A program made the translations under genes and the position numbers. Shown here piece by piece: positions 1 through 64,000 of a stretch of 64,000 nt of DNA (positions are counted from its first letter, which is position 1; every line of letters begins with the position of its first letter). The notes below the pieces were generated by a model. That model was not told the DNA's origin and ran no database searches. It saw only the letters and a program-made list of their open reading frames with translations. Source of the stretch: a virus. The stretch spans positions 62,001 to 126,000 of the IMG/VR virus record IMGVR_UViG_3300021963_000040. One strand, given 5' to 3'.

Positions 1-34
1 TGACTTATCTTGGCTAATAGTATAAACTATATAC

Positions 35-1045
35 ATGAGCCTTGTCCAGTCGACACTACGTCAATTCTTGCCTACACAAAAGGTAAGTTCTAGCGGCTGG
101 TTAAGTTTCAATTGTCCAGTATGCACTCAAAATGGTCAAACTAGGCCAGACACTCGGAAACGTGGCGGGGTCCGTTTTCCGGATTCAGACAGTTTCCAAT
201 ATAATTGTTTCAATTGCCATTTTACTACAGGTTGGAGTCCTGGTCGAGGATTAAGCAGTAGAGCAAAGTTATTATTCAAATCATTAGGTATGCAAGAAGC
301 AGATGTACAGCGTTTGCAACTTGAATTAATGAGAGAACAAGAACAACAAAACCTACTTGCAGAATACAAACGTAAAGAAGAACGTGTTAAGTTTGTTCCA
401 AATTGGAATGCAGTAAATTTACCAGCCGGAGCAGAACCTCTATTAAAATCAACTAGTCCTTTTGCTGAAGAAGGTAGAAAATATTTGGAGTCTAGAAACA
501 TACTAGACTTGACCAATTGGTATTGGAGTGACTTAGAAGCATTTAACATGATGTGTCGAGTTATACTTCCATTAACATATAAAGGACAAGTAGTAGGATA
601 TCATGCACGTTGGATAGGAACCCCTCCTACAAAAGAGAATGCCAAGGTAATTAAAGAACAGCCCAGGGATTATGTATTTGGTTACGACTTACAAGAAGAA
701 ACTAGAGAATATGTAATTGTAGTAGAAGGTGAATATGATGCATTATCCATAGGTGGTATGGCTATTGGCAGTAACAGCATTTCAGAAAATCAAGCAGACG
801 TCATAAACAGTTTAGGTAAACAGGTTATTGCCGTTGCCGACCGAGACAAAGCAGGATTCAAATTTAGCGGAGATGCTATCAAACATAATTGGGCCATGAG
901 CTTTCCGGAGTGGGACAGTGACATTAAAGACGTTGCTGACGCATGCCAACGTTATGGTAGGTTATTTGTGTTGAGATCTATTCTTGACGCAGTAGAGACA
1001 AATCCAGTAAAATTACAAGTATTAGCGAGAACACATTGTGAGTGA
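35..1045 (+). CDS. DNA primase, T4 gp61-like
   Basis: It would make RNA primers for lagging-strand synthesis with the helicase encoded next. The 336-residue protein has an N-terminal zinc finger (C27, C30, C58, C61) and a C-terminal Toprim domain: VEGEYD at 230-235, ADRDKAG at 268-274 and an acidic DIKDV near 296. This matches the zinc-finger-plus-Toprim layout of phage primases. It overlaps the helicase start by 8 bases, so the two are probably translationally coupled. The ATG lies only a few bases after a TATAAA-like -10, so the message may be almost leaderless; any -35 would sit at the very window edge. Confidence 0.9.
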   Translation: MSLVQSTLRQFLPTQKVSSSGWLSFNCPVCTQNGQTRPDTRKRGGVRFPDSDSFQYNCFNCHFTTGWSPGRGLSSRAKLLFKSLGMQEADVQRLQLELMREQEQQNLLAEYKRKEERVKFVPNWNAVNLPAGAEPLLKSTSPFAEEGRKYLESRNILDLTNWYWSDLEAFNMMCRVILPLTYKGQVVGYHARWIGTPPTKENAKVIKEQPRDYVFGYDLQEETREYVIVVEGEYDALSIGGMAIGSNSISENQADVINSLGKQVIAVADRDKAGFKFSGDAIKHNWAMSFPEWDSDIKDVADACQRYGRLFVLRSILDAVETNPVKLQVLARTHCE

Positions 1046-2456
1046 TACAGTAGAATATTCAGAAGATATACAAAGGTTATTTTTAGAGTTCTTAGCCAGC
1101 GATAAAGAACTTGTTGCACGTTGCACAAGTATCTTAGATCCTGCTTTCTTTCATAGAACACTACAACCTACAGCAGAGTTTATTAAGAAGTTTGTAGACG
1201 AATACGGTGCAATCCCGTCAGTAGAACAAATACACGCAACCACAGGAGTTCAACTTAAAGGTGTAGGTGTAATTAGCGAAGAACACCAAAAATGGTTCTT
1301 AGATGAATTTGAGCAGTTTAGTAAGCACAAGGCTTTAGAAAAAGCTATTCTTAAGTCAGCAGACTTATTAGAAAAGAATGACTACGGTAAAGTAGAAAAG
1401 TTAATCAAAGAAGCAATAGAAGTAGGGCTTGCTAAGAGCTTTGGTACAGATTACTTTGCTGACCCAATGGGTCGTTTACAAAATTTAAAAAGTAAAAATG
1501 GTGCAACTAGTACAGGCTGGAAAAGCATGGATGAAAAGTTGTATGGCGGTTTTAACAGGGGCGAGCTTAATATTTTTGCTGGCGGATCTGGTGCAGGTAA
1601 ATCCCTGTTCTTACAAAACTTAGCACTAAACTGGGTGCGACAAGGATTAAACGTTGTTTATGTAAGTTTGGAACTTAGCGAAGGACTATGTAGTATGCGT
1701 ATGGACAGTATGCTTACTGGAACTAGTACCCGTGAAATTTACAAGCAATTAGAAGACGTTGATCTTAAAGTCCGAATGGCCGGTAAGAAAGCAGGTAAAC
1801 TACAAATTGTACAGCTACCCAACGGTATTACAGTTAACGACTTAAAAAGCTGGTTAAAAGAGTTTACTATTCAACAAGGTGCCAAAGTAGACTGCGTAGT
1901 TATTGACTATTTAGATTTAATGATGCCCGCAGGCCAAAAAATTAGTGTTGCTGACTTGTTTATTAAGGACAAGCTAGTATCCGAAGAATTACGTAATTTT
2001 GCTATCCAGGGTAACTATTTCCTAGCAACAGCCTCACAGCTAAACAGATCGGCTGTAGAATCAGTAGAGTTTGATCATAGCCATATTTCAGGCGGTTTAA
2101 GTAAGATTCAAACAGCGGATAACGTTATTGGCATCTTTAACAGTATTACTATGCGTGAGCGTGGTAGGGTACAAATTCAGTTCATGAAAACACGTAGTTC
2201 AAGTGGGGTAGGACAAAAGGTAGAATTACTGTTTGATGTAAACACACTATTCATTGGCGATTTAAGCGAAGAAGATCAACAAAGCGGGCCAACCCATGCA
2301 GACGTGCTATACAACGGGCTAAAACGTCAAAGTATGCAAGGACAAGGTGGGCCCTTACCCGGAGTAGCACTAAAACAAGCTGAAAAGGAGAATTCTAGTA
2401 TTAGTTCATCTGTAAGCAATTCAGAGGATTTACGCCGGAAATTGCTTAAAAGATAA
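1038..2456 (+). CDS. replicative DNA helicase, DnaB/gp41-like
   Basis: This is a hexameric RecA-fold helicase that would unwind the fork and pair with the upstream primase. An all-helical N-terminal half (1-155) is followed by the ATPase core, with Walker A GGSGAGKS at 182-189 and Walker B CVVIDYLDL at 286-294. The length (472 residues) is normal for gp41/DnaB proteins. The C-terminus after about residue 420 is polar, Ser/Gln-rich and probably disordered. It follows the primase with an 8-base overlap. Confidence 0.93.
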   Translation: MSDTVEYSEDIQRLFLEFLASDKELVARCTSILDPAFFHRTLQPTAEFIKKFVDEYGAIPSVEQIHATTGVQLKGVGVISEEHQKWFLDEFEQFSKHKALEKAILKSADLLEKNDYGKVEKLIKEAIEVGLAKSFGTDYFADPMGRLQNLKSKNGATSTGWKSMDEKLYGGFNRGELNIFAGGSGAGKSLFLQNLALNWVRQGLNVVYVSLELSEGLCSMRMDSMLTGTSTREIYKQLEDVDLKVRMAGKKAGKLQIVQLPNGITVNDLKSWLKEFTIQQGAKVDCVVIDYLDLMMPAGQKISVADLFIKDKLVSEELRNFAIQGNYFLATASQLNRSAVESVEFDHSHISGGLSKIQTADNVIGIFNSITMRERGRVQIQFMKTRSSSGVGQKVELLFDVNTLFIGDLSEEDQQSGPTHADVLYNGLKRQSMQGQGGPLPGVALKQAEKENSSISSSVSNSEDLRRKLLKR

Positions 2457-2478
2457 CTAAAGTTGACTACTGAAAAAC

Positions 2479-2503
2479 GATAAATAATCAATATTATTAT
2501 CGT
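2479..2503 (+). promoter_or_regulatory. TAAATA late-promoter-like motif within an inverted repeat
   Basis: GATAAATAA sits about 28 bases upstream of the next start. It forms the left arm of an imperfect inverted repeat with ATTATTATCG. T4-type phages use TATAAATA at -10 for gp55-dependent late transcription. The same core recurs upstream of many genes in this window, so a late promoter is a reasonable inference. Confidence 0.4.
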
Positions 2504-2514
2504 ATTGCGATCAA

Positions 2515-2775
2515 ATGAAACGACAAACAAGATCTATACTTGATGAAATTAGTAATATCATACCGAAAAATGATATTCATTCGGTGGTAGAAAGTAAAGC
2601 CACCCAAGTGATCGCCTCAGTAACCAACTTAATCAGCTTAATCGAATCTAGCTATCCTGAACCACAGCGTAGCGAACTACTAAAAAGATTGTTTAATAGC
2701 ATTAAGACCGGTGATGAGCGCAAGTTCCAACGCGGTATAAGAGCTATTAAGGAATCTAAAAATGAAAATAAATGA
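2515..2775 (+). CDS. hypothetical small protein
   Basis: An 86-residue, mostly helical, charged protein with no motif I recognise. It lies between the helicase and the first large virion-like gene and overlaps that gene by 14 bases, which supports it being a real member of the operon. A Lys-rich C-terminus (KESKNENK) and the small size would suit a DNA- or protein-binding accessory factor, but nothing in the sequence assigns a function. Confidence 0.7.
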   Translation: MKRQTRSILDEISNIIPKNDIHSVVESKATQVIASVTNLISLIESSYPEPQRSELLKRLFNSIKTGDERKFQRGIRAIKESKNENK

Positions 2776-4951
2776 TTTAGGGCAAGACCCCTTTACAACT
2801 GCATTATACGAAGCAGGCATAGCAGATTGGTTTAATGATGCTTCCGGTGATCGAGAATTCAAGGATTATAAAGAAGGTCTGAAAAAGGACTACTTGCGTT
2901 GGGCTAATTTAACACAAGGTGTTAAAGGTAAAGAAGCCGAAGAAAACGTACAGCTCATTAAACAGTGGTTATCTACTCAATATGGTTTAGGTGATGCTGA
3001 TCTCAAAGGCTTAGGCGGAGAAGAAGCACAAGATCAAGCACAAGATCAAGCACAAGATCAAGCACAAGATCAAACAACCCCAGCACCAGTTGATAATAAA
3101 ACAACCCCAGCGCCTACACCTGCTCCGACTCCTGCTCCGACTCCTGCTCCTAAAGATACTGCACAAGCAGACAAGATTAAAGCTAACGTAGCCGCTAATC
3201 AAGCCGCACGTCAAGGCGGCGGTAATAGTATGGACCTAAACAAATGGTACCAAGACTATCAAGCAGAACAAACCCCTGTTGGTAAGATGAATTTAGTTAA
3301 AGAACTAGTTAACCGTGTTGCTGATTATGGTCCCAAAGACGTTGATTCTATGAAAGCAATTCTAAAACGCATTCGTAGTGATCAAGCAATTGGTAAGCAA
3401 GGTGCTCAGTTCATTGATAGCGCATTAGCTAGAATGGGCCAAGGCAAAGATATGGCCGCTACTCCACAAGGTAACGCTAAACCTCAACAAGCTAAACCAG
3501 CACCACAACAACCAGCTGGTCCTACAGCTTCTGCACAATCAGACCAAGGCAAGCCTGGCTTCTTACAAAACAAAATCAAAGGTGGCGTACAACGTACTGG
3601 TGCACCTGGCTTTGCAAAACAAACAGTTAACAACAGCGTTATGTATCATGTAAACGCTATTGTAGAAGCACTAGGTTACACAATGGACCAGTTAGGTTAT
3701 ACAGTTCTTAAAGAATCTGCAACAACTTCTACAATCTATAACAGAGCAATGTTAACAGAATCTCAGTTATACCAATTGAATGAATTAGTTCCAACAAGCC
3801 CATTACCTCGTCAAGCAGGTACGCTAGGTAATATCGCAGGTGGTCTAGGAGCAATGGTAGGTAAAGCTAAAGGCGCTTGGCAAGGAGCTAAAGATGCATA
3901 CACAGGTCAAAAAACTCTAGGACAGAATCAAGGTCGTGCTCAACAAGCAGGCAGTGACTTAGGTGCTACTGGTGATCAAGCCGCACAAAATCCTGGTGCC
4001 AACACAGCACTAACTGGCGGGCCAGAAGCAGGCATGGGAGCCAAAGGTAAAGCAGGCGGCAATGCCGCAGGCGGCGCAGGTAATCTAGGTGGCGGTGATA
4101 TATGGGATAAAGTTACTCGTCTAATGTATAATACAGGTAGACTAGAAACTAACCCTAGAAATAACATGGGCAATAAGATGGGTAACTGGATGCTGAAAGG
4201 TACCGGCTACGAAATGGATAATACCAAAGGTATGGCTAGAGGTGGTTATAATAACGGTGGTGGAGCACAAGGCCTAGGCGGTGGTGGTAGTCAAGGCGGT
4301 GGACAACAAACCACAGCACAAAAAATGGCTAACATGGCCCAAGGTGGTGGACAAGCCGGCGGCAGAGAATTACCATTCCAACAAGGTGGTGGACAAGCAG
4401 GCGGTAATACTCCAGCGGAACAGCCAACACAAGGCGGTGGACAAGCAGGTGGTAATACCCCAGCAGAACAACCAACACAGGGTGGTGGACAAGCAGGTGG
4501 ACAAGCAGGCGGACAAGCAGGCGGACAAGCAGGCGGTAATACTCCAGCAGAACAACCTGGTACAGAAGAAGGCGGTAAAGTTGAAGGAACTCTTGACGCT
4601 AACCAATTAGCTAAACTATTACCTGGTATAGATTCTAATTCTATTGCTAAAGGTATTGCTGATGTTAAAGCAGGTAAACAACCTGGTGCAAAACAAAAGC
4701 AAGCATTTGGTGATGCTATGGTCGCCCTAATTAAAGCAGATCCTTCTACTACTGCCAAAGTAATGCAAAGTCTAACAAAACTATCATCACAAACCGGCGG
4801 TAATGCTCAGGCATATGATGTTAGCGGTAAATCAGGTCCTGATGCAGGTCAAGAAGAACATAACGCAAACTCTGCCGCAATAGATGCAAGACGCAAGGCA
4901 GGCTTAATGGCCAGTAGAATTTTTGGATCATATAAAAAGAATGCAGGTTAA
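2762..4951 (+). CDS. large low-complexity protein, probable virion component
   Basis: A 729-residue protein beginning MKINDL, a start shared with several neighbours. A helical N-terminus (1-80) is followed by AQDQ repeats (about 88-104) and a Pro/Ala TPAP tract (about 112-128). A central folded part spans about 150-350. A long Gly/Gln region (about 400-610) contains GGGQAGGNTPAEQP repeats, and a short helical C-terminal domain about 620-690 resembles the C-terminus of the next protein. No enzymatic motif is visible. The composition and the neighbouring MKIN proteins suggest a capsid-internal or tail-associated structural role; function unproven. Confidence 0.75.
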   Translation: MKINDLGQDPFTTALYEAGIADWFNDASGDREFKDYKEGLKKDYLRWANLTQGVKGKEAEENVQLIKQWLSTQYGLGDADLKGLGGEEAQDQAQDQAQDQAQDQTTPAPVDNKTTPAPTPAPTPAPTPAPKDTAQADKIKANVAANQAARQGGGNSMDLNKWYQDYQAEQTPVGKMNLVKELVNRVADYGPKDVDSMKAILKRIRSDQAIGKQGAQFIDSALARMGQGKDMAATPQGNAKPQQAKPAPQQPAGPTASAQSDQGKPGFLQNKIKGGVQRTGAPGFAKQTVNNSVMYHVNAIVEALGYTMDQLGYTVLKESATTSTIYNRAMLTESQLYQLNELVPTSPLPRQAGTLGNIAGGLGAMVGKAKGAWQGAKDAYTGQKTLGQNQGRAQQAGSDLGATGDQAAQNPGANTALTGGPEAGMGAKGKAGGNAAGGAGNLGGGDIWDKVTRLMYNTGRLETNPRNNMGNKMGNWMLKGTGYEMDNTKGMARGGYNNGGGAQGLGGGGSQGGGQQTTAQKMANMAQGGGQAGGRELPFQQGGGQAGGNTPAEQPTQGGGQAGGNTPAEQPTQGGGQAGGQAGGQAGGQAGGNTPAEQPGTEEGGKVEGTLDANQLAKLLPGIDSNSIAKGIADVKAGKQPGAKQKQAFGDAMVALIKADPSTTAKVMQSLTKLSSQTGGNAQAYDVSGKSGPDAGQEEHNANSAAIDARRKAGLMASRIFGSYKKNAG
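4380..4548 (+). repeat. in-gene tandem repeats encoding GGGQAGG units
   Basis: Tandem units encode GGGQAGGNTPAEQPTQ two to three times, then shorter QAGG units four times. They lie in the preceding 729-residue protein. Such repeats can expand or contract by slippage, so the length may vary between strains. Confidence 0.85.
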
Positions 4952-4953
4952 TA

Positions 4954-6567
4954 ATGAAAATAAATCAACTAGTACCGTCATCATCTAAACCATTGTTTGA
5001 ATCATATGGATTAACTGATCCCTATTTTGAGTCATGGCAAAAAGACATCCATCCTATGCTGTGCGAAGTAGCAATGGATCCTGCCCAAATTGAAAACTTA
5101 TTCAAATCTGTAGAAAAAGGTGCAGGCCGTACTGGATTAGGTAAAGGGATAGATGCAGTTAAAGGTGCCGCAAGTAAAATCAGTGATGCTTGGTTTAACA
5201 AATTAGGCGGCATGTTACAAAGCAGTGACATTGTACAAGGCTTTGATGCCAAGTGGGAACAAATTAAAACTAGTGTTGCCGCAGAACATCCTGACTTGGC
5301 TAAGTCTTTAGCCAAGTATAAACAGTTCGCAGATAACAATCCTAAAACACAAAAATTCTTATTAGCTATTGCGGCGTCAGTTGCGGCCGCGGCAGGTGTA
5401 GCACTTGCAGGCGGCATTGGTGCTAGTGCTTTAGCAATTGGTACAGGAACTGGTATTGCCGTTGGTATTATTAATATTGCTGACAGATTGCTCAAAGATG
5501 AAAAACTATCTACTGCTGTAGGCCGAGGTGCAACTGCTGGTATCACTGCTGGAGTTACAGCAATCATTGGTCAGCAAGCCGCAAAAATACTAGGCGGGCT
5601 GGTACAAGGTATTGTTAAAGCAGTAGCCGGCGATGGCCAAGTATTGAGATATCAATTTATTAATCAATTCGGGGAAAGTATTTCAGCAGTTGGTACTCCT
5701 GACGATATTAATATGTTTCAAAAATTAGTAAGAAAAATCGCAAATGCATCAAGTGATGGCGCGGCACAATCAGCCGCTGAAGCACTAGTAAGATTACAAC
5801 AAAAAATGACTTCTCCTGAATATCTAGAAATGTTAGGTAAGGTAAGAGAAGCCAAAGCACTATTAGGCACAGCTAAAGAAGTTACAAAAGTTGTCGGTTC
5901 TTTAGCAACAAGCATTGCAAGCGGCGCGGCAGGCACAGCGGCGGCCGATGCAGGCCAAAAGAAAGAATCAATTCAGCGTAAAGGAACAATGCTTTCTGAG
6001 GCGCAATTAAATGAACTATTTGGTATTACAGGTAACAAAGTTGATGCATCTGCACTAATGAAAGCCTGGAAAAAAGCAGGTAGCCCGACTGACAGTAATG
6101 CTGTGGCAAAAATATTAGCAGACGGTGGGGTTGACCAAACAGTTATCTCAAATAGTTTTAAAGAAATAGGTGTAGAAGCCCCAACAAATACGGCAGGTGA
6201 ACCTGAAAAAGTAGAACCTACTATGGACACTCCTACTTCAACTACTACAACACCAACAGATAAAGGAAAGAATATGGCAGAACCAACAACAGATACAACT
6301 TCCGGCGGCGGTGATGCTACCGGTGGCGCAGGCGGTGATCAACAAATGCAAGGCAATCTAGATATAACAAGTCTAGGTAAACTAGTACCAAGCATTGGTA
6401 AAAATCCAACTCCATTTAAAGCCGCCATGGCCGCAATTAAAGCAAATAAACCACTAACTCCTGTAATGAAGTCTGCTATGGGCAACGCATTCATGGACTT
6501 AGTATACATGGACGCATCTACTGTTAGTAAAGTAAGTGCAATGCTTAAAAAGGTTTCAACGCAATGA
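4954..6567 (+). CDS. virion-like protein with hydrophobic Ala/Gly segment
   Basis: A 537-residue protein starting MKINQL, two bases after the previous stop. Residues about 130-185 form a long Ala/Gly/Ile-rich stretch with membrane-like character (AAAGVALAGGIGASALAIG and following). A second Ala-rich stretch lies near 310-330. The C-terminal 80 residues resemble the C-terminus of the preceding protein (LGKLVPSIGKNP...MSAM...VSAMLKKVS against LAKLLPGIDSN...), so the two appear to share a terminal module. A membrane-active or ejected capsid-internal protein is possible, but this is only inference. Confidence 0.72.
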   Translation: MKINQLVPSSSKPLFESYGLTDPYFESWQKDIHPMLCEVAMDPAQIENLFKSVEKGAGRTGLGKGIDAVKGAASKISDAWFNKLGGMLQSSDIVQGFDAKWEQIKTSVAAEHPDLAKSLAKYKQFADNNPKTQKFLLAIAASVAAAAGVALAGGIGASALAIGTGTGIAVGIINIADRLLKDEKLSTAVGRGATAGITAGVTAIIGQQAAKILGGLVQGIVKAVAGDGQVLRYQFINQFGESISAVGTPDDINMFQKLVRKIANASSDGAAQSAAEALVRLQQKMTSPEYLEMLGKVREAKALLGTAKEVTKVVGSLATSIASGAAGTAAADAGQKKESIQRKGTMLSEAQLNELFGITGNKVDASALMKAWKKAGSPTDSNAVAKILADGGVDQTVISNSFKEIGVEAPTNTAGEPEKVEPTMDTPTSTTTTPTDKGKNMAEPTTDTTSGGGDATGGAGGDQQMQGNLDITSLGKLVPSIGKNPTPFKAAMAAIKANKPLTPVMKSAMGNAFMDLVYMDASTVSKVSAMLKKVSTQ

Positions 6568-7904
6568 AAATCAATGAACTTACTCTTGCCGGTAAACGCA
6601 AACGTCCAGCTAGAATGAGACCTAAAAGAATGATCCAAAAGGAGTTCTTTGATCAAATCAACGAGGCCAAAGAAGGTAAAAACGTTCACCTAGAACACTT
6701 AGAAGACGAAATCATTAACAAAGGTCATGCAGGCATCGATCAAGTTGTTGCTACCCTTAAAGGACTAAGCAACATGCTTGCAGGTCACGTTGATCAAAAG
6801 TATAAAATATCTACAAAGTGGGACGGTGCTCCTGCTATCATTTGTGGTACTGATCCTACTGATCGTAAATTTTTTGTTGGAACTAAATCAGTATTTGCTA
6901 AAGAGCCAAAGTTAGTTAAGTCTAAAGCTGACGTTAATTCTATGTATGGCGACAAGCCAGAATTGGCCGCTAAACTTTTAACATCATTAACTTACCTAAG
7001 TAAGATTGGCATTCAAGGTGTTTTACAAGGCGACTTACTATATGCTGGCAAAGAAGATCTTAAGACGGCAACAATCAACGGCGAAGAATACCTTACGTTT
7101 CGCCCTAACACAATTACATACGCGGTACCAGCTAACAGTAATCTAGCACAAAAGATTATGTCATCTAAAATGGGTATTGTATTCCATACTGAATACACTG
7201 GCGGTCCTACTCTAGCTGAAATGGAAGCACAATTTGGTTATGATGCCGAACCATTAACGCACAGTACAGAAGTATGGGTTAATGATGCATTAGTTAAAGA
7301 CTTATCTGGTAGTGCAACAATGACAGCCGAAGAAACAAATGCTATTAATACCGCAATTAAAAATGTGGAAGCAAGTGCCAGCACAATTAAGCTAGAAACA
7401 TTTGCATGGATTGATCATGACTTGGGCGGCGTCGAGTTTAAAACTGACTTGAAAGCGCACATTAATAGTATGATTAGGACTGCTGGTGCGTTTGAAAGTG
7501 ACCCTGCCAAGTTTGCAGAAGGTTATGTTAACCGTTATCGTACTAAAATGTTGCAGGCCATTGATATGCTTAAAACTGAAAAAGGTAAAGCAGGTAAGCA
7601 AGCAACAATGGAAGAAGACTTAGAATTCTTAAACAGCCATGTCAACGAGCTTAAAGCATTCTATAATTTGTACATGAGAGCAATAACAGCTAAACTATTT
7701 CTTGTTAAGAAGTTAGCAGAGATTAAGAGTCTCGACAGCTTCTTAGAAACAGGCCCTGGCGAATACAAAGTAACACCTGAAGAAGGTAAAGTTATTATTG
7801 ACCATATGGGTAATGCTGTTAAATTAGTTGACCGTTTAGAATTTAGCCGTGCTAACTTTACTATGCCTAAAAATTGGGGTGGCAATGGATCTGCAACTGC
7901 TTAA
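6564..7904 (+). CDS. ligase-like nucleotidyltransferase-fold protein (DUF6267-like)
   Basis: A 446-residue protein starting MKINEL, overlapping the previous stop by 4 bases (ATGA). It contains KWDGAPAI with Lys85, matching motif I (KxDG) of ATP-dependent RNA/DNA ligases, and a GVLQGDLLY segment near 150 that resembles a ligase motif III region. Related proteins occur in T4-like cyanophages as unknowns. The N-terminus (GKRKRPARMRPKR) is very basic. Covalent nucleotidyl transfer is plausible but unproven; a sealing or end-repair role packaged with the DNA is one possibility. Confidence 0.7.
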   Translation: MKINELTLAGKRKRPARMRPKRMIQKEFFDQINEAKEGKNVHLEHLEDEIINKGHAGIDQVVATLKGLSNMLAGHVDQKYKISTKWDGAPAIICGTDPTDRKFFVGTKSVFAKEPKLVKSKADVNSMYGDKPELAAKLLTSLTYLSKIGIQGVLQGDLLYAGKEDLKTATINGEEYLTFRPNTITYAVPANSNLAQKIMSSKMGIVFHTEYTGGPTLAEMEAQFGYDAEPLTHSTEVWVNDALVKDLSGSATMTAEETNAINTAIKNVEASASTIKLETFAWIDHDLGGVEFKTDLKAHINSMIRTAGAFESDPAKFAEGYVNRYRTKMLQAIDMLKTEKGKAGKQATMEEDLEFLNSHVNELKAFYNLYMRAITAKLFLVKKLAEIKSLDSFLETGPGEYKVTPEEGKVIIDHMGNAVKLVDRLEFSRANFTMPKNWGGNGSATA

Positions 7905-8541
7905 CGAACTGCACGAACGTAACATTCCTGGTACATATATGGAAAGCAAGTTCTTTCTAAATCCAGGTAATGCTCATGTTATTGATCAGCGTGATTTATC
8001 TCAAATCACGTTTGTTGCCTTAATGGCTCTTTTTGTTTTATATCAGGTTCCTCATACTAGAAACCTTGCGGCAGAATACGCTACTAATACTACTAGATGG
8101 GATATGAGCGGAACTTATGCTAGACATAGAATACAAGCCACAGATCTGTACATAAGTTTACAAGCATTACATGATTACGAGCATAGTCAAATAGCAGGAC
8201 AACTTAAAAAAGCCGACGACATAAACAGAGTACAAGTTAGCACTCAAAAAATTAGTAAAACTAAGCAACCCGTAAAGCGTTATTTGCTAGATATAGCATA
8301 TTATCAGCTAAACTTAGAACCAGTAAGATTTTTCTTTAATTTAGAAGCAAATTTATATATCGTCGATCCTACCCTTAAAAACTTACGTAGACAAGTTAAT
8401 AGCTGGCCTACGCTAAACAAAGGGGAAAAAATATATACTATCACACGTATTGCAACGTGGTTAAAGCGTCATGCACCCAAATATGACCTTAATTCACTAC
8501 TACAAAGAGCTATTTTAGCCCGCAATATTGATGTAAAATAA
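7885..8541 (+). CDS. hypothetical protein
   Basis: A 218-residue protein. I chose ATG 7885 (MDLQLLNELHERN) over the longer frame from 7849. A purine-rich GGGGTGG lies just upstream, and this start leaves a 20-base overlap with the previous gene. The product is mixed alpha/beta with a basic middle segment (KISKTKQPVKR) and no recognised motif. It belongs to the same run as the MKIN proteins and may be virion-related. Confidence 0.68.
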   Translation: MDLQLLNELHERNIPGTYMESKFFLNPGNAHVIDQRDLSQITFVALMALFVLYQVPHTRNLAAEYATNTTRWDMSGTYARHRIQATDLYISLQALHDYEHSQIAGQLKKADDINRVQVSTQKISKTKQPVKRYLLDIAYYQLNLEPVRFFFNLEANLYIVDPTLKNLRRQVNSWPTLNKGEKIYTITRIATWLKRHAPKYDLNSLLQRAILARNIDVK

Positions 8542-8563
8542 GCATCAAAATTACCTTCAGTGA

Positions 8564-8569
8564 TAAATA
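8564..8569 (+). promoter_or_regulatory. TAAATA late-promoter-like motif
   Basis: GATAAATAATA lies 46 bases before the small abundant-looking protein at 8616. That gene has a strong SD (TTAGGAGT) and its own terminator, so it looks like an independent, highly expressed late transcript. Confidence 0.45.
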
Positions 8570-8615
8570 ATATTAACAACCTTATAAGGTTTACAATTTT
8601 TAGGAGTCATATATT

Positions 8616-8909
8616 ATGGCAACAGTAACTCGTGTAAATGGTTCAGCTGGTTCTATCGAAGCAGTGGGCCGCGACCTACAATTCTTCACAATCGGTCAAT
8701 CCGATATTACAGCCGCTGAATTAGAAGCAATTCTAAACGCTATCACAATGCTAGGTTTCAGCGTTGAAGTAGTTGGTGCAGTAACATTCGGTACTAGCGA
8801 TACAGTAAACGTTATCCTAAGCGGTAACAGCAAGCTAGCCGCTAGCGATCTACAAACAGCCGCCGCGGCCGCAGTAGCTGGTACAACTGTAGTTGACCTA
8901 GCATTCTAA
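8616..8909 (+). CDS. small Ala-rich protein, probable abundant structural protein
   Basis: A 97-residue, Ala/Val/Thr-rich acidic protein with no Cys. A near-consensus SD (TAGGAGT) precedes it, a TAAATA motif lies upstream and an intrinsic terminator follows directly. It is therefore a monocistronic, probably highly transcribed unit. Small beta/alpha proteins of this kind are often tail-tube, decoration or other structural subunits, but I do not recognise the family. Confidence 0.72.
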   Translation: MATVTRVNGSAGSIEAVGRDLQFFTIGQSDITAAELEAILNAITMLGFSVEVVGAVTFGTSDTVNVILSGNSKLAASDLQTAAAAAVAGTTVVDLAF

Positions 8910-8932
8910 TTTAACCCATTAGAATACAAAAC

Positions 8933-8960
8933 ATACCCTGCTCTGGCAGGGTATTTTTTT
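8933..8960 (+). terminator. intrinsic terminator
   Basis: ATACCCTG pairs perfectly with CAGGGTAT across a six-base loop and is followed by a T-run. It closes the 8616-8909 transcript. Confidence 0.9.
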
Positions 8961-8963
8961 GAC

Positions 8964-8969
8964 TAAATA
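8964..8969 (+). promoter_or_regulatory. TAAATA late-promoter-like motif
   Basis: ACTAAATACA directly follows the terminator T-run and lies 24 bases before the 8994 start, so a new late transcript could begin here. Confidence 0.45.
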
Positions 8970-8993
8970 CACGTATATAATTATGAGGTACAT

Positions 8994-9446
8994 ATGATTA
9001 CACCAAAAGGAACTGCTCGTGGCGCTGAGAATCTCGGCGGAGACATGGACTTCTTTACTGCATATACTTTAGTAGATATTACAGATACAGGAGTCAGTGA
9101 TCCTGCACCGTCCAAAGGTTACAACCAAGCACAGAATTTAAACGCAATGATACAGATGATAGGATTAAGAACTCAGCCTGTAATGATTAGTGTTGACCGT
9201 ATAGAAAATGATAGTTTAGCAGACTATGATTTTGGTAGTAATTTTTCAGGAACTGCTGATATCTGGATGTTAAAATTTGCAACAGAAAGAAGCGGATATA
9301 CTACTGAAAGCACATTAATATCAGATTCAAATGGACTGCCTGTAGCTACAGGATTAGATGAAACAGTAACTATATCTCCGGCAGTATTAAACAGCACTAG
9401 TGCTACTGCTAAGAACATTTATTTTGTACAACATACTACATTATAA
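8994..9446 (+). CDS. hypothetical structural-like protein
   Basis: A 150-residue protein with a GAENLGGDMDFFTAYT start and a beta-rich remainder ending VYFVQH-like strands. The phrase GRDLQFFTIG in the 97-residue neighbour and GGDMDFFTAY here are weakly alike, which hints at a shared fold. A small virion protein is the best guess. The start has the SD TGAGGT seven bases upstream. Confidence 0.62.
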   Translation: MITPKGTARGAENLGGDMDFFTAYTLVDITDTGVSDPAPSKGYNQAQNLNAMIQMIGLRTQPVMISVDRIENDSLADYDFGSNFSGTADIWMLKFATERSGYTTESTLISDSNGLPVATGLDETVTISPAVLNSTSATAKNIYFVQHTTL

Positions 9447-9548
9447 AATAAATAAAGCATACACAGACTATTTGGCAAACTATCCACATTAAACTCTGGC
9501 TCAAAAAAGACACCCGTCGAAATCGAATAACGATAAGGACCATATCAC

Positions 9549-9833
9549 ATGAGTGAACTAGAAAAACAAAATCTTGAAGCGCACGTTGATTTATGCGCCG
9601 AGAGATATAAACGATTAGAAGAAAAATTTATCAATTTAGATCTACGTTTGGACAGTCTTAAAAGCGATGTTGCTGTATTAGAAACCTCCATGGATTCTAA
9701 GCACAAAGAGCTGGTACAGATTATCCAAGAAGCACAATCTGGTAAATTTAAAGTTTTAGTTGCAACTTCAGGCACAGTTATTGCGGCTATCCTTTCAGTA
9801 TTAGGATACCTTATAGCAAATATCAAGCATTAA
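9549..9833 (+). CDS. coiled-coil protein with C-terminal membrane segment, XhlA-like layout
   Basis: A 94-residue protein. Residues 1-70 form a heptad-like coiled coil rich in Glu, Leu and Lys, and 71-91 form one membrane segment (VLVATSGTVIAAILSVLGYLIA). This layout resembles XhlA-type holin accessory proteins and other phage tail-anchored proteins. An SD (ATAAGGAC) precedes the start. The function is inferred from layout only. Confidence 0.65.
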   Translation: MSELEKQNLEAHVDLCAERYKRLEEKFINLDLRLDSLKSDVAVLETSMDSKHKELVQIIQEAQSGKFKVLVATSGTVIAAILSVLGYLIANIKH

Positions 9834-9834
9834 T

Positions 9835-10206
9835 ATGAGATTATCTGACCTATTAGAAACCAAAGAAAAGTTTTCTATAGATAAGAAAAAAGAATTCCTC
9901 GCCGATGACGAACCATTAGAAATCGAAGTCGACGAGGATCATCTTGACGAACAAACTCGTATAGCTTGGGCACGTAAAGGTCGTAAGTTAGTAAGAAAAA
10001 TTCGTTGTGGATCGGGTAGACGCAAGGGTAGAATAGTAAGTAAAGCAAGCCAATGCGGCAAGGCAATTAATTTAAAGCGTCGATTTATGATGCGTAGATT
10101 GTTAAGACGCAAAGGCGCCGCAATGCGTAGGAAAGCTCTACGCACAAAAAGATTTAACTCAGTAAGTAGACGTTTAAGAGTATTAAACAAAAGAAAGAAA
10201 CACTAA
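9835..10206 (+). CDS. highly basic protein, possible DNA-binding virion protein
   Basis: A 123-residue protein with an acidic N-terminal 45 residues (MRLSDL start, then DDEPLEIEVDEDHLDE). The C-terminal 75 residues are extremely basic (RKIRCGSGRRKGR, RRFMMRRLLRRK, RRLRVLNKRKK) with two Cys. A cleavable acidic leader on a basic core would fit a prohead-packaged internal protein that binds DNA, but this is inferred from composition. It starts one base after the upstream stop. Confidence 0.65.
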   Translation: MRLSDLLETKEKFSIDKKKEFLADDEPLEIEVDEDHLDEQTRIAWARKGRKLVRKIRCGSGRRKGRIVSKASQCGKAINLKRRFMMRRLLRRKGAAMRRKALRTKRFNSVSRRLRVLNKRKKH

Positions 10207-10430
10207 TGCGTATTATTGATTTAGGCTCAGTATCTGTAATTGTTAGTAACGAAGAATTTAAATTGTACGAATACATTAAGAAAAAACAACCATGGCCAAA
10301 AAAAGCAGATGTTAGTATGAGAGAAAGAACACAAATGTTAGTTAAGCAATTAGTGGCTAAAGGCTTAATTAAAAGATATAGAGAAGACGGATTCACATTT
10401 TATAAAGCTGTGGAGAATAAAAGTGATTGA
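10206..10430 (+). CDS. small hypothetical protein, HTH-like composition
   Basis: A 74-residue protein starting MRIIDL and sharing one base with the preceding stop (TAATG). The segment WPKKADVSMRERTQMLVKQLVAKGLIKRYREDGFTFYK reads like a small winged-helix unit (helix, helix, then a beta hairpin), so a DNA-binding role is possible. No family is recognised. Confidence 0.58.
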   Translation: MRIIDLGSVSVIVSNEEFKLYEYIKKKQPWPKKADVSMRERTQMLVKQLVAKGLIKRYREDGFTFYKAVENKSD

Positions 10431-11067
10431 CCAAAATGAAATCAACGCCATGAAAAAAGTCATGGCTGGTTTAGGTAAAGTAGAAGCTCAAAGTTTAGGA
10501 ACCTATGTTAAACAAGAACTAGGTCAAGTTGACGGCCAGCCAGTTACAGAAGGCCGTAAATTTACAGATCCTAATGTAGGAGCAATGCACGATATTTTAT
10601 CTAAGCTAAACAATGTAGCAACATCAACAAAAAGAACAATCACAGAGCAATCTAAATCTAATACTAGACTTCGTCAATTTACAGAAATGGAACAAGAGGG
10701 TACTAGTGTTAAGATTAACAAATATGAGATAACCATTAGAGAAGAACAATTTGGTGCTACAACTAAAAACGTATACGATCTTAAAAATACAGTAACAGGG
10801 CAAACACTTTACGAAGGACTTGCCCTGTTTGAATCTGTAATGACCATAACAAAACATTTATTAAAAAACGAAACTACTAGTTTCTTAGCCTGCGATCGTA
10901 TAGCGGGGTTGGACGGCGATTATGCAAGATACTTAAATGAAGCTAGCATATACAAATCTAAAATAAAAAAGGGCGGTTCAGCAGAGTTGCTCGACATATA
11001 CGAGAGTAAGTATTCACGTGCTATAGCAGAAGCTAAGAGCACTAAAACTCATATATTAAAAGGCTAA
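10423..11067 (+). CDS. hypothetical protein
   Basis: A 214-residue protein with a GTG start overlapping the upstream gene by 8 bases; a purine-rich GGAG-AATAA lies in front. A helical N-terminus (about 1-60) is followed by a beta-rich middle (VKINKYEITIREEQFGATTKNVYDL) and a helical end with a KSKIKKGG turn. It belongs to the virion-like cluster. No enzymatic residues are evident. Confidence 0.62.
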   Translation: MIDQNEINAMKKVMAGLGKVEAQSLGTYVKQELGQVDGQPVTEGRKFTDPNVGAMHDILSKLNNVATSTKRTITEQSKSNTRLRQFTEMEQEGTSVKINKYEITIREEQFGATTKNVYDLKNTVTGQTLYEGLALFESVMTITKHLLKNETTSFLACDRIAGLDGDYARYLNEASIYKSKIKKGGSAELLDIYESKYSRAIAEAKSTKTHILKG

Positions 11068-11073
11068 CTTAGC

Positions 11074-11079
11074 TAAATA
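11074..11079 (+). promoter_or_regulatory. TAAATA late-promoter-like motif
   Basis: GCTAAATAATACT lies 22 bases before the 11102 start. Confidence 0.42.
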
Positions 11080-11101
11080 ATACTATAATTGGAAGATTAC
11101 T

Positions 11102-11830
11102 ATGAAAATTACAGATTTTTCCGTAAGACCGCAACAAAAACTAAGCGAGATTAACGGCTATCTCAAAGAAAACTTTGGCTATACGCTAAAGAGCGATAAC
11201 GTTAATGCACAGAAGTTGCATTCTATCTTAGAACAGATCAAGAAGAAACAATGGAACCTTAGCTGTGAAGTTAAGAACTATCAAAATGATCCTCGCTATG
11301 TAAAGAGTGTACTAATTGCAGAAAGCATTAAGATTATGCTAGCTGAAATTGGTCCTGTTCGTAGCAACCCTAAGGCTAGAGTTAACAAAGCTTCAGTTAA
11401 TGAAAGCGTTCAACAACTACGTGTTCTATTAGAACAAGACTTAGATCAAGCAGAAACACAACTTGCGGCCAAGAGCATGGTCAGCGATCTTCAAGATATG
11501 ACCGAAGATATTGCTAAGATGCAAGTTGAAACTTTAATGAGCTTAGTTGAGCGCATGAAGGAAGTTTTTGGACTTGAGCAGGCAACACAATTCAATACTA
11601 CAGTTGAAGGTGTACTACAGGGCGTATTAGACAACCTTAAAGATGCACATACTCAAGTATCAAATGCTATTCTAACACTAACAGGCGAAGCACCTGCAGA
11701 AGCACCAATGGGTGGCGAAGCACCTGCAGAAGCACCAATGGGTGGCGAAGTTCCTCCTGAAGAAGGTATGGGCGGAGCAGAAGCCGCAAGCGGTCCTGCT
11801 GGCGAGCCAGTTGGCCGAGAGATCAAATGA
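11102..11830 (+). CDS. helical protein with acidic Gly/Pro/Glu tail
   Basis: A 242-residue protein starting MKITDF. Residues 1-195 are strongly helical and contain the heptad-like LEQDLDQAETQLAAKSMVSDLQ region. The C-terminal 45 residues repeat GEAPAEAPMG and end in an acidic disordered tail. It overlaps the next gene by four bases (ATGA). It could be a scaffold or internal capsid protein; this rests only on composition and context. Confidence 0.63.
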   Translation: MKITDFSVRPQQKLSEINGYLKENFGYTLKSDNVNAQKLHSILEQIKKKQWNLSCEVKNYQNDPRYVKSVLIAESIKIMLAEIGPVRSNPKARVNKASVNESVQQLRVLLEQDLDQAETQLAAKSMVSDLQDMTEDIAKMQVETLMSLVERMKEVFGLEQATQFNTTVEGVLQGVLDNLKDAHTQVSNAILTLTGEAPAEAPMGGEAPAEAPMGGEVPPEEGMGGAEAASGPAGEPVGREIK

Positions 11831-12174
11831 AGTTATTTGAGCTAAAAAGTAACTACGTTGACGAACTTAAATCCACAGCACTAAACATAGTATATACTGC
11901 TAGTGCTAGTGGTGCTACTAAAATGTCAATGCACGATATGATAGCCGACCTGAGTAAGGAAGGCTATTATGTCACTGCTAAAGATTTAATTGATGTTTTA
12001 GGCGGCACACCTAGTATCAAAAATATTAGCGCAAAAGAATTAGAATTAGATACTGGCATTAATCCTAATGCAGAAGAAGAATTAGGAATGCCAAATACTG
12101 ACAAAGCAGAAGCAGATGCACAAAAAGTATCTAATATGGCTTCTGATCAAGCACTAAAAAATATCACCAAATAA
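11827..12174 (+). CDS. small hypothetical protein
   Basis: A 115-residue protein starting MKLFEL and coupled to the preceding gene by an ATGA overlap. An ordered N-terminal half (LSKEGYYVTAKDLIDVLGG) precedes an acidic helical tail. The N-terminal hexamer matches the M-[KR]-[IL]-x-x-[LF] pattern seen through this cluster. Confidence 0.6.
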   Translation: MKLFELKSNYVDELKSTALNIVYTASASGATKMSMHDMIADLSKEGYYVTAKDLIDVLGGTPSIKNISAKELELDTGINPNAEEELGMPNTDKAEADAQKVSNMASDQALKNITK

Positions 12175-12175
12175 C

Positions 12176-12205
12176 TTGACAGCCTATATAACATTCTGTT
12201 ACTAT
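12176..12205 (+). promoter_or_regulatory. sigma70-type promoter, near-leaderless
   Basis: TTGACA, an 18-base spacer and TACTAT. The -10 ends five bases before the ATG at 12211, so transcription would begin at or next to the start codon. Confidence 0.7.
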
Positions 12206-12210
12206 AGTGT

Positions 12211-12888
12211 ATGTCTATTCTTATTACCAATCCATTTAACTATCAACCTTTAAACCGTGTATCTGAAAATGGTACGCGGTTTTATGTTGATCCAAATAAT
12301 AAAAAGCTACCTAGTGTAACTACCATTCTAGATAAAACCAAGGATAAAACGTTCCTTAACGAATGGAAAAAACGTGTAGGAGAATCCGAAGCAAAACGTA
12401 TTAGTACGGAAGCCGCAGGACTTGGTACTCTAGTACACACACATTTAGAAAAATATGTACTTGGAGAATCTCGTCCTAGCGGAAATAACGTAGTTCATCA
12501 AATGGCTAAGTCAATGAGTGATGTGGTAATTAATCAAGGACTTAGTAAAGTATCAGAAGTATGGGGCTCTGAAGTGGCATTATACTATCCTGACCTTTAT
12601 GCTGGCACTAGTGACTTGGTAGGCATTTACCAAGGAGAACCGGCAATTATTGACTTCAAAAACACCTCAAAACCTAAGAAAGAGGAGTGGATCGAAGACT
12701 ATTTCCTCCAGTGTTGTGCGTATGCACTCGCACACAATACAGTTTATAATACAGACATTAAAAGAGCCGTTATTTTTATGGTGGCTCGAGATAACACTTA
12801 TCAGGAGTTTGATCTACAGGGTGCTAAGTTTGATATGATGTGTGAAAAATGGGGTGATCGAGTAGCACAGTACTACAAACTAAACTAA
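12211..12888 (+). CDS. PD-(D/E)XK exonuclease, Cas4/RecB-like
   Basis: A 225-residue nuclease-fold protein. Visible core residues are H76 (LVHTHLEKY), E121, D135 (TSDLVG), D148-x-K150 (IIDFKNT) and Q167 (FLQCCAYA), the RecB/Cas4 pattern. Cas4-like exonucleases are common in T4-like cyanophages and process DNA ends in recombination. A promoter abuts its ATG, so the message is probably leaderless. I see no four-Cys iron-sulfur cluster set, unlike classical Cas4. Confidence 0.85.
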   Translation: MSILITNPFNYQPLNRVSENGTRFYVDPNNKKLPSVTTILDKTKDKTFLNEWKKRVGESEAKRISTEAAGLGTLVHTHLEKYVLGESRPSGNNVVHQMAKSMSDVVINQGLSKVSEVWGSEVALYYPDLYAGTSDLVGIYQGEPAIIDFKNTSKPKKEEWIEDYFLQCCAYALAHNTVYNTDIKRAVIFMVARDNTYQEFDLQGAKFDMMCEKWGDRVAQYYKLN

Positions 12889-12891
12889 ATA
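12886..12891 (+). promoter_or_regulatory. TAAATA late-promoter-like motif
   Basis: The element overlaps the upstream stop codon. The string TAAATATAGCATTAGGA here recurs exactly at 42107, in both cases about 21-25 bases before a structural gene, which suggests a conserved promoter-plus-SD unit. Confidence 0.5.
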
Positions 12892-12912
12892 TAGCATTAG
12901 GAGTTAGATTAC

Positions 12913-13587
12913 ATGACAACAGAATCGTTTATTTCGCGAATTCAGGTACGTCGTGGTTTGCTAGAGGATTTACCTTTATTAGAACCCGGCGAACTTGCAT
13001 ACGCAGTTGACCAAAGACGCTTGTTTATTGGTAACCCACAGCAGACATTTACAGGTAACGGTGAAACAGCAAACTTCACTATCAATCAGAGTCTAGTACG
13101 TACAAGTACAGTCTTTTTCTCGTTAATAGATGGTGTATTGCAAATTCCGCAATACTCATATCTACCTGACAGAACTGTTATTAGTTTTACTAACCCACCA
13201 CCAGATGGTTCTGTTGTAACTATTGGATACAATAGTGAAATTCGTTTGTACGACGGATTCCAAGGCACAGACCTCATTTACTTAGAAGCTAACAAAACTA
13301 ATTGGACCTCTACTGTAGTTGCATTAGAAGTAGACTATGCAAACACAGGGGTATTTGAATATAGTATTAAATCTAGCCAAGGCATGGTTGTTGGTGATTT
13401 GAAATTTATCACTGACGGTGTTATACTAGACTATAATGACACGACACAAAACACTAGTTCTATAGAACCTGTTAAGTTAAGATTACAATTAATTAACAAC
13501 GGTCAGTTTGTAGAATTGCAATACATCAATGCCAGTGCAGAAAACGCAAGACTATATTATAGTACAAGAGTGTGGAAAACAGTATAA
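12913..13587 (+). CDS. tail-fibre-like protein with MTD-type N-terminal motif
   Basis: A 224-residue protein. The opening (IQVRRGLLEDLPLLEPGELAYAVDQRRLFIGN) matches the short RRG...LxxGELA.A..D..RLFIG motif found at the N-terminus of many phage fibre and tropism proteins. The rest is beta-rich with aromatic and Asn-rich strands. It probably forms part of a tail fibre or baseplate appendage. It overlaps the next gene by 16 bases. Confidence 0.7.
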   Translation: MTTESFISRIQVRRGLLEDLPLLEPGELAYAVDQRRLFIGNPQQTFTGNGETANFTINQSLVRTSTVFFSLIDGVLQIPQYSYLPDRTVISFTNPPPDGSVVTIGYNSEIRLYDGFQGTDLIYLEANKTNWTSTVVALEVDYANTGVFEYSIKSSQGMVVGDLKFITDGVILDYNDTTQNTSSIEPVKLRLQLINNGQFVELQYINASAENARLYYSTRVWKTV

Positions 13588-14021
13588 CCAACGTATGGGC
13601 GTCCGGCCCAATTACCAGATTTCGAGTTTGGAAAAATTTAAGGTCTGGTTTAGAGAACTCGTCTTTCGATAAGGCATTTAATGATGCCTACAAATGGTGG
13701 ACTTCTGCTCCGACTATTAGACGTACATTTGATCCTTGGAAACCAGATCAATGGCCAAACCCCTGGGAACTATTATATAAGGACGACTTTTGTCCTAATT
13801 CAGTATCTTTGGGCATTTGGTATGTACTCAAATTAACCAACCAAGATCTATCTAGACTTAAACTATGCGTAGTAAGCGATAGAGAACAAAAACATAATTG
13901 TTTGGGTTTGGTACTAGACAACAAGGAAGTTTACCTGTATAATAAAAAACTGAGTATTAAATCTCCTATGGTGGAGATATTAAATACGTTCTCTATAGAA
14001 GAAATAGAAGCTAACATATAA
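13572..14021 (+). CDS. hypothetical Trp-rich protein
   Basis: A 149-residue protein from a GTG start inside the end of the preceding gene. It is unusually rich in Trp and Pro in the first 80 residues (KWWTSAP, DPWKPDQWPNPW), followed by an ordered beta/alpha segment. I do not recognise it. It may be an accessory of the upstream fibre protein. Confidence 0.58.
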   Translation: MENSITNVWASGPITRFRVWKNLRSGLENSSFDKAFNDAYKWWTSAPTIRRTFDPWKPDQWPNPWELLYKDDFCPNSVSLGIWYVLKLTNQDLSRLKLCVVSDREQKHNCLGLVLDNKEVYLYNKKLSIKSPMVEILNTFSIEEIEANI

Positions 14022-14096
14022 AATAGTTTTTATTCAGATAGAGAGCGAGAGTAAATAGAACACTTAAGAGAGTTGTGGTTCGAGAAAGATAATAAA

Positions 14097-16388
14097 ATGA
14101 GCAGAAATATCCAAGTACAAAAACGAGACGGGCGCAAAGAAGAATTAAACATTAATAAAATTCATAAAATGGTAGAAGAAGCTTGCCTAGGACTAGCAGG
14201 CGTTAACGTAAGTCAAATTGAAATGAATGCAGACTTACAATTCATAGATGGCATTTCAACATCAGACATCCAAGAAATCTTAATTCGTTCAGCTAATGAT
14301 CTAATTAGCTTAGAACACCCAAACTATCAATACGTTGCGGCACGTCTATTGTTATTTGGATTACGTAAAGAAGTATTTGGACAATTCCAACCACTACACA
14401 TCTTAGACTTAGTAAAGCGTAACATTGATAAAGGTATCTATGATCCCGAGCTAGTTACTTACTATTCTGATGACGAGTGGAATCAGATTAACGATATTGT
14501 CAATCACGATCGTGACTTTAACTTTACCTATGCTGGCATTCGCCAAGTTGTAGACAAGTACCTGGTGCAAGATCGTTCAACCGGTAAGGTATTCGAAACA
14601 CCACAATACATGTACATGCTAATTTCCGCAGTACTATTTTCTCGTTATCCTAAGGAGACGAGAATGTCTTATGTTAAGAGGTACTATGATGCAGTCAGCC
14701 AATATAAGATTAATATTCCTACTCCTGTCATGGCTGGTGTACGTACTCCTATGCGGCAGTTTGCTAGTTGTGTTTTGGTTGATGTGGATGATACCCTTGA
14801 TAGTATTTTCACTAGCGATATGGCCATTGGTAAGTATGTGGCCCAACGAGCAGGCATCGGCATTAATGCAGGGCGCATCAGAGGAATCAATTCAAAGATC
14901 AGAGGAGGCGAAGTAGCACACACTGGTGTAGTACCATTCCTTAAGAAGTTTGAATCCACTGTTCGTTGCTGTACACAAAATGGAGTCCGCGGCGGCTCGG
15001 CAACAGTTCACTTCCCAGTGTGGCACAAAGAGATCGAAGACATCCTAGTTCTTAAAAATAACAAAGGCACAGAAGACAACCGTGTACGCAAATTAGATTA
15101 CAGCATCCAACTAAGCAAATTATTTTATGAACGTGCGTTAAGTGGTGGCAATATTACATTATTCAGTCCACACGATGTTCCTGGATTATATGAAGCATTT
15201 GGCGATAACGAATCATTTGACGCATTATATGTCAAATATGAAAATGATAATAAGATTCCTAAGAAGTCTATTTCAGCAATGGGGTTGATTCAAGACTTAC
15301 TAAAGGAACGTGCAGAAACAGGTCGTGTTTACATCATGAACATTGATCATGCCAACAGTCATAGTAGTTTCTTAGATGCAGTTAAAATGAGTAACCTCTG
15401 CCAAGAGATTACACTACCAACAGATCCTTTACAACACATCGACGGCAAAGGCGAAATTGCACTATGTATTCTAAGTGCTATCAACGTAGGTACACTACGT
15501 AACCTAGATGAACTAACAAACTTATGTGATCTAGCTGTACGTGGTCTAGAAGAAATCATTGACTATCAGCGTTACCCAGTTATAGCCGCTGAGATTAGTA
15601 CTAAAGCTCGTCGTAGCTTAGGTATTGGCTACATTGGCCTAGCACACTATCTAGCACGTAACAAAGTATTCTATGATGATGTAGAAGCCGCACGTTTAGT
15701 AAACCGTCTAACAGAAGCTTTCCAATATAACTTATTAAAAGCAAGTAACCAGTTAGCCAAGGAAAGAGGCGCATGTGAGTATTTCGATCGTACCAAATAT
15801 TCACAAGGAATTCTGCCCATTGACACTTACAAGCGTGATATCGATGAATTCTTAGGTACAGAGTTGCAGTATGACTGGGAAAGTCTACGTGCTGAAATTA
15901 AAGAGCACGGCCTACGTCATAGCACACTATCTGCACAGATGCCTAGCGAATCTAGCTCTGTTGCCAGCAACGAAACTAATGGTATCGAACCTCCACGTGA
16001 CTTGTTATCAGTTAAGAAGTCAAAGAAAGGTACATTAAAACAAATCGTCCCGTCATATCAAAGTCTAAAAAACTACTATACTTTACTTTGGGATATGAAG
16101 GGCAACGAAGGATATGTTCGTATTGTAGCGGCCATGCAAAAATACTTTGATCAAGCCATTAGCGGAAATTGGAGTTATAATCCCTTACAGTTTGCCAATA
16201 ACGAAGTACCTCTAAGCGTAATGTTAAAAGATCTACTGACTACATACAAGTACGGATGGAAGACCAGTTATTATCAAAATACCTACGACATGAAGAGTGA
16301 CGACGAAAGTCCACTACCCATATTAACAGAACAACCAGTAAAACAAGAAGAACAAGGCGAAGAAGTTTGCGACGCTTGCACCATTTAA
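14097..16388 (+). CDS. nrdA: ribonucleoside-diphosphate reductase alpha subunit, class Ia
   Basis: It reduces ribonucleoside diphosphates to deoxy forms with NrdB, supplying dNTPs for phage replication. An ATP-cone-like N-terminus (QVQKRDGRKEELNINKIHK) is followed by the catalytic barrel with the redox Cys in FASCVLVDVDD and the radical-site Cys in NLCQEI. The C-terminal shuttle pair is CDAC, three residues before the end. The full length is 763 residues. I chose ATG 14097 (MSRNIQ) rather than the in-frame ATG at 14073, because homologues start near the QKRDG motif. It is followed by nrdB and a glutaredoxin in one operon. Confidence 0.96.
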   Translation: MSRNIQVQKRDGRKEELNINKIHKMVEEACLGLAGVNVSQIEMNADLQFIDGISTSDIQEILIRSANDLISLEHPNYQYVAARLLLFGLRKEVFGQFQPLHILDLVKRNIDKGIYDPELVTYYSDDEWNQINDIVNHDRDFNFTYAGIRQVVDKYLVQDRSTGKVFETPQYMYMLISAVLFSRYPKETRMSYVKRYYDAVSQYKINIPTPVMAGVRTPMRQFASCVLVDVDDTLDSIFTSDMAIGKYVAQRAGIGINAGRIRGINSKIRGGEVAHTGVVPFLKKFESTVRCCTQNGVRGGSATVHFPVWHKEIEDILVLKNNKGTEDNRVRKLDYSIQLSKLFYERALSGGNITLFSPHDVPGLYEAFGDNESFDALYVKYENDNKIPKKSISAMGLIQDLLKERAETGRVYIMNIDHANSHSSFLDAVKMSNLCQEITLPTDPLQHIDGKGEIALCILSAINVGTLRNLDELTNLCDLAVRGLEEIIDYQRYPVIAAEISTKARRSLGIGYIGLAHYLARNKVFYDDVEAARLVNRLTEAFQYNLLKASNQLAKERGACEYFDRTKYSQGILPIDTYKRDIDEFLGTELQYDWESLRAEIKEHGLRHSTLSAQMPSESSSVASNETNGIEPPRDLLSVKKSKKGTLKQIVPSYQSLKNYYTLLWDMKGNEGYVRIVAAMQKYFDQAISGNWSYNPLQFANNEVPLSVMLKDLLTTYKYGWKTSYYQNTYDMKSDDESPLPILTEQPVKQEEQGEEVCDACTI

Positions 16389-16397
16389 GGAACATAT

Positions 16398-17489
16398 ATG
16401 ACCGTTTTTAATAGAGACAAAGTTGACTTTACAAAAGAGCCTATGTTCTTTGGTGCTCAACAAAATACACAACGTTTTGATGTGTTTAAGTATCCTGTGT
16501 TTGATAAACTTACACAAGCACAATTAGGTTACTTTTGGCGACCAGAAGAAGTTAGCCTTCAAAAGGATCGCGCAGACTATCAACAATTCCGCCCAGAGCA
16601 AAAATTCATCTTTACTAGTAACCTAAAGTATCAAACTCTATTAGACTCGGTACAAGGCCGCGGAGTACTTGCGGCCTTTGGCCCTTATTGTAGTTTACCT
16701 GAATTAGAAAGTTGCATGAACGCATGGCAGTTCTTTGAAAATATTCATAGTCGTTCATATACACACATCATTAAGAATGTTTATAGTAATCCGACAGAAG
16801 TATTTGATACTATTCTTGATGATGAACAAATTATTGCTCGTGCAAAGAGCGTAACAGTAGCATACGATGATTTTATTGATTATGCTAATCGTTATACAGT
16901 CACCGGCGAAGGAGACACGCGAACTCTAAAAAAGAAGTTATACATGGCCATGATTAGCGTGAACGCCCTTGAAGGGATTCGTTTCTTCGTTAGTTTCGCC
17001 TGTTCCTTCGCATTCGGTGAACTAAAGCTAATGGAAGGTTCTGCAAAGATCATTAGTTTAATTGCACGTGACGAAAGTCAACACCTTGCTATCAGTCAGC
17101 ATATTATCAAGAACTGGCAGAAAGGTGACGATCCTGAAATGAGTAGTATCATTGAGGAATGCAAGGATGATGTTATCGAAGTTTACAAAAAAGTAGTCCA
17201 GGAAGAAAAAGAATGGGCCAACTATTTGTTTAAGGATGGTAGTATCATAGGTTTAAATGAACGTCTACTACATGAGTACGTAGAATACATTGCTAACAAA
17301 AGAGTACGAGCCATTGGCTTAGATAACTTGTTTACACGCCATGCAGAAAATCCACTGCCATGGACACAGCATTGGTTATCAAGCAAAGGCCTACAAGTAG
17401 CACCACAAGAGACAGAAGTAGAGAGTTACGTAGTGGGTGGTATTAAACAAGACGTTAACTTAAATGACTTCTCAGGATTTAAACTATAA
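16398..17489 (+). CDS. nrdB: ribonucleoside-diphosphate reductase beta subunit, class Ia
   Basis: This is the radical-generating partner of NrdA. The 363-residue ferritin-like protein shows di-iron ligand segments in SCMNAWQFFENIHSRSYTHI and ARDESQHLAIS. It lies nine bases after nrdA behind a clear SD (TAAGGAAC). The C-terminal tail (NDFSGFKL) resembles the short peptide that docks NrdB onto NrdA. Confidence 0.95.
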   Translation: MTVFNRDKVDFTKEPMFFGAQQNTQRFDVFKYPVFDKLTQAQLGYFWRPEEVSLQKDRADYQQFRPEQKFIFTSNLKYQTLLDSVQGRGVLAAFGPYCSLPELESCMNAWQFFENIHSRSYTHIIKNVYSNPTEVFDTILDDEQIIARAKSVTVAYDDFIDYANRYTVTGEGDTRTLKKKLYMAMISVNALEGIRFFVSFACSFAFGELKLMEGSAKIISLIARDESQHLAISQHIIKNWQKGDDPEMSSIIEECKDDVIEVYKKVVQEEKEWANYLFKDGSIIGLNERLLHEYVEYIANKRVRAIGLDNLFTRHAENPLPWTQHWLSSKGLQVAPQETEVESYVVGGIKQDVNLNDFSGFKL

Positions 17490-17498
17490 GAGGGTATC

Positions 17499-17747
17499 AT
17501 GGTTATAGTTGACAAAGTAGAAATTTATACAAAGGCCGGTTGCCAATATTGCGAGACAGCTAAGAAAGTTGTTAATCGAAGAGAATGGCCTTTAGAAGTT
17601 AAATCGATTGACGAAGAAACTTATATGACAGAAATTACAGATCGTTTAGGCCATACACCTCGTTCTGTACCACAGATCTTTATTAACGGCGAACACATTG
17701 GCGGTTACCAAAAGATGGTAGAGTGGATTGGCAAGAACATAGACTAA
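17499..17747 (+). CDS. glutaredoxin
   Basis: An 82-residue thioredoxin-fold protein with a CQYC active site (C15, C18), a cis-Pro segment SVPQIF and a GGY glutathione-binding turn. It is placed directly after nrdB, so it is the likely electron donor that re-reduces NrdA, like NrdC or NrdH. It has an SD (AGAGGGTATC) and a nine-base gap from nrdB. Confidence 0.93.
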   Translation: MVIVDKVEIYTKAGCQYCETAKKVVNRREWPLEVKSIDEETYMTEITDRLGHTPRSVPQIFINGEHIGGYQKMVEWIGKNID

Positions 17748-17768
17748 ACAACAAAACGGAGACACACA

Positions 17769-18083
17769 ATGTTATTAAAAGTACCTTACCGACCAGGTGA
17801 TGTAGTTACTATTAAGTTATCTACAGGCGAAGAAGTTATCGGTAAATACGATGCAGATGAAAATGATGGTATTAGTATTTCTAAGCCGTTAGTACTAACA
17901 GCAGGCCCGCAAGGCGGCATAGCACTAACTCCTTATATGTTTACTGCTGACAGTTCTGCGGTTATCTTTAAAAACCATCATGTAATTTGTGTAGCGGCTT
18001 CATTAAAGCAAGCAAGCGATCAATACTTCCAGGCAACAACAGGAATCCAAACTGTTGCGGCAGGAGCGATTCAAGGGGTATAA
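17769..18083 (+). CDS. small beta-barrel protein, Sm-like in appearance
   Basis: A 104-residue protein. The first 50 residues (PGDVVTIKLSTGEEVIGKY...ISISKPLVL) read as a strongly bent five-strand barrel similar to Sm/Lsm proteins, which bind RNA. No clear Sm2 motif is visible, so RNA binding is only a possibility. It is preceded by a good SD (ACGGAGAC) and followed immediately by the spike/hydrolase gene. Confidence 0.6.
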   Translation: MLLKVPYRPGDVVTIKLSTGEEVIGKYDADENDGISISKPLVLTAGPQGGIALTPYMFTADSSAVIFKNHHVICVAASLKQASDQYFQATTGIQTVAAGAIQGV

Positions 18084-18905
18084 ATGCCATACGTAACAGG
18101 CACAGGTGGAATTGACGATGTTTACCATAGTGGTAATGTTTACGTTAACAACGTATTAGTTGCTACATGGCAACCACCTGGCCAAAGTGCTAGCTTCGCA
18201 GGATCAACACCTGATGGTCCGGTTACTATTGATGCCGCCACAGCTTCTGCTAATCAAGCAAAGTACGATTCTTATGCACAGAATCCTAACGCATCAAAAA
18301 ACCCTGCCGCGGCCTCCAACGGTGTAAAAGAAAACTATCCCGGTACTCCTGAATCAGAGGAGACTGGCGGTAGTATTCCTCCTAACACTAACGCTAGCGC
18401 CAGCGATGTTAAGTCTTTCTTAGACAAGATATATGAAGAAGCTAAACGAGGCATGTGGCGAGAGTCTGGACAGAATGGCAAACCAAGTAATCCTAATATT
18501 GTAGGTATTTGGCGAGACCTGGGATATCCTACCACTGCATACTGGTCAACAGACCAAACACCTTGGTGTATGGGATTTGTTAACTTTGCACTAAAGCGTA
18601 GCGGATATCGTTATGTACAAGAAGCAAGCTCATGGGCTATTAGAAATAAACCATCTAGATGGAATGCAACACCTGTAGCAGTTAACCAAGCACAACCAGG
18701 TGATATTGTTCTTTGGGATTTTGGACACGTAAACTTTGTTTATCAAGCTAACAATGGCAAGTTAAGTTTTATAGGCGGCAACCAAACGCCTACAGCAGGC
18801 AAAAACAATAATCCAAACGACGGTGATGTTTCGATCAGTTGGCCAAGTGGTTGGACTTCCAATCGTGGCGGCGTTTCTGGCATCTGGCGGCCGTCCAAAA
18901 CTTAA
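18084..18905 (+). CDS. PAAR-like tip fused to CHAP-type peptidoglycan hydrolase
   Basis: A 273-residue protein that may pierce the outer membrane and cut the cell wall during entry or lysis. Residues 5-30 (TGTGGIDDVYHSGNVYVNNV) resemble a PAAR spike-tip repeat. A Pro/Ala/Ser linker covers about 35-105. The C-terminal domain resembles the TIGR02594-type CHAP fold, with candidate catalytic C162 (TPWCMGF) and H215 (FGHVNF). The domain reading rests on motifs only. It starts directly after the upstream TAA. Confidence 0.72.
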   Translation: MPYVTGTGGIDDVYHSGNVYVNNVLVATWQPPGQSASFAGSTPDGPVTIDAATASANQAKYDSYAQNPNASKNPAAASNGVKENYPGTPESEETGGSIPPNTNASASDVKSFLDKIYEEAKRGMWRESGQNGKPSNPNIVGIWRDLGYPTTAYWSTDQTPWCMGFVNFALKRSGYRYVQEASSWAIRNKPSRWNATPVAVNQAQPGDIVLWDFGHVNFVYQANNGKLSFIGGNQTPTAGKNNNPNDGDVSISWPSGWTSNRGGVSGIWRPSKT

Positions 18906-18913
18906 AATAACTA

Positions 18914-18942
18914 TTGACAAATTTGATCTCCTATGCTAAAAT
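18914..18942 (+). promoter_or_regulatory. sigma70-type promoter
   Basis: TTGACA, a 17-base spacer and TAAAAT upstream of the 18965 gene; the SD TAGGAGA follows. Confidence 0.8.
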
Positions 18943-18957
18943 ACTAGTATAGGAGAT
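18926..18957. promoter_or_regulatory. perfect 9-bp inverted repeat over the -10, operator candidate
   Basis: ATCTCCTAT and ATAGGAGAT flank the -10 with 14 bases between. The left arm lies upstream of the predicted transcription start, so it is better explained as a DNA operator than as an RNA hairpin. The right arm also carries the SD. Confidence 0.5.
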
Positions 18958-18964
18958 TTTCTTT

Positions 18965-19429
18965 ATGTTCCTCAAATTTCTAGATAAGGTAGGTCGCAAA
19001 CGTGTTATCCTTGATAGAGAATCAAATGAACCATATCTTGAACGATACTATTTGTTCCTTAAAGACAGAAAGCTATTTCCCTTTAATATCTTTTTACACA
19101 AGTTTCTTAAGTCAGATCCCGATGACGTGCATGATCATCCATGGCCTTATGCTACTTTGATTCTCAAAGGTGGCTACTATGAATGGGTTCCAGAATTTAA
19201 CAGCCTCGGTGAAAAGATTGGCGAGATCCGTTATTGGCGTAGACCCGGTCACTTTCGTACTTGTAGTGCTAACAGCTATCATCGTATTGAGCTTGACCCT
19301 AATATAACAGCATGGACATTGTTTATGCCCGGGCCACAAAAACGAGAATGGGGATTTTTAGTTAATAATAAATGGATTCATAACGACAAATATATAGAAA
19401 TGCGTAAACAACATAAAGGAGCAACTTGA
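18965..19429 (+). CDS. cupin-like protein
   Basis: A 154-residue protein. VHDHPWPYATLILKGGYYEW and the later SYHRIEL segment fit the two His-containing metal-binding motifs of a small cupin barrel. Such stand-alone cupins are common in large phages; the substrate is unknown. It is driven by its own promoter with a palindromic operator candidate, and its stop overlaps the next start (TGATG). Confidence 0.7.
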   Translation: MFLKFLDKVGRKRVILDRESNEPYLERYYLFLKDRKLFPFNIFLHKFLKSDPDDVHDHPWPYATLILKGGYYEWVPEFNSLGEKIGEIRYWRRPGHFRTCSANSYHRIELDPNITAWTLFMPGPQKREWGFLVNNKWIHNDKYIEMRKQHKGAT

Positions 19430-20262
19430 TGCGTAATCACTACTGGACTTGTTCTAAATTTGCAGACTGGCTTCGTGGTACTGCAAAATTACAAGCAGGT
19501 ACATCCGAAGAATGGGATGAATGGACTAATACTGCAAAAATGAAACACAACTTCCGCTATTGGTTAGCAGAAGACGGCCTAGACTACCTTCAACGAATAG
19601 TCTATTACATCCCTGACAAACTAAATGATATCCGTTATTATATTAACAATCGCTGGGTTAGTCGCTCTCATAGTCTTACCGCTCATCCCCGGGATATTAA
19701 GCCTGGCCAGTGGCAAGACGTGGGGAACCGCTTTCTGCCTTGCTTATTCAATGAGCTGGTTGATTTTGTTGAAATAGAACAAGCCTGGCATCACTGTCTA
19801 TGGAGTGATGAAATGAAAACCAAATACAATGTACCTTGGTACCGTAGTGGTTGGCTACGCTGGCGTACTTGGCGTTGTCCAGAAGCTGGACTTGAATATC
19901 TGCGTTGGGCAATGACTTTGACTAACGAAGAATTTCTTGACGAAGATAAGAAGCATCTAGCCGAACCAACTTATCAAGCTAAAGCCGCTAAAGAAATTGT
20001 TGAGCTTTACACTTGGTGGACCGAGACATATCGTAATCGTCCAGACCCATACGAAGCCAGCGGTTGGTCAGCCTACTGCGAAGCTAGCCGTATTGCCAAT
20101 GGCGGCCGCCTAGGCTGGAGTAGTAGTAAAGATACTCCCGAACTTAAAAAGATGTGCAATACTGCACATAAGCTTCTACAAAAGATTGAAAAAGAGTATG
20201 CTAAAGAAGATGAAGCCATGATGATTCGTCTTATTAAAATTCGTGAAAGTCTTTGGACATGA
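19429..20262 (+). CDS. hypothetical Trp-rich protein
   Basis: A 277-residue protein starting at ATG 19429 (MRNHYWTCSKFADWLRG), which overlaps the preceding TGA; a TTG just before it is a less likely start. It is very rich in Trp, Tyr and Arg, largely helical, and ends in a KIEKEYAKEDEAM helix. I do not recognise the family. Confidence 0.68.
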   Translation: MRNHYWTCSKFADWLRGTAKLQAGTSEEWDEWTNTAKMKHNFRYWLAEDGLDYLQRIVYYIPDKLNDIRYYINNRWVSRSHSLTAHPRDIKPGQWQDVGNRFLPCLFNELVDFVEIEQAWHHCLWSDEMKTKYNVPWYRSGWLRWRTWRCPEAGLEYLRWAMTLTNEEFLDEDKKHLAEPTYQAKAAKEIVELYTWWTETYRNRPDPYEASGWSAYCEASRIANGGRLGWSSSKDTPELKKMCNTAHKLLQKIEKEYAKEDEAMMIRLIKIRESLWT

Positions 20263-20603
20263 CCACCAGTAGATATCATACCAATGATCGTCGTGAGGAA
20301 TATTGCTTAAGAGTATTACAACAATTTTTAGAAAGATGCCGCGGACATATTACTGATATTTCTAAAAAAGAAATGTACAAGTCTAACCCTTACCAACTTC
20401 ATCCTCTAAACGATACATACTCTGCTTATATAGAATCTCAACGCATACCGTGGGTAAAAATGGAATGCGATTTTATAGAAATAGGAAGAGAACTAGCTCA
20501 TTACTATGAATTTCTTGATATAATGCGTGATCATGAAACACGTCATTTAATTGACCAAGCTAGATTTATTAATAGACTTAAAGGAAAAACAAATGAATTC
20601 TAA
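20259..20603 (+). CDS. hypothetical helical protein
   Basis: A 114-residue protein from ATG 20259 in an ATGA overlap with the preceding gene; the longer frame from TTG 20253 is less likely. It is mostly helical and charged, with several His and Arg. No motif was recognised. Confidence 0.6.
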   Translation: MTTSRYHTNDRREEYCLRVLQQFLERCRGHITDISKKEMYKSNPYQLHPLNDTYSAYIESQRIPWVKMECDFIEIGRELAHYYEFLDIMRDHETRHLIDQARFINRLKGKTNEF

Positions 20604-20745
20604 ATGCTCTACATGTAATAGCAATATTATCGTAACATGTGACTGGAACCAAGGACGATGCCCACATCGTCCTGCAATGTTAACAGATTATCACTTTAGA
20701 TTTTATAATTTAGCCAAATGGATTAAAGGTCTGTTCGCTAAGTAA
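20593..20745 (+). CDS. small Cys-rich putative zinc-ribbon protein
   Basis: A 50-residue protein from ATG 20593 behind an AAAGGAAA SD, overlapping the previous stop by 11 bases. CSTC (near 5-8), a later Cys in VTCDW and CPH give a possible Zn-binding set, followed by a short amphipathic helix (YNLAKWIKGLFAK). The longer frame beginning upstream in the previous gene is unlikely. Confidence 0.55.
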   Translation: MNSKCSTCNSNIIVTCDWNQGRCPHRPAMLTDYHFRFYNLAKWIKGLFAK

Positions 20746-20749
20746 TAGC

Positions 20750-21520
20750 ATGTGGGAAAAGACAGTAGACTCAGACATAGCCAACTTTCATATGAACGGT
20801 TTTCGTCGCCGTTTCAATGCCAACGCATATTATAGTCCTAGTGTAGATCGTTTTTTTGCTGTAGATACTTTTGATCCGTATACGGCTTTAGAAGTAGCGC
20901 AGATTCTTAGCAGTAAAATGCCCGGAATAAGTGTTTGTATCCTACAAGCAACAGATGCAACAATGGATAATACTAATTGTATAAACTACACTATAGAAGA
21001 AAAAAATCTAACAGTAGGGCCTGCAAATATATTATATGGTAGACAAACTCCTACATTAGCTAAAATACCAAAAGGTATGAACATAGTTAAACCTGTTAGT
21101 ACGCAACATGTAGACTTTAATAATAACGAACGTTATCAACAATTTTTAAAGTTTCATGAATATGCTAAGTTTACAATACAATGCTGGCATGCAATTAAAT
21201 TAACCGATGCGTTACAAAACATTTTGCCAACCGAAACTTACGCAGATGATTTATTAGATGTTCCTGAAGGCATGAGTGTACCTCCTGACAGTACTAACGG
21301 ATACCTAACTATCAGCGTTAAAAAATATGCTAAACGCATATTGTATACTAGCAATAGTCCAGAAGAAGCACTAGACAGAATAAAACAGATATGGATAGAA
21401 AACGACACTGGCGCTATTATTCCTTATCGTAAAACTTTTTATGCTTTACTAGAGCTTCCAGAACCTCCAGAATTTACAGATAAGATTCGCATAGATAGAC
21501 TAACAATAGGATCATTATGA
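20750..21520 (+). CDS. hypothetical protein next to PP-loop enzyme
   Basis: A 256-residue protein with no clear motif. It overlaps the PP-loop ATPase by four bases (ATGA), so the two are probably translated together. A role as partner or substrate-recognition protein is possible. The sequence is mixed alpha/beta and rich in Thr, Asn and Tyr. Confidence 0.6.
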   Translation: MWEKTVDSDIANFHMNGFRRRFNANAYYSPSVDRFFAVDTFDPYTALEVAQILSSKMPGISVCILQATDATMDNTNCINYTIEEKNLTVGPANILYGRQTPTLAKIPKGMNIVKPVSTQHVDFNNNERYQQFLKFHEYAKFTIQCWHAIKLTDALQNILPTETYADDLLDVPEGMSVPPDSTNGYLTISVKKYAKRILYTSNSPEEALDRIKQIWIENDTGAIIPYRKTFYALLELPEPPEFTDKIRIDRLTIGSL

Positions 21521-22824
21521 TTTATAATGTCAATAGACCTAAGTTAGAGTTATCTGACAAACTTTATTTTAGTAATATTGCCTTTAACATTTATCAAAAT
21601 GACTATTGGCAAGATGTATATAGTAAAACAAGCCCAGGCGGCAAATTTGCTATTAACATAGCTCGCAGGCTAAATCCTAATAGATATGTAACAAGAGATT
21701 CTAGTATATGGACTAATCCGTGGCCGCAACCTATCATACCTAAATATAAAATGATAGCCTATGATTCTAACTTTAGATTAGATTTTGCAGAGGTCAGTAA
21801 TTTAGTTGCTTTAAAGTATAAAGGTAGAATTAACCAAGGCGAACGTTTTGCTGTAATGTACAGTGGCGGTTTAGATAGCACTACTATTATGACTGCTTTA
21901 ATTAAAAATCTTACTCAAGAAGAATTAAAAAATGTAGCGGTATGTACTAGTATTACAGGCATAATGGAGAATCCTGTCTTTTACGATAAGTTCATTAAGA
22001 ATAAGTTTAAGATTATAGATTCGATGACCTACAAATACGATACCGTTATGGCCATGGGATATAATCCAATTACTGCCGACGATGGCGATTGTATTTTTGG
22101 TACTGTATTTGGTATAGGACTTTATTATAACTGGGAAAAGTTTGCTAAGAATTTAAGTTCAGATAGTAGAATACACATTAGTAACTTAATAAGCAAACAC
22201 AACGATCCTGATGTCCACTATACAGAATTCAAAGATTTATTGATAGCTTATTTGGCATTGCCAGCTAAACAAGTCTGGCCACAAGCACCTATACCAGTAG
22301 AGCCAGACTTTGGAAAAGTGTTATTTGAAAAATTTCATCTTAATGCTCAAACAGCGTCGGTACCTGTTAACAGTCTACATGATTTCTTTTGGTGGTTGAT
22401 TTTTAATGTAAAGATGTTAAACTGTGGAGTAAGAGGAGCATTGTATTTTAACGATAGTGTAAATCCTGAAACTGCTATCCATAAGATAGAGAACTGGTAC
22501 TTAGACCCTCTATACCAGAAATGGTCAATGGCGAATAACAATAATGGTCAAAAGATACTGGGTGGTGCGGCAACATATAAACTAGCCGCAAGAGAATACA
22601 TATATAGCTTAGATAATAATGATTGGTATAAGACATTTAAATTAAAGCTCGAAAGTATGGCTCTAGCAGTAGTAAGGCAAGATTTATCAGGACTTGATCC
22701 TAATCATATACCTAATGCACGATTTGGCATTACAGAGAACTATGATTTGTTAAGCATCAACGATAGTGATGTAAAAGACTATATACAATATCATTTAGAC
22801 AATTTTAAGATAGACTGGATTTAA
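21517..22824 (+). CDS. PP-loop ATPase, asparagine-synthase-like
   Basis: A 435-residue protein with the ATP-pyrophosphatase loop SGGLDST at 116-122 and a downstream ADDGDCIFG segment like the acidic loop of asparagine-synthetase-type enzymes. It would adenylate a carboxyl or carbonyl substrate. It lacks the N-terminal Cys-2 glutaminase domain of AsnB, so it must use ammonia, another donor or another nucleophile. It is coupled to the preceding unknown gene and followed by a GNAT-like protein, which suggests a small modification pathway of unknown product. Confidence 0.75.
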   Translation: MIYNVNRPKLELSDKLYFSNIAFNIYQNDYWQDVYSKTSPGGKFAINIARRLNPNRYVTRDSSIWTNPWPQPIIPKYKMIAYDSNFRLDFAEVSNLVALKYKGRINQGERFAVMYSGGLDSTTIMTALIKNLTQEELKNVAVCTSITGIMENPVFYDKFIKNKFKIIDSMTYKYDTVMAMGYNPITADDGDCIFGTVFGIGLYYNWEKFAKNLSSDSRIHISNLISKHNDPDVHYTEFKDLLIAYLALPAKQVWPQAPIPVEPDFGKVLFEKFHLNAQTASVPVNSLHDFFWWLIFNVKMLNCGVRGALYFNDSVNPETAIHKIENWYLDPLYQKWSMANNNNGQKILGGAATYKLAAREYIYSLDNNDWYKTFKLKLESMALAVVRQDLSGLDPNHIPNARFGITENYDLLSINDSDVKDYIQYHLDNFKIDWI

Positions 22825-22825
22825 C

Positions 22826-23335
22826 ATGCCATTACCAAATGTAAAACAGTTACCAAACGGTAAAGATGTAAACGGCAAAGAATACAAAGTATTCAGTAGC
22901 GACCATGCCGCGGCGCACGACAGCCTTATGAGTTCGTATTTTAAAGCATTTGCATATCTTTTAGACAGGGGATGGGCCATCAGTACAGTATATGCAGTTA
23001 AGAATGAATATCGAGGTATCTGGGTAGAAGATGACAACGGCAAATGTATAGCAGGTGTAGTGTGGGAATGGTTGTCATCTATTAAACAAGGATTCATCAT
23101 CTTAATCTTTACAGATGAGGAATATAGAGGAAAGCATTTATATTCTATTGTACAAGAAGCATTTGAAAATGAAACTATCCGTCTAGGCGGCACTAGTATA
23201 GCAAGTACAGCTCACGTGGATAATGCTCCTCGATTAAAAGCAGGAGTTAGAGACGGCATGTTACCACAGTTCCATAGACTTTACAAAGACCTTACTCCTA
23301 AAATACAAGCTCAAACAAAAAACCAAACCAAATAA
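22826..23335 (+). CDS. GNAT-like acetyltransferase
   Basis: A 169-residue protein. The segment WLSSIKQGFIILIFTDEEYRGKHLYSIVQEAF fits the beta4 / acetyl-CoA loop / alpha3 region of GNAT enzymes (RGKHLY in place of the usual R/Q-G-x-G/A), followed by a strand and helix with ASTAHVDN. The substrate is unknown. It begins one base after the PP-loop gene, so it probably acts in the same pathway. Confidence 0.6.
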   Translation: MPLPNVKQLPNGKDVNGKEYKVFSSDHAAAHDSLMSSYFKAFAYLLDRGWAISTVYAVKNEYRGIWVEDDNGKCIAGVVWEWLSSIKQGFIILIFTDEEYRGKHLYSIVQEAFENETIRLGGTSIASTAHVDNAPRLKAGVRDGMLPQFHRLYKDLTPKIQAQTKNQTK

Positions 23336-23353
23336 TTTGGTAAATATTAGTCT

Positions 23354-23515
23354 ATGTATGAATACATAAAAATAATGTATTCTGACTGGATTTCATCGCA
23401 TCAGAATAATTTGCCTTCATCCCTTGATGAGTTTTGCAAGGCTGTTTCTGTTTTGCTTGCTAGGACAGAAGATGAAATACGGGAACATTGCATAAAACAA
23501 GGATGGTTCAAATGA
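23354..23515 (+). CDS. small hypothetical protein
   Basis: A 53-residue ORF (starts MYEYIKIMYSDW, ends KQGWFK). It overlaps the next small ORF by four bases (ATGA). It is acidic and helical, with a TAAATA motif just upstream. The tiling with its neighbours supports it as a real gene. Confidence 0.5.
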   Translation: MYEYIKIMYSDWISSHQNNLPSSLDEFCKAVSVLLARTEDEIREHCIKQGWFK

Positions 23516-23589
23516 CAGCAGTATTAGTTATTGGAGTCTTAGTATTTGGTATTGTATGGTACATAGACTATAAAAATATAATGAAATAA
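23512..23589 (+). CDS. 25-residue single-pass membrane peptide
   Basis: A very small ORF (MTAVLVIGVLVFGIVWYIDY...) that is almost entirely one membrane helix. Its start overlaps the upstream TGA and its stop overlaps the downstream ATG (TAATG), so it is embedded in a tight operon. Such phage micro-peptides can be lysis or membrane-remodelling factors; this is inference. Confidence 0.45.
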   Translation: MTAVLVIGVLVFGIVWYIDYKNIMK

Positions 23590-24173
23590 TGATAGTATAC
23601 ATTCACGGTGCAAATGCAACGGCTGGTAGTTTCACACACATAAGACAATACGTAAGAGATTATTTCGACGAGCCAGACGTAATGTTAGAATACAAAAGTG
23701 AAGATGGCTTTGATAACAATTTAAAAGAAATGAAGGGCCGGCTAGATGATGCTGACCGTTTATTTTTTATCAGTCATAGCCTGGGCGGGATCTACGCTCT
23801 ACATCTAGCCAATTATTATAACGAAACTACTGTTGGCGGTGTAAGTCTAAGCACACCATACGGAGGTAGCGCAGAAGCAGATTTCGCTCGTTACTTTTTA
23901 CCGTTCAACAGGTTAATGAAAGATGTTGGCACAATGAGTCAACCAATGGTTACCGCTAAAAAATTACCCGCACCACCAAATTGGACACAAGTGGTTACTA
24001 CAGTTGGCCAAAGTCCCTGGATAGTAGAAAAAAATGACGGGGTAGTAACATTAGAAAGTATGCGTTATAGAAAAGACTTTGAATTGGTAGAAATGCCGCT
24101 TAACCATTATGAAGTTGTTATAAGCGATCAAATAGTTGAATTAATATTGGATCGGATTAAACGTGCATTCTAA
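23589..24173 (+). CDS. alpha/beta hydrolase, lipase-like
   Basis: A 194-residue minimal alpha/beta hydrolase. An HG oxyanion segment (YIHGANAT) is followed by nucleophile S64 in SHSLGG, D150 in EKNDGVV and H173 in LNHYEV, a complete Ser-Asp-His triad. It has no signal peptide, so it probably acts in the cytoplasm on an ester or lipid. A second, unrelated-looking hydrolase lies at 58.3 kb. Confidence 0.82.
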   Translation: MIVYIHGANATAGSFTHIRQYVRDYFDEPDVMLEYKSEDGFDNNLKEMKGRLDDADRLFFISHSLGGIYALHLANYYNETTVGGVSLSTPYGGSAEADFARYFLPFNRLMKDVGTMSQPMVTAKKLPAPPNWTQVVTTVGQSPWIVEKNDGVVTLESMRYRKDFELVEMPLNHYEVVISDQIVELILDRIKRAF

Positions 24174-24177
24174 TAGG

Positions 24178-24206
24178 TTGACAACACCTGTAAATAAATA
24201 TATAAT
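24178..24206 (+). promoter_or_regulatory. sigma70-type promoter of the tmRNA unit
   Basis: TTGACA, a 17-base spacer and TATAAT. It drives the two small basic peptides and, by position, both tmRNA pieces down to the terminator at 24857. Confidence 0.85.
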
Positions 24207-24227
24207 ACGAACACAAAGGAGACAGTC

Positions 24228-24335
24228 ATGCCTAGTCCACGTAGAGTAAGTCAAATCCTAAAAGGTAAAAAACCACCTAAGCCAAAAACTGTAAAGCAAA
24301 TGGCCAAACGAGTTGTCCGTAGAAAGAGTAAATAA
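24228..24335 (+). CDS. 35-residue basic peptide
   Basis: MPSPRRVSQILKGKK... ends RRKSK. It has an SD (AAAGGAGAC) and lies directly downstream of a consensus promoter. It is Lys/Arg-rich, so it may bind RNA or ribosomes. The strong SD and tight packing support it being translated. Confidence 0.5.
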   Translation: MPSPRRVSQILKGKKPPKPKTVKQMAKRVVRRKSK

Positions 24336-24337
24336 TC

Positions 24338-24403
24338 ATGGCATACAGAGCAAAAACTAAAACTCAAGCCGCAGTTCGTAGACAACTACGTAAGCGTAAA
24401 TAA
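24338..24403 (+). CDS. 21-residue basic peptide
   Basis: MAYRAKTKTQAAVRRQLRKRK. It starts two bases after the preceding stop and ends exactly where the tmRNA acceptor piece begins. It could also be non-coding leader, but the composition resembles its neighbour. No SD is evident, so coupling is assumed. Confidence 0.38.
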   Translation: MAYRAKTKTQAAVRRQLRKRK

Positions 24404-24472
24404 TAAGAACAGCGTAAACTGTTATTAAGAAAAGTGTTCTGGACGCCGGTTCGACTCCGGCCAGGTCCACCA
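24404..24472 (+). ncRNA. ssrA: tmRNA acceptor piece (permuted, two-piece ssrA)
   Basis: This is the 3' half of a circularly permuted tmRNA. It ends with a five-pair T-arm (GCCGG, TTCGACT loop, CCGGC), then CAGGTCC, discriminator A and CCA. CAGGTCC pairs with GGGCCTG at the start of the coding piece (24676), with one G-U. Upstream, AGCGT, GTTATT and TGTTCTG pair with GCGCT, AATAAT and CAGGGCA of the coding piece, forming helix 2. The exact 5' end is set by processing and cannot be read here. Confidence 0.9.
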
Positions 24473-24483
24473 TAAGGGGAACT

Positions 24484-24663
24484 ATGAATACTGCTCTAGT
24501 TTGGGTTTTGTCGATTACTGTTTTAGGACCTGTTCCTGAACATAAAATATACGCCAAATATAAAACCAAACAAGAGTGTGAGCAAGCGTTAGAGCAATCT
24601 AAAGCAGAGTACAAGTTGCAGAAAAAGAATGTGTCTGCAACTTGTACTGTAACAATGAAATAG
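24484..24663 (+). CDS. small ORF inside the tmRNA intervening segment
   Basis: A 59-residue ORF lying wholly between the CCA of the acceptor piece and the 5' G of the coding piece. An AAGGGGA SD precedes the ATG. Residues 1-18 are hydrophobic (MNTALVWVLSITVLGPVP), resembling a signal or membrane segment; the rest is Lys/Glu-rich with two Cys (TKQECEQ, SATCTV), as in a small exported disulfide protein. It ends in TAG, one of only five visible TAG stops. Translation is likely but unproven. Confidence 0.55.
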   Translation: MNTALVWVLSITVLGPVPEHKIYAKYKTKQECEQALEQSKAEYKLQKKNVSATCTVTMK

Positions 24664-24675
24664 TATCCTTATGAT

Positions 24676-24856
24676 GGGCCTGCACTTGGTTTCGACAGGG
24701 CAAAGAGTAAGAATAATGGCGCTCGGGAATGTGAAACCCGTAGGATTGGGGTAACCCGGTCGAAGAAGCAAAAACGTAACTGCAAACGACGAACAGTTCG
24801 CATTAGCGGCCTAAACTCCGCTTAGGGTAGGAAATACCTCGTAACAGAAACAACCA
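24676..24856 (+). ncRNA. ssrA: tmRNA coding piece with ANDEQFALAA tag
   Basis: The 5' part of the tmRNA begins GGGCCTG and includes a D-loop-like GGTTTCGACAGG. It carries the tag frame at 24782-24811: resume codon GCA, then AAC GAC GAA CAG TTC GCA TTA GCG GCC, TAA. The encoded tag ANDEQFALAA (after the Ala charged on tmRNA) ends in the LAA signal recognised by ClpXP. A GGGTA/TACCT hairpin follows the tag. Ribosome rescue is the established role; the two-piece architecture is inferred from matching acceptor and helix-2 strands 200 bases upstream. Confidence 0.95.
24782..24814 (+). other. ssrA: ssrA proteolysis-tag reading frame
   Basis: Ten codons from the resume GCA to GCC, plus a TAA stop, encode ANDEQFALAA. 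The C-terminal LAA is the ClpX-binding degron, and the inner residues ANDEQ resemble the SspB/ClpA-contacting part of bacterial tags. Confidence 0.95.
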
Positions 24857-24881
24857 ATGCCCGCTTCGGCGGGCATTTTTT
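24857..24881 (+). terminator. intrinsic terminator of tmRNA
   Basis: ATGCCCGC, a TTCG tetraloop and GCGGGCAT are followed by a T-run. Confidence 0.95.
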
Positions 24882-25006
24882 TGGTTAATTTGTTCAAAAA
24901 ACTGTTATTTTTCAATGGTTACTATTGTATAAATGTGGTTACGTACTATATACTATGTATTCGGTGTAACAGCCGGTATACAAATCTTAATATTAAGGAA
25001 AAATAA

Positions 25007-25543
25007 ATGAAGAAACTTTTAGCAATTTTAGCTATGGCATTCGCCTCTTCTGCTTTTGCAGTTAACTACGTATCTGTTGATGTTGACAGCGTTAAGGGCC
25101 TAAATGGCGCTTCTGACAGCACCGCACAATACGTTCGTGCAGGAACAGAAATTGGTGGTATTCAATGGGGCTTACAAAGCCGTACTGCTCGCGTTGAAGG
25201 CGGCGGCCTATTGAACAGCCTAGAGGTAACTGGCGGTAAGGCAATTGGTGCGATCACTCCATTCGTTGGCGTTGGTCATGACAATGGCTTCAACGGTTCT
25301 ACTCCATATAACTATGGTTTAGTTGGCGCAACTGCTGGTGCGAAAATGGGTCCTGGTTTTGCATTGGCTGGTGTTAAAGCTCGAGTTGGTTCTACAGAAA
25401 CCAACATGACACATCAGACTGTTGTTTTTGGTACTTATTCTTTACCGATGACAAAAACAGTTAGTTTGAACTTTAACGCAAGCAAGTCCTACCGAGACAT
25501 TAAAGAAAATGCTTTTGGTCTAGGTCTAGGTTTTAGCTTCTAA
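25007..25543 (+). CDS. secreted outer-membrane beta-barrel-like protein
   Basis: A 178-residue protein with a clear signal peptide (MKKLLAILAMAFASSAFA, cleavage near 18). The rest is Gly-rich with alternating strands and a C-terminal LGLGLGFSF that ends in Phe, the usual signature for BAM-inserted outer-membrane proteins. It has its own SD (TAAGGAAA) and terminator. Phage-encoded outer-membrane proteins can block receptors against competing phages (superinfection exclusion); that role is inferred. Confidence 0.75.
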   Translation: MKKLLAILAMAFASSAFAVNYVSVDVDSVKGLNGASDSTAQYVRAGTEIGGIQWGLQSRTARVEGGGLLNSLEVTGGKAIGAITPFVGVGHDNGFNGSTPYNYGLVGATAGAKMGPGFALAGVKARVGSTETNMTHQTVVFGTYSLPMTKTVSLNFNASKSYRDIKENAFGLGLGFSF

Positions 25544-25563
25544 TTTAGACGTTAAACTTAATA

Positions 25564-25588
25564 AAAGGGCCTTAGGGCCCTTTTTATT
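25564..25588 (+). terminator. intrinsic terminator
   Basis: AAAGGGCC and GGCCCTTT form a short-loop stem followed by T-rich DNA, closing the outer-membrane-protein transcript. Confidence 0.9.
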
Positions 25589-25654
25589 TGTGATCTAGAT
25601 ATTAAATATTTTTGCTCGTGTTATATACACACATTCACACACAAGGAGAAAAAT

Positions 25655-25882
25655 ATGAGCAAAACACCTTACGAGATTCGTCTCGAACTTTTGAAAATGG
25701 CTAACGAAATCCTCGCAACGCCAATCTTCCAATCTCGCGATGCGAAGTTACAAGAATATCATTCTAAGTTAACAGATACTAATCGTGATTCTTTGGCATT
25801 TCCAACTTTACCAGATTTTCCGTCTAGCACAGATATTGTTGCTAAAGCCGAAGAACTGAAAAAGTTTGTCGATATGGCATAA
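25655..25882 (+). CDS. small protein, YEIRLELLKMA family
   Basis: A 75-residue protein with YEIRLELLKMANEIL at the N-terminus and KAEELKKFVD at the end. A paralogue at 45043 has YEIRLELLKMAKDFL and KATELNKFVN. The two probably form short helical proteins of one family, known only as unknowns in T4-like phages. The SD is AAGGAGAA. Confidence 0.7.
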   Translation: MSKTPYEIRLELLKMANEILATPIFQSRDAKLQEYHSKLTDTNRDSLAFPTLPDFPSSTDIVAKAEELKKFVDMA

Positions 25883-25890
25883 TGAACATA

Positions 25891-25917
25891 TAGAGACTTG
25901 ACAGTCTCTATATTTTT
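25891..25917 (+). terminator. intrinsic terminator whose loop holds a -35 box
   Basis: TAGAGACT, TGAC loop and AGTCTCTA form a perfect 8-bp stem followed by TATTTTT. The -35 TTGACA of the tRNA promoter spans the loop and adjoining stem bases. Confidence 0.8.
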
Positions 25918-25926
25918 ACATACAAT
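25898..25926 (+). promoter_or_regulatory. sigma70-type promoter of the tRNA transcript
   Basis: TTGACA, a 17-base spacer and TACAAT. The -35 is embedded in the terminator hairpin of the preceding gene. Confidence 0.82.
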
Positions 25927-25979
25927 ATAGACATGGTTTGGTAGTTTCCCATCATGGACCCCTCCAAAAAACTACCAAT

Positions 25980-26055
25980 GCGTCTGTAGCTAAGTGGAAC
26001 AGCAGAAGCCTCTAAAACTTCAGAAGCGTGGGTTCGATTCCCACCAGACGCACCA
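25980..26055 (+). tRNA. tRNA with CUA anticodon, amber suppressor-like
   Basis: A 76-base cloverleaf with acceptor GCGTCTG/CAGACGC, D-arm GCT/AGC, T-arm GTGGG/CCCAC, discriminator A and an encoded CCA. The anticodon arm is GAAGC, loop CTCTAAA, ACTTC; loop positions 34-36 are CTA, which reads UAG. The loop is the same as that of the E. coli supF suppressor. The short variable loop excludes Leu, Ser and Tyr types; amino-acid identity is not clear. Pair 31-39 is a C-A mismatch. Its relevance is strengthened by the gene at 29437 with an in-frame UAG. Confidence 0.88.
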
Positions 26056-26072
26056 ATTTAAAGGTAGTGCAT

Positions 26073-26303
26073 ATGGATATGGACAATGCGGCAGTATTTT
26101 TAGGTGGTACAATCTTGTATGCACTAGCATGTATTATAATTTTAATAGCGATAGTTATAGCAAATAATATTATACACAAGTACTGGAAATCATTTGGATG
26201 GAAGTTAACCCCTGCTTATTGGGACCATCCTACCCCTCAATTTATGACCAAAGAGGAAGCAGAAAAAATTGCTCCTCACTTAGAAGCAGAAAGTAAAAAA
26301 TGA
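26073..26303 (+). CDS. small membrane protein
   Basis: A 76-residue protein from ATG 26073; the longer frame from 26028 runs back into the tRNA and is rejected. One hydrophobic helix lies at about 7-33 (VFLGGTILYALACIIILIAIVIANNII). A cytoplasmic tail with WKLTPAYWDHPTPQF and an acidic end follows. The SD is TAAAGGTAG. Function unknown. Confidence 0.6.
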   Translation: MDMDNAAVFLGGTILYALACIIILIAIVIANNIIHKYWKSFGWKLTPAYWDHPTPQFMTKEEAEKIAPHLEAESKK

Positions 26304-26461
26304 CTATACGAGAACTAATGGTTGAATACATTCTGTTTGCATTTACAGAGGAAGAACTGTTAACAAAGTTTCATGTGTCCGAGGAAGAACTTCCTGGCCT
26401 TGCAGATGTTGATCTATTAGAAATTTATGATCAAACATTATTGACCCCAATAGAACAATAG
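26300..26461 (+). CDS. small acidic protein
   Basis: A 53-residue ORF in ATGA overlap with the membrane protein. It is acidic and helical (FTEEELLTKFHVSEEELPGL reads like a short HTH-like or coiled unit). It ends in TAG, and read-through would run into the Pho box, so TAG is a true stop here. Confidence 0.5.
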   Translation: MTIRELMVEYILFAFTEEELLTKFHVSEEELPGLADVDLLEIYDQTLLTPIEQ

Positions 26462-26498
26462 TACAGAATGCGGTACTGCATTAGAAATATTCGCATAA

Positions 26499-26527
26499 CT
26501 GTAATCGAATTGTAATCTTCTTTTAAT
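26499..26527 (+). promoter_or_regulatory. Pho box upstream of pstS
   Basis: CTGTAAT, TTGTAAT and TTTTAAT recur at exact 11-base intervals (26499, 26510, 26521), the spacing of PhoB-binding 7-mers. This implies induction by the host PhoR/PhoB system under phosphate starvation. PhoB control of phage pstS is established for marine cyanophages. Confidence 0.85.
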
Positions 26528-26577
26528 TAAATAGATTGTGCAATCGCACAATCACTTAACCCTTAAGGAGATTACAA

Positions 26578-27561
26578 GTGAAAAAATTATTCGTGACACT
26601 ACTGGCGGCTTTGGCCGTTTCAGCACAAGCACAGCAAATAGCCGGTGCAGGAGCAACATTTCCTGCTCCGGTTTATTCTAAGTGGGCTTCAGAATACCAC
26701 AAAGAAACTAAAGTACAAATCAACTACGGCCCATTAGGTTCTGCAGGCGGTATCAAACAATTAGAAGCTAATACAGTTAGCTTTGGCGCCACTGACGATC
26801 CTATGAGCGTAGAAGATCTTAACAAGAGAGGGTGGCATCAGTTTCCTGCAGTCATAGGCGGGGTGGTACTGGTTGTTAACCTTAAAGGATTCCAACCCGG
26901 AGAAATCGTTCTTGACGGACAGACAGTAGCAGACATCTATGAAGGCAAAATTCTAAATTGGAACGATCCTAAGATTGCAAAACTTAATCCTAAATTAAAA
27001 TTACCAGACCAACCTATCACTGCGGTAATTAGAGCAGACGGATCTGGAACTACTGCGGTGTTTACAGACTACTTGTCACAGGTCAGCAAGAGTTTTAAAG
27101 AAAGCACTGGTGTAGGTAAGATGGTTAGTTGGAAACTAAAGCAAGTCAGTGCAGGTAAAGGTAACGCAGGTGTTGCCGCAATGGTACAGAACATGAACGG
27201 TGCCATTGGTTATGTTGAATATGCCTTTGCCAAACAAGGTAAGATGACACACGTAGCAATGTTAAACAAAGGCAAAGTCATACAGCCCGACGACTTAACA
27301 TTCAAACAAGCCACAAGTTCTGCTAATTGGAACACTCCAGGAATGGCTGTAAACTTAACCAACAAGGATGGTTGGCCAATCACAGCCGCTACCTTTGTGT
27401 TAGTATACAAAGAAGGCAATGCCAAGACACAGGATGTATTAAAATTCTTTGACTGGGCATTTACCAAAGGCGACAAGATGGCAGAAGACCTAGACTATGT
27501 ACCTTTACCTGACAAAGTAAAAGCACAGATCCGAGCAGACTGGGCAAAGAACATCAAATAG
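26578..27561 (+). CDS. pstS: periplasmic phosphate-binding protein PstS
   Basis: A 327-residue phosphate-binding lipid-free periplasmic protein. A signal peptide (MKKLFVTLLAALAVSAQA) precedes the diagnostic GAGATFPAPVYSKW. The phosphate-contact segments LGSAGG, RADGSGT and GKGNAGVA are all present. It would load phosphate onto the host PstCAB transporter during infection. The start is GTG with an AAGGAGAT SD. A Pho box lies upstream. The stop is TAG and overlaps a convergent small gene. Confidence 0.97.
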   Translation: MKKLFVTLLAALAVSAQAQQIAGAGATFPAPVYSKWASEYHKETKVQINYGPLGSAGGIKQLEANTVSFGATDDPMSVEDLNKRGWHQFPAVIGGVVLVVNLKGFQPGEIVLDGQTVADIYEGKILNWNDPKIAKLNPKLKLPDQPITAVIRADGSGTTAVFTDYLSQVSKSFKESTGVGKMVSWKLKQVSAGKGNAGVAAMVQNMNGAIGYVEYAFAKQGKMTHVAMLNKGKVIQPDDLTFKQATSSANWNTPGMAVNLTNKDGWPITAATFVLVYKEGNAKTQDVLKFFDWAFTKGDKMAEDLDYVPLPDKVKAQIRADWAKNIK

Positions 27562-27730
27562 TCCTACCCCACTCTACTTTCATCCATAGTCTTTCGTGAA
27601 AATAATAGGCAACCAATAATATAAGTTGGATGCCTATTGCTATTTTTAAACCTACTATAGGTATTGTTATTGCTAATGCTATTAATCTGAATGTGATTGC
27701 TCTTATAATTGTACGTGTTTTTGTTTCCAT
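27554..27730 (-). CDS. DUF2061-like small membrane protein
   Basis: A 58-residue minus-strand ORF, starting METKTRTIIRAITFRLIALAI and containing YYFHERLWMKVEWG. The KaitfR...YYfHERlW.ki.WG pattern is the signature of DUF2061 membrane proteins, which have two short helices. It lies downstream of terC on the same strand beyond a terminator and overlaps the end of pstS by 8 bases, convergently. Function unknown. Confidence 0.75.
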   Translation of the reverse strand: METKTRTIIRAITFRLIALAITIPIVGLKIAIGIQLILLVAYYFHERLWMKVEWGRTI

Positions 27731-27744
27731 CTATACTCCAAAAT

Positions 27745-27768
27745 AAAAGCCCCTTGCGGGGCTTTTTT
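27745..27768. terminator. bidirectional intrinsic terminator
   Basis: AAAAGCCCC, a four-base loop and GGGGCTTTT, with T-runs on both strands. It ends terC on the minus strand and stops plus-strand read-through from pstS. Confidence 0.9.
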
Positions 27769-28441
27769 AATTTTTCTTTCTTATTTCTGTTCGGTAATAC
27801 TGTTTAGCAGTAAGAATGACAGCGCCTATAAACGGCAATATCTTTTCAACAAAATCGTGTAACGGATCGTTCCACTTGTCAATGAATGGTTCGTGTACTA
27901 TCATATTTCCTGCAATGTAATATAAAACAAATGCGCCTACATAAATCGCGCTGGGATATTTATCAAGTATACTTGAAACTAGCGTACTTCCGAACAAGAT
28001 GATAGGAACGCTAATCAACAAACCGGCAATGATTAAAATCCAGTTACCGCTGGCCGCACCTGCGATAGCTAGAGCATTATCTAGGCCCATAACAGCATCT
28101 GCCATAACGATTGTACCCATTGCTCCCCAGAATGTTGTAGCGGCTTTGACATTGCTGTGATCGTTGTTGTTTGAAGTTAACTTCCATGCAATATAGACTA
28201 GCATAAGTCCGCCTACTAAACGTAGTCCAGGAATCATTAACAGATAGGTTAATGCGGCAACACAGGCAAAGCGTACACCTACAGCACCAAATGTTCCCCA
28301 TAACATGGCTCGCTTGCGTAAATGTTCTGGTAGTTGTTTAGACGCCATTGCTATAACTAGTGCGTTTTCACCGCCTAATACAACGTCTATTAAGATAATG
28401 GCCAACAAGGCCCACAAGAATTGAATCGAGAGTAGTTCCAT
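27767..28441 (-). CDS. TerC/Alx-family membrane protein
   Basis: A 224-residue integral membrane protein with about seven hydrophobic helices. The two acidic repeats typical of the family are DVVLGGENALVIAMA (about 20-34) and DAVMGLDNALAIAGA (about 115-129). TerC/Alx proteins are linked to manganese export and tellurite resistance. An AAGGAAA SD precedes the ATG, and a yybP-ykoY-type riboswitch forms the leader. This combination is normal in bacteria and unusual in a phage. Confidence 0.92.
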   Translation of the reverse strand: MELLSIQFLWALLAIILIDVVLGGENALVIAMASKQLPEHLRKRAMLWGTFGAVGVRFACVAALTYLLMIPGLRLVGGLMLVYIAWKLTSNNNDHSNVKAATTFWGAMGTIVMADAVMGLDNALAIAGAASGNWILIIAGLLISVPIILFGSTLVSSILDKYPSAIYVGAFVLYYIAGNMIVHEPFIDKWNDPLHDFVEKILPFIGAVILTAKQYYRTEIRKKN

Positions 28442-28459
28442 TTTAGTTTCCTTTAAAAT

Positions 28460-28537
28460 GGTCTCGTCTCTTTGTCCATATACCGGGCTAGGCCGTATTG
28501 ACGATATATGGAGCCTTTGCAGGCTAACTACTCCCCG
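28460..28537 (-). promoter_or_regulatory. yybP-ykoY-type manganese riboswitch candidate
   Basis: Read on the minus strand, the terC leader begins GGGGAGTAG, contains two hairpin-forming segments, and ends GAGACGAGACC just before the SD. These are the two conserved strands of the yybP-ykoY metal-binding site, whose known ligand is Mn2+. Position directly upstream of a TerC/Alx gene matches known examples. A covariance-model match (RF00080) would confirm it. Confidence 0.8.
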
Positions 28538-28540
28538 AGA

Positions 28541-28557
28541 GTATTTATACTAAATAC
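28541..28557. promoter_or_regulatory. palindromic TAAATA element between divergent units
   Basis: GTATTTA, TAC and TAAATAC form a perfect 7-bp inverted repeat between riboswitch-terC (minus) and the 28561 gene (plus). Each strand carries a TAAATA late-promoter core, so it could fire both ways. Confidence 0.42.
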
Positions 28558-28560
28558 CAG

Positions 28561-29205
28561 ATGAGGGGCCGAATTGCATTATTTTTACATCAACCATATT
28601 GCTCCGTGCAAAGCGGAAATGGTATTATGCAAGCGTTAGGCGACCATTACAATTTTAAAATTTTTACCCGCCATGATCTAGAGCGGGATTTTTTTGACAA
28701 TGTAGATATGATTTGCTTTCCGGGCGGCCTTGGAGATGCTAGTAATTTTAATTATCTCACAAAAGAACATAAAACTAGGATAAAAAACTTTGTTCGTAAT
28801 GGCGGGGCATATTTAGGAATATGTATGGGTGCATATTGGGCAGGCTCGGAATATTTTAATCTATTACACAATGTCAACGCAGTTCAATATCTTACACGCC
28901 CAGGAACCGATACTCGTCGCCCTCATGCTAAAAATTTAGAAGTTACTTGGAACGGGAAACAAGAAAAAATGTTTTGGTATGACGGATGCGCCTTAGTAGG
29001 AGATGAGTCAAAATTTAAAACTGTTGCCCGTTATGCTAACGGTGATCCAATGGCAATAATACAAGGTCGAGTAGGTCTAATAGGATGCCATCCCGAAAGC
29101 GAGCAACATTGGTATGATATGTACAGCTGGATGAAAGGTAAATTTCATCAAGGGCGTCATTACCCGTTGCTTTTAGATTTTGTAGACAGTATACTTAAGG
29201 TATGA
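28561..29205 (+). CDS. class I glutamine amidotransferase-like protein (BPL_N type)
   Basis: A 214-residue GATase-fold protein. Nucleophile C88 lies in GGAYLGICMGAYWAG, with H177 and E179 in GCHPESEQHW, completing a Cys-His-Glu triad. FPGGLGDAS precedes it. The closest family I recognise is the N-terminal domain found with biotin-protein ligases. The ATG lies four bases after a TAAATA motif, so the message may be leaderless; an AUU at 28573 behind GAGGGG is a weaker alternative start. Confidence 0.75.
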   Translation: MRGRIALFLHQPYCSVQSGNGIMQALGDHYNFKIFTRHDLERDFFDNVDMICFPGGLGDASNFNYLTKEHKTRIKNFVRNGGAYLGICMGAYWAGSEYFNLLHNVNAVQYLTRPGTDTRRPHAKNLEVTWNGKQEKMFWYDGCALVGDESKFKTVARYANGDPMAIIQGRVGLIGCHPESEQHWYDMYSWMKGKFHQGRHYPLLLDFVDSILKV

Positions 29206-29435
29206 GCAATCTTAAAGACTACTTTGACAAGCAAGAAAGATATCAGCCTAAGTGGGAATATGGTACTCGCGTGTTTGGGCACTGGAACAAGATTCCTTTT
29301 ATCGGAATGGTTATTGCTGACAGAGAAAAAGATTATATCTTAGTACAAACAGACTTGCCTATAAAACTGAAAGACAATATACATAATATTGTGATCGTTA
29401 AACACAAAGACATTAAACCACTAAAGGAGTATTGA
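29202..29435 (+). CDS. small beta-rich hypothetical protein
   Basis: A 77-residue protein in ATGA overlap with the GATase gene. KWEYGTRVFGHWNKIPFIGMVIAD reads like a small SH3-like barrel. It is followed by the amber-containing gene, whose SD lies inside the end of this gene. Confidence 0.65.
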   Translation: MSNLKDYFDKQERYQPKWEYGTRVFGHWNKIPFIGMVIADREKDYILVQTDLPIKLKDNIHNIVIVKHKDIKPLKEY

Positions 29436-29436
29436 T

Positions 29437-30015
29437 ATGTCATAGATTGAAATTGCATGTGAAGACCTAGTTTTTCACTTTAACAAAAAGCACTTGGAAG
29501 ATCCTACAATTCCAATGTGGGTGCTTAAAACACATGGTGAATCCTACTACGTACATCACGTAGATAGCACATTACCGTGGACCACAAAAGAAACTCCCGA
29601 CAACCCTCATACTAAAGGTAGCTTAAAGTTTAAGCGATGTTTGCTCACAATTGATGCGGACAATACAGCTAAAATCGAAAAGCTAACCATCTACGATAAA
29701 ATCCGCTTACGTAACCAAAAGCTAGGCATTACTCGTATCATGTGGACTAGCCATCAGTTCGAGTTAGCTCTTAAGGAAGAAGGTATCAAACATAGTCCGT
29801 TCAAACGCATTCACGGTGCCTGTAGTACAGCTTATACAGTATGTGATTTACACGACAAACATGATGCAATGATGTTGGGGCTAAAATATCCTGGTAAGTT
29901 TAGAGTTCTTATGCCAAACGAGCCACAGTACCGTGCTTATGACGATAAAAAGTTATGGGAAAAGTTACAGACTGAGTATAACGAGTGGCCTGAGGACGAA
30001 GATGATGACGAGTAA
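29437..30015 (+). CDS. hypothetical protein with in-frame UAG as third codon
   Basis: Reading from ATG 29437 gives Met-Ser-UAG-Ile-Glu-Ile-Ala-Cys-Glu-Asp-Leu, then an open frame to TAA at 30015 (192 codons before the stop). An AAGGAG SD lies at ideal spacing before this ATG. The 16 codons after the UAG look coding and continue into a well-formed protein (HFNKKHLEDPTIPMWVLK). The next in-frame ATG lies about 75 bases further on and has no SD. Synthesis would need UAG read-through, which the tRNA(CUA) at 25980 could supply; a CAG-to-TAG mutation or an assembly error is the alternative. The protein itself is of unknown function with an acidic C-terminus. Confidence 0.72.
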
Positions 30016-30029
30016 TGTTACCAAATAGG

Positions 30030-30057
30030 TTGCAAAATTATTAAAACGTCTTATAAT
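30030..30057 (+). promoter_or_regulatory. candidate sigma70-type promoter
   Basis: TTGCAA, a 16-base spacer and TATAAT, 60 bases before the 30118 gene. Confidence 0.5.
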
Positions 30058-30117
30058 AGAATGTGATAGACCACTAAATAAAGCATACGATTGCTCTAAG
30101 TTAATACTCTAAACTAT

Positions 30118-30474
30118 ATGACTGATATTTTTGACTGCCTAAACTGTGGAAGGGAGAATCCTGTAAAAGGTGCAAACTACACAAACAAGTATTGCAACAA
30201 CCATTGCCAACAGCAACACAGGAAAAAACTTCTAACGGAAAAACGCATCCAAGAATGGAAGTCGAGTTGTGGATTGTATGTATGGAAAGAAGTTCCTGAT
30301 TACATCCAAGACTATTTAATTAAAGAACGTGGACACAAGTGCGAAGTATGCGGCATCACTGAATGGCAAGGTCACCCTGCGCCATTGACGGTAACGCAAA
30401 AGGATCGCGACACGTACAATAATGTTGAGAGTAACTTAGAAGTCATTTGCTATAACTGCTTATCGCAAAAATAA
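30118..30474 (+). CDS. HNH-like zinc-finger protein lacking the catalytic His
   Basis: A 118-residue protein with two Cys pairs near the N-terminus (CLNC, later CNNHC) and a C-terminal HNH-like unit CEVCG ... NLEVICYNCLSQK. In active HNH enzymes the segment before the second Cys pair carries a D-H-(I/L)-D/N-G motif. Here it reads VTQKDRDTYNN with no His, so nuclease activity is doubtful and a DNA-binding role is more likely. Confidence 0.72.
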   Translation: MTDIFDCLNCGRENPVKGANYTNKYCNNHCQQQHRKKLLTEKRIQEWKSSCGLYVWKEVPDYIQDYLIKERGHKCEVCGITEWQGHPAPLTVTQKDRDTYNNVESNLEVICYNCLSQK

Positions 30475-30501
30475 TTTCATTTTAACACAAGGAGAACTTA
30501 A

Positions 30502-31041
30502 ATGAAAACCGTAGGTAATAAATTGGATTCGTTCGTCATCACTGGCGTTAAGCCAGGACAACCAGAAGATGCGTTCTTCGACATCACCGAGGAATCATTC
30601 CCTGGCAAGTGGAAAGTAATTGTTTACTATCCAAAGGACTTTACATTTGTATGTCCTACAGAAATCGTAGCATACGACAAGTTAGCACAAGACTTTGCTG
30701 ACCGTGACGCAGTATTGCTAACTGGTTCAACAGACAACGAGTTCTGTAAAGTGGCTTGGCAAAAGGCTCACCCGGATCTACAAAAGATCACTCACACACA
30801 ATTTGCTGACACACAGCGTGGTGAGAAAAGCCTAATTGAGCAACTAGGGGTATTCTATGCTCCAGCAGGCGCGGCTCTTCGTGCAACTTTCATTGTTGAT
30901 CCTAACAACGAAATCCAGCACGTTACAGTCAACAACTTGAACGTTGGTCGTAGCCCAGAAGAAACACTTCGTGTTCTTGATGCGCTACAAACTGGCGAAC
31001 TATGTGCTTGTAACCGTACAGTAGGCGGCGAGACACTATAA
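30502..31041 (+). CDS. ahpC: typical 2-Cys peroxiredoxin, AhpC-like
   Basis: A 179-residue peroxiredoxin that reduces hydrogen peroxide and organic peroxides. The peroxidatic site is FTFVCPTE with C51, and the resolving Cys is in GELCACNR (C168, with an extra C170). The length matches AhpC. Its stop overlaps the ATG of the next gene (TAATG), and an AhpD homologue follows, forming a complete peroxide-defence cassette. The SD is AAGGAGAA. Confidence 0.95.
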   Translation: MKTVGNKLDSFVITGVKPGQPEDAFFDITEESFPGKWKVIVYYPKDFTFVCPTEIVAYDKLAQDFADRDAVLLTGSTDNEFCKVAWQKAHPDLQKITHTQFADTQRGEKSLIEQLGVFYAPAGAALRATFIVDPNNEIQHVTVNNLNVGRSPEETLRVLDALQTGELCACNRTVGGETL

Positions 31042-31664
31042 TGTTAGAAACCATCTGCGAAACAATGGTAGATGCATATCGTCGTAACTGGATTACTAGT
31101 CGCGACGGTAACGTTAGCATACGCCACCACGATCGTGATCATTTTTATATCACACCTAGTGGTGTGCGTAAGCAGACACTTCAGCCAGATCAATTTAAAA
31201 AGATTGGTATTTCTAATGATGGGTCTTACTGGACGGATTTGAAGTATACAGACATCAGTAGCAACTTGAACCCCAGCGGAGAGATTCCCTTACACTTTGG
31301 TCTACAACGAGCAATGGGTCAACATAGCAATGATGTACGTGTAGTCATGCACTTTCATCCAACGTATTGTGTTGCGGCCATGCACGCCGGGATAGATCTA
31401 AGCACTATTGTTAATGACTTTCCTGAGCTAAGTCGTTACACTAAAGTGGCACCAAATGTACCCGACGTTCCACCTATCAGTCAAGAGCTTGCAGATTGTT
31501 GTCATGAGAATCTACAGTTAGACGACTTGGGCAATATTGCTTATGATATAGTAGGAATTAAAGGGCACGGTGTTGTTGCCATTGATACTAGTCCATGGCG
31601 AGCGTTTGAACATATCGAACGTCTAGAACATATTTGTAAAATTGTATTAGCATCAAGGAGATAA
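31041..31664 (+). CDS. class II aldolase/adducin-domain protein
   Basis: A 207-residue metal-dependent aldolase-fold protein. Zn ligands H104 and H106 lie in MHFHPTY, with H176 in KGHGVVA, and a conserved Glu81 in PSGEIPLH. This is the layout of fuculose-phosphate aldolase and methylthioribulose-phosphate dehydratase relatives; the substrate cannot be told. It is translationally coupled to ahpC and three bases before ahpD, so a role linked to carbonyl or sugar-phosphate damage is possible. Confidence 0.88.
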   Translation: MLETICETMVDAYRRNWITSRDGNVSIRHHDRDHFYITPSGVRKQTLQPDQFKKIGISNDGSYWTDLKYTDISSNLNPSGEIPLHFGLQRAMGQHSNDVRVVMHFHPTYCVAAMHAGIDLSTIVNDFPELSRYTKVAPNVPDVPPISQELADCCHENLQLDDLGNIAYDIVGIKGHGVVAIDTSPWRAFEHIERLEHICKIVLASRR

Positions 31665-31666
31665 GA

Positions 31667-32173
31667 ATGAGTTTTATTGAAACAGTAAAAGGGGCATTGC
31701 CCGACTATGCAAAAGATACAAGATTAAATCTTGATGCTGTTCTTTTGCGTAGTACATTAGATGCTGATGTAGCTATTGGTTGTGCTGTAGCCGCACTAGC
31801 CGCAACAGGCAATGGCAAAGTATTAAGTATCTTGTTAGCAGATGCTCCTGTACATGCAGAGTCAGCAATGACAGCCGCAAGTATCATGGCACAAAACAAC
31901 GTTTGGTATCCATATGTTGAGATGGCAGATGATGAACAGCTAAAAGGATTGCCAGCACAGCTACGCATGAACGCTATCGCGAGTCACGGCGGAACTACCA
32001 AGGCAAACTTTGAAGCATTTAGTCTTGCCGCAAGTATTGTAGGCAAATGTCATTTCTGCGTTAAGGCACACTATGACACACTCAAGAAGGAAGGCTACAC
32101 CGTAGAACAACTTCGAGACATTGGTCGTATTGCCGCAGTAATGAATAGTGTTGCTAAAGTATTAAACAGTTAA
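31667..32173 (+). CDS. ahpD: AhpD-like alkylhydroperoxidase
   Basis: A 168-residue helical protein with the CxxC-xxx-H active site (C128, C131, H135 in KCHFCVKAH). AhpD reduces peroxides and can recycle AhpC through its CxxC. It has an SD (AAGGAGAT) overlapping the aldolase end and is the last gene of a three-gene operon, closed by the terminator at 32203. Confidence 0.92.
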   Translation: MSFIETVKGALPDYAKDTRLNLDAVLLRSTLDADVAIGCAVAALAATGNGKVLSILLADAPVHAESAMTAASIMAQNNVWYPYVEMADDEQLKGLPAQLRMNAIASHGGTTKANFEAFSLAASIVGKCHFCVKAHYDTLKKEGYTVEQLRDIGRIAAVMNSVAKVLNS

Positions 32174-32202
32174 TATTTGAGTTAATTGTCCAAAATATAT
32201 CT

Positions 32203-32232
32203 AAAAAGGGGTATTGACGTACCCCTTTTTTT
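32203..32232 (+). terminator. intrinsic terminator with -35 hexamer as its loop
   Basis: AAAAAGGGGTA and TACCCCTTTTT form a perfect 11-bp stem. The six-base loop is TTGACG, the -35 of the next promoter. Confidence 0.92.
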
Positions 32233-32242
32233 ATTGTATAAT
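32214..32242 (+). promoter_or_regulatory. sigma70-type promoter nested in a terminator
   Basis: TTGACG, a 17-base spacer and TATAAT; it drives the AAA+ gene at 32277. Confidence 0.88.
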
Positions 32243-32276
32243 AAGGCTACATAAACAAACCGTAATTGGATTTTTA

Positions 32277-33356
32277 ATGACTTACTTCCTAAAACAAGGT
32301 AACACCTACAAAGTGGCCAAAAAAGAAGCTCTTGACCTTAAAGAGAAACTTCCGGCTGGTAACTATGTTGTGAAGAAAAATGATATGACAGGTGAGCTGT
32401 ACCTTGAAGCTATTGACAAGTTTGAATTCAAAGGTAAAGTATACGGCGACACCATGAAACGTGCCGAACGTATTCTTCATTCTTTTAATGATCGTCCTGC
32501 ATCTACCGGTGTAATGCTTACTGGTGAAAAGGGTTCTGGTAAGACCTTACTTGCTAAGATGCTATCAATTGAAGGATACAAGAAAAAAATTCCTACTATT
32601 GTAATCAATGCCCCATGGTGCGGTGATCAATTTAACGCATTCATTCAAAGCATTGAACAATCTGTAATCATTGTTTTTGACGAATTTGAAAAGGTTTACG
32701 ACGAAGCAGATCAAGAGTCTATGCTTACACTACTTGATGGTGTTTACCCAAGCAAAAAGTTGTTTGTACTTACTTGCAACGATAAGTGGCGTGTCAACCA
32801 ACACATGCGTAACCGCCCTGGCCGTATTTTCTACAGCCTAGAGTACAAAGGTCTAGATGCAGACTTCATTCGTGAATACTGCAACGATAATCTTGTTAAT
32901 AAAGAACACATCGAAAAGATTGTTGGCATTGCAGGTACGTTCGATCAGTTTAACTTTGACATGCTCAAAGCACTAGTCGAGGAAATGAACCGTTTCAACG
33001 AAACTCCTCAAGAAGCTATGGAGATGCTAAACGCAAAACCAGAGTATGGCGATGAGTCTAACTACAAGATTAAACTTGTAATGAACGGCGAAGAAGTTTC
33101 TGAAACTAACTTCGAAGAAAAAGAATGGTGTGGCAATCCATTACGTAAGCGTGTCCATGTCAACTACAAAGTTACTGATGTTGACGAGGAAACTGGTGAC
33201 GAAGATTGGAGTTGGGAAAGCATTATCTTTGATCCTTCTCAGCTTAAGAAGATTGACGACAGTGGTACTAAGTTTGTTTTTGTTAACAAAGATGGAGCTC
33301 AACTGGTTCTATCTAAAGTTAAACAACAAAATTACAAATACTGGGATGCCTTTTAA
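32277..33356 (+). CDS. AAA+ ATPase
   Basis: A 359-residue protein from ATG 32277 (MTYFLKQGN); an upstream in-frame extension runs through the terminator and is rejected. Walker A GEKGSGKT is at 83-90 and Walker B IIVFDE at 131-136, with a sensor-like VLTCND and RNRPGR arginine cluster. The C-terminal third is acidic and beta-rich. It resembles phage single-AAA+ proteins of unknown role, for example in DNA metabolism or protein remodelling. Its stop overlaps the minus-strand gene stop. Confidence 0.85.
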   Translation: MTYFLKQGNTYKVAKKEALDLKEKLPAGNYVVKKNDMTGELYLEAIDKFEFKGKVYGDTMKRAERILHSFNDRPASTGVMLTGEKGSGKTLLAKMLSIEGYKKKIPTIVINAPWCGDQFNAFIQSIEQSVIIVFDEFEKVYDEADQESMLTLLDGVYPSKKLFVLTCNDKWRVNQHMRNRPGRIFYSLEYKGLDADFIREYCNDNLVNKEHIEKIVGIAGTFDQFNFDMLKALVEEMNRFNETPQEAMEMLNAKPEYGDESNYKIKLVMNGEEVSETNFEEKEWCGNPLRKRVHVNYKVTDVDEETGDEDWSWESIIFDPSQLKKIDDSGTKFVFVNKDGAQLVLSKVKQQNYKYWDAF

Positions 33357-34294
33357 GCATCAACTTTAATCTTATTAGGTAACTTAACAGTTACTTTGAA
33401 ACTGGTACTATCAAAAATTACTCGAGCATCAATCTTGTAGTTAGTTTGATTGATAGTACCAGTTTCTACAAGTACATGTTTTTCTAGCAAATTTGTAATA
33501 TCTACAAATTTTTTCTTGCTTTCTACTACAGTAAAGTTACTGATATCAACATGAGGAGCAACAGTCTTGATTAGACGAAGTGTACTGGCGTTGACAGTGA
33601 TCTTAGGCTTATTATTGTGAATAGATTGTAGTTCTTTTAAGTTTCCTGCGGTAACTTGTACATCTTGCGATAGTTTACCTAAGTTATAGTATGTTCTCTT
33701 CCAACGTTCTGCCTTACTGAATTTGACAGCTACCTGAATTCGGCGCACTTTCTTTCTGCGCTTACCGTTGACAATTTCGTATTCTTTAGCAAATGGTAAT
33801 ACAAACGGAGCACCCCATGGTCCGTAGTAAATTCCACTGCCTCCAACATTGTCTTCTTTGACATAACTGTTTCCTCGGACAACAACCGTTTGGGTCTGTG
33901 CGGTAGTAATACTGCCAAATGTAGAATTTTCTCTTGTTGTTGCTTCTGCGGCAGTAATCTGAACCTGTGCAGTTGTAATAGCGCATTCTGCATAACCTGT
34001 GCTAAGACGTGAGCTTTGTACCTGTGAGGTATGTATTGCGCCGTCAACAATAAGACTTGCGTCAATAATTACGTTTTGGAATACTTGATATGTTCTGAGA
34101 TCTGCTACAGCCTGAATGTAACCACTTACGTCAGTTAATTGAAACTGTGCTGTGGCCGCTGTAGCAGGGTTCTCTAAGAGAGCTTGCAGTAGGGCACTAC
34201 CGCCGAGCTGGGAGGTTCTTATAATGTATGAGCTTAGGCGTTCGCTTGAATCTGCTACCGGCCCTTGCCCAAGTGGTCCGAAGCCTAAAGACAT
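33353..34294 (-). CDS. structural protein, NVGG-YYGP family (copy B)
   Basis: A 313-residue protein, the last gene of the minus-strand structural block. Its middle has NVGGSGIYYGPWGAP, which recurs as NVGGTGKYYGPHG in the plus-strand protein at 43249. An N-terminal repetitive Ser/Thr/Gln region is followed by a basic central patch (GKRRKKVRR) and a beta-rich C-terminus. A fibre-associated structural role is likely; function unknown. Confidence 0.68.
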   Translation of the reverse strand: MSLGFGPLGQGPVADSSERLSSYIIRTSQLGGSALLQALLENPATAATAQFQLTDVSGYIQAVADLRTYQVFQNVIIDASLIVDGAIHTSQVQSSRLSTGYAECAITTAQVQITAAEATTRENSTFGSITTAQTQTVVVRGNSYVKEDNVGGSGIYYGPWGAPFVLPFAKEYEIVNGKRRKKVRRIQVAVKFSKAERWKRTYYNLGKLSQDVQVTAGNLKELQSIHNNKPKITVNASTLRLIKTVAPHVDISNFTVVESKKKFVDITNLLEKHVLVETGTINQTNYKIDARVIFDSTSFKVTVKLPNKIKVDA

Positions 34295-34313
34295 TTAAGA
34301 ACCTTGCTCGATA

Positions 34314-34553
34314 TTACTCTTCTGCGGAAGCTTCATCTGCTGGGGAACCGTCGACTGGACGTAGCCAATCGTTTTCGTTACCCAAATCATGCTGTACAGC
34401 AAATATAGTTTTACCTTGGAAAGCAAAAACTTGGCCTACGCCGCCCGTCATTCGAGCACAACGATCGAGGGCTTCTGCCATTGACAGGCCAACTACTTCA
34501 TAAAAATGAGTATGATTTGGGAAAGCCGCATCTAGTTCGGAAAATAGTGACAT
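34314..34553 (-). CDS. small hypothetical protein
   Basis: A 79-residue acidic protein with an SD (TAGGAGAT) just upstream on the minus strand and a TAAATA motif 32 bases before its start. It ends in an Ala/Glu tail. It lies between the large fibre gene and copy B and may be a chaperone or small structural part. Confidence 0.6.
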   Translation of the reverse strand: MSLFSELDAAFPNHTHFYEVVGLSMAEALDRCARMTGGVGQVFAFQGKTIFAVQHDLGNENDWLRPVDGSPADEASAEE

Positions 34554-34591
34554 TTATGTATCTCCTAAAAAGAAATGTATAGTATATTTAG

Positions 34592-37570
34592 TTAACTCCA
34601 GAACTGTATTGGATCAAAAGACTTAACTGCAGGATCAAATATACCACTGCTTCCTAGTTTAAAGTTGCCTGTTTTAAGTTTTTCTGCTTGACTTAGTTCG
34701 GGGGACTTGGCTACAAATACTGTTGGTATTTTTAGTCTCTCTATACTAAACTTATCAAGCAAGAAGTACTCCTGTGCTAAGCCTTGAACATTTAAGAAAG
34801 GATTGAGTTTGGCTACAGTAGGGGTTTCGGATGATATAGCAGTTAAAAGAGCTTTGTTTGTTGTACGTAAACCTGGTGCTAAATTAAAATAGAATAGATT
34901 TCCTCTTACTCCAGTTTCCCCTCCAACAGGATAGAAATCAATTTGACTAAAGTAGTTATCGATATTAGTTACTATTTTGTCTTTATTGATGATTTCTACA
35001 GGTTTAATAGTACCTAATATAAGTTTAGGAGTGTCTAATTTAGGAGAAGAATCTCCTTTAACTTGTTCGAAAGGTTTATTTAATAATTGTACGTTAAGTG
35101 TAGATCCACTGTCTGTTACAGGATAAAGACTTCTATACCTAATGCCCGGACTTATATTAAAGTAGAATAAGTTTTCTCTGGCGTTCGCTGGAGATATATT
35201 TAGTGAAACATTACTTTGTTGATATAATTCCTCTATTGCTGTTGGGAGGTAACGTCTAGTGTCGCTAGGTCTTACAATCACCGCCGCATTTAGTTTGTTT
35301 ACAGATAGTCTAGTAATTTCTGCAGACTTTATCTGTGTTAATTGTTTACTCAAATTACCTTGTTGATTACCAAAATCAAACATCTGTAGATATTGTGGTC
35401 CTAACTTTACCGGCTCAATGAAATTAATATCAAAAAATGACTTCTTAGAAGGAATATCTTTAATGACGGCCATAGACGATACTTTACCATTAGGTAATAG
35501 TAATGTATCGTTGGTTGCTATTCTTAGAGGAGTGGTTGATTTTATTTTTAATACAGAAGGATCTAATGTAAAGATATAGTTATTAACCGGTATATTAACT
35601 TTGTTGATGGTAGCAAACAGTAAGTTTTCTAGTGTATTTGCTATCTTTGCGGTAGTAGATACACGACCAGACTCTAGTCTATCTCGTCCTGCTAATACTA
35701 TCTTCTCATTTGGTCTAGAGATTGTTGTTATGTTAAGAATTCCATCAACTTCACTAACAGGATTTAGTTGTTTTTGTAAAACTGATGCACGTTCATTAAA
35801 TTCAAATGCCTGTATACTATAATCTGACAGTTTATATTTTAACAACTGACTAATTTCATTTTTGTCGTCTATAGCAGTGAGTATAGCAGTAGAAACTAAT
35901 TTGCCGTTTTTGTATACAACTAATTCGTTTGATAGACCTTTGAGTACTGTACTAGACTGAAGTTTATCGGTACTAGGAACGGTAACGGTCACAAAAGGAA
36001 CTGCGATATCTAATCTACCAATTGAACGACGATTAGGTAATAACCTAAATAAGAACAGATTATCGTGCGGTGTATTAGAAGAAAAGATATTAACAGGAGC
36101 CTGATCAAATTGAGACAAGTAGTTAGTAACATTGTAAGTTTCAAACTTTGCAGTATAATCTTGTAATGCAAACATTCTCTTATTGATGTTTCCAGACCCT
36201 AAATTTGCAGTATAATCTTGTAATGCAAACATTCTCTTATTGATGTTTCCAGACCCTAAATCATAATAAGAAAAACCAATATTATTGGTAGAAAAAGTTT
36301 TTAGTTGTGAACTATTTTGAATCTTATCACTGATAGCAATCAAAGGAGAAGTAACCTTGATTACACTAGTCTTAAATGAACTGTTATCGCTCTTAAGTAT
36401 AGTAGTACTAGATACTTTTGCAATTTGTAATGATACTCTCCCGCCAATATCAACTGTAGTTTCAGTAGAATTACGAATAGCAGGACTAATGTTGAAGTAA
36501 TAAAGATTTTCTCTAGCATTAGTTGGAGCTACTATAGTAGATACAGTCGACTGGGCAACAAATGTAGTAAGGTTAAGAGCAGAATATCTATTCGGGCTAT
36601 CTTGATTTACTTTTTCAATTTGTTTGGTTAAGGTTTGAACAGTAATAGGCAACGCCCAACTAGCATCAACTGTAGTTTCAGTAGAATTACGAATAGCAGG
36701 ACTAATGTTGAAGTAATAAAGATTTTCTCTAGAACTTATTGGGCTAGTAGTTGTAGATACAGTGGACTGGGCAATAAAAGTTTCTAAGCTGTTAGTTGAT
36801 TGAAATATAAAACTTGCAGGACTAATTTGATTCTCACTACCGTTACGGATACCTGGCGCCAAGTTAAAGTAGAATAAGTTCTCTCTTGGATTAGTAGGAG
36901 CAGTTTTCGTTGATACTGTAGACTGTGCAATAAATGAATCAAGTGCAGTAATATTAGTGTATTCGTTTCTCTTGCCGATGTCAACAATATAATCATGCCC
37001 GTTACGGATACCTGGCGCCAAGTTAAAGTAGAATAAGTTCTCTCTTGGATTAGTAGGAGCAGTTTTCGTTGATACTGTAGATTGCGATACTAATGTGTCT
37101 ACTACATTAAGGGTATAGTTATAGAATACTGATGTTTTGAAAAAAGGAGTCTTAAAGGTATCAATCTTATTAACAGGTTGAGAGATAACTACACTAGTTA
37201 ACGGTCTTGGGATTTTAGATACCGTAGATAGAGGAGACGCATAGAAGAGTTGAGACCGATCAGAACTCCATCTGATCTTATTGACTAGATTTACACCTGT
37301 GGTCACCGGGTTGTTGCTTGTGCCTTTTATAGAAAACAGTTGTTTAACAGCAGTCGATACAGTAGTTGGAAACAGAAATACTTGGGTTTTATCCTTACCC
37401 CAGCTAATTTTGTTTACTACGCTTGTACTAGTTGAAATAGGGCGTGTTGATCTAACCCTAATACTAGACTGCAATTTTGAAATGCCAGATGGCAAGATAA
37501 AACTACTAAATGCTGTAGTTTGTTGTGTGCCCGACGTTGATCCTGGCGCTGGAAAGACAGTTTGCGGCAT
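34592..37570 (-). CDS. large repeat-rich tail-fibre-like protein
   Basis: A 992-residue protein made of imperfect repeats of a module containing (N/S)xRENLFYFN(L/I)(A/S)P(G/A)IRN, at least six copies, separated by Ser/Thr-rich spacers with TVSTxTxP. The composition (Ser, Thr, Asn, Val, few Cys) and repeats fit an elongated trimeric fibre or adhesin. Long near-identical DNA repeats inside it (see repeats) suggest recent expansion. It is part of a minus-strand structural operon. Confidence 0.75.
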   Translation of the reverse strand: MPQTVFPAPGSTSGTQQTTAFSSFILPSGISKLQSSIRVRSTRPISTSTSVVNKISWGKDKTQVFLFPTTVSTAVKQLFSIKGTSNNPVTTGVNLVNKIRWSSDRSQLFYASPLSTVSKIPRPLTSVVISQPVNKIDTFKTPFFKTSVFYNYTLNVVDTLVSQSTVSTKTAPTNPRENLFYFNLAPGIRNGHDYIVDIGKRNEYTNITALDSFIAQSTVSTKTAPTNPRENLFYFNLAPGIRNGSENQISPASFIFQSTNSLETFIAQSTVSTTTSPISSRENLYYFNISPAIRNSTETTVDASWALPITVQTLTKQIEKVNQDSPNRYSALNLTTFVAQSTVSTIVAPTNARENLYYFNISPAIRNSTETTVDIGGRVSLQIAKVSSTTILKSDNSSFKTSVIKVTSPLIAISDKIQNSSQLKTFSTNNIGFSYYDLGSGNINKRMFALQDYTANLGSGNINKRMFALQDYTAKFETYNVTNYLSQFDQAPVNIFSSNTPHDNLFLFRLLPNRRSIGRLDIAVPFVTVTVPSTDKLQSSTVLKGLSNELVVYKNGKLVSTAILTAIDDKNEISQLLKYKLSDYSIQAFEFNERASVLQKQLNPVSEVDGILNITTISRPNEKIVLAGRDRLESGRVSTTAKIANTLENLLFATINKVNIPVNNYIFTLDPSVLKIKSTTPLRIATNDTLLLPNGKVSSMAVIKDIPSKKSFFDINFIEPVKLGPQYLQMFDFGNQQGNLSKQLTQIKSAEITRLSVNKLNAAVIVRPSDTRRYLPTAIEELYQQSNVSLNISPANARENLFYFNISPGIRYRSLYPVTDSGSTLNVQLLNKPFEQVKGDSSPKLDTPKLILGTIKPVEIINKDKIVTNIDNYFSQIDFYPVGGETGVRGNLFYFNLAPGLRTTNKALLTAISSETPTVAKLNPFLNVQGLAQEYFLLDKFSIERLKIPTVFVAKSPELSQAEKLKTGNFKLGSSGIFDPAVKSFDPIQFWS
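36147..36260 (-). repeat. perfect 57-base tandem duplication
   Basis: Two adjacent 57-base copies (36147-36203 and 36204-36260) encode the same 19 residues (GSGNINKRMFALQDYTA core). They are apparently identical, so recently duplicated. Confidence 0.92.
36449..36731 (-). repeat. direct repeat pair inside the fibre gene
   Basis: About 67 near-identical bases at 36449-36515 and 36665-36731, offset by 216 bases (72 codons). Confidence 0.85.
36841..37081 (-). repeat. direct repeat pair inside the fibre gene
   Basis: About 80 near-identical bases at 36841-36921 and 37000-37080, offset by 159 bases (53 codons), encoding the RENLFYFNLAPGIRN module. Confidence 0.88.
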
Positions 37571-37585
37571 AATAATATTTACCTA

Positions 37586-37616
37586 AAAAAATAGCCGCAC
37601 ATGGCGGCTATTTTTG
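37586..37616 (-). terminator. intrinsic terminator
   Basis: ATAGCCGC and GCGGCTAT form a stem with a five-base loop. Long T-runs follow on the minus strand, between the two large fibre genes. Confidence 0.85.
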
Positions 37617-37631
37617 GTTAACATATTTCTA

Positions 37632-40514
37632 TTAAGCTGGAATAGCCCAACGGAAGTTGTTTGTAAAGGTTGCCTGGGCGTTAGCACCTGCTACACCCGG
37701 GTCTTCTAAACTTCTGTAACCTTGTGAAGTTGTTGTACCGCCTAGATAGAATCTATAGGTGTTAACTGGTGCTGGGCTACCAGTTGGAGGTGTAGAAATT
37801 ACCCAGTGATCGTTAGTGCTTGCACTACCACCAGTTGCGTAGAAATCGTCAGTGTCAACTGTAACAGAAACTGTATCCATTAATTGACCTAAACCACTTG
37901 GAATAACCTTTAGACCGTAGAAACGACCGCGGATATCAGGATCATATGTAGGACCTAGTACTACTACCGGACTGAACATGAAACGCTTACTGTTATATAT
38001 GTTAGTAAAAACAGGAACAATGTTACCCATGTGTGGCTGAATAATCAAGTCAGCGGCCGGTGTTGTTTGACCAGCGGCTGGAGTACCAACGGCGTTGTAT
38101 GCACCAGCGGCTCCCAATTCAAACACGTGGCCCCAGCGACCAGTAGTAATAGTACATGCAGAGTAAACGTGAGCGTTTAGACCTGTTAAGTCACCTGTGG
38201 AGTTACGTATACGTGGTACACTGAATAAGCCACCGTGAACAACACGAGCTTGTGCTATTGGTAGTGTAGGTATCTGACCTGAACCAACTGGGAAACGGTT
38301 ACCATGAATGTAAGAGTATGTTGGCCATGGACTTACACCAGGAGAACCAGTTACTGGAGCACCAGTGAAGTATGGAACACCTGTAACACCAGTTGTACCG
38401 GAACCGGTATCTTCTGGCTGAGCACGTTCAAACTCAACGCAACCTACCCATGGTTGTTGTAAGTTACTAAATGTCTTTCCTTGTACAATGAAGTAACGTG
38501 GCTTAGCAAATAGGTATAAGAAACCACCAGTGGTTAGTGTCATTGGTGTTAAGTCAGTTACACCGCTGATAGCACCAGTCACTGAAGTAGAAGCCAGGGT
38601 TTGTGAACCTGACACGTTGTATGTACCAGTACCACCAGTACCTGTACCGAGGGAAGTAACTGTACCAACTGAGTTAGAAATAACCATACCAACTGTAATA
38701 GTACCAGCCGGAACAGCAGTAGCAGTGAATACAGTAGTTGATTGTGTACCAACAGCTACAGTACCACCGGATTGGTCAGCTAAGTTAATACCAACACCAC
38801 CGGTTTGTCCAAAAGATGCAGTCCAACGTTCGTAAACTGGAGTTGCATAAGCACCAACGGCAGTTGTAACAACACCAGTGGACCATAATGGCCAAAAACG
38901 TAGACCCATGTACTTACGATCTAAGCTGGTGTTAGATAGTAATGTGCTAGCTTCTGCGCTCTTATTTGGTGAACTGTACACATATTCAATAAAGTCAGCG
39001 GCACCGTTTAGTGCAGTAGCAGAACCCGGAGTCCAAACCTGCGGAGGGTTAGTACCGGTAGAGTATAGGTTGTTCTTTGTTGGTGTAGCTAGTGTTAAAG
39101 TAGTACCGGAAACAGCGGCTAGGTATGAATAGTGAGGAACAGTTCTGTAATATACTACAGGACCAGTCACTGACATAGAAGCCGATACAGTCATCGATGT
39201 GTTAGAAGCAATAGCAGTAACAGTGAAATACTGACCTGCAATAGCAATTTCAGCGCCAACATGTAATTCAGTAGTAAACAATGTGTTAGTACCAGTTACA
39301 GTAGTTGAAGCCGCTACGGTGTTGATTGTACCGGTTAGTTGAACAGCAGGTCCACCTGCACCAGAAATTTTAACGAAGTTGGACTGTACAAAGTTAGTAC
39401 CGGATGCAACGCTGATTACAGTAGTACCTGCAGGGTATGCAGTAGCGGATGCTGGTAGAGTTGTTGCAATACCAAACTTACCACCGGCTGTGTTTGAACC
39501 GTTACCTTCACGTGTACCTTCTAGTACCCAACCGCGTAGTTTTTTCTTCTTATAAACAGTAGCACCGCTTAATGTAGCCGGTAAATGAATGTTAAGACGA
39601 ACTGACGTATCGCTAACGATCTGTGTAACGGTACATTCTGTACCGTTAACAATGATATCATCGCCTACACGTAGTTCTTGTGTAAAGATTGTACCAGTAC
39701 CAGTTAGATATGATTCTTCACGCATAAAGTACGCACCAGTTACAGCTTGTGTTAGCGCAGTACCTAGTGTTGCGGCAGTTGTTGCACCGCCGGCAAATGT
39801 GATTGTACGTAGTTCATCGCCGATCCAAATAGTATCACCAGATACTAAGTCAGAGGCAAAGTTAGTACCAGTACCAGTAACAGTAGTAGAGCCGGCAGTT
39901 ACAGCAATAGTACCACGTGGCATGACCTTGTAGTTTAAGTTGCTATCTGTGAAATCCATTGGAGCGTTAACTGTAATGGATGTATCACTAGCAATAGCTG
40001 TAATTGTACGTGAGCGTCCGTCAATCATAATTGTACGACCAACAATGCTGGGTGTACCAGTTGCGTTGTTTGTTGCTTCAGTTGTAAACAATGTACCTAC
40101 ACCAGTAATTGTTGAACTACCAGTTGTCACAGAAACTGTACCCGTTGTGCTGTTACGTATTGTAGCGGCTACTGTACCAGTAAGTGCGTAGTTAATTGCT
40201 TTTAATGCGCTGGCTACAGTAATAGCCGGGCTAAATGAGCTAGTAACAGTTAAAGATGTATCAGTTGCCGGATTAGAAGCTAGTGTTCTTGCTTGACCGG
40301 CAAGCATAACCACATCACCGGCACGTAGTTGTGTTGTAAAAATAGATCCAGTACCAGTTACAGTAGTACCGGATGCGATGGCAGTACCTTGGAACGTATC
40401 ATTACGTAACCAAGCGTCAACTGCCGCAAAAGTGGTATAAGTATCTGTACCAGAAGCAGGACCATATGAAATAGCGGCGCTATTTCTGCCCAGTTCGTTC
40501 GTCAATGTTGCCAT
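37632..40514 (-). CDS. very large beta-repeat tail-fibre-like protein
   Basis: A 960-residue protein. The first half contains at least six copies of a module with TVTGTGTxF...L..GD.I.I.G...TVT.I.SDTS.TV, typical of stacked beta domains in fibre and adhesin proteins. The C-terminal half is aromatic, Gly-rich and non-repetitive and may hold the receptor-binding part. It has an SD (AAGGAGAT) and a TAAATA motif 45 bases upstream on the minus strand. Confidence 0.78.
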   Translation of the reverse strand: MATLTNELGRNSAAISYGPASGTDTYTTFAAVDAWLRNDTFQGTAIASGTTVTGTGSIFTTQLRAGDVVMLAGQARTLASNPATDTSLTVTSSFSPAITVASALKAINYALTGTVAATIRNSTTGTVSVTTGSSTITGVGTLFTTEATNNATGTPSIVGRTIMIDGRSRTITAIASDTSITVNAPMDFTDSNLNYKVMPRGTIAVTAGSTTVTGTGTNFASDLVSGDTIWIGDELRTITFAGGATTAATLGTALTQAVTGAYFMREESYLTGTGTIFTQELRVGDDIIVNGTECTVTQIVSDTSVRLNIHLPATLSGATVYKKKKLRGWVLEGTREGNGSNTAGGKFGIATTLPASATAYPAGTTVISVASGTNFVQSNFVKISGAGGPAVQLTGTINTVAASTTVTGTNTLFTTELHVGAEIAIAGQYFTVTAIASNTSMTVSASMSVTGPVVYYRTVPHYSYLAAVSGTTLTLATPTKNNLYSTGTNPPQVWTPGSATALNGAADFIEYVYSSPNKSAEASTLLSNTSLDRKYMGLRFWPLWSTGVVTTAVGAYATPVYERWTASFGQTGGVGINLADQSGGTVAVGTQSTTVFTATAVPAGTITVGMVISNSVGTVTSLGTGTGGTGTYNVSGSQTLASTSVTGAISGVTDLTPMTLTTGGFLYLFAKPRYFIVQGKTFSNLQQPWVGCVEFERAQPEDTGSGTTGVTGVPYFTGAPVTGSPGVSPWPTYSYIHGNRFPVGSGQIPTLPIAQARVVHGGLFSVPRIRNSTGDLTGLNAHVYSACTITTGRWGHVFELGAAGAYNAVGTPAAGQTTPAADLIIQPHMGNIVPVFTNIYNSKRFMFSPVVVLGPTYDPDIRGRFYGLKVIPSGLGQLMDTVSVTVDTDDFYATGGSASTNDHWVISTPPTGSPAPVNTYRFYLGGTTTSQGYRSLEDPGVAGANAQATFTNNFRWAIPA

Positions 40515-40559
40515 AAAATCTCCTTAGTAATATTCAACAATTACCGTTTTTCAATACTG

Positions 40560-40565
40560 TATTTA
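40560..40565 (-). promoter_or_regulatory. TAAATA late-promoter-like motif
   Basis: AATAAATACAGT on the minus strand, 45 bases before the 40514 start. Confidence 0.42.
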
Positions 40566-40594
40566 TTCAAAAAGGCTATAACACCCGTATAACT

Positions 40595-41326
40595 TTATAG
40601 TAAAGTCATAGTAAAATTGAATCCTGTACCAGAAATTAGATCAACTCTAATATTGGAACTTGTAGTAATTGGTATGTTTAAATCTGTGTATGAAGCTGTG
40701 TAATTTCCAGGGGCTATAGAGTAAGTATCTGATAGTGCATCATCAATGTACAGCCCTACAGTCAGTGGAGTGTTTGCTACTAACGAAGAGTTTGACAGAT
40801 TTATTCTCTTGATAGTGGCGGGGTTTATAGGTCTAAAAATCGCTGTACCTCTTAGAGGTGCATTAGCAGTTCCTATAATGTTAAAGGTTTTGATAGGTAA
40901 TTTACCATCCGTAGCAGTATCAACGTAACCTTTGGTAACAAGATCTGTAGGCTGAATTGGCACTTTAACATTAACTGCGCTGAGATTTTTGAAGTCAATC
41001 TGATCCTGATCGTTGATAGAAACAACATTTTTAGCTAGCAAAGAGATGAATATTTCTTTTGGGCCAACTGGAAATGTTACAATTTGGTTGCTGTTGCTAG
41101 AACTCTGTATTACCGTTCTAGAAATAGTATTTTCTGATATTAAGGTTCCTAATCCTGCTTCCCATTGTCCTAATAAAGTATGAACAGCTACGTAGTGAAA
41201 AGTGTCACCGACGTCGCAAGTTTCTGAAAAAGTTTTGTAACCTATTATAGGATCCGTTAGAGTTATAGGGCTAAGTCCTACAATGTCGCAACTTTGCTTA
41301 ACACGATCATCAATAATATATGTCAT
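40595..41326 (-). CDS. structural-like protein
   Basis: A 243-residue, beta-rich protein in ATGA overlap with the upstream 86-residue gene. A segment QIDFKNLSAVNVKVPIQPTDLVTKGYVDT has the TxxVTKxYVD motif common in phage fibre proteins at the point of trimer assembly. The C-terminus is beta-rich. It is probably a fibre or adaptor protein. Confidence 0.7.
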   Translation of the reverse strand: MTYIIDDRVKQSCDIVGLSPITLTDPIIGYKTFSETCDVGDTFHYVAVHTLLGQWEAGLGTLISENTISRTVIQSSSNSNQIVTFPVGPKEIFISLLAKNVVSINDQDQIDFKNLSAVNVKVPIQPTDLVTKGYVDTATDGKLPIKTFNIIGTANAPLRGTAIFRPINPATIKRINLSNSSLVANTPLTVGLYIDDALSDTYSIAPGNYTASYTDLNIPITTSSNIRVDLISGTGFNFTMTLL

Positions 41327-41583
41327 TTAGCTGATTCTTGTAAAATTCTTGTCAGCTTAGAATGTAGTCCGCCTATTAGACTAAATTCTTCTACTTTAAA
41401 TGAACCGCGAGATGCACAAGTGTCTAAAAGAACTAACATGAGTTCTAAATCACGGGTCGTCAAACTGTCGTCATTTACAACAGATTCAGTCTTTGGTGCT
41501 TCGGGTGGAACATCTTCCCTGCCCGGAATACGTTTAGATTTTGGTTCTCCGATACTACCGGATTTTGGCGCGGTGTCTGACAT
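41323..41583 (-). CDS. small hypothetical protein
   Basis: An 86-residue protein: a disordered Pro/Gly/Ser-rich first half (GSIGEPKSKRIPGREDVPPEAPK), then a helical half. It couples to the following gene by ATGA and lies just after copy A in the minus-strand operon. Confidence 0.58.
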   Translation of the reverse strand: MSDTAPKSGSIGEPKSKRIPGREDVPPEAPKTESVVNDDSLTTRDLELMLVLLDTCASRGSFKVEEFSLIGGLHSKLTRILQESAK

Positions 41584-41587
41584 TTAA

Positions 41588-42007
41588 TTATGTTCCTGCA
41601 TAAAATTTGTTTAAAGTATGGATAAATGATGTTACATTAACAATTAATCCTTGGGTAATTGATACACTACCAATAACCAAGTTTGCATCGCTAGTACCCA
41701 CACTACCATCAATAACAGCAGTCTGACCGTTAGATGTAAAAGTTCTAAACCATGTAGCTGTACCATCCGCAACAGCTACAGCAGGGCTAATAGTGTTAGA
41801 AATCAAAACACCATTTGATACGGAAGCAAATGCAATGCTAGGAAATCTAAGTTCTGCTAGTACGACTTCACTGCCTGTTGGTGCAGTATCAGCGTTAGCT
41901 GGTTGTGTTCCAGAATAAATTTTAATATAGCCGTTGTTGAGCAATGTCGCTAAAGCCCCGGCTTCAGCTTCTACAGCAACGGTTGAGAGTTGGGTATTAA
42001 TAGCCAT
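41588..42007 (-). CDS. structural protein, KIYSGTQP family (copy A)
   Basis: A 139-residue beta-rich protein with IKIYSGTQPANAD and VADGTATWFRTF. The plus-strand protein at 42817 is a clear paralogue (MKIYSGTQPLDAS, TADGTAGWYRIY) of equal length. They probably build the same kind of particle part or are alternative versions of it. It is the first gene of the minus-strand block, with an AAGGACA SD. Confidence 0.7.
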   Translation of the reverse strand: MAINTQLSTVAVEAEAGALATLLNNGYIKIYSGTQPANADTAPTGSEVVLAELRFPSIAFASVSNGVLISNTISPAVAVADGTATWFRTFTSNGQTAVIDGSVGTSDANLVIGSVSITQGLIVNVTSFIHTLNKFYAGT

Positions 42008-42066
42008 GTTGTCCTTGTTTGCTTAGTAAAAAGCTGATAAATATGTAAAAACAGCTCACTAGTATC

Positions 42067-42082
42067 GATAAATATATTTATC
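42067..42082. promoter_or_regulatory. palindromic bidirectional TAAATA element
   Basis: GATAAATATATTTATC is a perfect 16-bp palindrome between divergent structural operons (42007 minus, 42138 plus). It puts TAAATA on both strands. Confidence 0.5.
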
Positions 42083-42106
42083 TTTGTTTCAGACGTGATT
42101 CTGCAA

Positions 42107-42112
42107 TAAATA
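42107..42112 (+). promoter_or_regulatory. TAAATA late-promoter-like motif
   Basis: Part of TAAATATAGCATTAGGA, repeated exactly at 12886. It lies 25 bases before the 42138 start. Confidence 0.5.
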
Positions 42113-42137
42113 TAGCATTAGGAATTCAGGAACCCAT

Positions 42138-42725
42138 ATGAGTGATCAACCAGTAATTAAACTTCACAACGCAAAAGAAACAGAATTCGAGTTTAACGTA
42201 GCAATCAACGGCCCTAGCGACGAATCTACACCAGTAGTACGTTTTGTGTTAGAAAACGTAAAAGGCTACAATGTTGCAGTTGATTGCAATAAAGTAGGCC
42301 CGGATAGCTGGGGAGTTAGAATCCCTGCACTACAGCACCTAAGCGAAAATCACAACTTTCACGTAGAAGTTATTGTAGACGGTTATTTTTTCATCCCATC
42401 ACAGGGTTTAGTAGAAGTAGTACAAGCACCGCAAGTAGCAATTAAAGAAGGCTTATCGCAAGACAAACCAAAAGTTACAGCCCAAATCAAACAAGTTACA
42501 GAATCAGAAATTCCTAAAAAACTTAAAGAATTTTATGACTTAACTGAATCAGATCAAAATATCTTACAAACAAAAACAAAGCAAGCAGGCTTATTGCTAC
42601 AAAAAGCAGGCAAGATTATGGAAGCAGGCTTTGAATCAAAACAACTAGATACTAGCTCGTTAAACAAGATGATTGTACTAGTAAAAGAAAGTTTAGACAG
42701 TATCAAGTCAAAATTATTTGAATAA
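42138..42725 (+). CDS. phage structural or assembly protein
   Basis: A 195-residue protein. Residues 1-110 are beta-rich (EFEFNVAINGPSDESTPVVRFVLEN, FHVEVIVDGYFFIPSQG) and 130-195 are helical. This layout resembles proteins found near head-assembly genes in T4-like phages, but I cannot name the family securely. It has a strong late-type upstream element and a terminator downstream. Confidence 0.65.
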   Translation: MSDQPVIKLHNAKETEFEFNVAINGPSDESTPVVRFVLENVKGYNVAVDCNKVGPDSWGVRIPALQHLSENHNFHVEVIVDGYFFIPSQGLVEVVQAPQVAIKEGLSQDKPKVTAQIKQVTESEIPKKLKEFYDLTESDQNILQTKTKQAGLLLQKAGKIMEAGFESKQLDTSSLNKMIVLVKESLDSIKSKLFE

Positions 42726-42734
42726 ACAGCAAAG

Positions 42735-42753
42735 CGCCGGACCTGTTCCGGCG
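42735..42753 (+). terminator. hairpin, probable terminator
   Basis: CGCCGGA, CCTGT loop and TCCGGCG form a perfect 7-bp GC stem. The T-run is weak (TTCTC), so termination may be partial. Confidence 0.6.
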
Positions 42754-42774
42754 TTCTCACCTTTGCAAAATCAA

Positions 42775-42780
42775 TAAATA
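42775..42780 (+). promoter_or_regulatory. TAAATA late-promoter-like motif
   Basis: CAATAAATACACT lies 36 bases before the 42817 start. Confidence 0.45.
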
Positions 42781-42816
42781 CACTTATTAAGCTATAAGCT
42801 ATTATAAAGGACAATT

Positions 42817-43236
42817 ATGACCACTAGAATAACCACAGCAGTTGCAGAAGCCCAAGCACAAGTAATTGCAAATTTGCTCACCGGCGCAAATATGAAAATA
42901 TACTCCGGCACACAACCGTTAGATGCCAGCAATCCACCTGGACAAAGCGATACGCTATTAGCAACATTAAGTTTTGGTAACCCTGCGGTAGCATCTGTAA
43001 CCGGCGGCATTATTACCGCCAATCCATTAACTGGCGGCGTTGCAACAGCAGACGGCACAGCAGGTTGGTACAGAATTTATGCATCTGATAATGTAACTCC
43101 TATTATGGATGGGGGTATTGGAATTTCTAATAACAACTTACAGTTATCTTCAACTACTATCACAACTGGTGTTACTATTGAAATTACCAGCTGGACACAC
43201 CAAGTAGTTAAGTCTCACTCCTTACAACAGGGTTAA
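42817..43236 (+). CDS. structural protein, KIYSGTQP family (copy A')
   Basis: A 139-residue paralogue of the minus-strand 41588 gene, with the same length and the shared KIYSGTQP and ADGTAxW(F/Y)R segments. SD AAGGACA matches that of its paralogue. It is followed 12 bases later by the AUU-start gene. Confidence 0.7.
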   Translation: MTTRITTAVAEAQAQVIANLLTGANMKIYSGTQPLDASNPPGQSDTLLATLSFGNPAVASVTGGIITANPLTGGVATADGTAGWYRIYASDNVTPIMDGGIGISNNNLQLSSTTITTGVTIEITSWTHQVVKSHSLQQG

Positions 43237-43248
43237 TAGGAGACTATC

Positions 43249-43986
43249 ATTCCTACAGGCTTCTTAAGTAGCGGTCAGCATAATATCACTGACATACATG
43301 GCATAGTTAAAGACTTTGCTGTATACCAATCTGATCAGGTACAAGATAGTGTTATCTTAGGTAATGTAGTTCCTGCAGGTTTGATTTCGGGTGTATTAAG
43401 TAGCGGTCAGCATAATATTACCGACATACACGGCTATGTAAAATTAGCAAGTGTAGTATGTCAGTCTGATCAAGTACAAGACAGTATAATTTACGGATCC
43501 GTAACACCTGTTGAACAGCCACCAGAACCAACTGTTAAGAGAAATGTAGGCGGCACGGGAAAATATTATGGCCCACATGGTATTGCAGTTACAGCAGATT
43601 TACTAAATGGTAACAGACCTGTTACAGAAGAAACCCAGTTTAACTTCTTTGATGAAACAGATAAGAGGCAGATAGAACGTTTCTTAGAAATTGAGTCTAC
43701 GCCTGTAGAAGAAGAGGTTGACACTTCTATGAGCTTTCTAAAAAGTTTACCTGCTCCTAAGGTAGACACTACTATGAGCTTTATCAAAAGTCTTAATCAA
43801 CCAAAAGCACTTATCGAAAAAGAAATTGATCCTGCAATGAAAGTTGAATTGGACATTCTAGAAGAAATGAAAAATGCTGTTTTGGACAACACGTTAACAG
43901 AAGTAATACAGCCAGTAGCAAAGCCGTTAACAGAAGCAGTACAGTCCGATAAGTTTTGGAAAATCATTTCAAAAACAAAGCATTGA
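43249..43986 (+). CDS. structural protein, NVGG-YYGP family (copy B'), AUU start
   Basis: A 245-residue protein. The frame is bounded upstream by TAA and TAG, and has no ATG, GTG or TTG until 43381. The SD AGGAG ends six bases before ATT 43249. From there residues PTGFLSSGQHNITDIHG open a unit that is repeated 45 residues later (ISGVLSSGQHNITDIHG), so the upstream part is coding. NVGGTGKYYGPHG matches the minus-strand copy B. Initiation at AUU is inferred; a sequencing error of ATG is the alternative. Confidence 0.72.
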   Translation: MPTGFLSSGQHNITDIHGIVKDFAVYQSDQVQDSVILGNVVPAGLISGVLSSGQHNITDIHGYVKLASVVCQSDQVQDSIIYGSVTPVEQPPEPTVKRNVGGTGKYYGPHGIAVTADLLNGNRPVTEETQFNFFDETDKRQIERFLEIESTPVEEEVDTSMSFLKSLPAPKVDTTMSFIKSLNQPKALIEKEIDPAMKVELDILEEMKNAVLDNTLTEVIQPVAKPLTEAVQSDKFWKIISKTKH

Positions 43987-44011
43987 CATAAAATCATAGT
44001 CCTTGTATAAT
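43983..44011 (+). promoter_or_regulatory. consensus sigma70 promoter, leaderless
   Basis: TTGACA, a 17-base spacer and TATAAT, a perfect consensus. The ATG at 44018 begins seven bases after the -10, at the expected transcription start, so the message should be leaderless. Confidence 0.9.
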
Positions 44012-44017
44012 AAGGGC

Positions 44018-44314
44018 ATGATCTACTTTAACATCAACATTCGCAATCCTCGGTGGTGGGATCGTTTTGAAAACATTAAATGTTGGACAGGCAAAACACC
44101 ATTCAAGAACAAATATTGGGAAGTGCAGGTCATTAAGAACGATAACCTGTTGCGGTTAGAGTTTGAAATCACTGCTCAACAAGATCATGCCGGAGCTAAC
44201 TTGGAGCTAGGACTGTTTGGCTACGAAATACATTTTACATTCTATGATAATCGTCATTGGAATCACGAAGAAGGGCGTTGGATGATTTATACTAATGATG
44301 GAGGGTCTCACTGA
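44018..44314 (+). CDS. hypothetical protein from a leaderless message
   Basis: A 98-residue, aromatic-rich, beta-rich protein (MIYFNINIRNPRWWDRF start). The longer frame from TTG 44003 lies in the promoter and is rejected. It has no SD and depends on the leaderless start. It is coupled to the next gene by overlap at its TGA/ATG. Confidence 0.68.
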   Translation: MIYFNINIRNPRWWDRFENIKCWTGKTPFKNKYWEVQVIKNDNLLRLEFEITAQQDHAGANLELGLFGYEIHFTFYDNRHWNHEEGRWMIYTNDGGSH

Positions 44315-44580
44315 TGCGATTTAATTGGAAATTTGGCCCGAGAGATCTAGACGACCTTAACGAGTCACAGTGGTATCCTGCTTATGCAGTATTACCTACT
44401 CGTGTTGAAAACAAAATCTTGTTTTTGGAATATTACTTTATGCGTTATGTTCCAGTACGTGACTATAATAGTTTCATCAGTAAGCATTCAGAAAACCAAT
44501 GGACATACAAGTGGGATCCTGAATATAGATTACCTGAAAACATGTCTGAGGAGGATTTAGCAAATGTCTGGCATAGTTGA
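44314..44580 (+). CDS. hypothetical protein
   Basis: An 88-residue aromatic protein (Trp/Tyr/Phe-rich) with a GAGGG SD inside the previous gene. Its last 17 bases overlap the SGNH hydrolase gene. No motif was recognised. Confidence 0.62.
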   Translation: MRFNWKFGPRDLDDLNESQWYPAYAVLPTRVENKILFLEYYFMRYVPVRDYNSFISKHSENQWTYKWDPEYRLPENMSEEDLANVWHS

Positions 44581-44986
44581 TTGTTTAATTTTAGGTGACA
44601 GTATTGCTGTCGGAGTCGCTCAACAACGACCCGAATGCGTAGCCTATGCTACTGGAGGTTTAAATACCTGGCAATGGAATAAAAAGTACGATAACAAAGA
44701 ATTAAATGCTAGGACTGTTATTATCAGTCTCGGTACTAATGATCACAGTGGTGTCAACACATATAAAGAGCTATCAGGTCTGAGAGCAGACATTCCTCAA
44801 CATTCTAAAGTGTTTTGGATTATGCCTCCTTGCAATGATAAATTTTGTAAACAATCAGTCAACGACGTTGTTGCTATTTTGGCAAAGAACTATGGAGACA
44901 TCGTGTTAACTACCAAACGTTTACAATCTGATGCTATTCATCCGTCGACAGCTGGTTACAAAGAATTAGCAAACAAAACAAAATAG
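44564..44986 (+). CDS. SGNH/GDSL-type hydrolase
   Basis: A 140-residue esterase-fold protein. GDSI with S13 (block I), GTND with N59 (block III) and DAIHPS with D123 and H126 (block V) give a full SGNH active site. It is small for the family, with no signal peptide. It may trim acyl groups from cell-envelope or surface glycans. It ends in TAG. Confidence 0.85.
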   Translation: MSGIVDCLILGDSIAVGVAQQRPECVAYATGGLNTWQWNKKYDNKELNARTVIISLGTNDHSGVNTYKELSGLRADIPQHSKVFWIMPPCNDKFCKQSVNDVVAILAKNYGDIVLTTKRLQSDAIHPSTAGYKELANKTK

Positions 44987-45042
44987 CATACTTTAAGTCC
45001 ATCCAAATTTTGCTAAATATTTTAACAAGATTGGAGCGGGTC

Positions 45043-45246
45043 GTGAGTAACGGATACGAAATTAGATTAGAACTATTAAAAATGGCAAAAGATTTCCTAG
45101 ATAGAGAATACAATGCCAAACTCGATGCGGCCAAACGCATCGCTGAATTAAACGGCACCGAAATCTCCCTGCCAAAAGAATATACAATCGACGATATCAG
45201 TGCCAAGGCAACCGAACTAAACAAGTTTGTCAACCAAAAGAACTAA
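45043..45246 (+). CDS. small protein, YEIRLELLKMA family
   Basis: A 67-residue protein from GTG 45043 with a TTGGAGC SD; the longer frame from 45010 is less likely. It is a paralogue of the 25655 gene (shared YEIRLELLKMA and C-terminal KATELNKFV). Function unknown. Confidence 0.7.
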   Translation: MSNGYEIRLELLKMAKDFLDREYNAKLDAAKRIAELNGTEISLPKEYTIDDISAKATELNKFVNQKN

Positions 45247-45262
45247 TTGGTTAAATTAGTTC

Positions 45263-45291
45263 TTGCATAATTCGTTTTAGTTTAATATACT
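45263..45291 (+). promoter_or_regulatory. sigma70-type promoter
   Basis: TTGCAT, a 17-base spacer and TATACT upstream of the HTH gene. Confidence 0.65.
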
Positions 45292-45301
45292 AGAGACTCA
45301 A

Positions 45302-45318
45302 GTTTGCAATATGCAAAC
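45302..45318. promoter_or_regulatory. GTTTGC palindrome, operator candidate
   Basis: GTTTGC, five bases and GCAAAC, just after the expected transcription start of the HTH gene. The same half-sites recur in inverted order at 45684. Confidence 0.5.
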
Positions 45319-45339
45319 AAGACTAATAGGAAAGCTAAA

Positions 45340-45606
45340 ATGGCAATCAATACTTCAACTAAAGCCGGTAAACTACTTACCGCACTTCAAAATGGCGAAG
45401 CTCTAACTGCTAGCCAGATTTCCAAGCGTTTTGGTATCAAGAACCCAACTGCTACTGTTAGCGATCTACGTCATTCAGGTTACGTAGTTTATGCTAATCA
45501 GCGTCGTGCAGGTAACGGTGTTCGTGTTACTGAATATCGTACTGGCAAAGCTAGCCGTCAAATCGTTGCGGCTGGTTACAAAGCAATGGCAATGGGCCTA
45601 GTTTAA
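45340..45606 (+). CDS. small helix-turn-helix regulator
   Basis: An 88-residue protein from ATG 45340 with an AGGAAAG SD. ALTASQISKRFGIKNPTATVSDLRHSGY is a clear HTH/winged-helix DNA-binding motif (turn at RFGI). Matching GTTTGC inverted repeats lie in its own leader and upstream of the next gene, so it may autoregulate and control its neighbour. Its own terminator follows. Confidence 0.8.
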   Translation: MAINTSTKAGKLLTALQNGEALTASQISKRFGIKNPTATVSDLRHSGYVVYANQRRAGNGVRVTEYRTGKASRQIVAAGYKAMAMGLV

Positions 45607-45630
45607 TACTAGTTTAATCCATTTCCATTT

Positions 45631-45659
45631 AAAAGGGCACCCTAGTGCCCTTTTATTTT
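45631..45659 (+). terminator. intrinsic terminator
   Basis: AAAAGGGCAC, CCTA loop and GTGCCCTTTT form a perfect 10-bp stem followed by ATTTTG. Confidence 0.92.
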
Positions 45660-45683
45660 GACTATTTGTTTAAATAGTGCTAT

Positions 45684-45700
45684 GCAAACAGACTGTTTGC
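45684..45700. promoter_or_regulatory. GCAAACA inverted repeat, operator candidate
   Basis: GCAAACA, GAC and TGTTTGC form a perfect 7-bp inverted repeat 19 bases before the 45719 start, built from the same GTTTGC half-site as 45302. Confidence 0.5.
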
Positions 45701-45718
45701 CTTAATTAAGGAACAGAC

Positions 45719-45976
45719 ATGAAACAACTTTTAGTAGCATTAATTGCGGCCTTGTTCGCATTAGGTGCCCAAGCAAAAGAAGAACCTAAGAAAGAAGAAA
45801 AGAAACCAGCAGTAGCCGAGAAAAAGGCTGAACCAGCTAAAAAGGCTGAACCAGCTAAAAAAGAAGAAGCTAAAGCTGGAGCCGAAGAAAAGAAGAACAT
45901 TGGCCCACGTAATCGCCAAACCAAAAAAGAGCAAGAAAAAGGTGACACTGGTCGTCTAGACGCTCAAAAGAAATAA
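45719..45976 (+). CDS. secreted Lys/Glu/Ala-rich repeat protein
   Basis: An 85-residue protein with a signal peptide (MKQLLVALIAALFALGAQA). A low-complexity charged region with EKKAEPAKKAEPAKKEE repeats follows. It has no fold or enzymatic motif that I recognise. Periplasmic location is inferred from the signal. It is a single-gene transcript with its own terminator. Confidence 0.7.
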   Translation: MKQLLVALIAALFALGAQAKEEPKKEEKKPAVAEKKAEPAKKAEPAKKEEAKAGAEEKKNIGPRNRQTKKEQEKGDTGRLDAQKK

Positions 45977-45990
45977 TCAATATTTCAACT

Positions 45991-46015
45991 AATAGGCCCA
46001 TACGGGCCTATTTTT
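45991..46015 (+). terminator. intrinsic terminator
   Basis: AATAGGCCC, ATAC loop and GGGCCTATT followed by T-rich DNA. The next -35 starts four bases further on. Confidence 0.9.
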
Positions 46016-46018
46016 GTC

Positions 46019-46047
46019 TTGACAGGGCCAATAAGTACTAGTATAAT
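46019..46047 (+). promoter_or_regulatory. consensus sigma70 promoter
   Basis: TTGACA, a 17-base spacer and TATAAT, perfect consensus, driving the ClpP operon. Confidence 0.92.
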
Positions 46048-46087
46048 ATACACTTTAGAAAGACACTTTAGAAAGAAAGGTTTATGA

Positions 46088-46669
46088 GTGAAAAAGGTAG
46101 AAGATAACATTACAGCACCGGACAGGATAGACCTAAGTCTATTAAACTCTCATACTCATATCCTGACAGGCGACATTGACGAAGAAAATATTAACTCAGC
46201 CATTAAATGGTTATTGTACGAAAATTTAGATCAAAACAAAAATAAAACATTAACATTGTACATTAACTCTACAGGCGGAGACTTATATCAGGCATTTGCT
46301 TTAATAGATATAATGAACAGCAGTCATTATCCTGTTAGAGTTATTGGAATTGGCGCTGTGATGTCGGCCGCCTTTCTTATTTTTGTATCTGGTGCTAAAG
46401 GATTGCGTTATGCGGCACCTACTACCAGTTTTATGTGTCATCAATTCAGTTCTAATACAGAAGCCAAGTATCACGACATTAAAGCAGAAATGAAAGAAAA
46501 CGAATCTTTAAATGCTAAAATGGTTACTATTCTAAAAGAAGCATCAGGCCTTGCAACAGCTAAAATTAAATCTAAACTATTACCAGCTAGCGATGTTTAC
46601 CTTTCTGCACAAGAGATGGTTGACTTAGGTCTAGCTGATCATATATTATATATTACACAAAAGGATTAA
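46088..46669 (+). CDS. clpP: ClpP-like serine protease
   Basis: A 193-residue protein of ClpP fold from GTG 46088, with SD GAAAGG; the ATG at 46084 is in another frame and closed. S93 lies in GIGAVMSAAF and H118 in FMCHQ, at the normal spacing, and INSTGG is the oxyanion/substrate strand. The usual third-triad Asp region (DVYLSAQEMVDLGLADHI) is shifted by an insertion, so I cannot confirm the Asp. Together with the ClpX at 50460 it could form a protease. Confidence 0.85.
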   Translation: MKKVEDNITAPDRIDLSLLNSHTHILTGDIDEENINSAIKWLLYENLDQNKNKTLTLYINSTGGDLYQAFALIDIMNSSHYPVRVIGIGAVMSAAFLIFVSGAKGLRYAAPTTSFMCHQFSSNTEAKYHDIKAEMKENESLNAKMVTILKEASGLATAKIKSKLLPASDVYLSAQEMVDLGLADHILYITQKD

Positions 46670-46670
46670 A

Positions 46671-47330
46671 ATGTTATTCGACAAATCAATTGAAAAGTGG
46701 GACACTATGTACCCGGCCGCGGCCTACTTGATAGAAAAGGATCAACCTTTTGTTGCACCTAAACATGCCAAGTATTGTTCAGCATACGGATATTGTTTTA
46801 GTGACACACAGGTTAAGATTGATAATAAATTACATAAATTAGAAGCAGGACAATATTTTGCTTTCTTTGCCAAAGACAGCATCAAAGTTAAAACTCAAGG
46901 TAGTGCATTTTTAGTAATTAGACTTGGTTACAAAGTAACAAATCAAATTGGCTGGATTGAAGAGCAAGGTCGGTTGACATACATTGACGGTTGTACAGAT
47001 AGTTTATTAGTATACCCGTCACGTCTAGGCGATAGTAGTCTTAACCTACTTTACTTTCCGCCTGGCATTGATCAAACGTTTCATATTCATCCAAGCATTC
47101 GTTTAGGATGTGTGGCACGTGGAAATGGTTTTAGCAACCACGGCGATGCAGATGTTGTAACAGAATCACCCTTAACAGAAGGAAATATTTTCTGTTTAGA
47201 AGAAAACGAACGCCATCGTTTCCGTACCAAAGGTGAAAGTATGACTGTTATTGCTTTTCATCCAGACGGTGATTGGGGTCCTACAGATCACAATCACACT
47301 ATGTTAAACCGCACATATATTAACAAATAA
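46671..47330 (+). CDS. cupin-like protein
   Basis: A 219-residue protein. HIHPSIRLGCVARGNG and ENERHRFRT... with AFHPDGDWGPTDHNH fit the two metal-binding motifs of a cupin barrel. A first half of similar length suggests a bicupin. It begins one base after clpP, so it is in the same operon. Substrate unknown. Confidence 0.68.
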   Translation: MLFDKSIEKWDTMYPAAAYLIEKDQPFVAPKHAKYCSAYGYCFSDTQVKIDNKLHKLEAGQYFAFFAKDSIKVKTQGSAFLVIRLGYKVTNQIGWIEEQGRLTYIDGCTDSLLVYPSRLGDSSLNLLYFPPGIDQTFHIHPSIRLGCVARGNGFSNHGDADVVTESPLTEGNIFCLEENERHRFRTKGESMTVIAFHPDGDWGPTDHNHTMLNRTYINK

Positions 47331-47396
47331 GTCGTTATAACTAACTATAATGACTTGTTTATGTAGTGTAGTTGGGTTCTTCATAAAGAAGATAGT

Positions 47397-47402
47397 TAAA
47401 TA
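47397..47402 (+). promoter_or_regulatory. TAAATA late-promoter-like motif
   Basis: GTTAAATATTATACC lies 33 bases before the SleB-like hydrolase, as expected for a lysis gene expressed late. Confidence 0.42.
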
Positions 47403-47435
47403 TTATACCCACAGTAATACCAACCAGGAGAAAAT

Positions 47436-48074
47436 ATGGTAAAAACAGAAAATATCCTCGGTCTGCCAATTGCAATAACATTAAGCCTTATGCTGATGTT
47501 GTCTGCTAGCTTTATTGGAACTCAAGGTTCTATGTTAGCAGGCTTTGATAGCTTTTTACAGAAAGCAGTAGTATCAATTATAACAAGTGATGCTACCGTT
47601 GCTGACCCTACAAAGCTAGATGCAATAGTTGATTTTAAGGGTGGACGTAAAGTCGACCAACGAGAATTGGCTTGTATGACCGATAACATTTACTATGAGG
47701 CCGCCACACAGAGTACGATGGGTAAGATTGCGGTAGGTCGAGTAGTGTTAAACAGGATTAAAGATCCTCGTTTTCCGAAGACTGTATGCGATGTAGTTTA
47801 TCAAGGTACAGACAGAAAAAGTGGTGTACGTTTAAATGCAACAATGGGCTGTCAGTTTAGCTGGACATGCGACAATTCATTGAAGGCAAAAGTATACCCT
47901 GTCCAATATGAGGAAAGCAAGAAAGTTGCATACCAATTATTAGCGTTTAACAGTTTTAGCGACACCTTAAAAGGAGCGTTGTATTATCATGCAGATTATA
48001 TTAATCCCTTTTGGTCCAATAAATTAAAACCAGTTGCTAAGATTGATAATCACATTTTTTATGTAGAACGTTAA
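47436..48074 (+). CDS. SleB/CwlJ-type cell-wall hydrolase with signal anchor
   Basis: A 212-residue protein. Residues 11-35 form a hydrophobic N-terminal segment (signal peptide or signal anchor). The Hydrolase_2 domain follows: ELACMTDNIYYEAATQS (catalytic Glu88), GRVVLNRIKDPRFP, CQFSWTCD. Such enzymes cleave glycan bonds of peptidoglycan. The export signal means it could act as endolysin without a classic holin. The SD is CAGGAGAA. Confidence 0.9.
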   Translation: MVKTENILGLPIAITLSLMLMLSASFIGTQGSMLAGFDSFLQKAVVSIITSDATVADPTKLDAIVDFKGGRKVDQRELACMTDNIYYEAATQSTMGKIAVGRVVLNRIKDPRFPKTVCDVVYQGTDRKSGVRLNATMGCQFSWTCDNSLKAKVYPVQYEESKKVAYQLLAFNSFSDTLKGALYYHADYINPFWSNKLKPVAKIDNHIFYVER

Positions 48075-48084
48075 TGGGACAAAC

Positions 48085-48426
48085 ATGTTTGAATATAGAG
48101 CACGAGTATTACAGGTAGTAGATTCTACCACATTAGATTTAGAAATTGACTTGGGTTTCAAGTGTTACACAAAACAAAGAGTTAAACTGTGGGGTATTAA
48201 GTCAACAGATGAAACCGGCTCTATAGGAGCAGACAGGCTTAGAGATTTGGTTATGGACAAAGATGTTGTAATCCAAACCAAATTTTCTAGGCGCATTAAA
48301 TTAGGGAGAGTGTTAGGTGTAATTTGGATATATGACAGTAAGTCAAAAACACTTAAAGGCAGTTGCATCAATGAACAATTGGTTAAAGAAAAACTAGCCA
48401 AAGAGTTTGAAAGTGTTGACCAGTAA
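48085..48426 (+). CDS. SNase-like fold protein, active site altered
   Basis: A 113-residue OB-fold protein like staphylococcal nuclease (VLQVVDSTTLDLEIDLGF...VKLWGIKSTDE...GRVLGVIW). The Arg and Asp of the usual R-L-x-G-I-D-x-P-E motif are Lys and Lys here, while the GR of the second catalytic region is kept. Nuclease activity is therefore doubtful; nucleic-acid binding is possible. Confidence 0.75.
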   Translation: MFEYRARVLQVVDSTTLDLEIDLGFKCYTKQRVKLWGIKSTDETGSIGADRLRDLVMDKDVVIQTKFSRRIKLGRVLGVIWIYDSKSKTLKGSCINEQLVKEKLAKEFESVDQ

Positions 48427-48444
48427 TGTCATATATGTTATACT
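48416..48444 (+). promoter_or_regulatory. sigma70-type promoter, short leader
   Basis: TTGACC, a 17-base spacer and TATACT. The ATG at 48458 lies about seven bases after the expected start, with no SD. Confidence 0.75.
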
Positions 48445-48457
48445 ATAAATATAATTT

Positions 48458-50041
48458 ATGATTCTAGCTTGGTTACTTTTATTAACAGGTTTAACAATCT
48501 CAGCGGTTGCAATTTACTATTCTGTAGTAGGTTTAACCGCTATTTTCTCTGCGGCAGTTATACCCATTATCATTATGGGTTCAGCCTTAGAAGTAGGTAA
48601 ACTAGTCTGCGCCAGCTGGCTTAAAGCCAATTGGGAACGTGCTCCTCGATTTATAAAGTGGTACATGATAACCGCAGTGATGGTGCTTATGCTGATCACC
48701 AGCATGGGTATCTTTGGTTTCTTATCAAAGGCACACAACGACCAAAACTTAGTCTCGGGTGATGTTCAAAGTAAGATAGCTATCTACGATGAAAAGATTA
48801 AAACAGCAAAGGAAAATATCGATGCGAACCGTAAGGCGCTTAAACAGATGGATGAAGCTGTGGACCAAGTCATGGGCCGAAGCACAGATGAAAAAGGTGC
48901 AGACAAAGCGGTTGCGATTCGAAGAGCGCAACAAAGAGAACGTGCTCGTCTCCAATCTGAGATCACCGCCGAACAGAAAATTATTAGCCAACTATCTGAG
49001 GAAAGGGCGCCTATTGCCGCTGAGGTACGTAAGGTTGAAGCAGAAGTTGGTCCCATAAAGTATATTGCCAAATTCATCTATGGTGATAAAGGCGCAGACG
49101 AGAACATGCTGGAAAAAGCAGTTACTTGGGTTATCATCTTAATTGTTATTGTGTTTGATCCTCTGGCTGTTATTATGTTGCTGGGCGCACAAATGACATT
49201 TGGTTGGATGCGCGAACAAAAAGAAGAACAACAAGATTTAGATTATGAAATGCAAGAGTTTGAGCGAGAGTTAGAACAAAAACGTAAAGTCGCACAAGCA
49301 CTAGATCGCCAAGAAGATATCCCGGGCGCAGATACGTTTGGTCCTGGTTTTATTGCACAAGAAGTTGCAGAAGTAGTACCAGAAGCTGTAGCAGTAGACG
49401 ACGAAATGCCTAGTTGCTATAAGTGCGGTACTACACTAGTTAATGCTCCGGGCATTGGACCATTTTGTCCTAACAAGAACTGTGACGTATTAGACAAGAC
49501 AGATCCAGATGCTGAGCCAATTACATTTACATATACGCCACCTGCAACATCTGCTTGGCCTTTCCCTGCGGCACAAGACCCTGCACCCATTGTTACAGAA
49601 GTAGTTGAAACAGGTAAGGTACTAGATGAAAAACCAAAAAAACAACGCAAGCCTCGCAAACAAAAAGTACAAGGCCCAATTGAAACTCAAACTGTACAAA
49701 CAACAGACTCTGCTGGAGATCTAACAATAGAGTCTACAACAAACACACAACAGGCACAGACTACAGACATTTTAACCAAAGTTAAACCTGCTAGAGATAT
49801 AGAAAAAGAACAACAGCAGGCCGCAGTTCTGGAAGCTATTATTGAATCTACCAGTCGTCAATCAGACGAACGACCAGGCGATTATGTAACACCCCCTGCC
49901 GACAATGTAGATACACCACGTACAGGAACACATGGCGCACCGTTGCCCGGTGATGAAATATATGCAAAACCTGATAGTGATGTTAAGTATCGTAACCGCC
50001 AGCGTACTGTTGGTGGCTGGTTTCCAGAAACTAAAAAATGA
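48458..50041 (+). CDS. membrane protein with coiled coil and zinc ribbon
   Basis: A 527-residue protein. Two membrane helices pairs lie at about 1-45 and 70-93 and again near 225-255. A long charged coiled coil spans about 100-205 between them. A possible zinc ribbon (CYKCGTTLVNAPGIGPFCPNKNC) is near 320-345, and the rest is Pro/Thr/Glu-rich and disordered. It heads an ATGA-coupled operon with clpX, infC and rpsU. I do not recognise the family; a membrane platform for the operon products is possible. Confidence 0.7.
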   Translation: MILAWLLLLTGLTISAVAIYYSVVGLTAIFSAAVIPIIIMGSALEVGKLVCASWLKANWERAPRFIKWYMITAVMVLMLITSMGIFGFLSKAHNDQNLVSGDVQSKIAIYDEKIKTAKENIDANRKALKQMDEAVDQVMGRSTDEKGADKAVAIRRAQQRERARLQSEITAEQKIISQLSEERAPIAAEVRKVEAEVGPIKYIAKFIYGDKGADENMLEKAVTWVIILIVIVFDPLAVIMLLGAQMTFGWMREQKEEQQDLDYEMQEFERELEQKRKVAQALDRQEDIPGADTFGPGFIAQEVAEVVPEAVAVDDEMPSCYKCGTTLVNAPGIGPFCPNKNCDVLDKTDPDAEPITFTYTPPATSAWPFPAAQDPAPIVTEVVETGKVLDEKPKKQRKPRKQKVQGPIETQTVQTTDSAGDLTIESTTNTQQAQTTDILTKVKPARDIEKEQQQAAVLEAIIESTSRQSDERPGDYVTPPADNVDTPRTGTHGAPLPGDEIYAKPDSDVKYRNRQRTVGGWFPETKK

Positions 50042-50463
50042 GTGACTCTTCATCTTACCTAATTACTCCGCCGAGTATATTTTTACCGCGCCGCGGATTA
50101 ACCTTTTCTTTGATTACTAGAAACTCTAAATGGGTTGAAAACTTTATGGAAATGGCTGAGGATAAATTTCCCGGTACAACTGTAACGTTCTTTTCTTCTC
50201 ACGAAGATGCCGATTTAGAAAAATACGTTTGGACATTCCAGCATGCCACAATAGCAGATTTTGTTATTGTAGACATGGATTCAGCATCAGATACTGATAT
50301 TAACATTGCTCTTATTGTTAGTAAAGGTAAACGTGTTTGGTGGGAATTTTCAGACGAAGATAGTTATGTAACCCTACAAACTATTCTTAATGTTTCAGGT
50401 GCAGGTCTAGTAGACAGCACAGAAGAATTTTTTGAAATGATCAGTGACTTAGACAACGTATGA
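50038..50463 (+). CDS. hypothetical protein, Rossmann-like
   Basis: A 141-residue protein between the membrane protein and clpX, coupled to both by ATGA overlaps. ATIADFVIVDMDSASDTDINIALIVSKGKRVWWEF resembles the D-x-V-I-V-D...GK-x-V pattern seen in nucleoside deoxyribosyltransferase- and TIR-like folds, but this is a weak match. Confidence 0.58.
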   Translation: MSDSSSYLITPPSIFLPRRGLTFSLITRNSKWVENFMEMAEDKFPGTTVTFFSSHEDADLEKYVWTFQHATIADFVIVDMDSASDTDINIALIVSKGKRVWWEFSDEDSYVTLQTILNVSGAGLVDSTEEFFEMISDLDNV

Positions 50464-51692
50464 GTAAAAAAGAAGATACTTTAAGCTGTAGCTTTTGCGC
50501 CAAAGACCGCGAACAAGTTAAAAAAATGGTTGCAGGCCAAGATGTTTATATTTGTGACGAATGTATCGAACTTTGTTATCAAATACTAAAAGATGACAAA
50601 CACGAAGAAGCCAAAGAACAAGGGCAAGTTAGCACCCCAAGGCAAATGAAAGAATTCTTAGATCAGTATGTTATTGGTCAAGAGTATTCTAAGTTTGTGC
50701 TGGCTGTGGCTGTTTATAATCACTATAAACGCATCAACAACATTAACTCAACTACGGAAATCGACAAGAGCAATGTCCTGTTAATTGGTCCTACTGGATC
50801 CGGTAAGACACACCTAGCACGTACTATTGCTCGTATGTTAAATGTTCCATTTGCTATTGCAGATGCCACAAGTCTAACAGAATCAGGATATGTAGGCGAT
50901 GATGTAGAGCACGTTATACATCGTTTGTTAACCGCGGCAGGTAACGACATAACCAAAGCAGAACAGGGTATTGTTTACATTGATGAAATTGATAAAAAGG
51001 GTAAAAAAGGAGAAAGCACTTCAATTACTCGTGACGTATCAGGCGAAGGTGTACAACAAGCTCTGCTCAAACTAATTGAAGGTACAGAATGCCGTGTACC
51101 AACAGGCGGTGGCCGCAGACATCCCGGTCAAGATGGCACTATTGTAAACACTAAAAATATTCTATTCATCTTAGGCGGAGCGTTTGTAGGCTTAGATGAT
51201 ATTATTAATCGTCGTATTAACAAAGACAGTACTACTATTGGATTCAATACACGACTAGATACCAAGAAAGAATCTAAACTGAATCAAGTTGAACCGGAAG
51301 ATATTGTTAAGTTTGGATTAATCCCAGAACTTGTGGGACGTATTCCGGTTGTTGCTACACTAACAGAACTAACAACAGACGAATTAGTTCGTACGTTAAG
51401 AGAACCAAAACACAGCATAGTAAGCCAGTTTGAAGAACTATTTAAATTAGATGGTGTAGATTTAGAAATTACCGACGACGCCGCACTAGCCATGGCCCAA
51501 GAGTGCATAGATAAAAAATTAGGGGCTCGAGGATTACGTGCTGTTATTGAAAGAACATTGCTTAAAACGCAATTTGAGTTACCAGAACTACGCGAACAAG
51601 GAGTTGTGCGTGTTACAGTAACTCCGGAAAGTGTTGCAGGTGCAACACCGATTTATCTTTACAAAGGAGAAGAGCAGTCTAACCATGTTTAA
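50460..51692 (+). CDS. clpX: ATP-dependent protease ATPase subunit ClpX
   Basis: A 410-residue unfoldase with all main features. A zinc-binding domain has C10, C13, C32 and C35. Walker A GPTGSGKT is at 110-117 and Walker B IVYIDE at 171-176. Pore loop GYVG is at 143-146 and arginine finger R294 in LVGRIP. RRH at 219-221 stands where E. coli ClpX has the RKH loop that reads ssrA tags. IGF at 260-262 is the ClpP-docking loop. It should therefore still dock ClpP and pull ssrA-tagged proteins. It overlaps infC by 8 bases. Confidence 0.97.
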
Positions 51693-52263
51693 ACCTAACT
51701 TTAAACAACGATCCAGAACCAACAGGCCAATGAGCCCCATGGATCAGTTAAAACAAAAATATCAAATCAACGAACAGATCACCAGTCATCAAGTTCGAGT
51801 GATTGATCAAGAAGGTAATCCATTGGGAATTATGAGTCGCAGTCAAGCACTTAATAATGCCCGAGACCAAGAAATGGATTTGGTTATGATTGTCCCTCAA
51901 GCACAACCACCGCTTTGCAAAATTATTGACTTTGGGAAATTTGCTTACAACGAGCAAAAGAAACTAAAAGAACAAGAACGTAAGCAAAGGGAAAGTCGTG
52001 TAGATGTAAAGGAAATGCAGTTCCGCCCTGCTATTGATGATCACGACTTTGAAGTCAAAGTTAAAAAAGTACGTGAGATTCTTGACGACGGAGATAAATG
52101 TCGTATAGTTATACGTTTCCGTGGCAGGGAAATGCAAGACACTGGTAAGGGCTTTGAAATTATTAAAAAGATTACCGAACTGGTTGAGGGCTCTCAAATT
52201 GAGGGTCGTGCAGAGCTCGCAGGCAATAGAGTATCAGCAATACTTATGAAAGGTAAAAAATGA
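51685..52263 (+). CDS. infC: translation initiation factor IF-3
   Basis: A full-length 192-residue IF3. The N-domain (YQINEQITSHQVRVIDQEGNPLGIMS...) and C-domain (KEMQFRPAIDDHDFEVKVKKVREIL...RFRGREM) are both intact. IF3 binds the 30S subunit, prevents 70S joining and rejects non-canonical starts and leaderless messages. I chose ATG 51685, which overlaps the clpX end; unlike most bacterial infC genes it does not use AUU. It couples to rpsU by ATGA. A phage-encoded IF3 could change host initiation. Confidence 0.95.
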   Translation: MFKPNFKQRSRTNRPMSPMDQLKQKYQINEQITSHQVRVIDQEGNPLGIMSRSQALNNARDQEMDLVMIVPQAQPPLCKIIDFGKFAYNEQKKLKEQERKQRESRVDVKEMQFRPAIDDHDFEVKVKKVREILDDGDKCRIVIRFRGREMQDTGKGFEIIKKITELVEGSQIEGRAELAGNRVSAILMKGKK

Positions 52264-52502
52264 AAGACCGTAACAAAGACAGAGCCTGTCGCGGTGTGCA
52301 TGTTGTAGTTTGGAACGACAACGTTGAAAAAGCACTAAGAACTTTTAAGAAGAAAGTTGCCGATTTAGGTACATTAAAAACTCTACGTGATAAAGAGTTT
52401 TACGAAAAGCCAACTACTGTTCGTAAACGCAAAGCCGGCGCGGCCAAATCACGTTGGAAAAAATATCTACGCAGTCAACAACTTCCGCCAAAACTTTATT
52501 AA
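52260..52502 (+). CDS. rpsU: ribosomal protein bS21
   Basis: An 80-residue basic protein with the S21 pattern (VHVVVWNDNVEKALRTFKKKVADLGTLKTLRDKEFYEKPTTVRKRK). bS21 sits near the anti-SD on the 30S subunit and helps mRNA selection. Phage-encoded S21 is known from several aquatic phages and can replace the host copy. It is coupled to infC by ATGA, making an initiation-factor/ribosomal-protein cassette. Confidence 0.93.
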   Translation: MKDRNKDRACRGVHVVVWNDNVEKALRTFKKKVADLGTLKTLRDKEFYEKPTTVRKRKAGAAKSRWKKYLRSQQLPPKLY

Positions 52503-52505
52503 CTA

Positions 52506-52534
52506 TTGACTTAATGATAGAATTCTGTTATAAA
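52506..52534 (+). promoter_or_regulatory. sigma70-type promoter
   Basis: TTGACT, a 17-base spacer and TATAAA upstream of the Hsp20 gene. Confidence 0.75.
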
Positions 52535-52591
52535 TATATTTGTAGGACGCCATAAGGGTTCTACTTAAACTCGCTTAATAAGGAGAAATTT

Positions 52592-53032
52592 ATGAACGCA
52601 TTAACTCGTTTTGATACAAACGCCCTAGCTCAATTGAACAGAGCACTTGTTGGGTTCGATCGTATGTTTGATAACTTTGAAGTACGACTCGGACAGCATA
52701 CCAACAACTATCCACCTCACAATGTTGTAAAAACAGGCGAAGATACTTACCGTATTGAAGTTGCTGTTGCAGGATTCACTATGGAAGAAATCGATGTAGA
52801 GGTAGACAACAATGAGCTGATCATCAAAGGGCAAATCAAACGTTCCGATGATGCCAGCTACGAATATCTACATCGTGGTCTAGCACGTCGTGACTTTGAG
52901 CGTAGATTTACTTTGGTAGACTACATTGAAGTTAATGGTGCTAGCATTAGCAATGGTATTCTAAACGTTGAACTCAAACGTGTAGTACCAGATGCAATGA
53001 AACCACGCAAGATTGCAATTTCTGCATCTTGA
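52592..53032 (+). CDS. small heat-shock protein Hsp20 (IbpA-like)
   Basis: A 146-residue alpha-crystallin-domain chaperone, domain about 37-135, with (YRIEVAVAGF, DVEVDNNELIIKGQ, ARRDFERRFTL). The expected C-terminal IxI-type patch may be the KIAIS end. Hsp20 is recurrent in T4-like cyanophages and probably protects proteins during assembly. It has a strong SD (AAGGAGAA), a promoter of its own, and ClpS follows. Confidence 0.92.
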   Translation: MNALTRFDTNALAQLNRALVGFDRMFDNFEVRLGQHTNNYPPHNVVKTGEDTYRIEVAVAGFTMEEIDVEVDNNELIIKGQIKRSDDASYEYLHRGLARRDFERRFTLVDYIEVNGASISNGILNVELKRVVPDAMKPRKIAISAS

Positions 53033-53038
53033 TAAACC

Positions 53039-53056
53039 AGGGGAGGAAACTCCCCT
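53039..53056 (+). other. GAAA-tetraloop hairpin between hsp20 and clpS
   Basis: AGGGGAG, GAAA and CTCCCCT form a perfect 7-bp hairpin with a GNRA-type tetraloop and no T-run. It is more likely an mRNA stability element than a terminator. Confidence 0.6.
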
Positions 53057-53072
53057 ACTATTAAATAATATT

Positions 53073-53375
53073 ATGGCCAAGACAGAAACCGCAATCAAAG
53101 AACGTTCAGTTACTAAAGTTAAAAAACCTAGTATGTTTAAGGTTATCTTTAATAACGATAACAAGACTCCCATGGACTTTGTTGTAGAAGTTCTAATGAT
53201 AATTTTCCGCCATGACCAAAAATCTGCAGAACATATTACACTAGAAATACACAATAAAGGCAAAGGCGTAGCAGGTGTTTATACTTACGAAATTGCCGAA
53301 CAGAAAACCGTTGAAACAACAGCCGCCGCACGTCAGAACGGGTTCCCACTAACAGTTAGTGTCGAACCAGAATAA
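53073..53375 (+). CDS. clpS: ClpS-like N-degron adaptor
   Basis: A 100-residue adaptor from ATG 53073. FNNDNKTPMDFVVEVL and LEIHNKGKGVAGVYTYEIAEQK match the ClpS core. The N-degron pocket residues map as D29, Asn30 (normally Asp), Met34 and His60, so the pocket is nearly intact. ClpS usually serves ClpA; only ClpX is seen in this window, so it may redirect host ClpAP or use the phage ClpX. The longer frame starting inside hsp20 is rejected. Confidence 0.92.
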   Translation: MAKTETAIKERSVTKVKKPSMFKVIFNNDNKTPMDFVVEVLMIIFRHDQKSAEHITLEIHNKGKGVAGVYTYEIAEQKTVETTAAARQNGFPLTVSVEPE

Positions 53376-53388
53376 CTCCCAATAAATT

Positions 53389-54513
53389 ATGCGTATCCTA
53401 GAAGATATCAAGTTAGATTTCCGCGACGTTTTAATCTTACCAAAACGTAGCACACTAGCAAGCCGCCGCGAAGTTGATCTTCACAGAAATTTTGTATTCC
53501 GAAACAGCGGAGAAGGCTATCAAGGTATACCAATCATGGCCGCCAATATGGATGGCGTAGGTACATTCGAAATGGCAGAAGCTCTTGCAGAACAAGGTAT
53601 GTTTACTTGTATACGCAAGCAATATACAGTTCAAGAATGGACTGATTGGTACAATTATATTAAAGAAAATAACGCCAACTACCGGGCTATAATTTCCGAC
53701 AATATTGCTATTAGTACAGGAACTAGTGAATCAGACTTTGAAAAATTAAAAGCAATTACAGATAGTATCCCTGGCATTCGATTTATCTGCATCGACATCG
53801 CCAATGGATATTCGGAACATTTTGGCGATTATGTAGCAAAAGTACGCAGTAAGTTCTTTAATAAAGTTATCATTGCCGGTAATGTAGTAACCGGAGATAT
53901 GACACAAGAACTAATTTTACGTGGTGCGGATATTGTTAAAGTGGGGATCGGGCCTGGCTCTGTTTGTACTACTCGTGTGCAAACTGGAGTAGGCTATCCA
54001 CAACTTAGTGCTATTATTGAATGCGCCGATGCCGCTCACGGGCTTAACGGACAAATCATTGCTGATGGCGGCTGTACTTGTCCCGGTGATGTTGCCAAGG
54101 CTTTTGGCGCCGGCGCAGACTTTGTAATGCTAGGCGGTATGCTAGCAGGACACGTTGAAGGTGGCGGCGAAATTATTCAAAAATTATACGAAACAAATGA
54201 ATTTGGACCAATGGATCAAGGTGACCATGCACCTTCAAAGAAAATTGAAGTTAAAAAGTTTGTGCAGTTTTATGGCATGAGTTCAGATACCGCTATGGGC
54301 AAGCACTCGGGCGGAGTAGCAGAATATCGTAGCAGTGAGGGTCGTACGGTCACAGTACCATATCGTGGTGCAGTAAAGTCTACTGTACTAGACTTTCTAG
54401 GCGGTCTGCGTAGTACCTGCACTTATGTAGGAGCCCCTACCCTAAAACAACTGCCAAAATGTACTACTTTTGTACGGGTAAATCGGCAGATCAATGACGT
54501 ATTTCTTGGTTGA
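53389..54513 (+). CDS. guaC: GMP reductase
   Basis: A 374-residue IMPDH/GMPR barrel enzyme. GPGSVCTTR with catalytic C193, and [27 protein letters not shown], define the family. The absence of a CBS domain separates it from IMP dehydrogenase. It converts GMP to IMP with NADPH, recycling purines for phage DNA synthesis. It follows clpS by 13 bases. Confidence 0.92.
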
Positions 54514-54538
54514 CAAATAATTCAATATTTGCTATAAT
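54510..54538 (+). promoter_or_regulatory. consensus sigma70 promoter
   Basis: TTGACA, a 17-base spacer and TATAAT. Spacer AATAATTCAATATTTGC is nearly identical to that of the promoter at 55542. Confidence 0.92.
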
Positions 54539-54562
54539 ACACAAATTAGTAAGGAGATCTTA

Positions 54563-54898
54563 ATGGAAGCAATCCGTGAAGTTACAGTTTGGAAAGGCAC
54601 AAAAACCCAACCAAATCATACGTACCTAATGGACGGTAGTCGTGCCGTTGCTTATGTTAAGTGGAATAAGGGCGAGCCATTTTATTTTAAAAATCCCTTG
54701 CCCTTGGACAAGCGAGGACGAAAGTTTGTCGCTGGCGACATCAAGTTGTTTAAAGCCCTAAAAGTAAAAACTAATACTATTCAAGTACAGGGTTCAAAAG
54801 GTAATACTTATACTGTAGACCCTGATGCTAAAACCTGTACTTGCCCTGGCTTTACTTACAGGGGAGCTTGTAAGCATATTTCAGAATTAGTTAAATAA
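54563..54898 (+). CDS. SWIM zinc-finger protein
   Basis: A 111-residue protein with a C-terminal SWIM finger: C92, C94, C103 and H105 in CTCPGFTYRGACKH. SWIM domains bind DNA or proteins. The N-terminal part is beta-rich and basic. It has an AAGGAGAT SD and a perfect promoter, as for an early phage gene. Confidence 0.88.
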   Translation: MEAIREVTVWKGTKTQPNHTYLMDGSRAVAYVKWNKGEPFYFKNPLPLDKRGRKFVAGDIKLFKALKVKTNTIQVQGSKGNTYTVDPDAKTCTCPGFTYRGACKHISELVK

Positions 54899-54903
54899 TA
54901 CTA

Positions 54904-55188
54904 ATGTATACGAAGTTAGATCTATTCAGAAAACCGGTCGTTTCGTTCGACCCGGAAAATAAAACCCATAGACGATACTGGGCTATGTTTTTAAAACAGC
55001 AAAGTTGGACAAACATTCCGGTTAGATTTGCAGTTACAGAAAATGTACACGATATAATAGTTATGGTTAATCGTATATTAGCAGAATATTATATAAGCAA
55101 AGAATTCAAAACAATCATGTTCCCCCAGGAACAGCCCGTGGCAAAAAAGCCACAAAAATCATCCAAAAAATCCCCCAAAAAATCCTGA
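54904..55188 (+). CDS. small basic hypothetical protein
   Basis: A 94-residue protein with an Arg/Trp-rich ordered part and a Lys/Ser/Pro tail (KKPQKSSKKSPKKS), likely to bind nucleic acid. It is in the SWIM transcript. Function unknown. Confidence 0.6.
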   Translation: MYTKLDLFRKPVVSFDPENKTHRRYWAMFLKQQSWTNIPVRFAVTENVHDIIVMVNRILAEYYISKEFKTIMFPQEQPVAKKPQKSSKKSPKKS

Positions 55189-55195
55189 AAAACAG

Positions 55196-55224
55196 TTGAC
55201 CAAAAAATCCAATTTTGCTATAAT
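55196..55224 (+). promoter_or_regulatory. sigma70-type promoter
   Basis: TTGACC, a 17-base spacer and TATAAT; its spacer is similar to the neighbouring early promoters. Confidence 0.88.
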
Positions 55225-55254
55225 ACTTGTATTGTAATTAAAAAGGAGTTGGCA

Positions 55255-55503
55255 ATGACTACTAACGCAGACCTTTTTGTTAATGCCCTCAAGGGCTGGC
55301 AATTCAATCGCGATCGTCACGGTAGCCTGTTTGATCGCGGTTCAGCCGACAGCTATTACGGCCGAGCCCCTGACCCCCATTATGGTGGTGTCGGCGGTGA
55401 TTCGGGCAATCGCGTCGAAGACCTTACTGCCGATGAAGTAGCAGAATACCAAGCGGGCTTTGACTATAACGAGCAATTTGGCAATAAAAAGAGCTGGGAT
55501 TAA
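55255..55503 (+). CDS. small acidic hypothetical protein
   Basis: An 82-residue protein from ATG 55255 (MTTNADLFVNALKGWQF), with an AAAGGAGT SD. It is rich in Gly, Asp and Tyr (GRAPDPHYGGVGGDSGN). Expression from a strong early promoter suggests a host-takeover protein; unproven. Confidence 0.58.
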   Translation: MTTNADLFVNALKGWQFNRDRHGSLFDRGSADSYYGRAPDPHYGGVGGDSGNRVEDLTADEVAEYQAGFDYNEQFGNKKSWD

Positions 55504-55513
55504 ACTAGTACTT

Positions 55514-55540
55514 TTGTTGTATTTTTGCAACAATATTTTG
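55514..55540 (+). terminator. probable intrinsic terminator
   Basis: TTGTTG, a loop and CAACAA are followed by TATTTTGG. Confidence 0.6.
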
Positions 55541-55541
55541 G

Positions 55542-55570
55542 TTGACAAATAATTCAATTTTTGCTATAAT
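55542..55570 (+). promoter_or_regulatory. consensus sigma70 promoter
   Basis: TTGACA, a 17-base spacer and TATAAT, a near copy of the 54510 promoter. Confidence 0.92.
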
Positions 55571-55601
55571 ATACACATAAGTTAGGAATTCAGGACAACA
55601 A

Positions 55602-55928
55602 ATGGCACGTATCCGCAAAGCACGTTCAGACCGCAATCATGCAATCTATGTGATCACTTGTGTGACCACTGGAGAGCAGTATATCGGCCTGACTGTGGTT
55701 TCCGGTGGTGTTAAGAAGGCTCTTAAAGTTCGTATCCAAAAGCACGTTCGCCGAGCTGTTACTGAAAACCGTGACTGGACTTTGTGCCGTGCTATTCGCG
55801 AACAAGGTGTTGAGAACTTTACATATGGTTTGATTGATGTTGTGCGTGGCAAACAAGCCGCACACGATCTAGAGCAAGCATTAGTAAAGGCACATCAACC
55901 GGTGCTGAATACTTTCTACATTCAATAA
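55602..55928 (+). CDS. GIY-YIG nuclease-like protein
   Basis: A 108-residue protein with AIYVITC (GIY position) and QYIG (YIG), R44 in KVRIQKH and E91 in HDLEQAL, matching the GIY-YIG catalytic layout. It is a stand-alone domain, like T4 Seg-type homing or DNA-processing nucleases. It follows a strong early promoter. Confidence 0.82.
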   Translation: MARIRKARSDRNHAIYVITCVTTGEQYIGLTVVSGGVKKALKVRIQKHVRRAVTENRDWTLCRAIREQGVENFTYGLIDVVRGKQAAHDLEQALVKAHQPVLNTFYIQ

Positions 55929-55946
55929 GGGCAGTTAAATATATGT

Positions 55947-56177
55947 ATGCGATACGACATTATGGTAGCAGTAAAAACATTCTGCTACACGGGTCTAGGT
56001 TTAATACTTCATTTAACTACCCCTTTAACTTTATTAGATTGGCCTTTTTGGGCAATTATTCTGCTGGCATCAATCATTGATGTCATGTCAGGATGGATCG
56101 AAATAGACAAAATCATCAACGCTCTCCCCGAGGAACTACATAATGTCGCAACCCACTCGAGTCAAAAAGACAGTTAA
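55947..56177 (+). CDS. small two-helix membrane protein
   Basis: A 76-residue protein with two hydrophobic segments (about 10-32 and 37-52) and a polar C-terminus. Its end overlaps the next gene. A holin or membrane-anchoring role is possible but not shown. Confidence 0.55.
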   Translation: MRYDIMVAVKTFCYTGLGLILHLTTPLTLLDWPFWAIILLASIIDVMSGWIEIDKIINALPEELHNVATHSSQKDS

Positions 56178-56838
56178 TCTAGATCTTGCATTTAGTTCTG
56201 CGGCCGCGGCACACCGTATCAACAACGGTCGTTATATTAACATGGACTCAAAGCGGTCCGAAGACAAAACCAATAAAGAAATTATGACATTGGTTCTCAA
56301 GGGTGAACTTGAGCTAACTGATGCTGACCGCGAGCAAGGCGAAAAAATTCGCGCACATTATAACGGCCTGTTGTTCAAAAAGCTCGTGGGCAAACTAAAC
56401 GGCTTTGAACAAACCATTGCAGAACTTCTAGACAAAGAAGACATTCCTGAATTCAAGCTAGGCGTTATTGCGGCACTTCCCAGCGGCTATGCCCGCGAAA
56501 CCAAAAAAGAATCTATTTACGATACTATTATTTCCTGCGCCGGTAATAGTCAGCATCTTACCCGTACACCCAAAGCACAAGAAATGGTAATTCGGGTCGT
56601 TGACTTTGTAGAATTGAAGTTGTATAATTGTTTTACAGTAACAGCAGTAACTGATCAAGGTAACTTGATTGGTTTTTATATGAAAACAAATCCCAAAATT
56701 TTGGGCACAGAATTTACTCGTATACGTGCTAGGGTAAAAGGGCATAGTCAATATAAAGGCAATGTACCTATCACGTATCTTAATTATGTTAAACCCTTGG
56801 ACATTGAAATAAAGGAAGACTTATGTACTGATCAATAA
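56143..56838 (+). CDS. hypothetical protein
   Basis: A 231-residue protein with a helical N-terminal half (KKESIYDTI and earlier) and a beta-rich C-terminal half from about 150. Its start overlaps the previous gene by 35 bases and has a GAGGAAC SD. I do not recognise it. Confidence 0.65.
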   Translation: MSQPTRVKKTVNLDLAFSSAAAAHRINNGRYINMDSKRSEDKTNKEIMTLVLKGELELTDADREQGEKIRAHYNGLLFKKLVGKLNGFEQTIAELLDKEDIPEFKLGVIAALPSGYARETKKESIYDTIISCAGNSQHLTRTPKAQEMVIRVVDFVELKLYNCFTVTAVTDQGNLIGFYMKTNPKILGTEFTRIRARVKGHSQYKGNVPITYLNYVKPLDIEIKEDLCTDQ

Positions 56839-56893
56839 AATAATTTATTTGATTTTTATTCTGAATTTATTTTAATTTTTTAAGGAGAACATA

Positions 56894-57088
56894 ATGTTCA
56901 TCATTTATCGTCAAACTAAACAACCTAAAGAAACCTTTACAGCCGAGGACGCTTATCGCGGTCCGGCTTGTGCATACGCCGGTGTAGAGCCCGGGCAGGT
57001 CTATGAAGACCGCAAAGAAGCGGAGGTCGACGCAAGTTGGCTATTCCGTTCTAGCTCTAGCACTTACAAAGTAGTCGAAGTGCAATGA
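56894..57088 (+). CDS. small acidic hypothetical protein
   Basis: A 64-residue acidic protein with an AAGGAGAA SD after an AT-rich 55-base gap. It is coupled to the next gene by ATGA. Function unknown. Confidence 0.58.
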   Translation: MFIIYRQTKQPKETFTAEDAYRGPACAYAGVEPGQVYEDRKEAEVDASWLFRSSSSTYKVVEVQ

Positions 57089-57486
57089 GTTACTTTTACG
57101 GCAAAGTCGGGCAAAGTCTGAGCCGTTGTGTCCGGGACATCCTTAAGGGTGAAGTAGACATTAACGATGTCCTGGTCATTATTACTCGCACCCGTATCCA
57201 GGATAAAGCACAGTTGCGCGAAGTGATGGACGAATATCGTTATCGCAGTTCAGAGCATAGCCTAGGCGAGTTTGAACTAGATGATATTATGGTCGTTACT
57301 GAAGCATTGTGGGATGCCGGTAAAGTACATCAACCTAGACTACAGGGAGCAGATCCTTGGGGTCCTGGTGCAGTACTCAGCGACGAAGTGTGGTTAGATG
57401 TAGTACCCACACCTAAATTTGCCAGTGCTACAGCACTAGAAGCTTACAAGCATTACGAAATGTTGCGTAAGCTAGCAGGCGATTAA
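57085..57486 (+). CDS. hypothetical protein
   Basis: A 133-residue, mixed-charge helical protein in ATGA overlap with the previous one. Five bases after its stop a tRNA begins, so both may be co-transcribed. No motif was recognised. Confidence 0.6.
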   Translation: MSYFYGKVGQSLSRCVRDILKGEVDINDVLVIITRTRIQDKAQLREVMDEYRYRSSEHSLGEFELDDIMVVTEALWDAGKVHQPRLQGADPWGPGAVLSDEVWLDVVPTPKFASATALEAYKHYEMLRKLAGD

Positions 57487-57491
57487 GATCA

Positions 57492-57568
57492 GGGCCTATA
57501 GCTCAGTTGGTTAGAGCAGGCGACTCATAATCGCTTGGTCACAGGTTCGAGTCCTGTTGGGCCCACCA
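57492..57568 (+). tRNA. tRNA-Ile2 (CAU anticodon, lysidine type)
   Basis: A complete 77-base cloverleaf with encoded CCA. The anticodon loop CTCATAA gives CAU. The anticodon stem and variable region (GGCGA...TCGCTTGGTC) match E. coli ileX (tRNA-Ile2), not elongator Met. After TilS modifies C34 to lysidine, it reads AUA, a codon expected to be frequent in this AT-rich genome. Confidence 0.88.
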
Positions 57569-57573
57569 TAATT

Positions 57574-58245
57574 ATGATTAAATATGAACCCGTTCCGTTA
57601 AGCGAACATGATAATTTACTAGGTGCAAATTTTGCTAATAATTTTGCACAAGAGATGAAGGCGTATTATGCGCCTTTTCTCGCCAAAGGACGTAAAATAC
57701 AGCTGGCCAAAGAAACTTGGGAATATGGAGTAGCGGACAGTATACCCGGAGCAGAATGGATAGGTAGCGGTAATAGCGTAGTAGATGTTCAAGCCCCATT
57801 ATGCGGTCTGGATGTTAAAGGCCTAAGTACCAGCAAGCTAGGAAAAGAAACTACCGAAGCCAGTTTTCTACAGAACTTACAAAAAGGTGCCGACGGATAT
57901 TCACAAGCATGGCACAATAAAGATTGGCTAACACTAAAGAATATTTTTGTTGATCCCTTAACAGCAAAAACAACTGGTATTAATAATTTACATTTACTGG
58001 TAATTGTTCGCACAAAGAATGATCAGGCGGTGCATTACGGTTTGCTTAAGGCCAGTCCGAGTGTGCTGACCGCCGAAGAATTTGTGGCAAAAATGTTTCA
58101 ACATGCAGGCCGTACAGTTAACGTGCCAATCATTGACACAGAATTTGGTAGGACTTATATCTGCATCAGCAAACGTCGATTAGAACTTAGAATCAACACC
58201 GAAGGCTTTGCGCCCTACTTAAAGTACAGTCATTCTAGTATCTGA
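57574..58245 (+). CDS. hypothetical protein, possible restriction-endonuclease fold
   Basis: A 223-residue protein from ATG 57574; the longer frame runs back into the tRNA. VVDVQAPLCGLDVKGLS near 68-84 could be the D...(D/E)xK motif of a PD-(D/E)XK nuclease; this is a weak inference. No other assignment is possible. Confidence 0.55.
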   Translation: MIKYEPVPLSEHDNLLGANFANNFAQEMKAYYAPFLAKGRKIQLAKETWEYGVADSIPGAEWIGSGNSVVDVQAPLCGLDVKGLSTSKLGKETTEASFLQNLQKGADGYSQAWHNKDWLTLKNIFVDPLTAKTTGINNLHLLVIVRTKNDQAVHYGLLKASPSVLTAEEFVAKMFQHAGRTVNVPIIDTEFGRTYICISKRRLELRINTEGFAPYLKYSHSSI

Positions 58246-58265
58246 CTCATTTGTTAAGTAATGCT

Positions 58266-58982
58266 ATGAATGGTTATATATTAATTCATGGCAAAAACTC
58301 CGGTCCCAGTAGACCTGACTGTGCAATGGGTGTGCTGGCTAGAAAATTACTTGATCATGGTCTAGTTGATTATCAAATTTACCCTTGGCAATGGAATAAT
58401 TTATATTCGAACACTTACGAAAGTTGTTTAGTGCAGATCAAATCCGCACGTGAACGACTTACAGCACAAGGTGCTACCCGTATACACCTAATAGGTCACA
58501 GTCTAGGCGGCAATGCAGTTATATATTATGCTAGTTTATATCAAGATTATTCTAGCTTTATTTTACTAGCACCTGCACACAATACTGAAATTCCTTTTAT
58601 TAATTGGTTGACCAATTGGAGTGTGGCACAATGTCATAGGGCTATTAGTGCAGGCCGCGGAGATGAACCTATGAGCCTTATTGATTTTAATGTAGATCGT
58701 GTTTATACCCAATGGGTTACTCCTAATAGATATCTTAATTTTTTTAGTCGAGAAGGTCCGGCTAATATGACACAAAATGCTGGCCGTATCCTAAACCGAC
58801 CACATGTCTATTGTATTGCACCAACAGAAGATACTACACAGACCAGCACTGAAGAATATCTATGGTCAAAACTTAAAGTAAGTGATCAAAGTGTTTTTGT
58901 TAGACCTAACGATACACACAACGGTGCGGCCCGTAACTATCATTTAGACATAGTTAACTGGGTAGATAATCTTCCCAAATAG
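58266..58982 (+). CDS. alpha/beta hydrolase
   Basis: A 238-residue protein with YILIHGKNSGP (oxyanion) and GHSLGG with nucleophile S79. Late segments PNDTHNGAARNYHLDI supply candidate acid and His. It lacks a signal peptide. It is distinct from the shorter hydrolase at 23589. It ends in TAG. Confidence 0.82.
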   Translation: MNGYILIHGKNSGPSRPDCAMGVLARKLLDHGLVDYQIYPWQWNNLYSNTYESCLVQIKSARERLTAQGATRIHLIGHSLGGNAVIYYASLYQDYSSFILLAPAHNTEIPFINWLTNWSVAQCHRAISAGRGDEPMSLIDFNVDRVYTQWVTPNRYLNFFSREGPANMTQNAGRILNRPHVYCIAPTEDTTQTSTEEYLWSKLKVSDQSVFVRPNDTHNGAARNYHLDIVNWVDNLPK

Positions 58983-59010
58983 TGTAGTTTAATCCAGAGC
59001 AAATTTGGCG

Positions 59011-59016
59011 TAAATA
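59011..59016 (+). promoter_or_regulatory. TAAATA late-promoter-like motif before csgF
   Basis: GCGTAAATATCTATA lies 40 bases before the csgF start, which suggests the curli cluster is transcribed late. Confidence 0.42.
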
Positions 59017-59056
59017 TCTATATGCCGTCGTGGTCTCTATGGCGGCGGGAGTAGAT

Positions 59057-59497
59057 ATGAAAAAGACGCTATTCATACTTGCCAGTACAATAACTTTAAC
59101 TGCACACACAGCGCCATTGGACTTTGGATTTAAAAATCCTAGTTTTAGCGGAGTAGGTTTTAGCAGTCATGTTCTCACGATTGAGAACCAAGAAGCTACT
59201 CGCAAGAAGGCTTTAGAAGATAAGATACAGTCTGCTATAGACAAGGCCAAGGCCGATGCAAAGAATACAAATTTGCAGAAATTCTTAAACAATTTAGAGT
59301 CAAGAATTTACGCACAAATATCACAGAATTTAGCTACTGCAATGTTTGCTTCTGGCGGAAGTAACAGCGGCAGTTTAAATTTTGAAGGTAACACAATATT
59401 TTGGACTAAAGATAGTTCTAATGTTTATCTAACTGTAACTGATACAGTAGGTAATCAAACACAAATTACTGTACCATTGGGTCAGTTCCAATTCTAA
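59057..59497 (+). CDS. csgF: curli assembly protein CsgF
   Basis: A 146-residue secreted protein from ATG 59057, with a GGGAG SD. A signal peptide of about 20 residues is followed by FGFKNPSFSGVGFSSHVL, which matches the CsgF N-terminus that inserts into the CsgG pore. Later FFDxx-free strands end in VYLTVTDTVGNQTQITVPLGQFQF, like the family end. CsgF holds curlin at the cell surface. csgG starts one base after its stop. Confidence 0.85.
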   Translation: MKKTLFILASTITLTAHTAPLDFGFKNPSFSGVGFSSHVLTIENQEATRKKALEDKIQSAIDKAKADAKNTNLQKFLNNLESRIYAQISQNLATAMFASGGSNSGSLNFEGNTIFWTKDSSNVYLTVTDTVGNQTQITVPLGQFQF

Positions 59498-59498
59498 T

Positions 59499-60446
59499 AT
59501 GAAAAAATTATTACTATTAGCGTTGGTAACAACTGTATTAAGCGGATGCGCTGTTTTACATAACGCAGGTTCTTTAGAAACAGATCCGACTGTAACAAGT
59601 CAACGTGAAGCAGTTAAAAAAGAATTTGACACTATTCCTGCACCTAAGGCCGGACGTCCTATATCAGTAGCTGTTTATAGTTTCCAGGACAAAACAGGTC
59701 AACGTAGACCTCAAGCAAATATTGCCAGTCTAAGTACAGCAGTAACACAGGGAGCAGAGTCATTTTTAATTCAGGCCCTACAAAATGTAGGTGGTGGTAA
59801 ATGGTTTGAAGTAGTTGAACGTGTTGGTGTTGATAACTTAACAAAAGAACGTTTAATTATTCGTCAAATGCGTGAAGCATACGAAGGCGCTAATGCCAAA
59901 CCATTGATGCCTTTGCAATTTGCGGGAATGATTATTGAAGGTGGTATAATTGGTTATGACCAAAGTACATCCAGCGGCGGTGCAGGCATGCGTGTATTTG
60001 GTTTAGGAAAACAAAGTCAATGGAGCCAAGATGTAGTTACCATTAGTCTTAGAGCAGTTAGCGTTAATACAGGTAAAGTACTGTTAACGGTTACAGTACA
60101 AAAAACTATATTAAGCACATCAGATGGTTTAACTTCAGTTAAATTCTTTGATATGGGAACTAAAGCATTTGAAGCAGAAGCAGGATTAACTATCAATGAG
60201 CCCGGTACTTATGCTGTTAAATCCGCAGTAGAGATGGCCGTTGTAGAATTAATTAAAGAAGGCCGAAAGAAGGATATTTGGGCCTTCAAAGAGGGGGAAG
60301 CAGATGACATGGTTCAAAAGAAGTCCGAGAGCAAAACCACTGGCGAAACAAAGCCATCACTTTCACAGTCCAATGAGTCAGCAGATACTGGCTCAAACAA
60401 CAGAAGAACAGAGAACAACAACAACCCACACCCAGAAAACAGATAA
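59499..60446 (+). CDS. csgG: curli secretion channel CsgG
   Basis: A 315-residue outer-membrane lipoprotein. A signal peptide ends in lipobox LSGC with C17. The conserved CsgG core follows (VAVYSFQDKTGQRRPQA, ALQNVGGGKWFEVVERVGVDNLTKER, ISLRAVSVNTGKVL, FFDMGTKAFEAEAGLTINEP). CsgG forms a nonameric pore exporting curlin. An extra disordered Glu/Ser/Asn tail (about 275-315) is unlike bacterial CsgG. It is the best-supported gene of the cluster. Confidence 0.95.
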   Translation: MKKLLLLALVTTVLSGCAVLHNAGSLETDPTVTSQREAVKKEFDTIPAPKAGRPISVAVYSFQDKTGQRRPQANIASLSTAVTQGAESFLIQALQNVGGGKWFEVVERVGVDNLTKERLIIRQMREAYEGANAKPLMPLQFAGMIIEGGIIGYDQSTSSGGAGMRVFGLGKQSQWSQDVVTISLRAVSVNTGKVLLTVTVQKTILSTSDGLTSVKFFDMGTKAFEAEAGLTINEPGTYAVKSAVEMAVVELIKEGRKKDIWAFKEGEADDMVQKKSESKTTGETKPSLSQSNESADTGSNNRRTENNNNPHPENR

Positions 60447-60536
60447 AAAGAAAAAGAAAGAATAACCTAAGTGCAGTACCGGCTTTGGTTGTTTAAAATA
60501 TATATGGAGCTCGTTCAATAAACGATGTAAAATGAA

Positions 60537-61343
60537 ATGAAGAAAACTAAAAGTCCAAGTAAAACAATACTAGCTGGTCTATTGTTTAGTTTAATTGGTA
60601 CAAGTGCGTTAGCTGTTGATAACAGTATTTTTATCGACCAAGCGGGAGATAACGCACAAATTACCGTACTACAAGACGGAGCGGGTAATAGAATTAAAGG
60701 TATATTACCAAGCGGTAATGTCGGCCAGCAAACTGATCCTGCAAAAATAACAGGGGACGGTATCCAATTGGCTATATCACAGGTTGGTGCAGGCAATATA
60801 CTATCTCTGGGTATTAATTCATCTACTGCGGCAGGTGGATCAGCTACGAATGTTACTTTAAACGCCACTGGCGATAACAATACAGCAAAAATTAATTTAA
60901 ACAATGCCGGCACCGCAGGAGCTAACCAAAGCACTACGTTAACATTAACACAAACTGGCGATGGTAATGATGCTGATATTAATATCCTAGGCACCAGCAA
61001 CTTGGTTAACGTAAGCCAAGCTGGAGGAAATGGTATTCTTGTAGCAACTATTAACGCAAATAACACTACTTCTACTGTTACACAAACAGGAACTGGTGGA
61101 GACAGTACAACACTTAATTTGTCAAGTTCTAAAGGTACAGTTGACATTACTACTGCCGGTGGTACAAACACCACAAGCGTAACACAAACTGGTACAGCCG
61201 GAACGCTTGGTCATTATACTAAGGTCGATATTTCTGGTGCTGGTAATAATACTACAATTCAGCAAGGTGGTAGTATTGATACTACAGTCAACTTAAAGAG
61301 TGTAGGATCCGGCAATACCTTTAACATTAACACACACAATTAA
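60537..61343 (+). CDS. curlin-like amyloid subunit (CsgA/B type)
   Basis: A 268-residue protein with a signal peptide (ending TSALA). It then has about ten short repeats of the (S/T)Q.G..N.(A/I)xIxx type, for example IDQAGDNAQITVLQDGAGN, LTQTGDGNDADINI, VTQTGTGGDSTTLNL, IQQGG. This is the Gln/Asn-rich beta-strand repeat pattern of curlins. It is longer than the bacterial CsgA. The 90-base gap from csgG shows no clear promoter. Confidence 0.88.
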   Translation: MKKTKSPSKTILAGLLFSLIGTSALAVDNSIFIDQAGDNAQITVLQDGAGNRIKGILPSGNVGQQTDPAKITGDGIQLAISQVGAGNILSLGINSSTAAGGSATNVTLNATGDNNTAKINLNNAGTAGANQSTTLTLTQTGDGNDADINILGTSNLVNVSQAGGNGILVATINANNTTSTVTQTGTGGDSTTLNLSSSKGTVDITTAGGTNTTSVTQTGTAGTLGHYTKVDISGAGNNTTIQQGGSIDTTVNLKSVGSGNTFNINTHN

Positions 61344-61344
61344 A

Positions 61345-62472
61345 ATGCGAGTTCTTACTTTGACATTGATTTGTATTGCCTTGAGTACCGGGGCAGGAGC
61401 AAGTCCTGTAGGCAAAGTAACTGAACAAACAAATGCTATTTCTAATATTATTAGAGAAAAACAAACGTTGTCTGCTCCTAAAGGAACAGGCGTTGAAATG
61501 AATGATGCTATCAAAACAGCACAGGGTAAAGTTGGTATTACATTTGAAGATGATACAAAAGTTCAGATCACTGAAAATAGCAAATTAATAATAGATGACT
61601 TTGTATATGACCCAAAAAGTAAAAGCGGGGGCAAGTTGGCCGTTAAAGTAGCATTAGGAACAGTACGTTATGCTTCAGGACAGATCGCTAAAACTAATCC
61701 GCAAAGTGTTGCTGTCAATACGCCTACTGCTACTATTGGGGTACGTGGGACTGATTTTACGGCTACTGTGGACGAAGTAGGGGCTAGCACAATTATTTTG
61801 TTACCTAGTTGTCCCGACAATTATAGAAACAAAATAGGATTTGATATTGCCAAAGATTGTAAAACAGGAACTATTGAAGTCAGCACTGACGTGGGTACTG
61901 TTATTTTAAATCAACCATTTCAGGCAACAAAGGTATCCAGCAGAAGTGCGCCTCCTCCTGCTCCAGTTTTATTAAAGTTAACCGAAGATGCAATTGGTAA
62001 CATTCTTATTTTAGCACCACCTAAAGAATTCAAGCAAGAACAGCATCAAACTAAAATAGATATGCGAGGAGCACTAGATGTAGACTTTCTTAAAGAAACA
62101 GGACTGGTAAACATATTAGATAAACAAAGCGCAGAAATATTTCAGGACAGCTTATCTCGTAACTTTTTAGACAATACATTTTTATTGAACATTTTAGATA
62201 TTGTCAACGCACAATTAGCGGCCCAGCTAGATTTACTCAATAGCACTAAGAGTGGACTATTACCAGACTATTTTGCATTAAGCGGTATTATTGCTACAGT
62301 TGACGAAGGCAGTTCAGTCACTCTCAGTAGAGACGATGGTAGCAACGTAATGAGCGTTACAGTTCCATATCATCAAAATAGTTTGATAATTATGAATCAA
62401 GCCAACATGGAATTTAAGAATAGAGTTAATACAGGGAATACTAGTACAACTATTAGTATAACACAAAAATGA
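61345..62472 (+). CDS. FecR-domain secreted protein
   Basis: A 375-residue protein with a signal peptide (ends GAGA). A FecR domain spans about 35-150: VGITFEDDTKVQITENSKLIIDDFVYDP, VALGTVRYASG and the signature TPTATIGVRGTDF. In bacteria FecR-domain proteins are periplasmic signalling or surface-matrix proteins. The C-terminal half is of unknown fold. It lies between two curlin genes and overlaps the second by ATGA. Confidence 0.82.
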   Translation: MRVLTLTLICIALSTGAGASPVGKVTEQTNAISNIIREKQTLSAPKGTGVEMNDAIKTAQGKVGITFEDDTKVQITENSKLIIDDFVYDPKSKSGGKLAVKVALGTVRYASGQIAKTNPQSVAVNTPTATIGVRGTDFTATVDEVGASTIILLPSCPDNYRNKIGFDIAKDCKTGTIEVSTDVGTVILNQPFQATKVSSRSAPPPAPVLLKLTEDAIGNILILAPPKEFKQEQHQTKIDMRGALDVDFLKETGLVNILDKQSAEIFQDSLSRNFLDNTFLLNILDIVNAQLAAQLDLLNSTKSGLLPDYFALSGIIATVDEGSSVTLSRDDGSNVMSVTVPYHQNSLIIMNQANMEFKNRVNTGNTSTTISITQK

Positions 62473-63062
62473 TGAGATTACCTGTTGTTATATTTTTATT
62501 ACTTTGTATGATAGTAAGTTGTACGGCAACTGTTTTTGCTGACAATACAATTATTGTTGATCAAATCGGTGACAACAATTCTTTTACTTTAGAACAAAAA
62601 GATGCTACTAACAATTATATTCGCATTAGAACAGGTACTATTAGCAATGTTGACTATACATTATTTTCAGTATTACAACAAGGTACAGGAAATAAAATTG
62701 CAGACTTTGAAATCAAAAGCGGTATAAACAATAATGTTACAACAATTCAAGATGGCACAGGTAATCATAAAGCCAGTATCATTGCATTTAACGGATCCGG
62801 TAATAACATATCTGTTAATCAGTCCGGCGCAGGCAATCATGAATTTAAAGTTGATAACTGGAATAATTCTGTTAACAACGGTAACACAATCACAGCTACA
62901 CAATCAGGAGGCGTTGGTGCCGACAAATGGTTTGCTGTAAACCTAAATGGTGCTACAGGTGCTAGCGTATCTGTAATACAAAACAATCCTACTACCCCAG
63001 ATCAAGCAAGTATGTTAATACAATGTAACCCTTGCGGATCATATAGTTATGTTAGAAATTAA
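62469..63062 (+). CDS. second curlin-like protein
   Basis: A 197-residue protein with a signal peptide (MMRLPVVIFLLLCMIVSCTATVFA; a Cys in it could act as a lipobox). Repeats DQIGDNNSFTLEQ, QQGTGNKIADFEI, QDGTGNHKASII, NQSGAGNHEFKV and TQSGGVGADKW follow. The more divergent first repeats may fit a CsgB-like nucleator. It is coupled to the FecR gene. Confidence 0.85.
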   Translation: MMRLPVVIFLLLCMIVSCTATVFADNTIIVDQIGDNNSFTLEQKDATNNYIRIRTGTISNVDYTLFSVLQQGTGNKIADFEIKSGINNNVTTIQDGTGNHKASIIAFNGSGNNISVNQSGAGNHEFKVDNWNNSVNNGNTITATQSGGVGADKWFAVNLNGATGASVSVIQNNPTTPDQASMLIQCNPCGSYSYVRN

Positions 63063-63106
63063 CAGTAACTATTAAACTCTGTGGTTAATTTGCGATGCAG
63101 TACACG

Positions 63107-63112
63107 TAAATA
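63107..63112 (+). promoter_or_regulatory. TAAATA late-promoter-like motif
   Basis: CGTAAATACTAGT lies 27 bases before the 63140 start. Confidence 0.42.
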
Positions 63113-63139
63113 CTAGTACAGTAGTTTTTGGAGGGGTCC

Positions 63140-64000
63140 ATGAATAAACTAATTAAGGCTCTAATAGCCTCTTTTGTCTTGTCTGCAGGTATTTCGCAGG
63201 CACAAACCTTAGACCTAAGTCTAAGTTCATCTGGTTGGGTATCAGGTGGTAACACCGGGCAAACACAAACCGGCAACTATATGGATACTGGTGTAGGTGT
63301 ACAATCTGCAACAGGAGCACAAACTATCGCATGTTGCGGTCCTAACACATGGGTAATTAGTCCATATACCGGCAGTACCATGCTAGGTATGCAACCAGGA
63401 AATACACAGAACTATTCTACAATGACATCTTCATTGGGTCTAAGTTCTGCTAGCGTATCAGCGTTAAACGCACAAGTTGCTTCCCAAGGTGGTAGCATTA
63501 CTAGCACGGCATGGATCAGTAAAGATTTTACATTCCAGGCCAATACACAATTTAAAATGGCATGGAACTATATCAGTACAGACTACGTTCCATTTAATGA
63601 TGGTAGCTTGACCAGTTTAGTTAACACTGGTTCTGCATCTACACTAGGTAAGATTAACGGCGTAACAGCTGAGTACTTACTGTTAGGCGCAACCAATCCA
63701 GGCACAGGTAACTACTCTACAGGTAGCTACGGTTCAACTGGCTGGCAATGGGTCAACTATGATATTACAACAGCGGGTACTTATAAATTAGGCTTTGCAA
63801 TTTTTAATCAAGGCGATACAGCACTAAGTCCTGTATTATTTGTTAACGATGGTTTAGGAACTACAACAAAGAACGGAACAGCATTTAACCCTGTTGCACC
63901 AAACGATCCTAATATGCCGACTACTAATCCAGATGGTACAGTAAGTGGAGGTGGTGGTTCAACACCTAGTGCTCCTACAGTAGTAAGCACGGCCAATGGT
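63140..64000 (+). CDS. large secreted protein, 3' end outside the window
   Basis: At least 287 residues, open to the last base. A signal peptide (MNKLIKALIASFVLSAGISQAQ) precedes a beta-rich domain with WNYISTDYVPFNDGSLTSL and WVNYDITTAGTYKLGFAIFNQGD, a pattern I associate with jelly-roll domains of surface and adhesin proteins. A Gly/Pro/Thr-rich linker starts near 260. SD GGAGGGG. It follows the curli genes and may be a further surface component. Confidence 0.75.
   Translation, partial: MNKLIKALIASFVLSAGISQAQTLDLSLSSSGWVSGGNTGQTQTGNYMDTGVGVQSATGAQTIACCGPNTWVISPYTGSTMLGMQPGNTQNYSTMTSSLGLSSASVSALNAQVASQGGSITSTAWISKDFTFQANTQFKMAWNYISTDYVPFNDGSLTSLVNTGSASTLGKINGVTAEYLLLGATNPGTGNYSTGSYGSTGWQWVNYDITTAGTYKLGFAIFNQGDTALSPVLFVNDGLGTTTKNGTAFNPVAPNDPNMPTTNPDGTVSGGGGSTPSAPTVVSTANG

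Follow-up and report, generated by a model that had tools for sequence, protein, structure and literature searches.

A curli secretion cluster in a large T4-like phage and its probable role in adhesion

Introduction

What use does a phage make of genes for the export and assembly of curli? For marine phages there are competing published answers, including a lysis pore and the capture of cells. Here, we consider the question for a virus record of 134,798 bases (IMG/VR record IMGVR_UViG_3300021963_000040). Its bases 62001-126000 form the whole stretch of 64,000 nucleotides that was analysed (the window, whose numbering is used throughout), and the record continues for another 8.8 kb beyond the window end. 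The phage is a large environmental T4-like phage with a capsid and portal nearest to those of jumbo T4-like phages. A permuted tmRNA narrows its host only loosely.

Layout and provenance of the cluster

Six genes at the end of the window run head to tail on the + strand, in the order csgF, csgG, curlin 1, FecR-domain protein, curlin 2 and a large secreted protein. All were present in the order given by the original prediction, and the genes of the secretion path are all intact and all linked. The prediction had also proposed to extend the sequence past 64 kb. This extension completes the last gene, which crosses the window end at 64000, and adds a CHASE2 adenylate cyclase of 695 amino acids (65286-67373) and an S11 D,D-peptidase (67373-68215), both beyond the window. 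Two open reading frames before csgF, 57535-58245 and 58251-58982 (alpha/beta hydrolase), were rejected as members of the cassette because they adjoin csgF in no other locus.

The cluster might have been host DNA attached to the phage contig by a mis-join near 58.9-59.0 kb, the case named at the outset as fatal to a phage origin. Curli operons do occur in bacteria, and one marine Hyphomonas MAG has the identical gene order. However, the same cassette is found in more than 100 independent viral contigs and in two cultured phage lineages, and the neighbours of the cluster on either side are phage genes. Among 112 distinct viral FecR loci, 103 have enough upstream sequence to test for csgF and csgG, and both genes lie upstream of FecR in all 103; the cyclase lies downstream in 54 of 60 viral FecR loci and is inverted in three more. 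Base composition is unbroken across 58-60 kb. A mis-join is excluded by this synteny across independent viral loci, and the chance that we attach to it is negligible. A match of CsgG to a Salmonella phage (H7) was discarded, as it lies on an unannotated 1.5-kb scaffold that is likely host DNA.

The export pore

The csgG gene (59499..60446) encodes an outer-membrane lipoprotein with the lipobox LSGC, a Pfam CsgG match (E 3.8e-48) and a profile match to CsgG in the PDB (E 3.5e-93), the features of the type VIII secretion pore. It is 43-78% identical to other phage CsgG proteins. Its secreted partner is encoded by csgF (59057..59497; Pfam CsgF, E 2.7e-15; phrog_35372, 1.8e-61). Comparison of CsgF with the PDB by phmmer gave chance matches only, and the protein retains the N-terminal CsgG-docking segment F-x-F-x-N-P-x-F, here F-G-F-K-N-P-S-F-S-G. 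According to the CsgF mutants summarised in PMC12311626, its Phe residues are needed for CsgG binding, and Phe, Asn and Pro are reported to seat CsgF in CsgG. CsgG and CsgF would together form the export pore.

No match to CsgE (PF10627) was found in the record, with a positive E. coli control. CsgE is an accessory component, acting as a periplasmic gate, and many non-enterobacterial curli operons are without it. Export in its absence may be leaky.

Curlins and the slot between FecR and the cyclase

Two proteins with signal peptides score above the Curlin_rpt cut-off, and the predicted co-occurrence of export pore, cap and amyloid subunits on a phage is borne out by the Pfam and profile matches. 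Curlin 1 (60537..61343; Curlin_rpt 8.6e-6) is a predicted secreted amyloid subunit with three Q-x-G-x-x-N repeat motifs and would be the main fibre subunit. Curlin 2 (62469..63062; Curlin_rpt 2.5e-6) is a secreted curlin-repeat protein in the slot between FecR and the cyclase (slot 2). It has the C-terminal Cys-Cys signature typical of this slot and, in the slot census, no N-terminal head in this phage.

Across loci, the proteins of this slot join a head (PA14/GLEYA, F5/8-type-C or another type) either to curlin repeats or to the barrel of an autotransporter. Among 48 slot-2 proteins scanned, PA14 was matched by eight, GLEYA by four, F5/8-type-C by four, Curlin_rpt by 13 and Autotransporter by three. 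The heads are of predicted adhesive types, and curlin 2 and its relatives would form a class in which binding heads are borne on curlin repeats.

The large secreted protein (63140..65200; 686 amino acids) is, on its structural model, an autotransporter adhesin, consisting of a signal peptide, a head (1-255), a linker and a translocator barrel (about 440-686) that ends in Phe. In AlphaFold/Foldseek comparison the barrel matches the translocator of the autotransporter NalP (E 8.5e-12, TM 0.83 on target), the beta-barrel of type Va autotransporters. Homologous slot proteins match Pfam Autotransporter at 3.6e-19; the protein of this phage, including its head, has no Pfam match, and the head region is poorly modelled (pLDDT 31-79). 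The same head recurs on curlin repeats in other loci (L039/L040/L041/L045 and L147/L148), and the same barrel recurs under other heads (L033, L035, L196, L030 and others). The slot is therefore, as read from these sequences, a head-swapping site, with domains swapped between two display routes. In the variant of this phage, the head would be displayed via the autotransporter barrel.

The secreted FecR-domain protein

The product of the FecR gene (61345..62472) has the periplasmic domain of FecR-type anti-sigma regulators (Pfam FecR 1.6e-9, residues 55-149), and its AlphaFold model resembles the PupR/FecR surface-signalling fold (prob 1.00); the FecR profile had no match among PDB sequences. 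The domain is preceded directly by a signal peptide, and the sigma-binding cytoplasmic part of such regulators is absent. A cognate FecI-like sigma factor was likewise not found, as the 134.8-kb record, possibly an incomplete one, gave no match to Sigma70_r4_2. A role as iron or sigma regulator was rejected on both grounds.

Instead, the FecR protein probably works in the periplasm as an anchor or nucleator, linking the fibre to the pore. Its last strand is curlin-like, a C-terminal motif present in 99 of 110 relatives, and its model has a weak fold match to a cell-surface anchoring domain (E 0.019). Pfam Curlin_rpt has no match at the C-terminus, so this segment was retained as a strand motif rather than a full curlin repeat, and it is on the short motif and the weak fold match that the anchor proposal is built. 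The near-obligate link of CsgG and CsgF to a secreted FecR and a CHASE2 cyclase suggests a revision of the published regulatory reading.

Cyclase, peptidase and flanking membrane proteins

The cyclase has the residues of class III adenylate cyclases, namely two metal Asp, the adenine-recognising Lys/Asp, the transition-state Asn and Arg (motifs LFSDIRGFT, KYIGDA and LGDAVNLSSRLE). Of 105 related cyclases, 48 have Ser at the position of the transition-state Asn, whereas this phage keeps Asn. With its CHASE2 domain, the enzyme would be an inner-membrane source of cAMP that senses the periplasm. A phage-encoded cAMP receptor was considered and dropped, with no cNMP-binding protein in the record. 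A possible task of the S11 peptidase is to trim peptidoglycan so that assembly can proceed.

Two small membrane proteins, paralogous to each other, flank nearly every cassette. Those upstream of csgF (two in the phages Melnitz and HTVC008M) belong to phrog_18771, a family without functional annotation, and have 90-105 amino acids, one TM and no kinase domain. One member of the pair matches the holin family phrog_4898 weakly (1.9e-4 over 20 residues).

Promoter motifs

A late-promoter-like motif, TAAATA[CT], precedes csgF (59011..59018, + strand; a consensus match only), and also the portal, tail sheath, autotransporter and cyclase genes. Its 59 matches in the genome include 31 upstream of a same-strand ORF, and the motif is enriched; exact TATAAATA is not enriched in the genome. 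These motifs suggest that the cluster is probably transcribed late.

Function of the cluster

The observed gene content, order, conservation and domain make-up lead us to favour, with a probability of about 0.6, a phage type VIII secretion (curli) module, probably expressed late, whose products cover the surface of the infected cell: an adhesive amyloid together with an autotransporter adhesin. Secretion, fibre formation, adhesion and a benefit to the phage are all predicted from sequence here, and the likely benefit would be that neighbouring host cells are held close to the coming burst. The intact and linked path, the CsgF docking motif, the adhesive head types, the NalP-like barrel and the late-type motifs all point this way, as do the negative searches of the record for CsgE, Sigma70_r4_2 and cNMP-binding proteins. 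Against it count the Melnitz isolate, in whose cultures no clumping of cells was seen (PMC9004378), this phage's own head, which is without a Pfam match and poorly modelled, the short motif and weak fold match behind the FecR anchor, export that may leak for want of CsgE, and the related cyclases with Ser. The balance shifts to adhesion through the autotransporter and the heads borne on curlin repeats, which also offer concrete proteins to express. Among the uses first listed for the cluster, aggregation of infected cells thus emerges as the best.

The same gene content would also fit fibres and adhesins that mask the surface of the infected cell and keep other phages from superinfecting it, as suggested in PMC9599517, and surface amyloid can limit phage access. 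We consider this unlikely: exclusion would be most useful early, whereas the promoter motifs look late, and receptor masking needs no lectin-like heads that vary between phages. Rather less probable still is a reading in which the CsgG(F) pore serves to time lysis or to permeabilise the cell, with the fibre genes incidental. This pinholin/secretin idea was put forward in the Melnitz paper (PMC9004378) and agrees with the late-type promoter motif and the lack of a CsgE gate in the record. However, its authors took csgA/B to be missing, while their own record has two curlin-repeat genes in the cluster, and divergent phages all keep the CsgF docking residues, the curlins and the slot-2 proteins. 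Moreover, CsgG resides in the outer membrane and pinholins act on the inner membrane, and the cassette is flanked by its separate pair of one-TM proteins, one of them with the weak holin-family match. Permeabilisation through CsgG, another of the uses first listed, is accordingly weakly supported.

Two further proposals are very improbable. An open CsgG channel could let the infected cell take up nutrients or cofactors, a proposal for which the lack of CsgE and the iron uptake suggested from the FecR name in PMC9599517 might speak; this would leave curlins, autotransporter and heads unexplained, and FecR has neither a cytoplasmic regulator part nor a sigma-70 region-4 partner in the record. 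Decoration of released virions, which we rate marginally lower again, could draw on a late-type motif common to structural genes, but every subunit bears a Sec signal and the cluster encodes an export pore; the subunits would therefore leave the cytoplasm, where virions assemble.

Within the preferred adhesive reading, we tentatively suggest, at less than even odds, that the widespread module is an adhesive-trap system with a fast-evolving head slot, whose heads pass from phage to phage and from one of two display routes to the other, a FecR anchor and a CHASE2 cyclase that reports fibre assembly across the envelope. If so, the choice of cells or particles to which the infected cell sticks would be encoded by the virus. 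Phages would influence aggregation and sinking in water if infection makes plankton cells sticky.

Comparison with known systems

The original prediction set the joint occurrence of pore, cap and amyloid subunits apart from the CsgG-like genes noted before in aquatic phages, but the combination is not new. Pore, CsgF, CsgA/B, FecR and cyclase were reported together in marine podo- and myophages in 2022 (PMC9599517), and the Pelagibacter phage HTVC008M (NC_020484) and the Methylophilales phage Melnitz (MZ577097) share the order csgF-csgG-curlin-FecR-curlin-CHASE2/cyclase with this phage, likewise flanked by two small membrane proteins. Its CsgG is about 43% identical to theirs and groups apart from them, in a clade of 27 rows made up of phages only (SH-aLRT 96). 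Unlike them, this phage adds the autotransporter adhesin and the S11 D,D-peptidase, and has a capsid and portal closest to those of jumbo T4-like phages.

The pelagiphage module of PMC9599517 has the same core set, with FecR and adenylate cyclase linked. That study takes FecR as an iron-dependent regulator, whereas FecR here is a secreted protein, and takes a short upstream gene as a histidine kinase; the phrog_18771 genes, which we infer to be this 'HK', encode no kinase domain. It makes no mention of an adhesin, lectin, PA14 or autotransporter.

In bacterial curli operons (Sphingomonadales, Rhizobiales and others), csgF, csgG and a curlin are adjacent, as here. Among the best 80 genome matches, the addition of FecR and a CHASE2 cyclase was confined to viral-looking contigs and the one Hyphomonas MAG, where the set lies on a 705-kb contig with bacterial neighbours (L061) and occurs in 1 of 105 genomes of its family. 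Type Va autotransporters such as NalP and EstA share the signal peptide, passenger and C-terminal barrel ending in Phe, and the present one differs in sitting inside a phage curli cluster. The PA14/GLEYA heads of the relatives' slot-2 proteins resemble those of Flo/PA14 yeast flocculins and bacterial PA14 lectin adhesins, but their stalk is a curlin-repeat amyloid; the present phage has no PA14 head. Within the texts searched, swappable binding heads and an autotransporter in phage curli sets appear undescribed before. Also new with respect to those texts are a phage branch with a capsid like that of jumbo T4-like phages, a secreted FecR that has a curlin-like last strand and for which the record yielded no sigma factor, and the two paralogous small membrane proteins on the flanks of nearly every cassette.

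The curli cassette and its extent

The six genes of the original prediction are real and lie on one strand in the order claimed, namely csgF (59057–59497, + strand), csgG (59499–60446, with a lipobox, LSGC), a first curlin-repeat gene (60537–61343), the gene for a FecR-domain protein (61345–62472), a second curlin-repeat gene (62469–63062) and that for a large secreted protein (from 63140). By sequence, all six proteins carry Sec-type signal peptides. Extension past 64 kb in locus L002 (window position = L002 position + 55999) completes the last protein (686 aa, + strand, ending at 65200) and adds, in window numbering, a CHASE2 adenylate cyclase (65286–67373; CHASE2 1.4e-40, cyclase 1.3e-21) and an S11 D,D-carboxypeptidase (67373–68215; 2.9e-34; SITK, SDN and KTG motifs by sequence), whose genes share one base, followed on the opposite strand by a non-specific endonuclease gene. 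The virus record from which the window is taken (positions 62001–126000) has 134,798 bases and, with completeness not stated, may be a fragment.

Two paralogous one-TM proteins of 90–105 aa, both phrog_18771, adjoin the cassette in nearly all sufficiently long loci. In the cultured phages Melnitz and HTVC008M the pair lies directly upstream of csgF; in the window phage it follows the cyclase, on the opposite strand (L002:13138–13452 and L002:14603–14881, or 69137–69451 and 70602–70880). One paralogue has a weak holin-family match, no kinase domain was found in the pair, and these proteins may be the 'histidine kinases' of PMC9599517.

Phage or host origin

The source virus is, judged by sequence, a T4-type phage, with PHROGs matches to major capsid protein, portal, sheath, tape measure, terminase, gp32-like and UvsX-like families. 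Its capsid (67–69% identity) and portal (51%) most resemble those of Phosso, CBB, PA5oct, Atu_ph07 and similar large T4-like phages. The window also holds two tRNAs, a permuted (two-piece) tmRNA gene (24411–24814, tag ANDEQFALAA), a PstS-like phosphate-binding protein (26578–27561; PBP_like_2 5.8e-36) and a cluster of host-type genes at 50460–54513 (ClpX-like, IF-3, bS21, Hsp20, ClpS and GMP reductase/IMPDH). L003:8342–18796 encodes a 3484-aa protein; L004:268–2799 then carries similar 200–220-aa proteins in tandem, probably a tail-fibre array.

Searching IMG/VR with CsgG yielded 47 loci; the FecR search yielded at least 562 candidate relatives, and 80 of these were kept. A mis-join of host DNA near 58.9–59.0 kb, named beforehand as the refuting case, is contradicted by synteny and was rejected: csgF and csgG lie upstream of FecR in 103/103 testable loci (112 distinct FecR loci), and many loci have phage-type neighbours (Hsp20, ClpS, bS21) close to the cassette. 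Downstream of FecR, 54 of 60 loci encode the cyclase on the same strand and three more encode it inverted; the L186 cyclase gene directly overlaps that of FecR. A small ORF similar to the cyclase C-terminal helical domain lies close upstream of csgF in four loci (L015:8421–8891, L026:9162–9482, L033:8939–9403, L035:9073–9432); none was seen in the window phage.

Among the best 80 bacterial CsgG loci, FecR and cyclase occur together only on viral-looking contigs and in one marine Hyphomonas MAG, where a cassette of phage-type order (L061:9336–15431) sits among bacterial genes on a 705-kb contig. Of 105 genomes from the family of this MAG, one has a FecR of this type; the MAG may have donated the phage cassette or received it. 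Six contigs from the genome collection (L057–L060, L062, L063), classified as Rhodobacteraceae, Pirellulales, Flavobacteriaceae and Pelagibacter, carry phage CsgG relatives with FecR and cyclase or phage neighbours, and look like mis-binned phage contigs.

The slot between FecR and cyclase, and the FecR-domain protein

The 686-aa protein is predicted to be an autotransporter: its AlphaFold model (mean pLDDT 71.7, barrel mostly 80–94) matches the NalP translocator (E 8.5e-12, TM 0.83 on target). The slot between FecR and cyclase appears to be a head-swapping site. The window head (residues 1–255) also occurs on curlin-type proteins (L039/L040/L041/L045, L147/L148), and the window barrel lies beneath other heads (L033, L035, L196, L173, L186, L030, L215). 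Pfam scans of 48 slot proteins found PA14 (8), GLEYA (4), F5/8-type-C (4), Curlin_rpt (13) and Autotransporter (3); the first curlin motif lies at least 150 residues from the start in 34 slot proteins, and 56 of the 82 listed slot ORFs end in a Cys-Cys signature.

The FecR-domain protein is predicted to be secreted, since a signal peptide directly precedes the domain. Structure comparison matches its fold to PupR/FecR surface-signalling domains, and to the 'cell surface anchoring domain' of PDB 5ix9 (probability 1.00, 63 columns, rmsd 1.2, E 0.019). In 99 of 110 relatives the final 14 residues carry a curlin-like strand motif that occurs in 4% of other stretches of this length; Pfam called no curlin repeat at this C-terminus.

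Proposed function and timing

For Melnitz, a lysis pore has been proposed and csgA/B held absent (PMC9004378), whereas the Melnitz record itself (L007 9812–12606) annotates two curlin-repeat genes. The window CsgF retains F-G-F-K-N-P-S-F-S-G, corresponding to F24, F26, N28, P29 and F31 of enterobacterial CsgF, where F24, F26 and F31 are essential for CsgG binding (PMC12311626). Since these docking residues are kept, the pore should be an ordinary CsgG–CsgF exporter rather than a stand-alone hole. The motif TAAATA[CT] precedes portal, sheath, csgF, autotransporter and cyclase, and some non-structural genes; 31 of its 59 genome matches stand before an ORF on the same strand. Of these, 25 precede + strand ORFs, whereas the corresponding upstream zones contain 5 matches on the opposite strand. 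The pattern, a consensus match only, suggests that the cassette may be expressed late. Together, the docking residues and the motif distribution favour an infected cell that would gain a late adhesive surface; in culture, cells showed no clumping with Melnitz (PMC9004378). FecR would serve as anchor and the CHASE2 cyclase as envelope sensor, and the S11 peptidase would trim the wall. The 134,798-base record, perhaps incomplete, yielded no cNMP-binding protein, so cAMP from the cyclase would act through the host.

Comparison with known phage modules

The phage curli cluster is known in kind. CsgF and CsgG were reported in pelagimyophages, with 'sibling capture' proposed (PMC7029224, 2020), before the lysis-pore proposal (PMC9004378, 2022) and the finding of CsgA/B, FecR and cyclase in podo- and myophages (PMC9599517, 2022). 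The joint occurrence of pore, cap and amyloid subunits, originally put forward as new, is thus already present in HTVC008M, Melnitz and PMC9599517, and cassette gene order in both cultured phages is identical to that of the window phage. By capsid or portal, pelagimyophages are not the closest relatives of the window phage. In the CsgG tree, phage proteins group apart from bacterial ones, except for a stray Salmonella-phage scaffold (L009), and the Hyphomonas CsgG forms a long, unresolved branch. The window phage belongs to a clade of 27 rows made up solely of phage sequences (SH-aLRT 96); Melnitz and HTVC008M lie outside it. Judged by word searches of open-licence papers, what is new relative to these systems is the predicted autotransporter, the head-swapping slot, the putatively secreted FecR, the flanking paralogue pair and the rarity of the cassette in bacteria.
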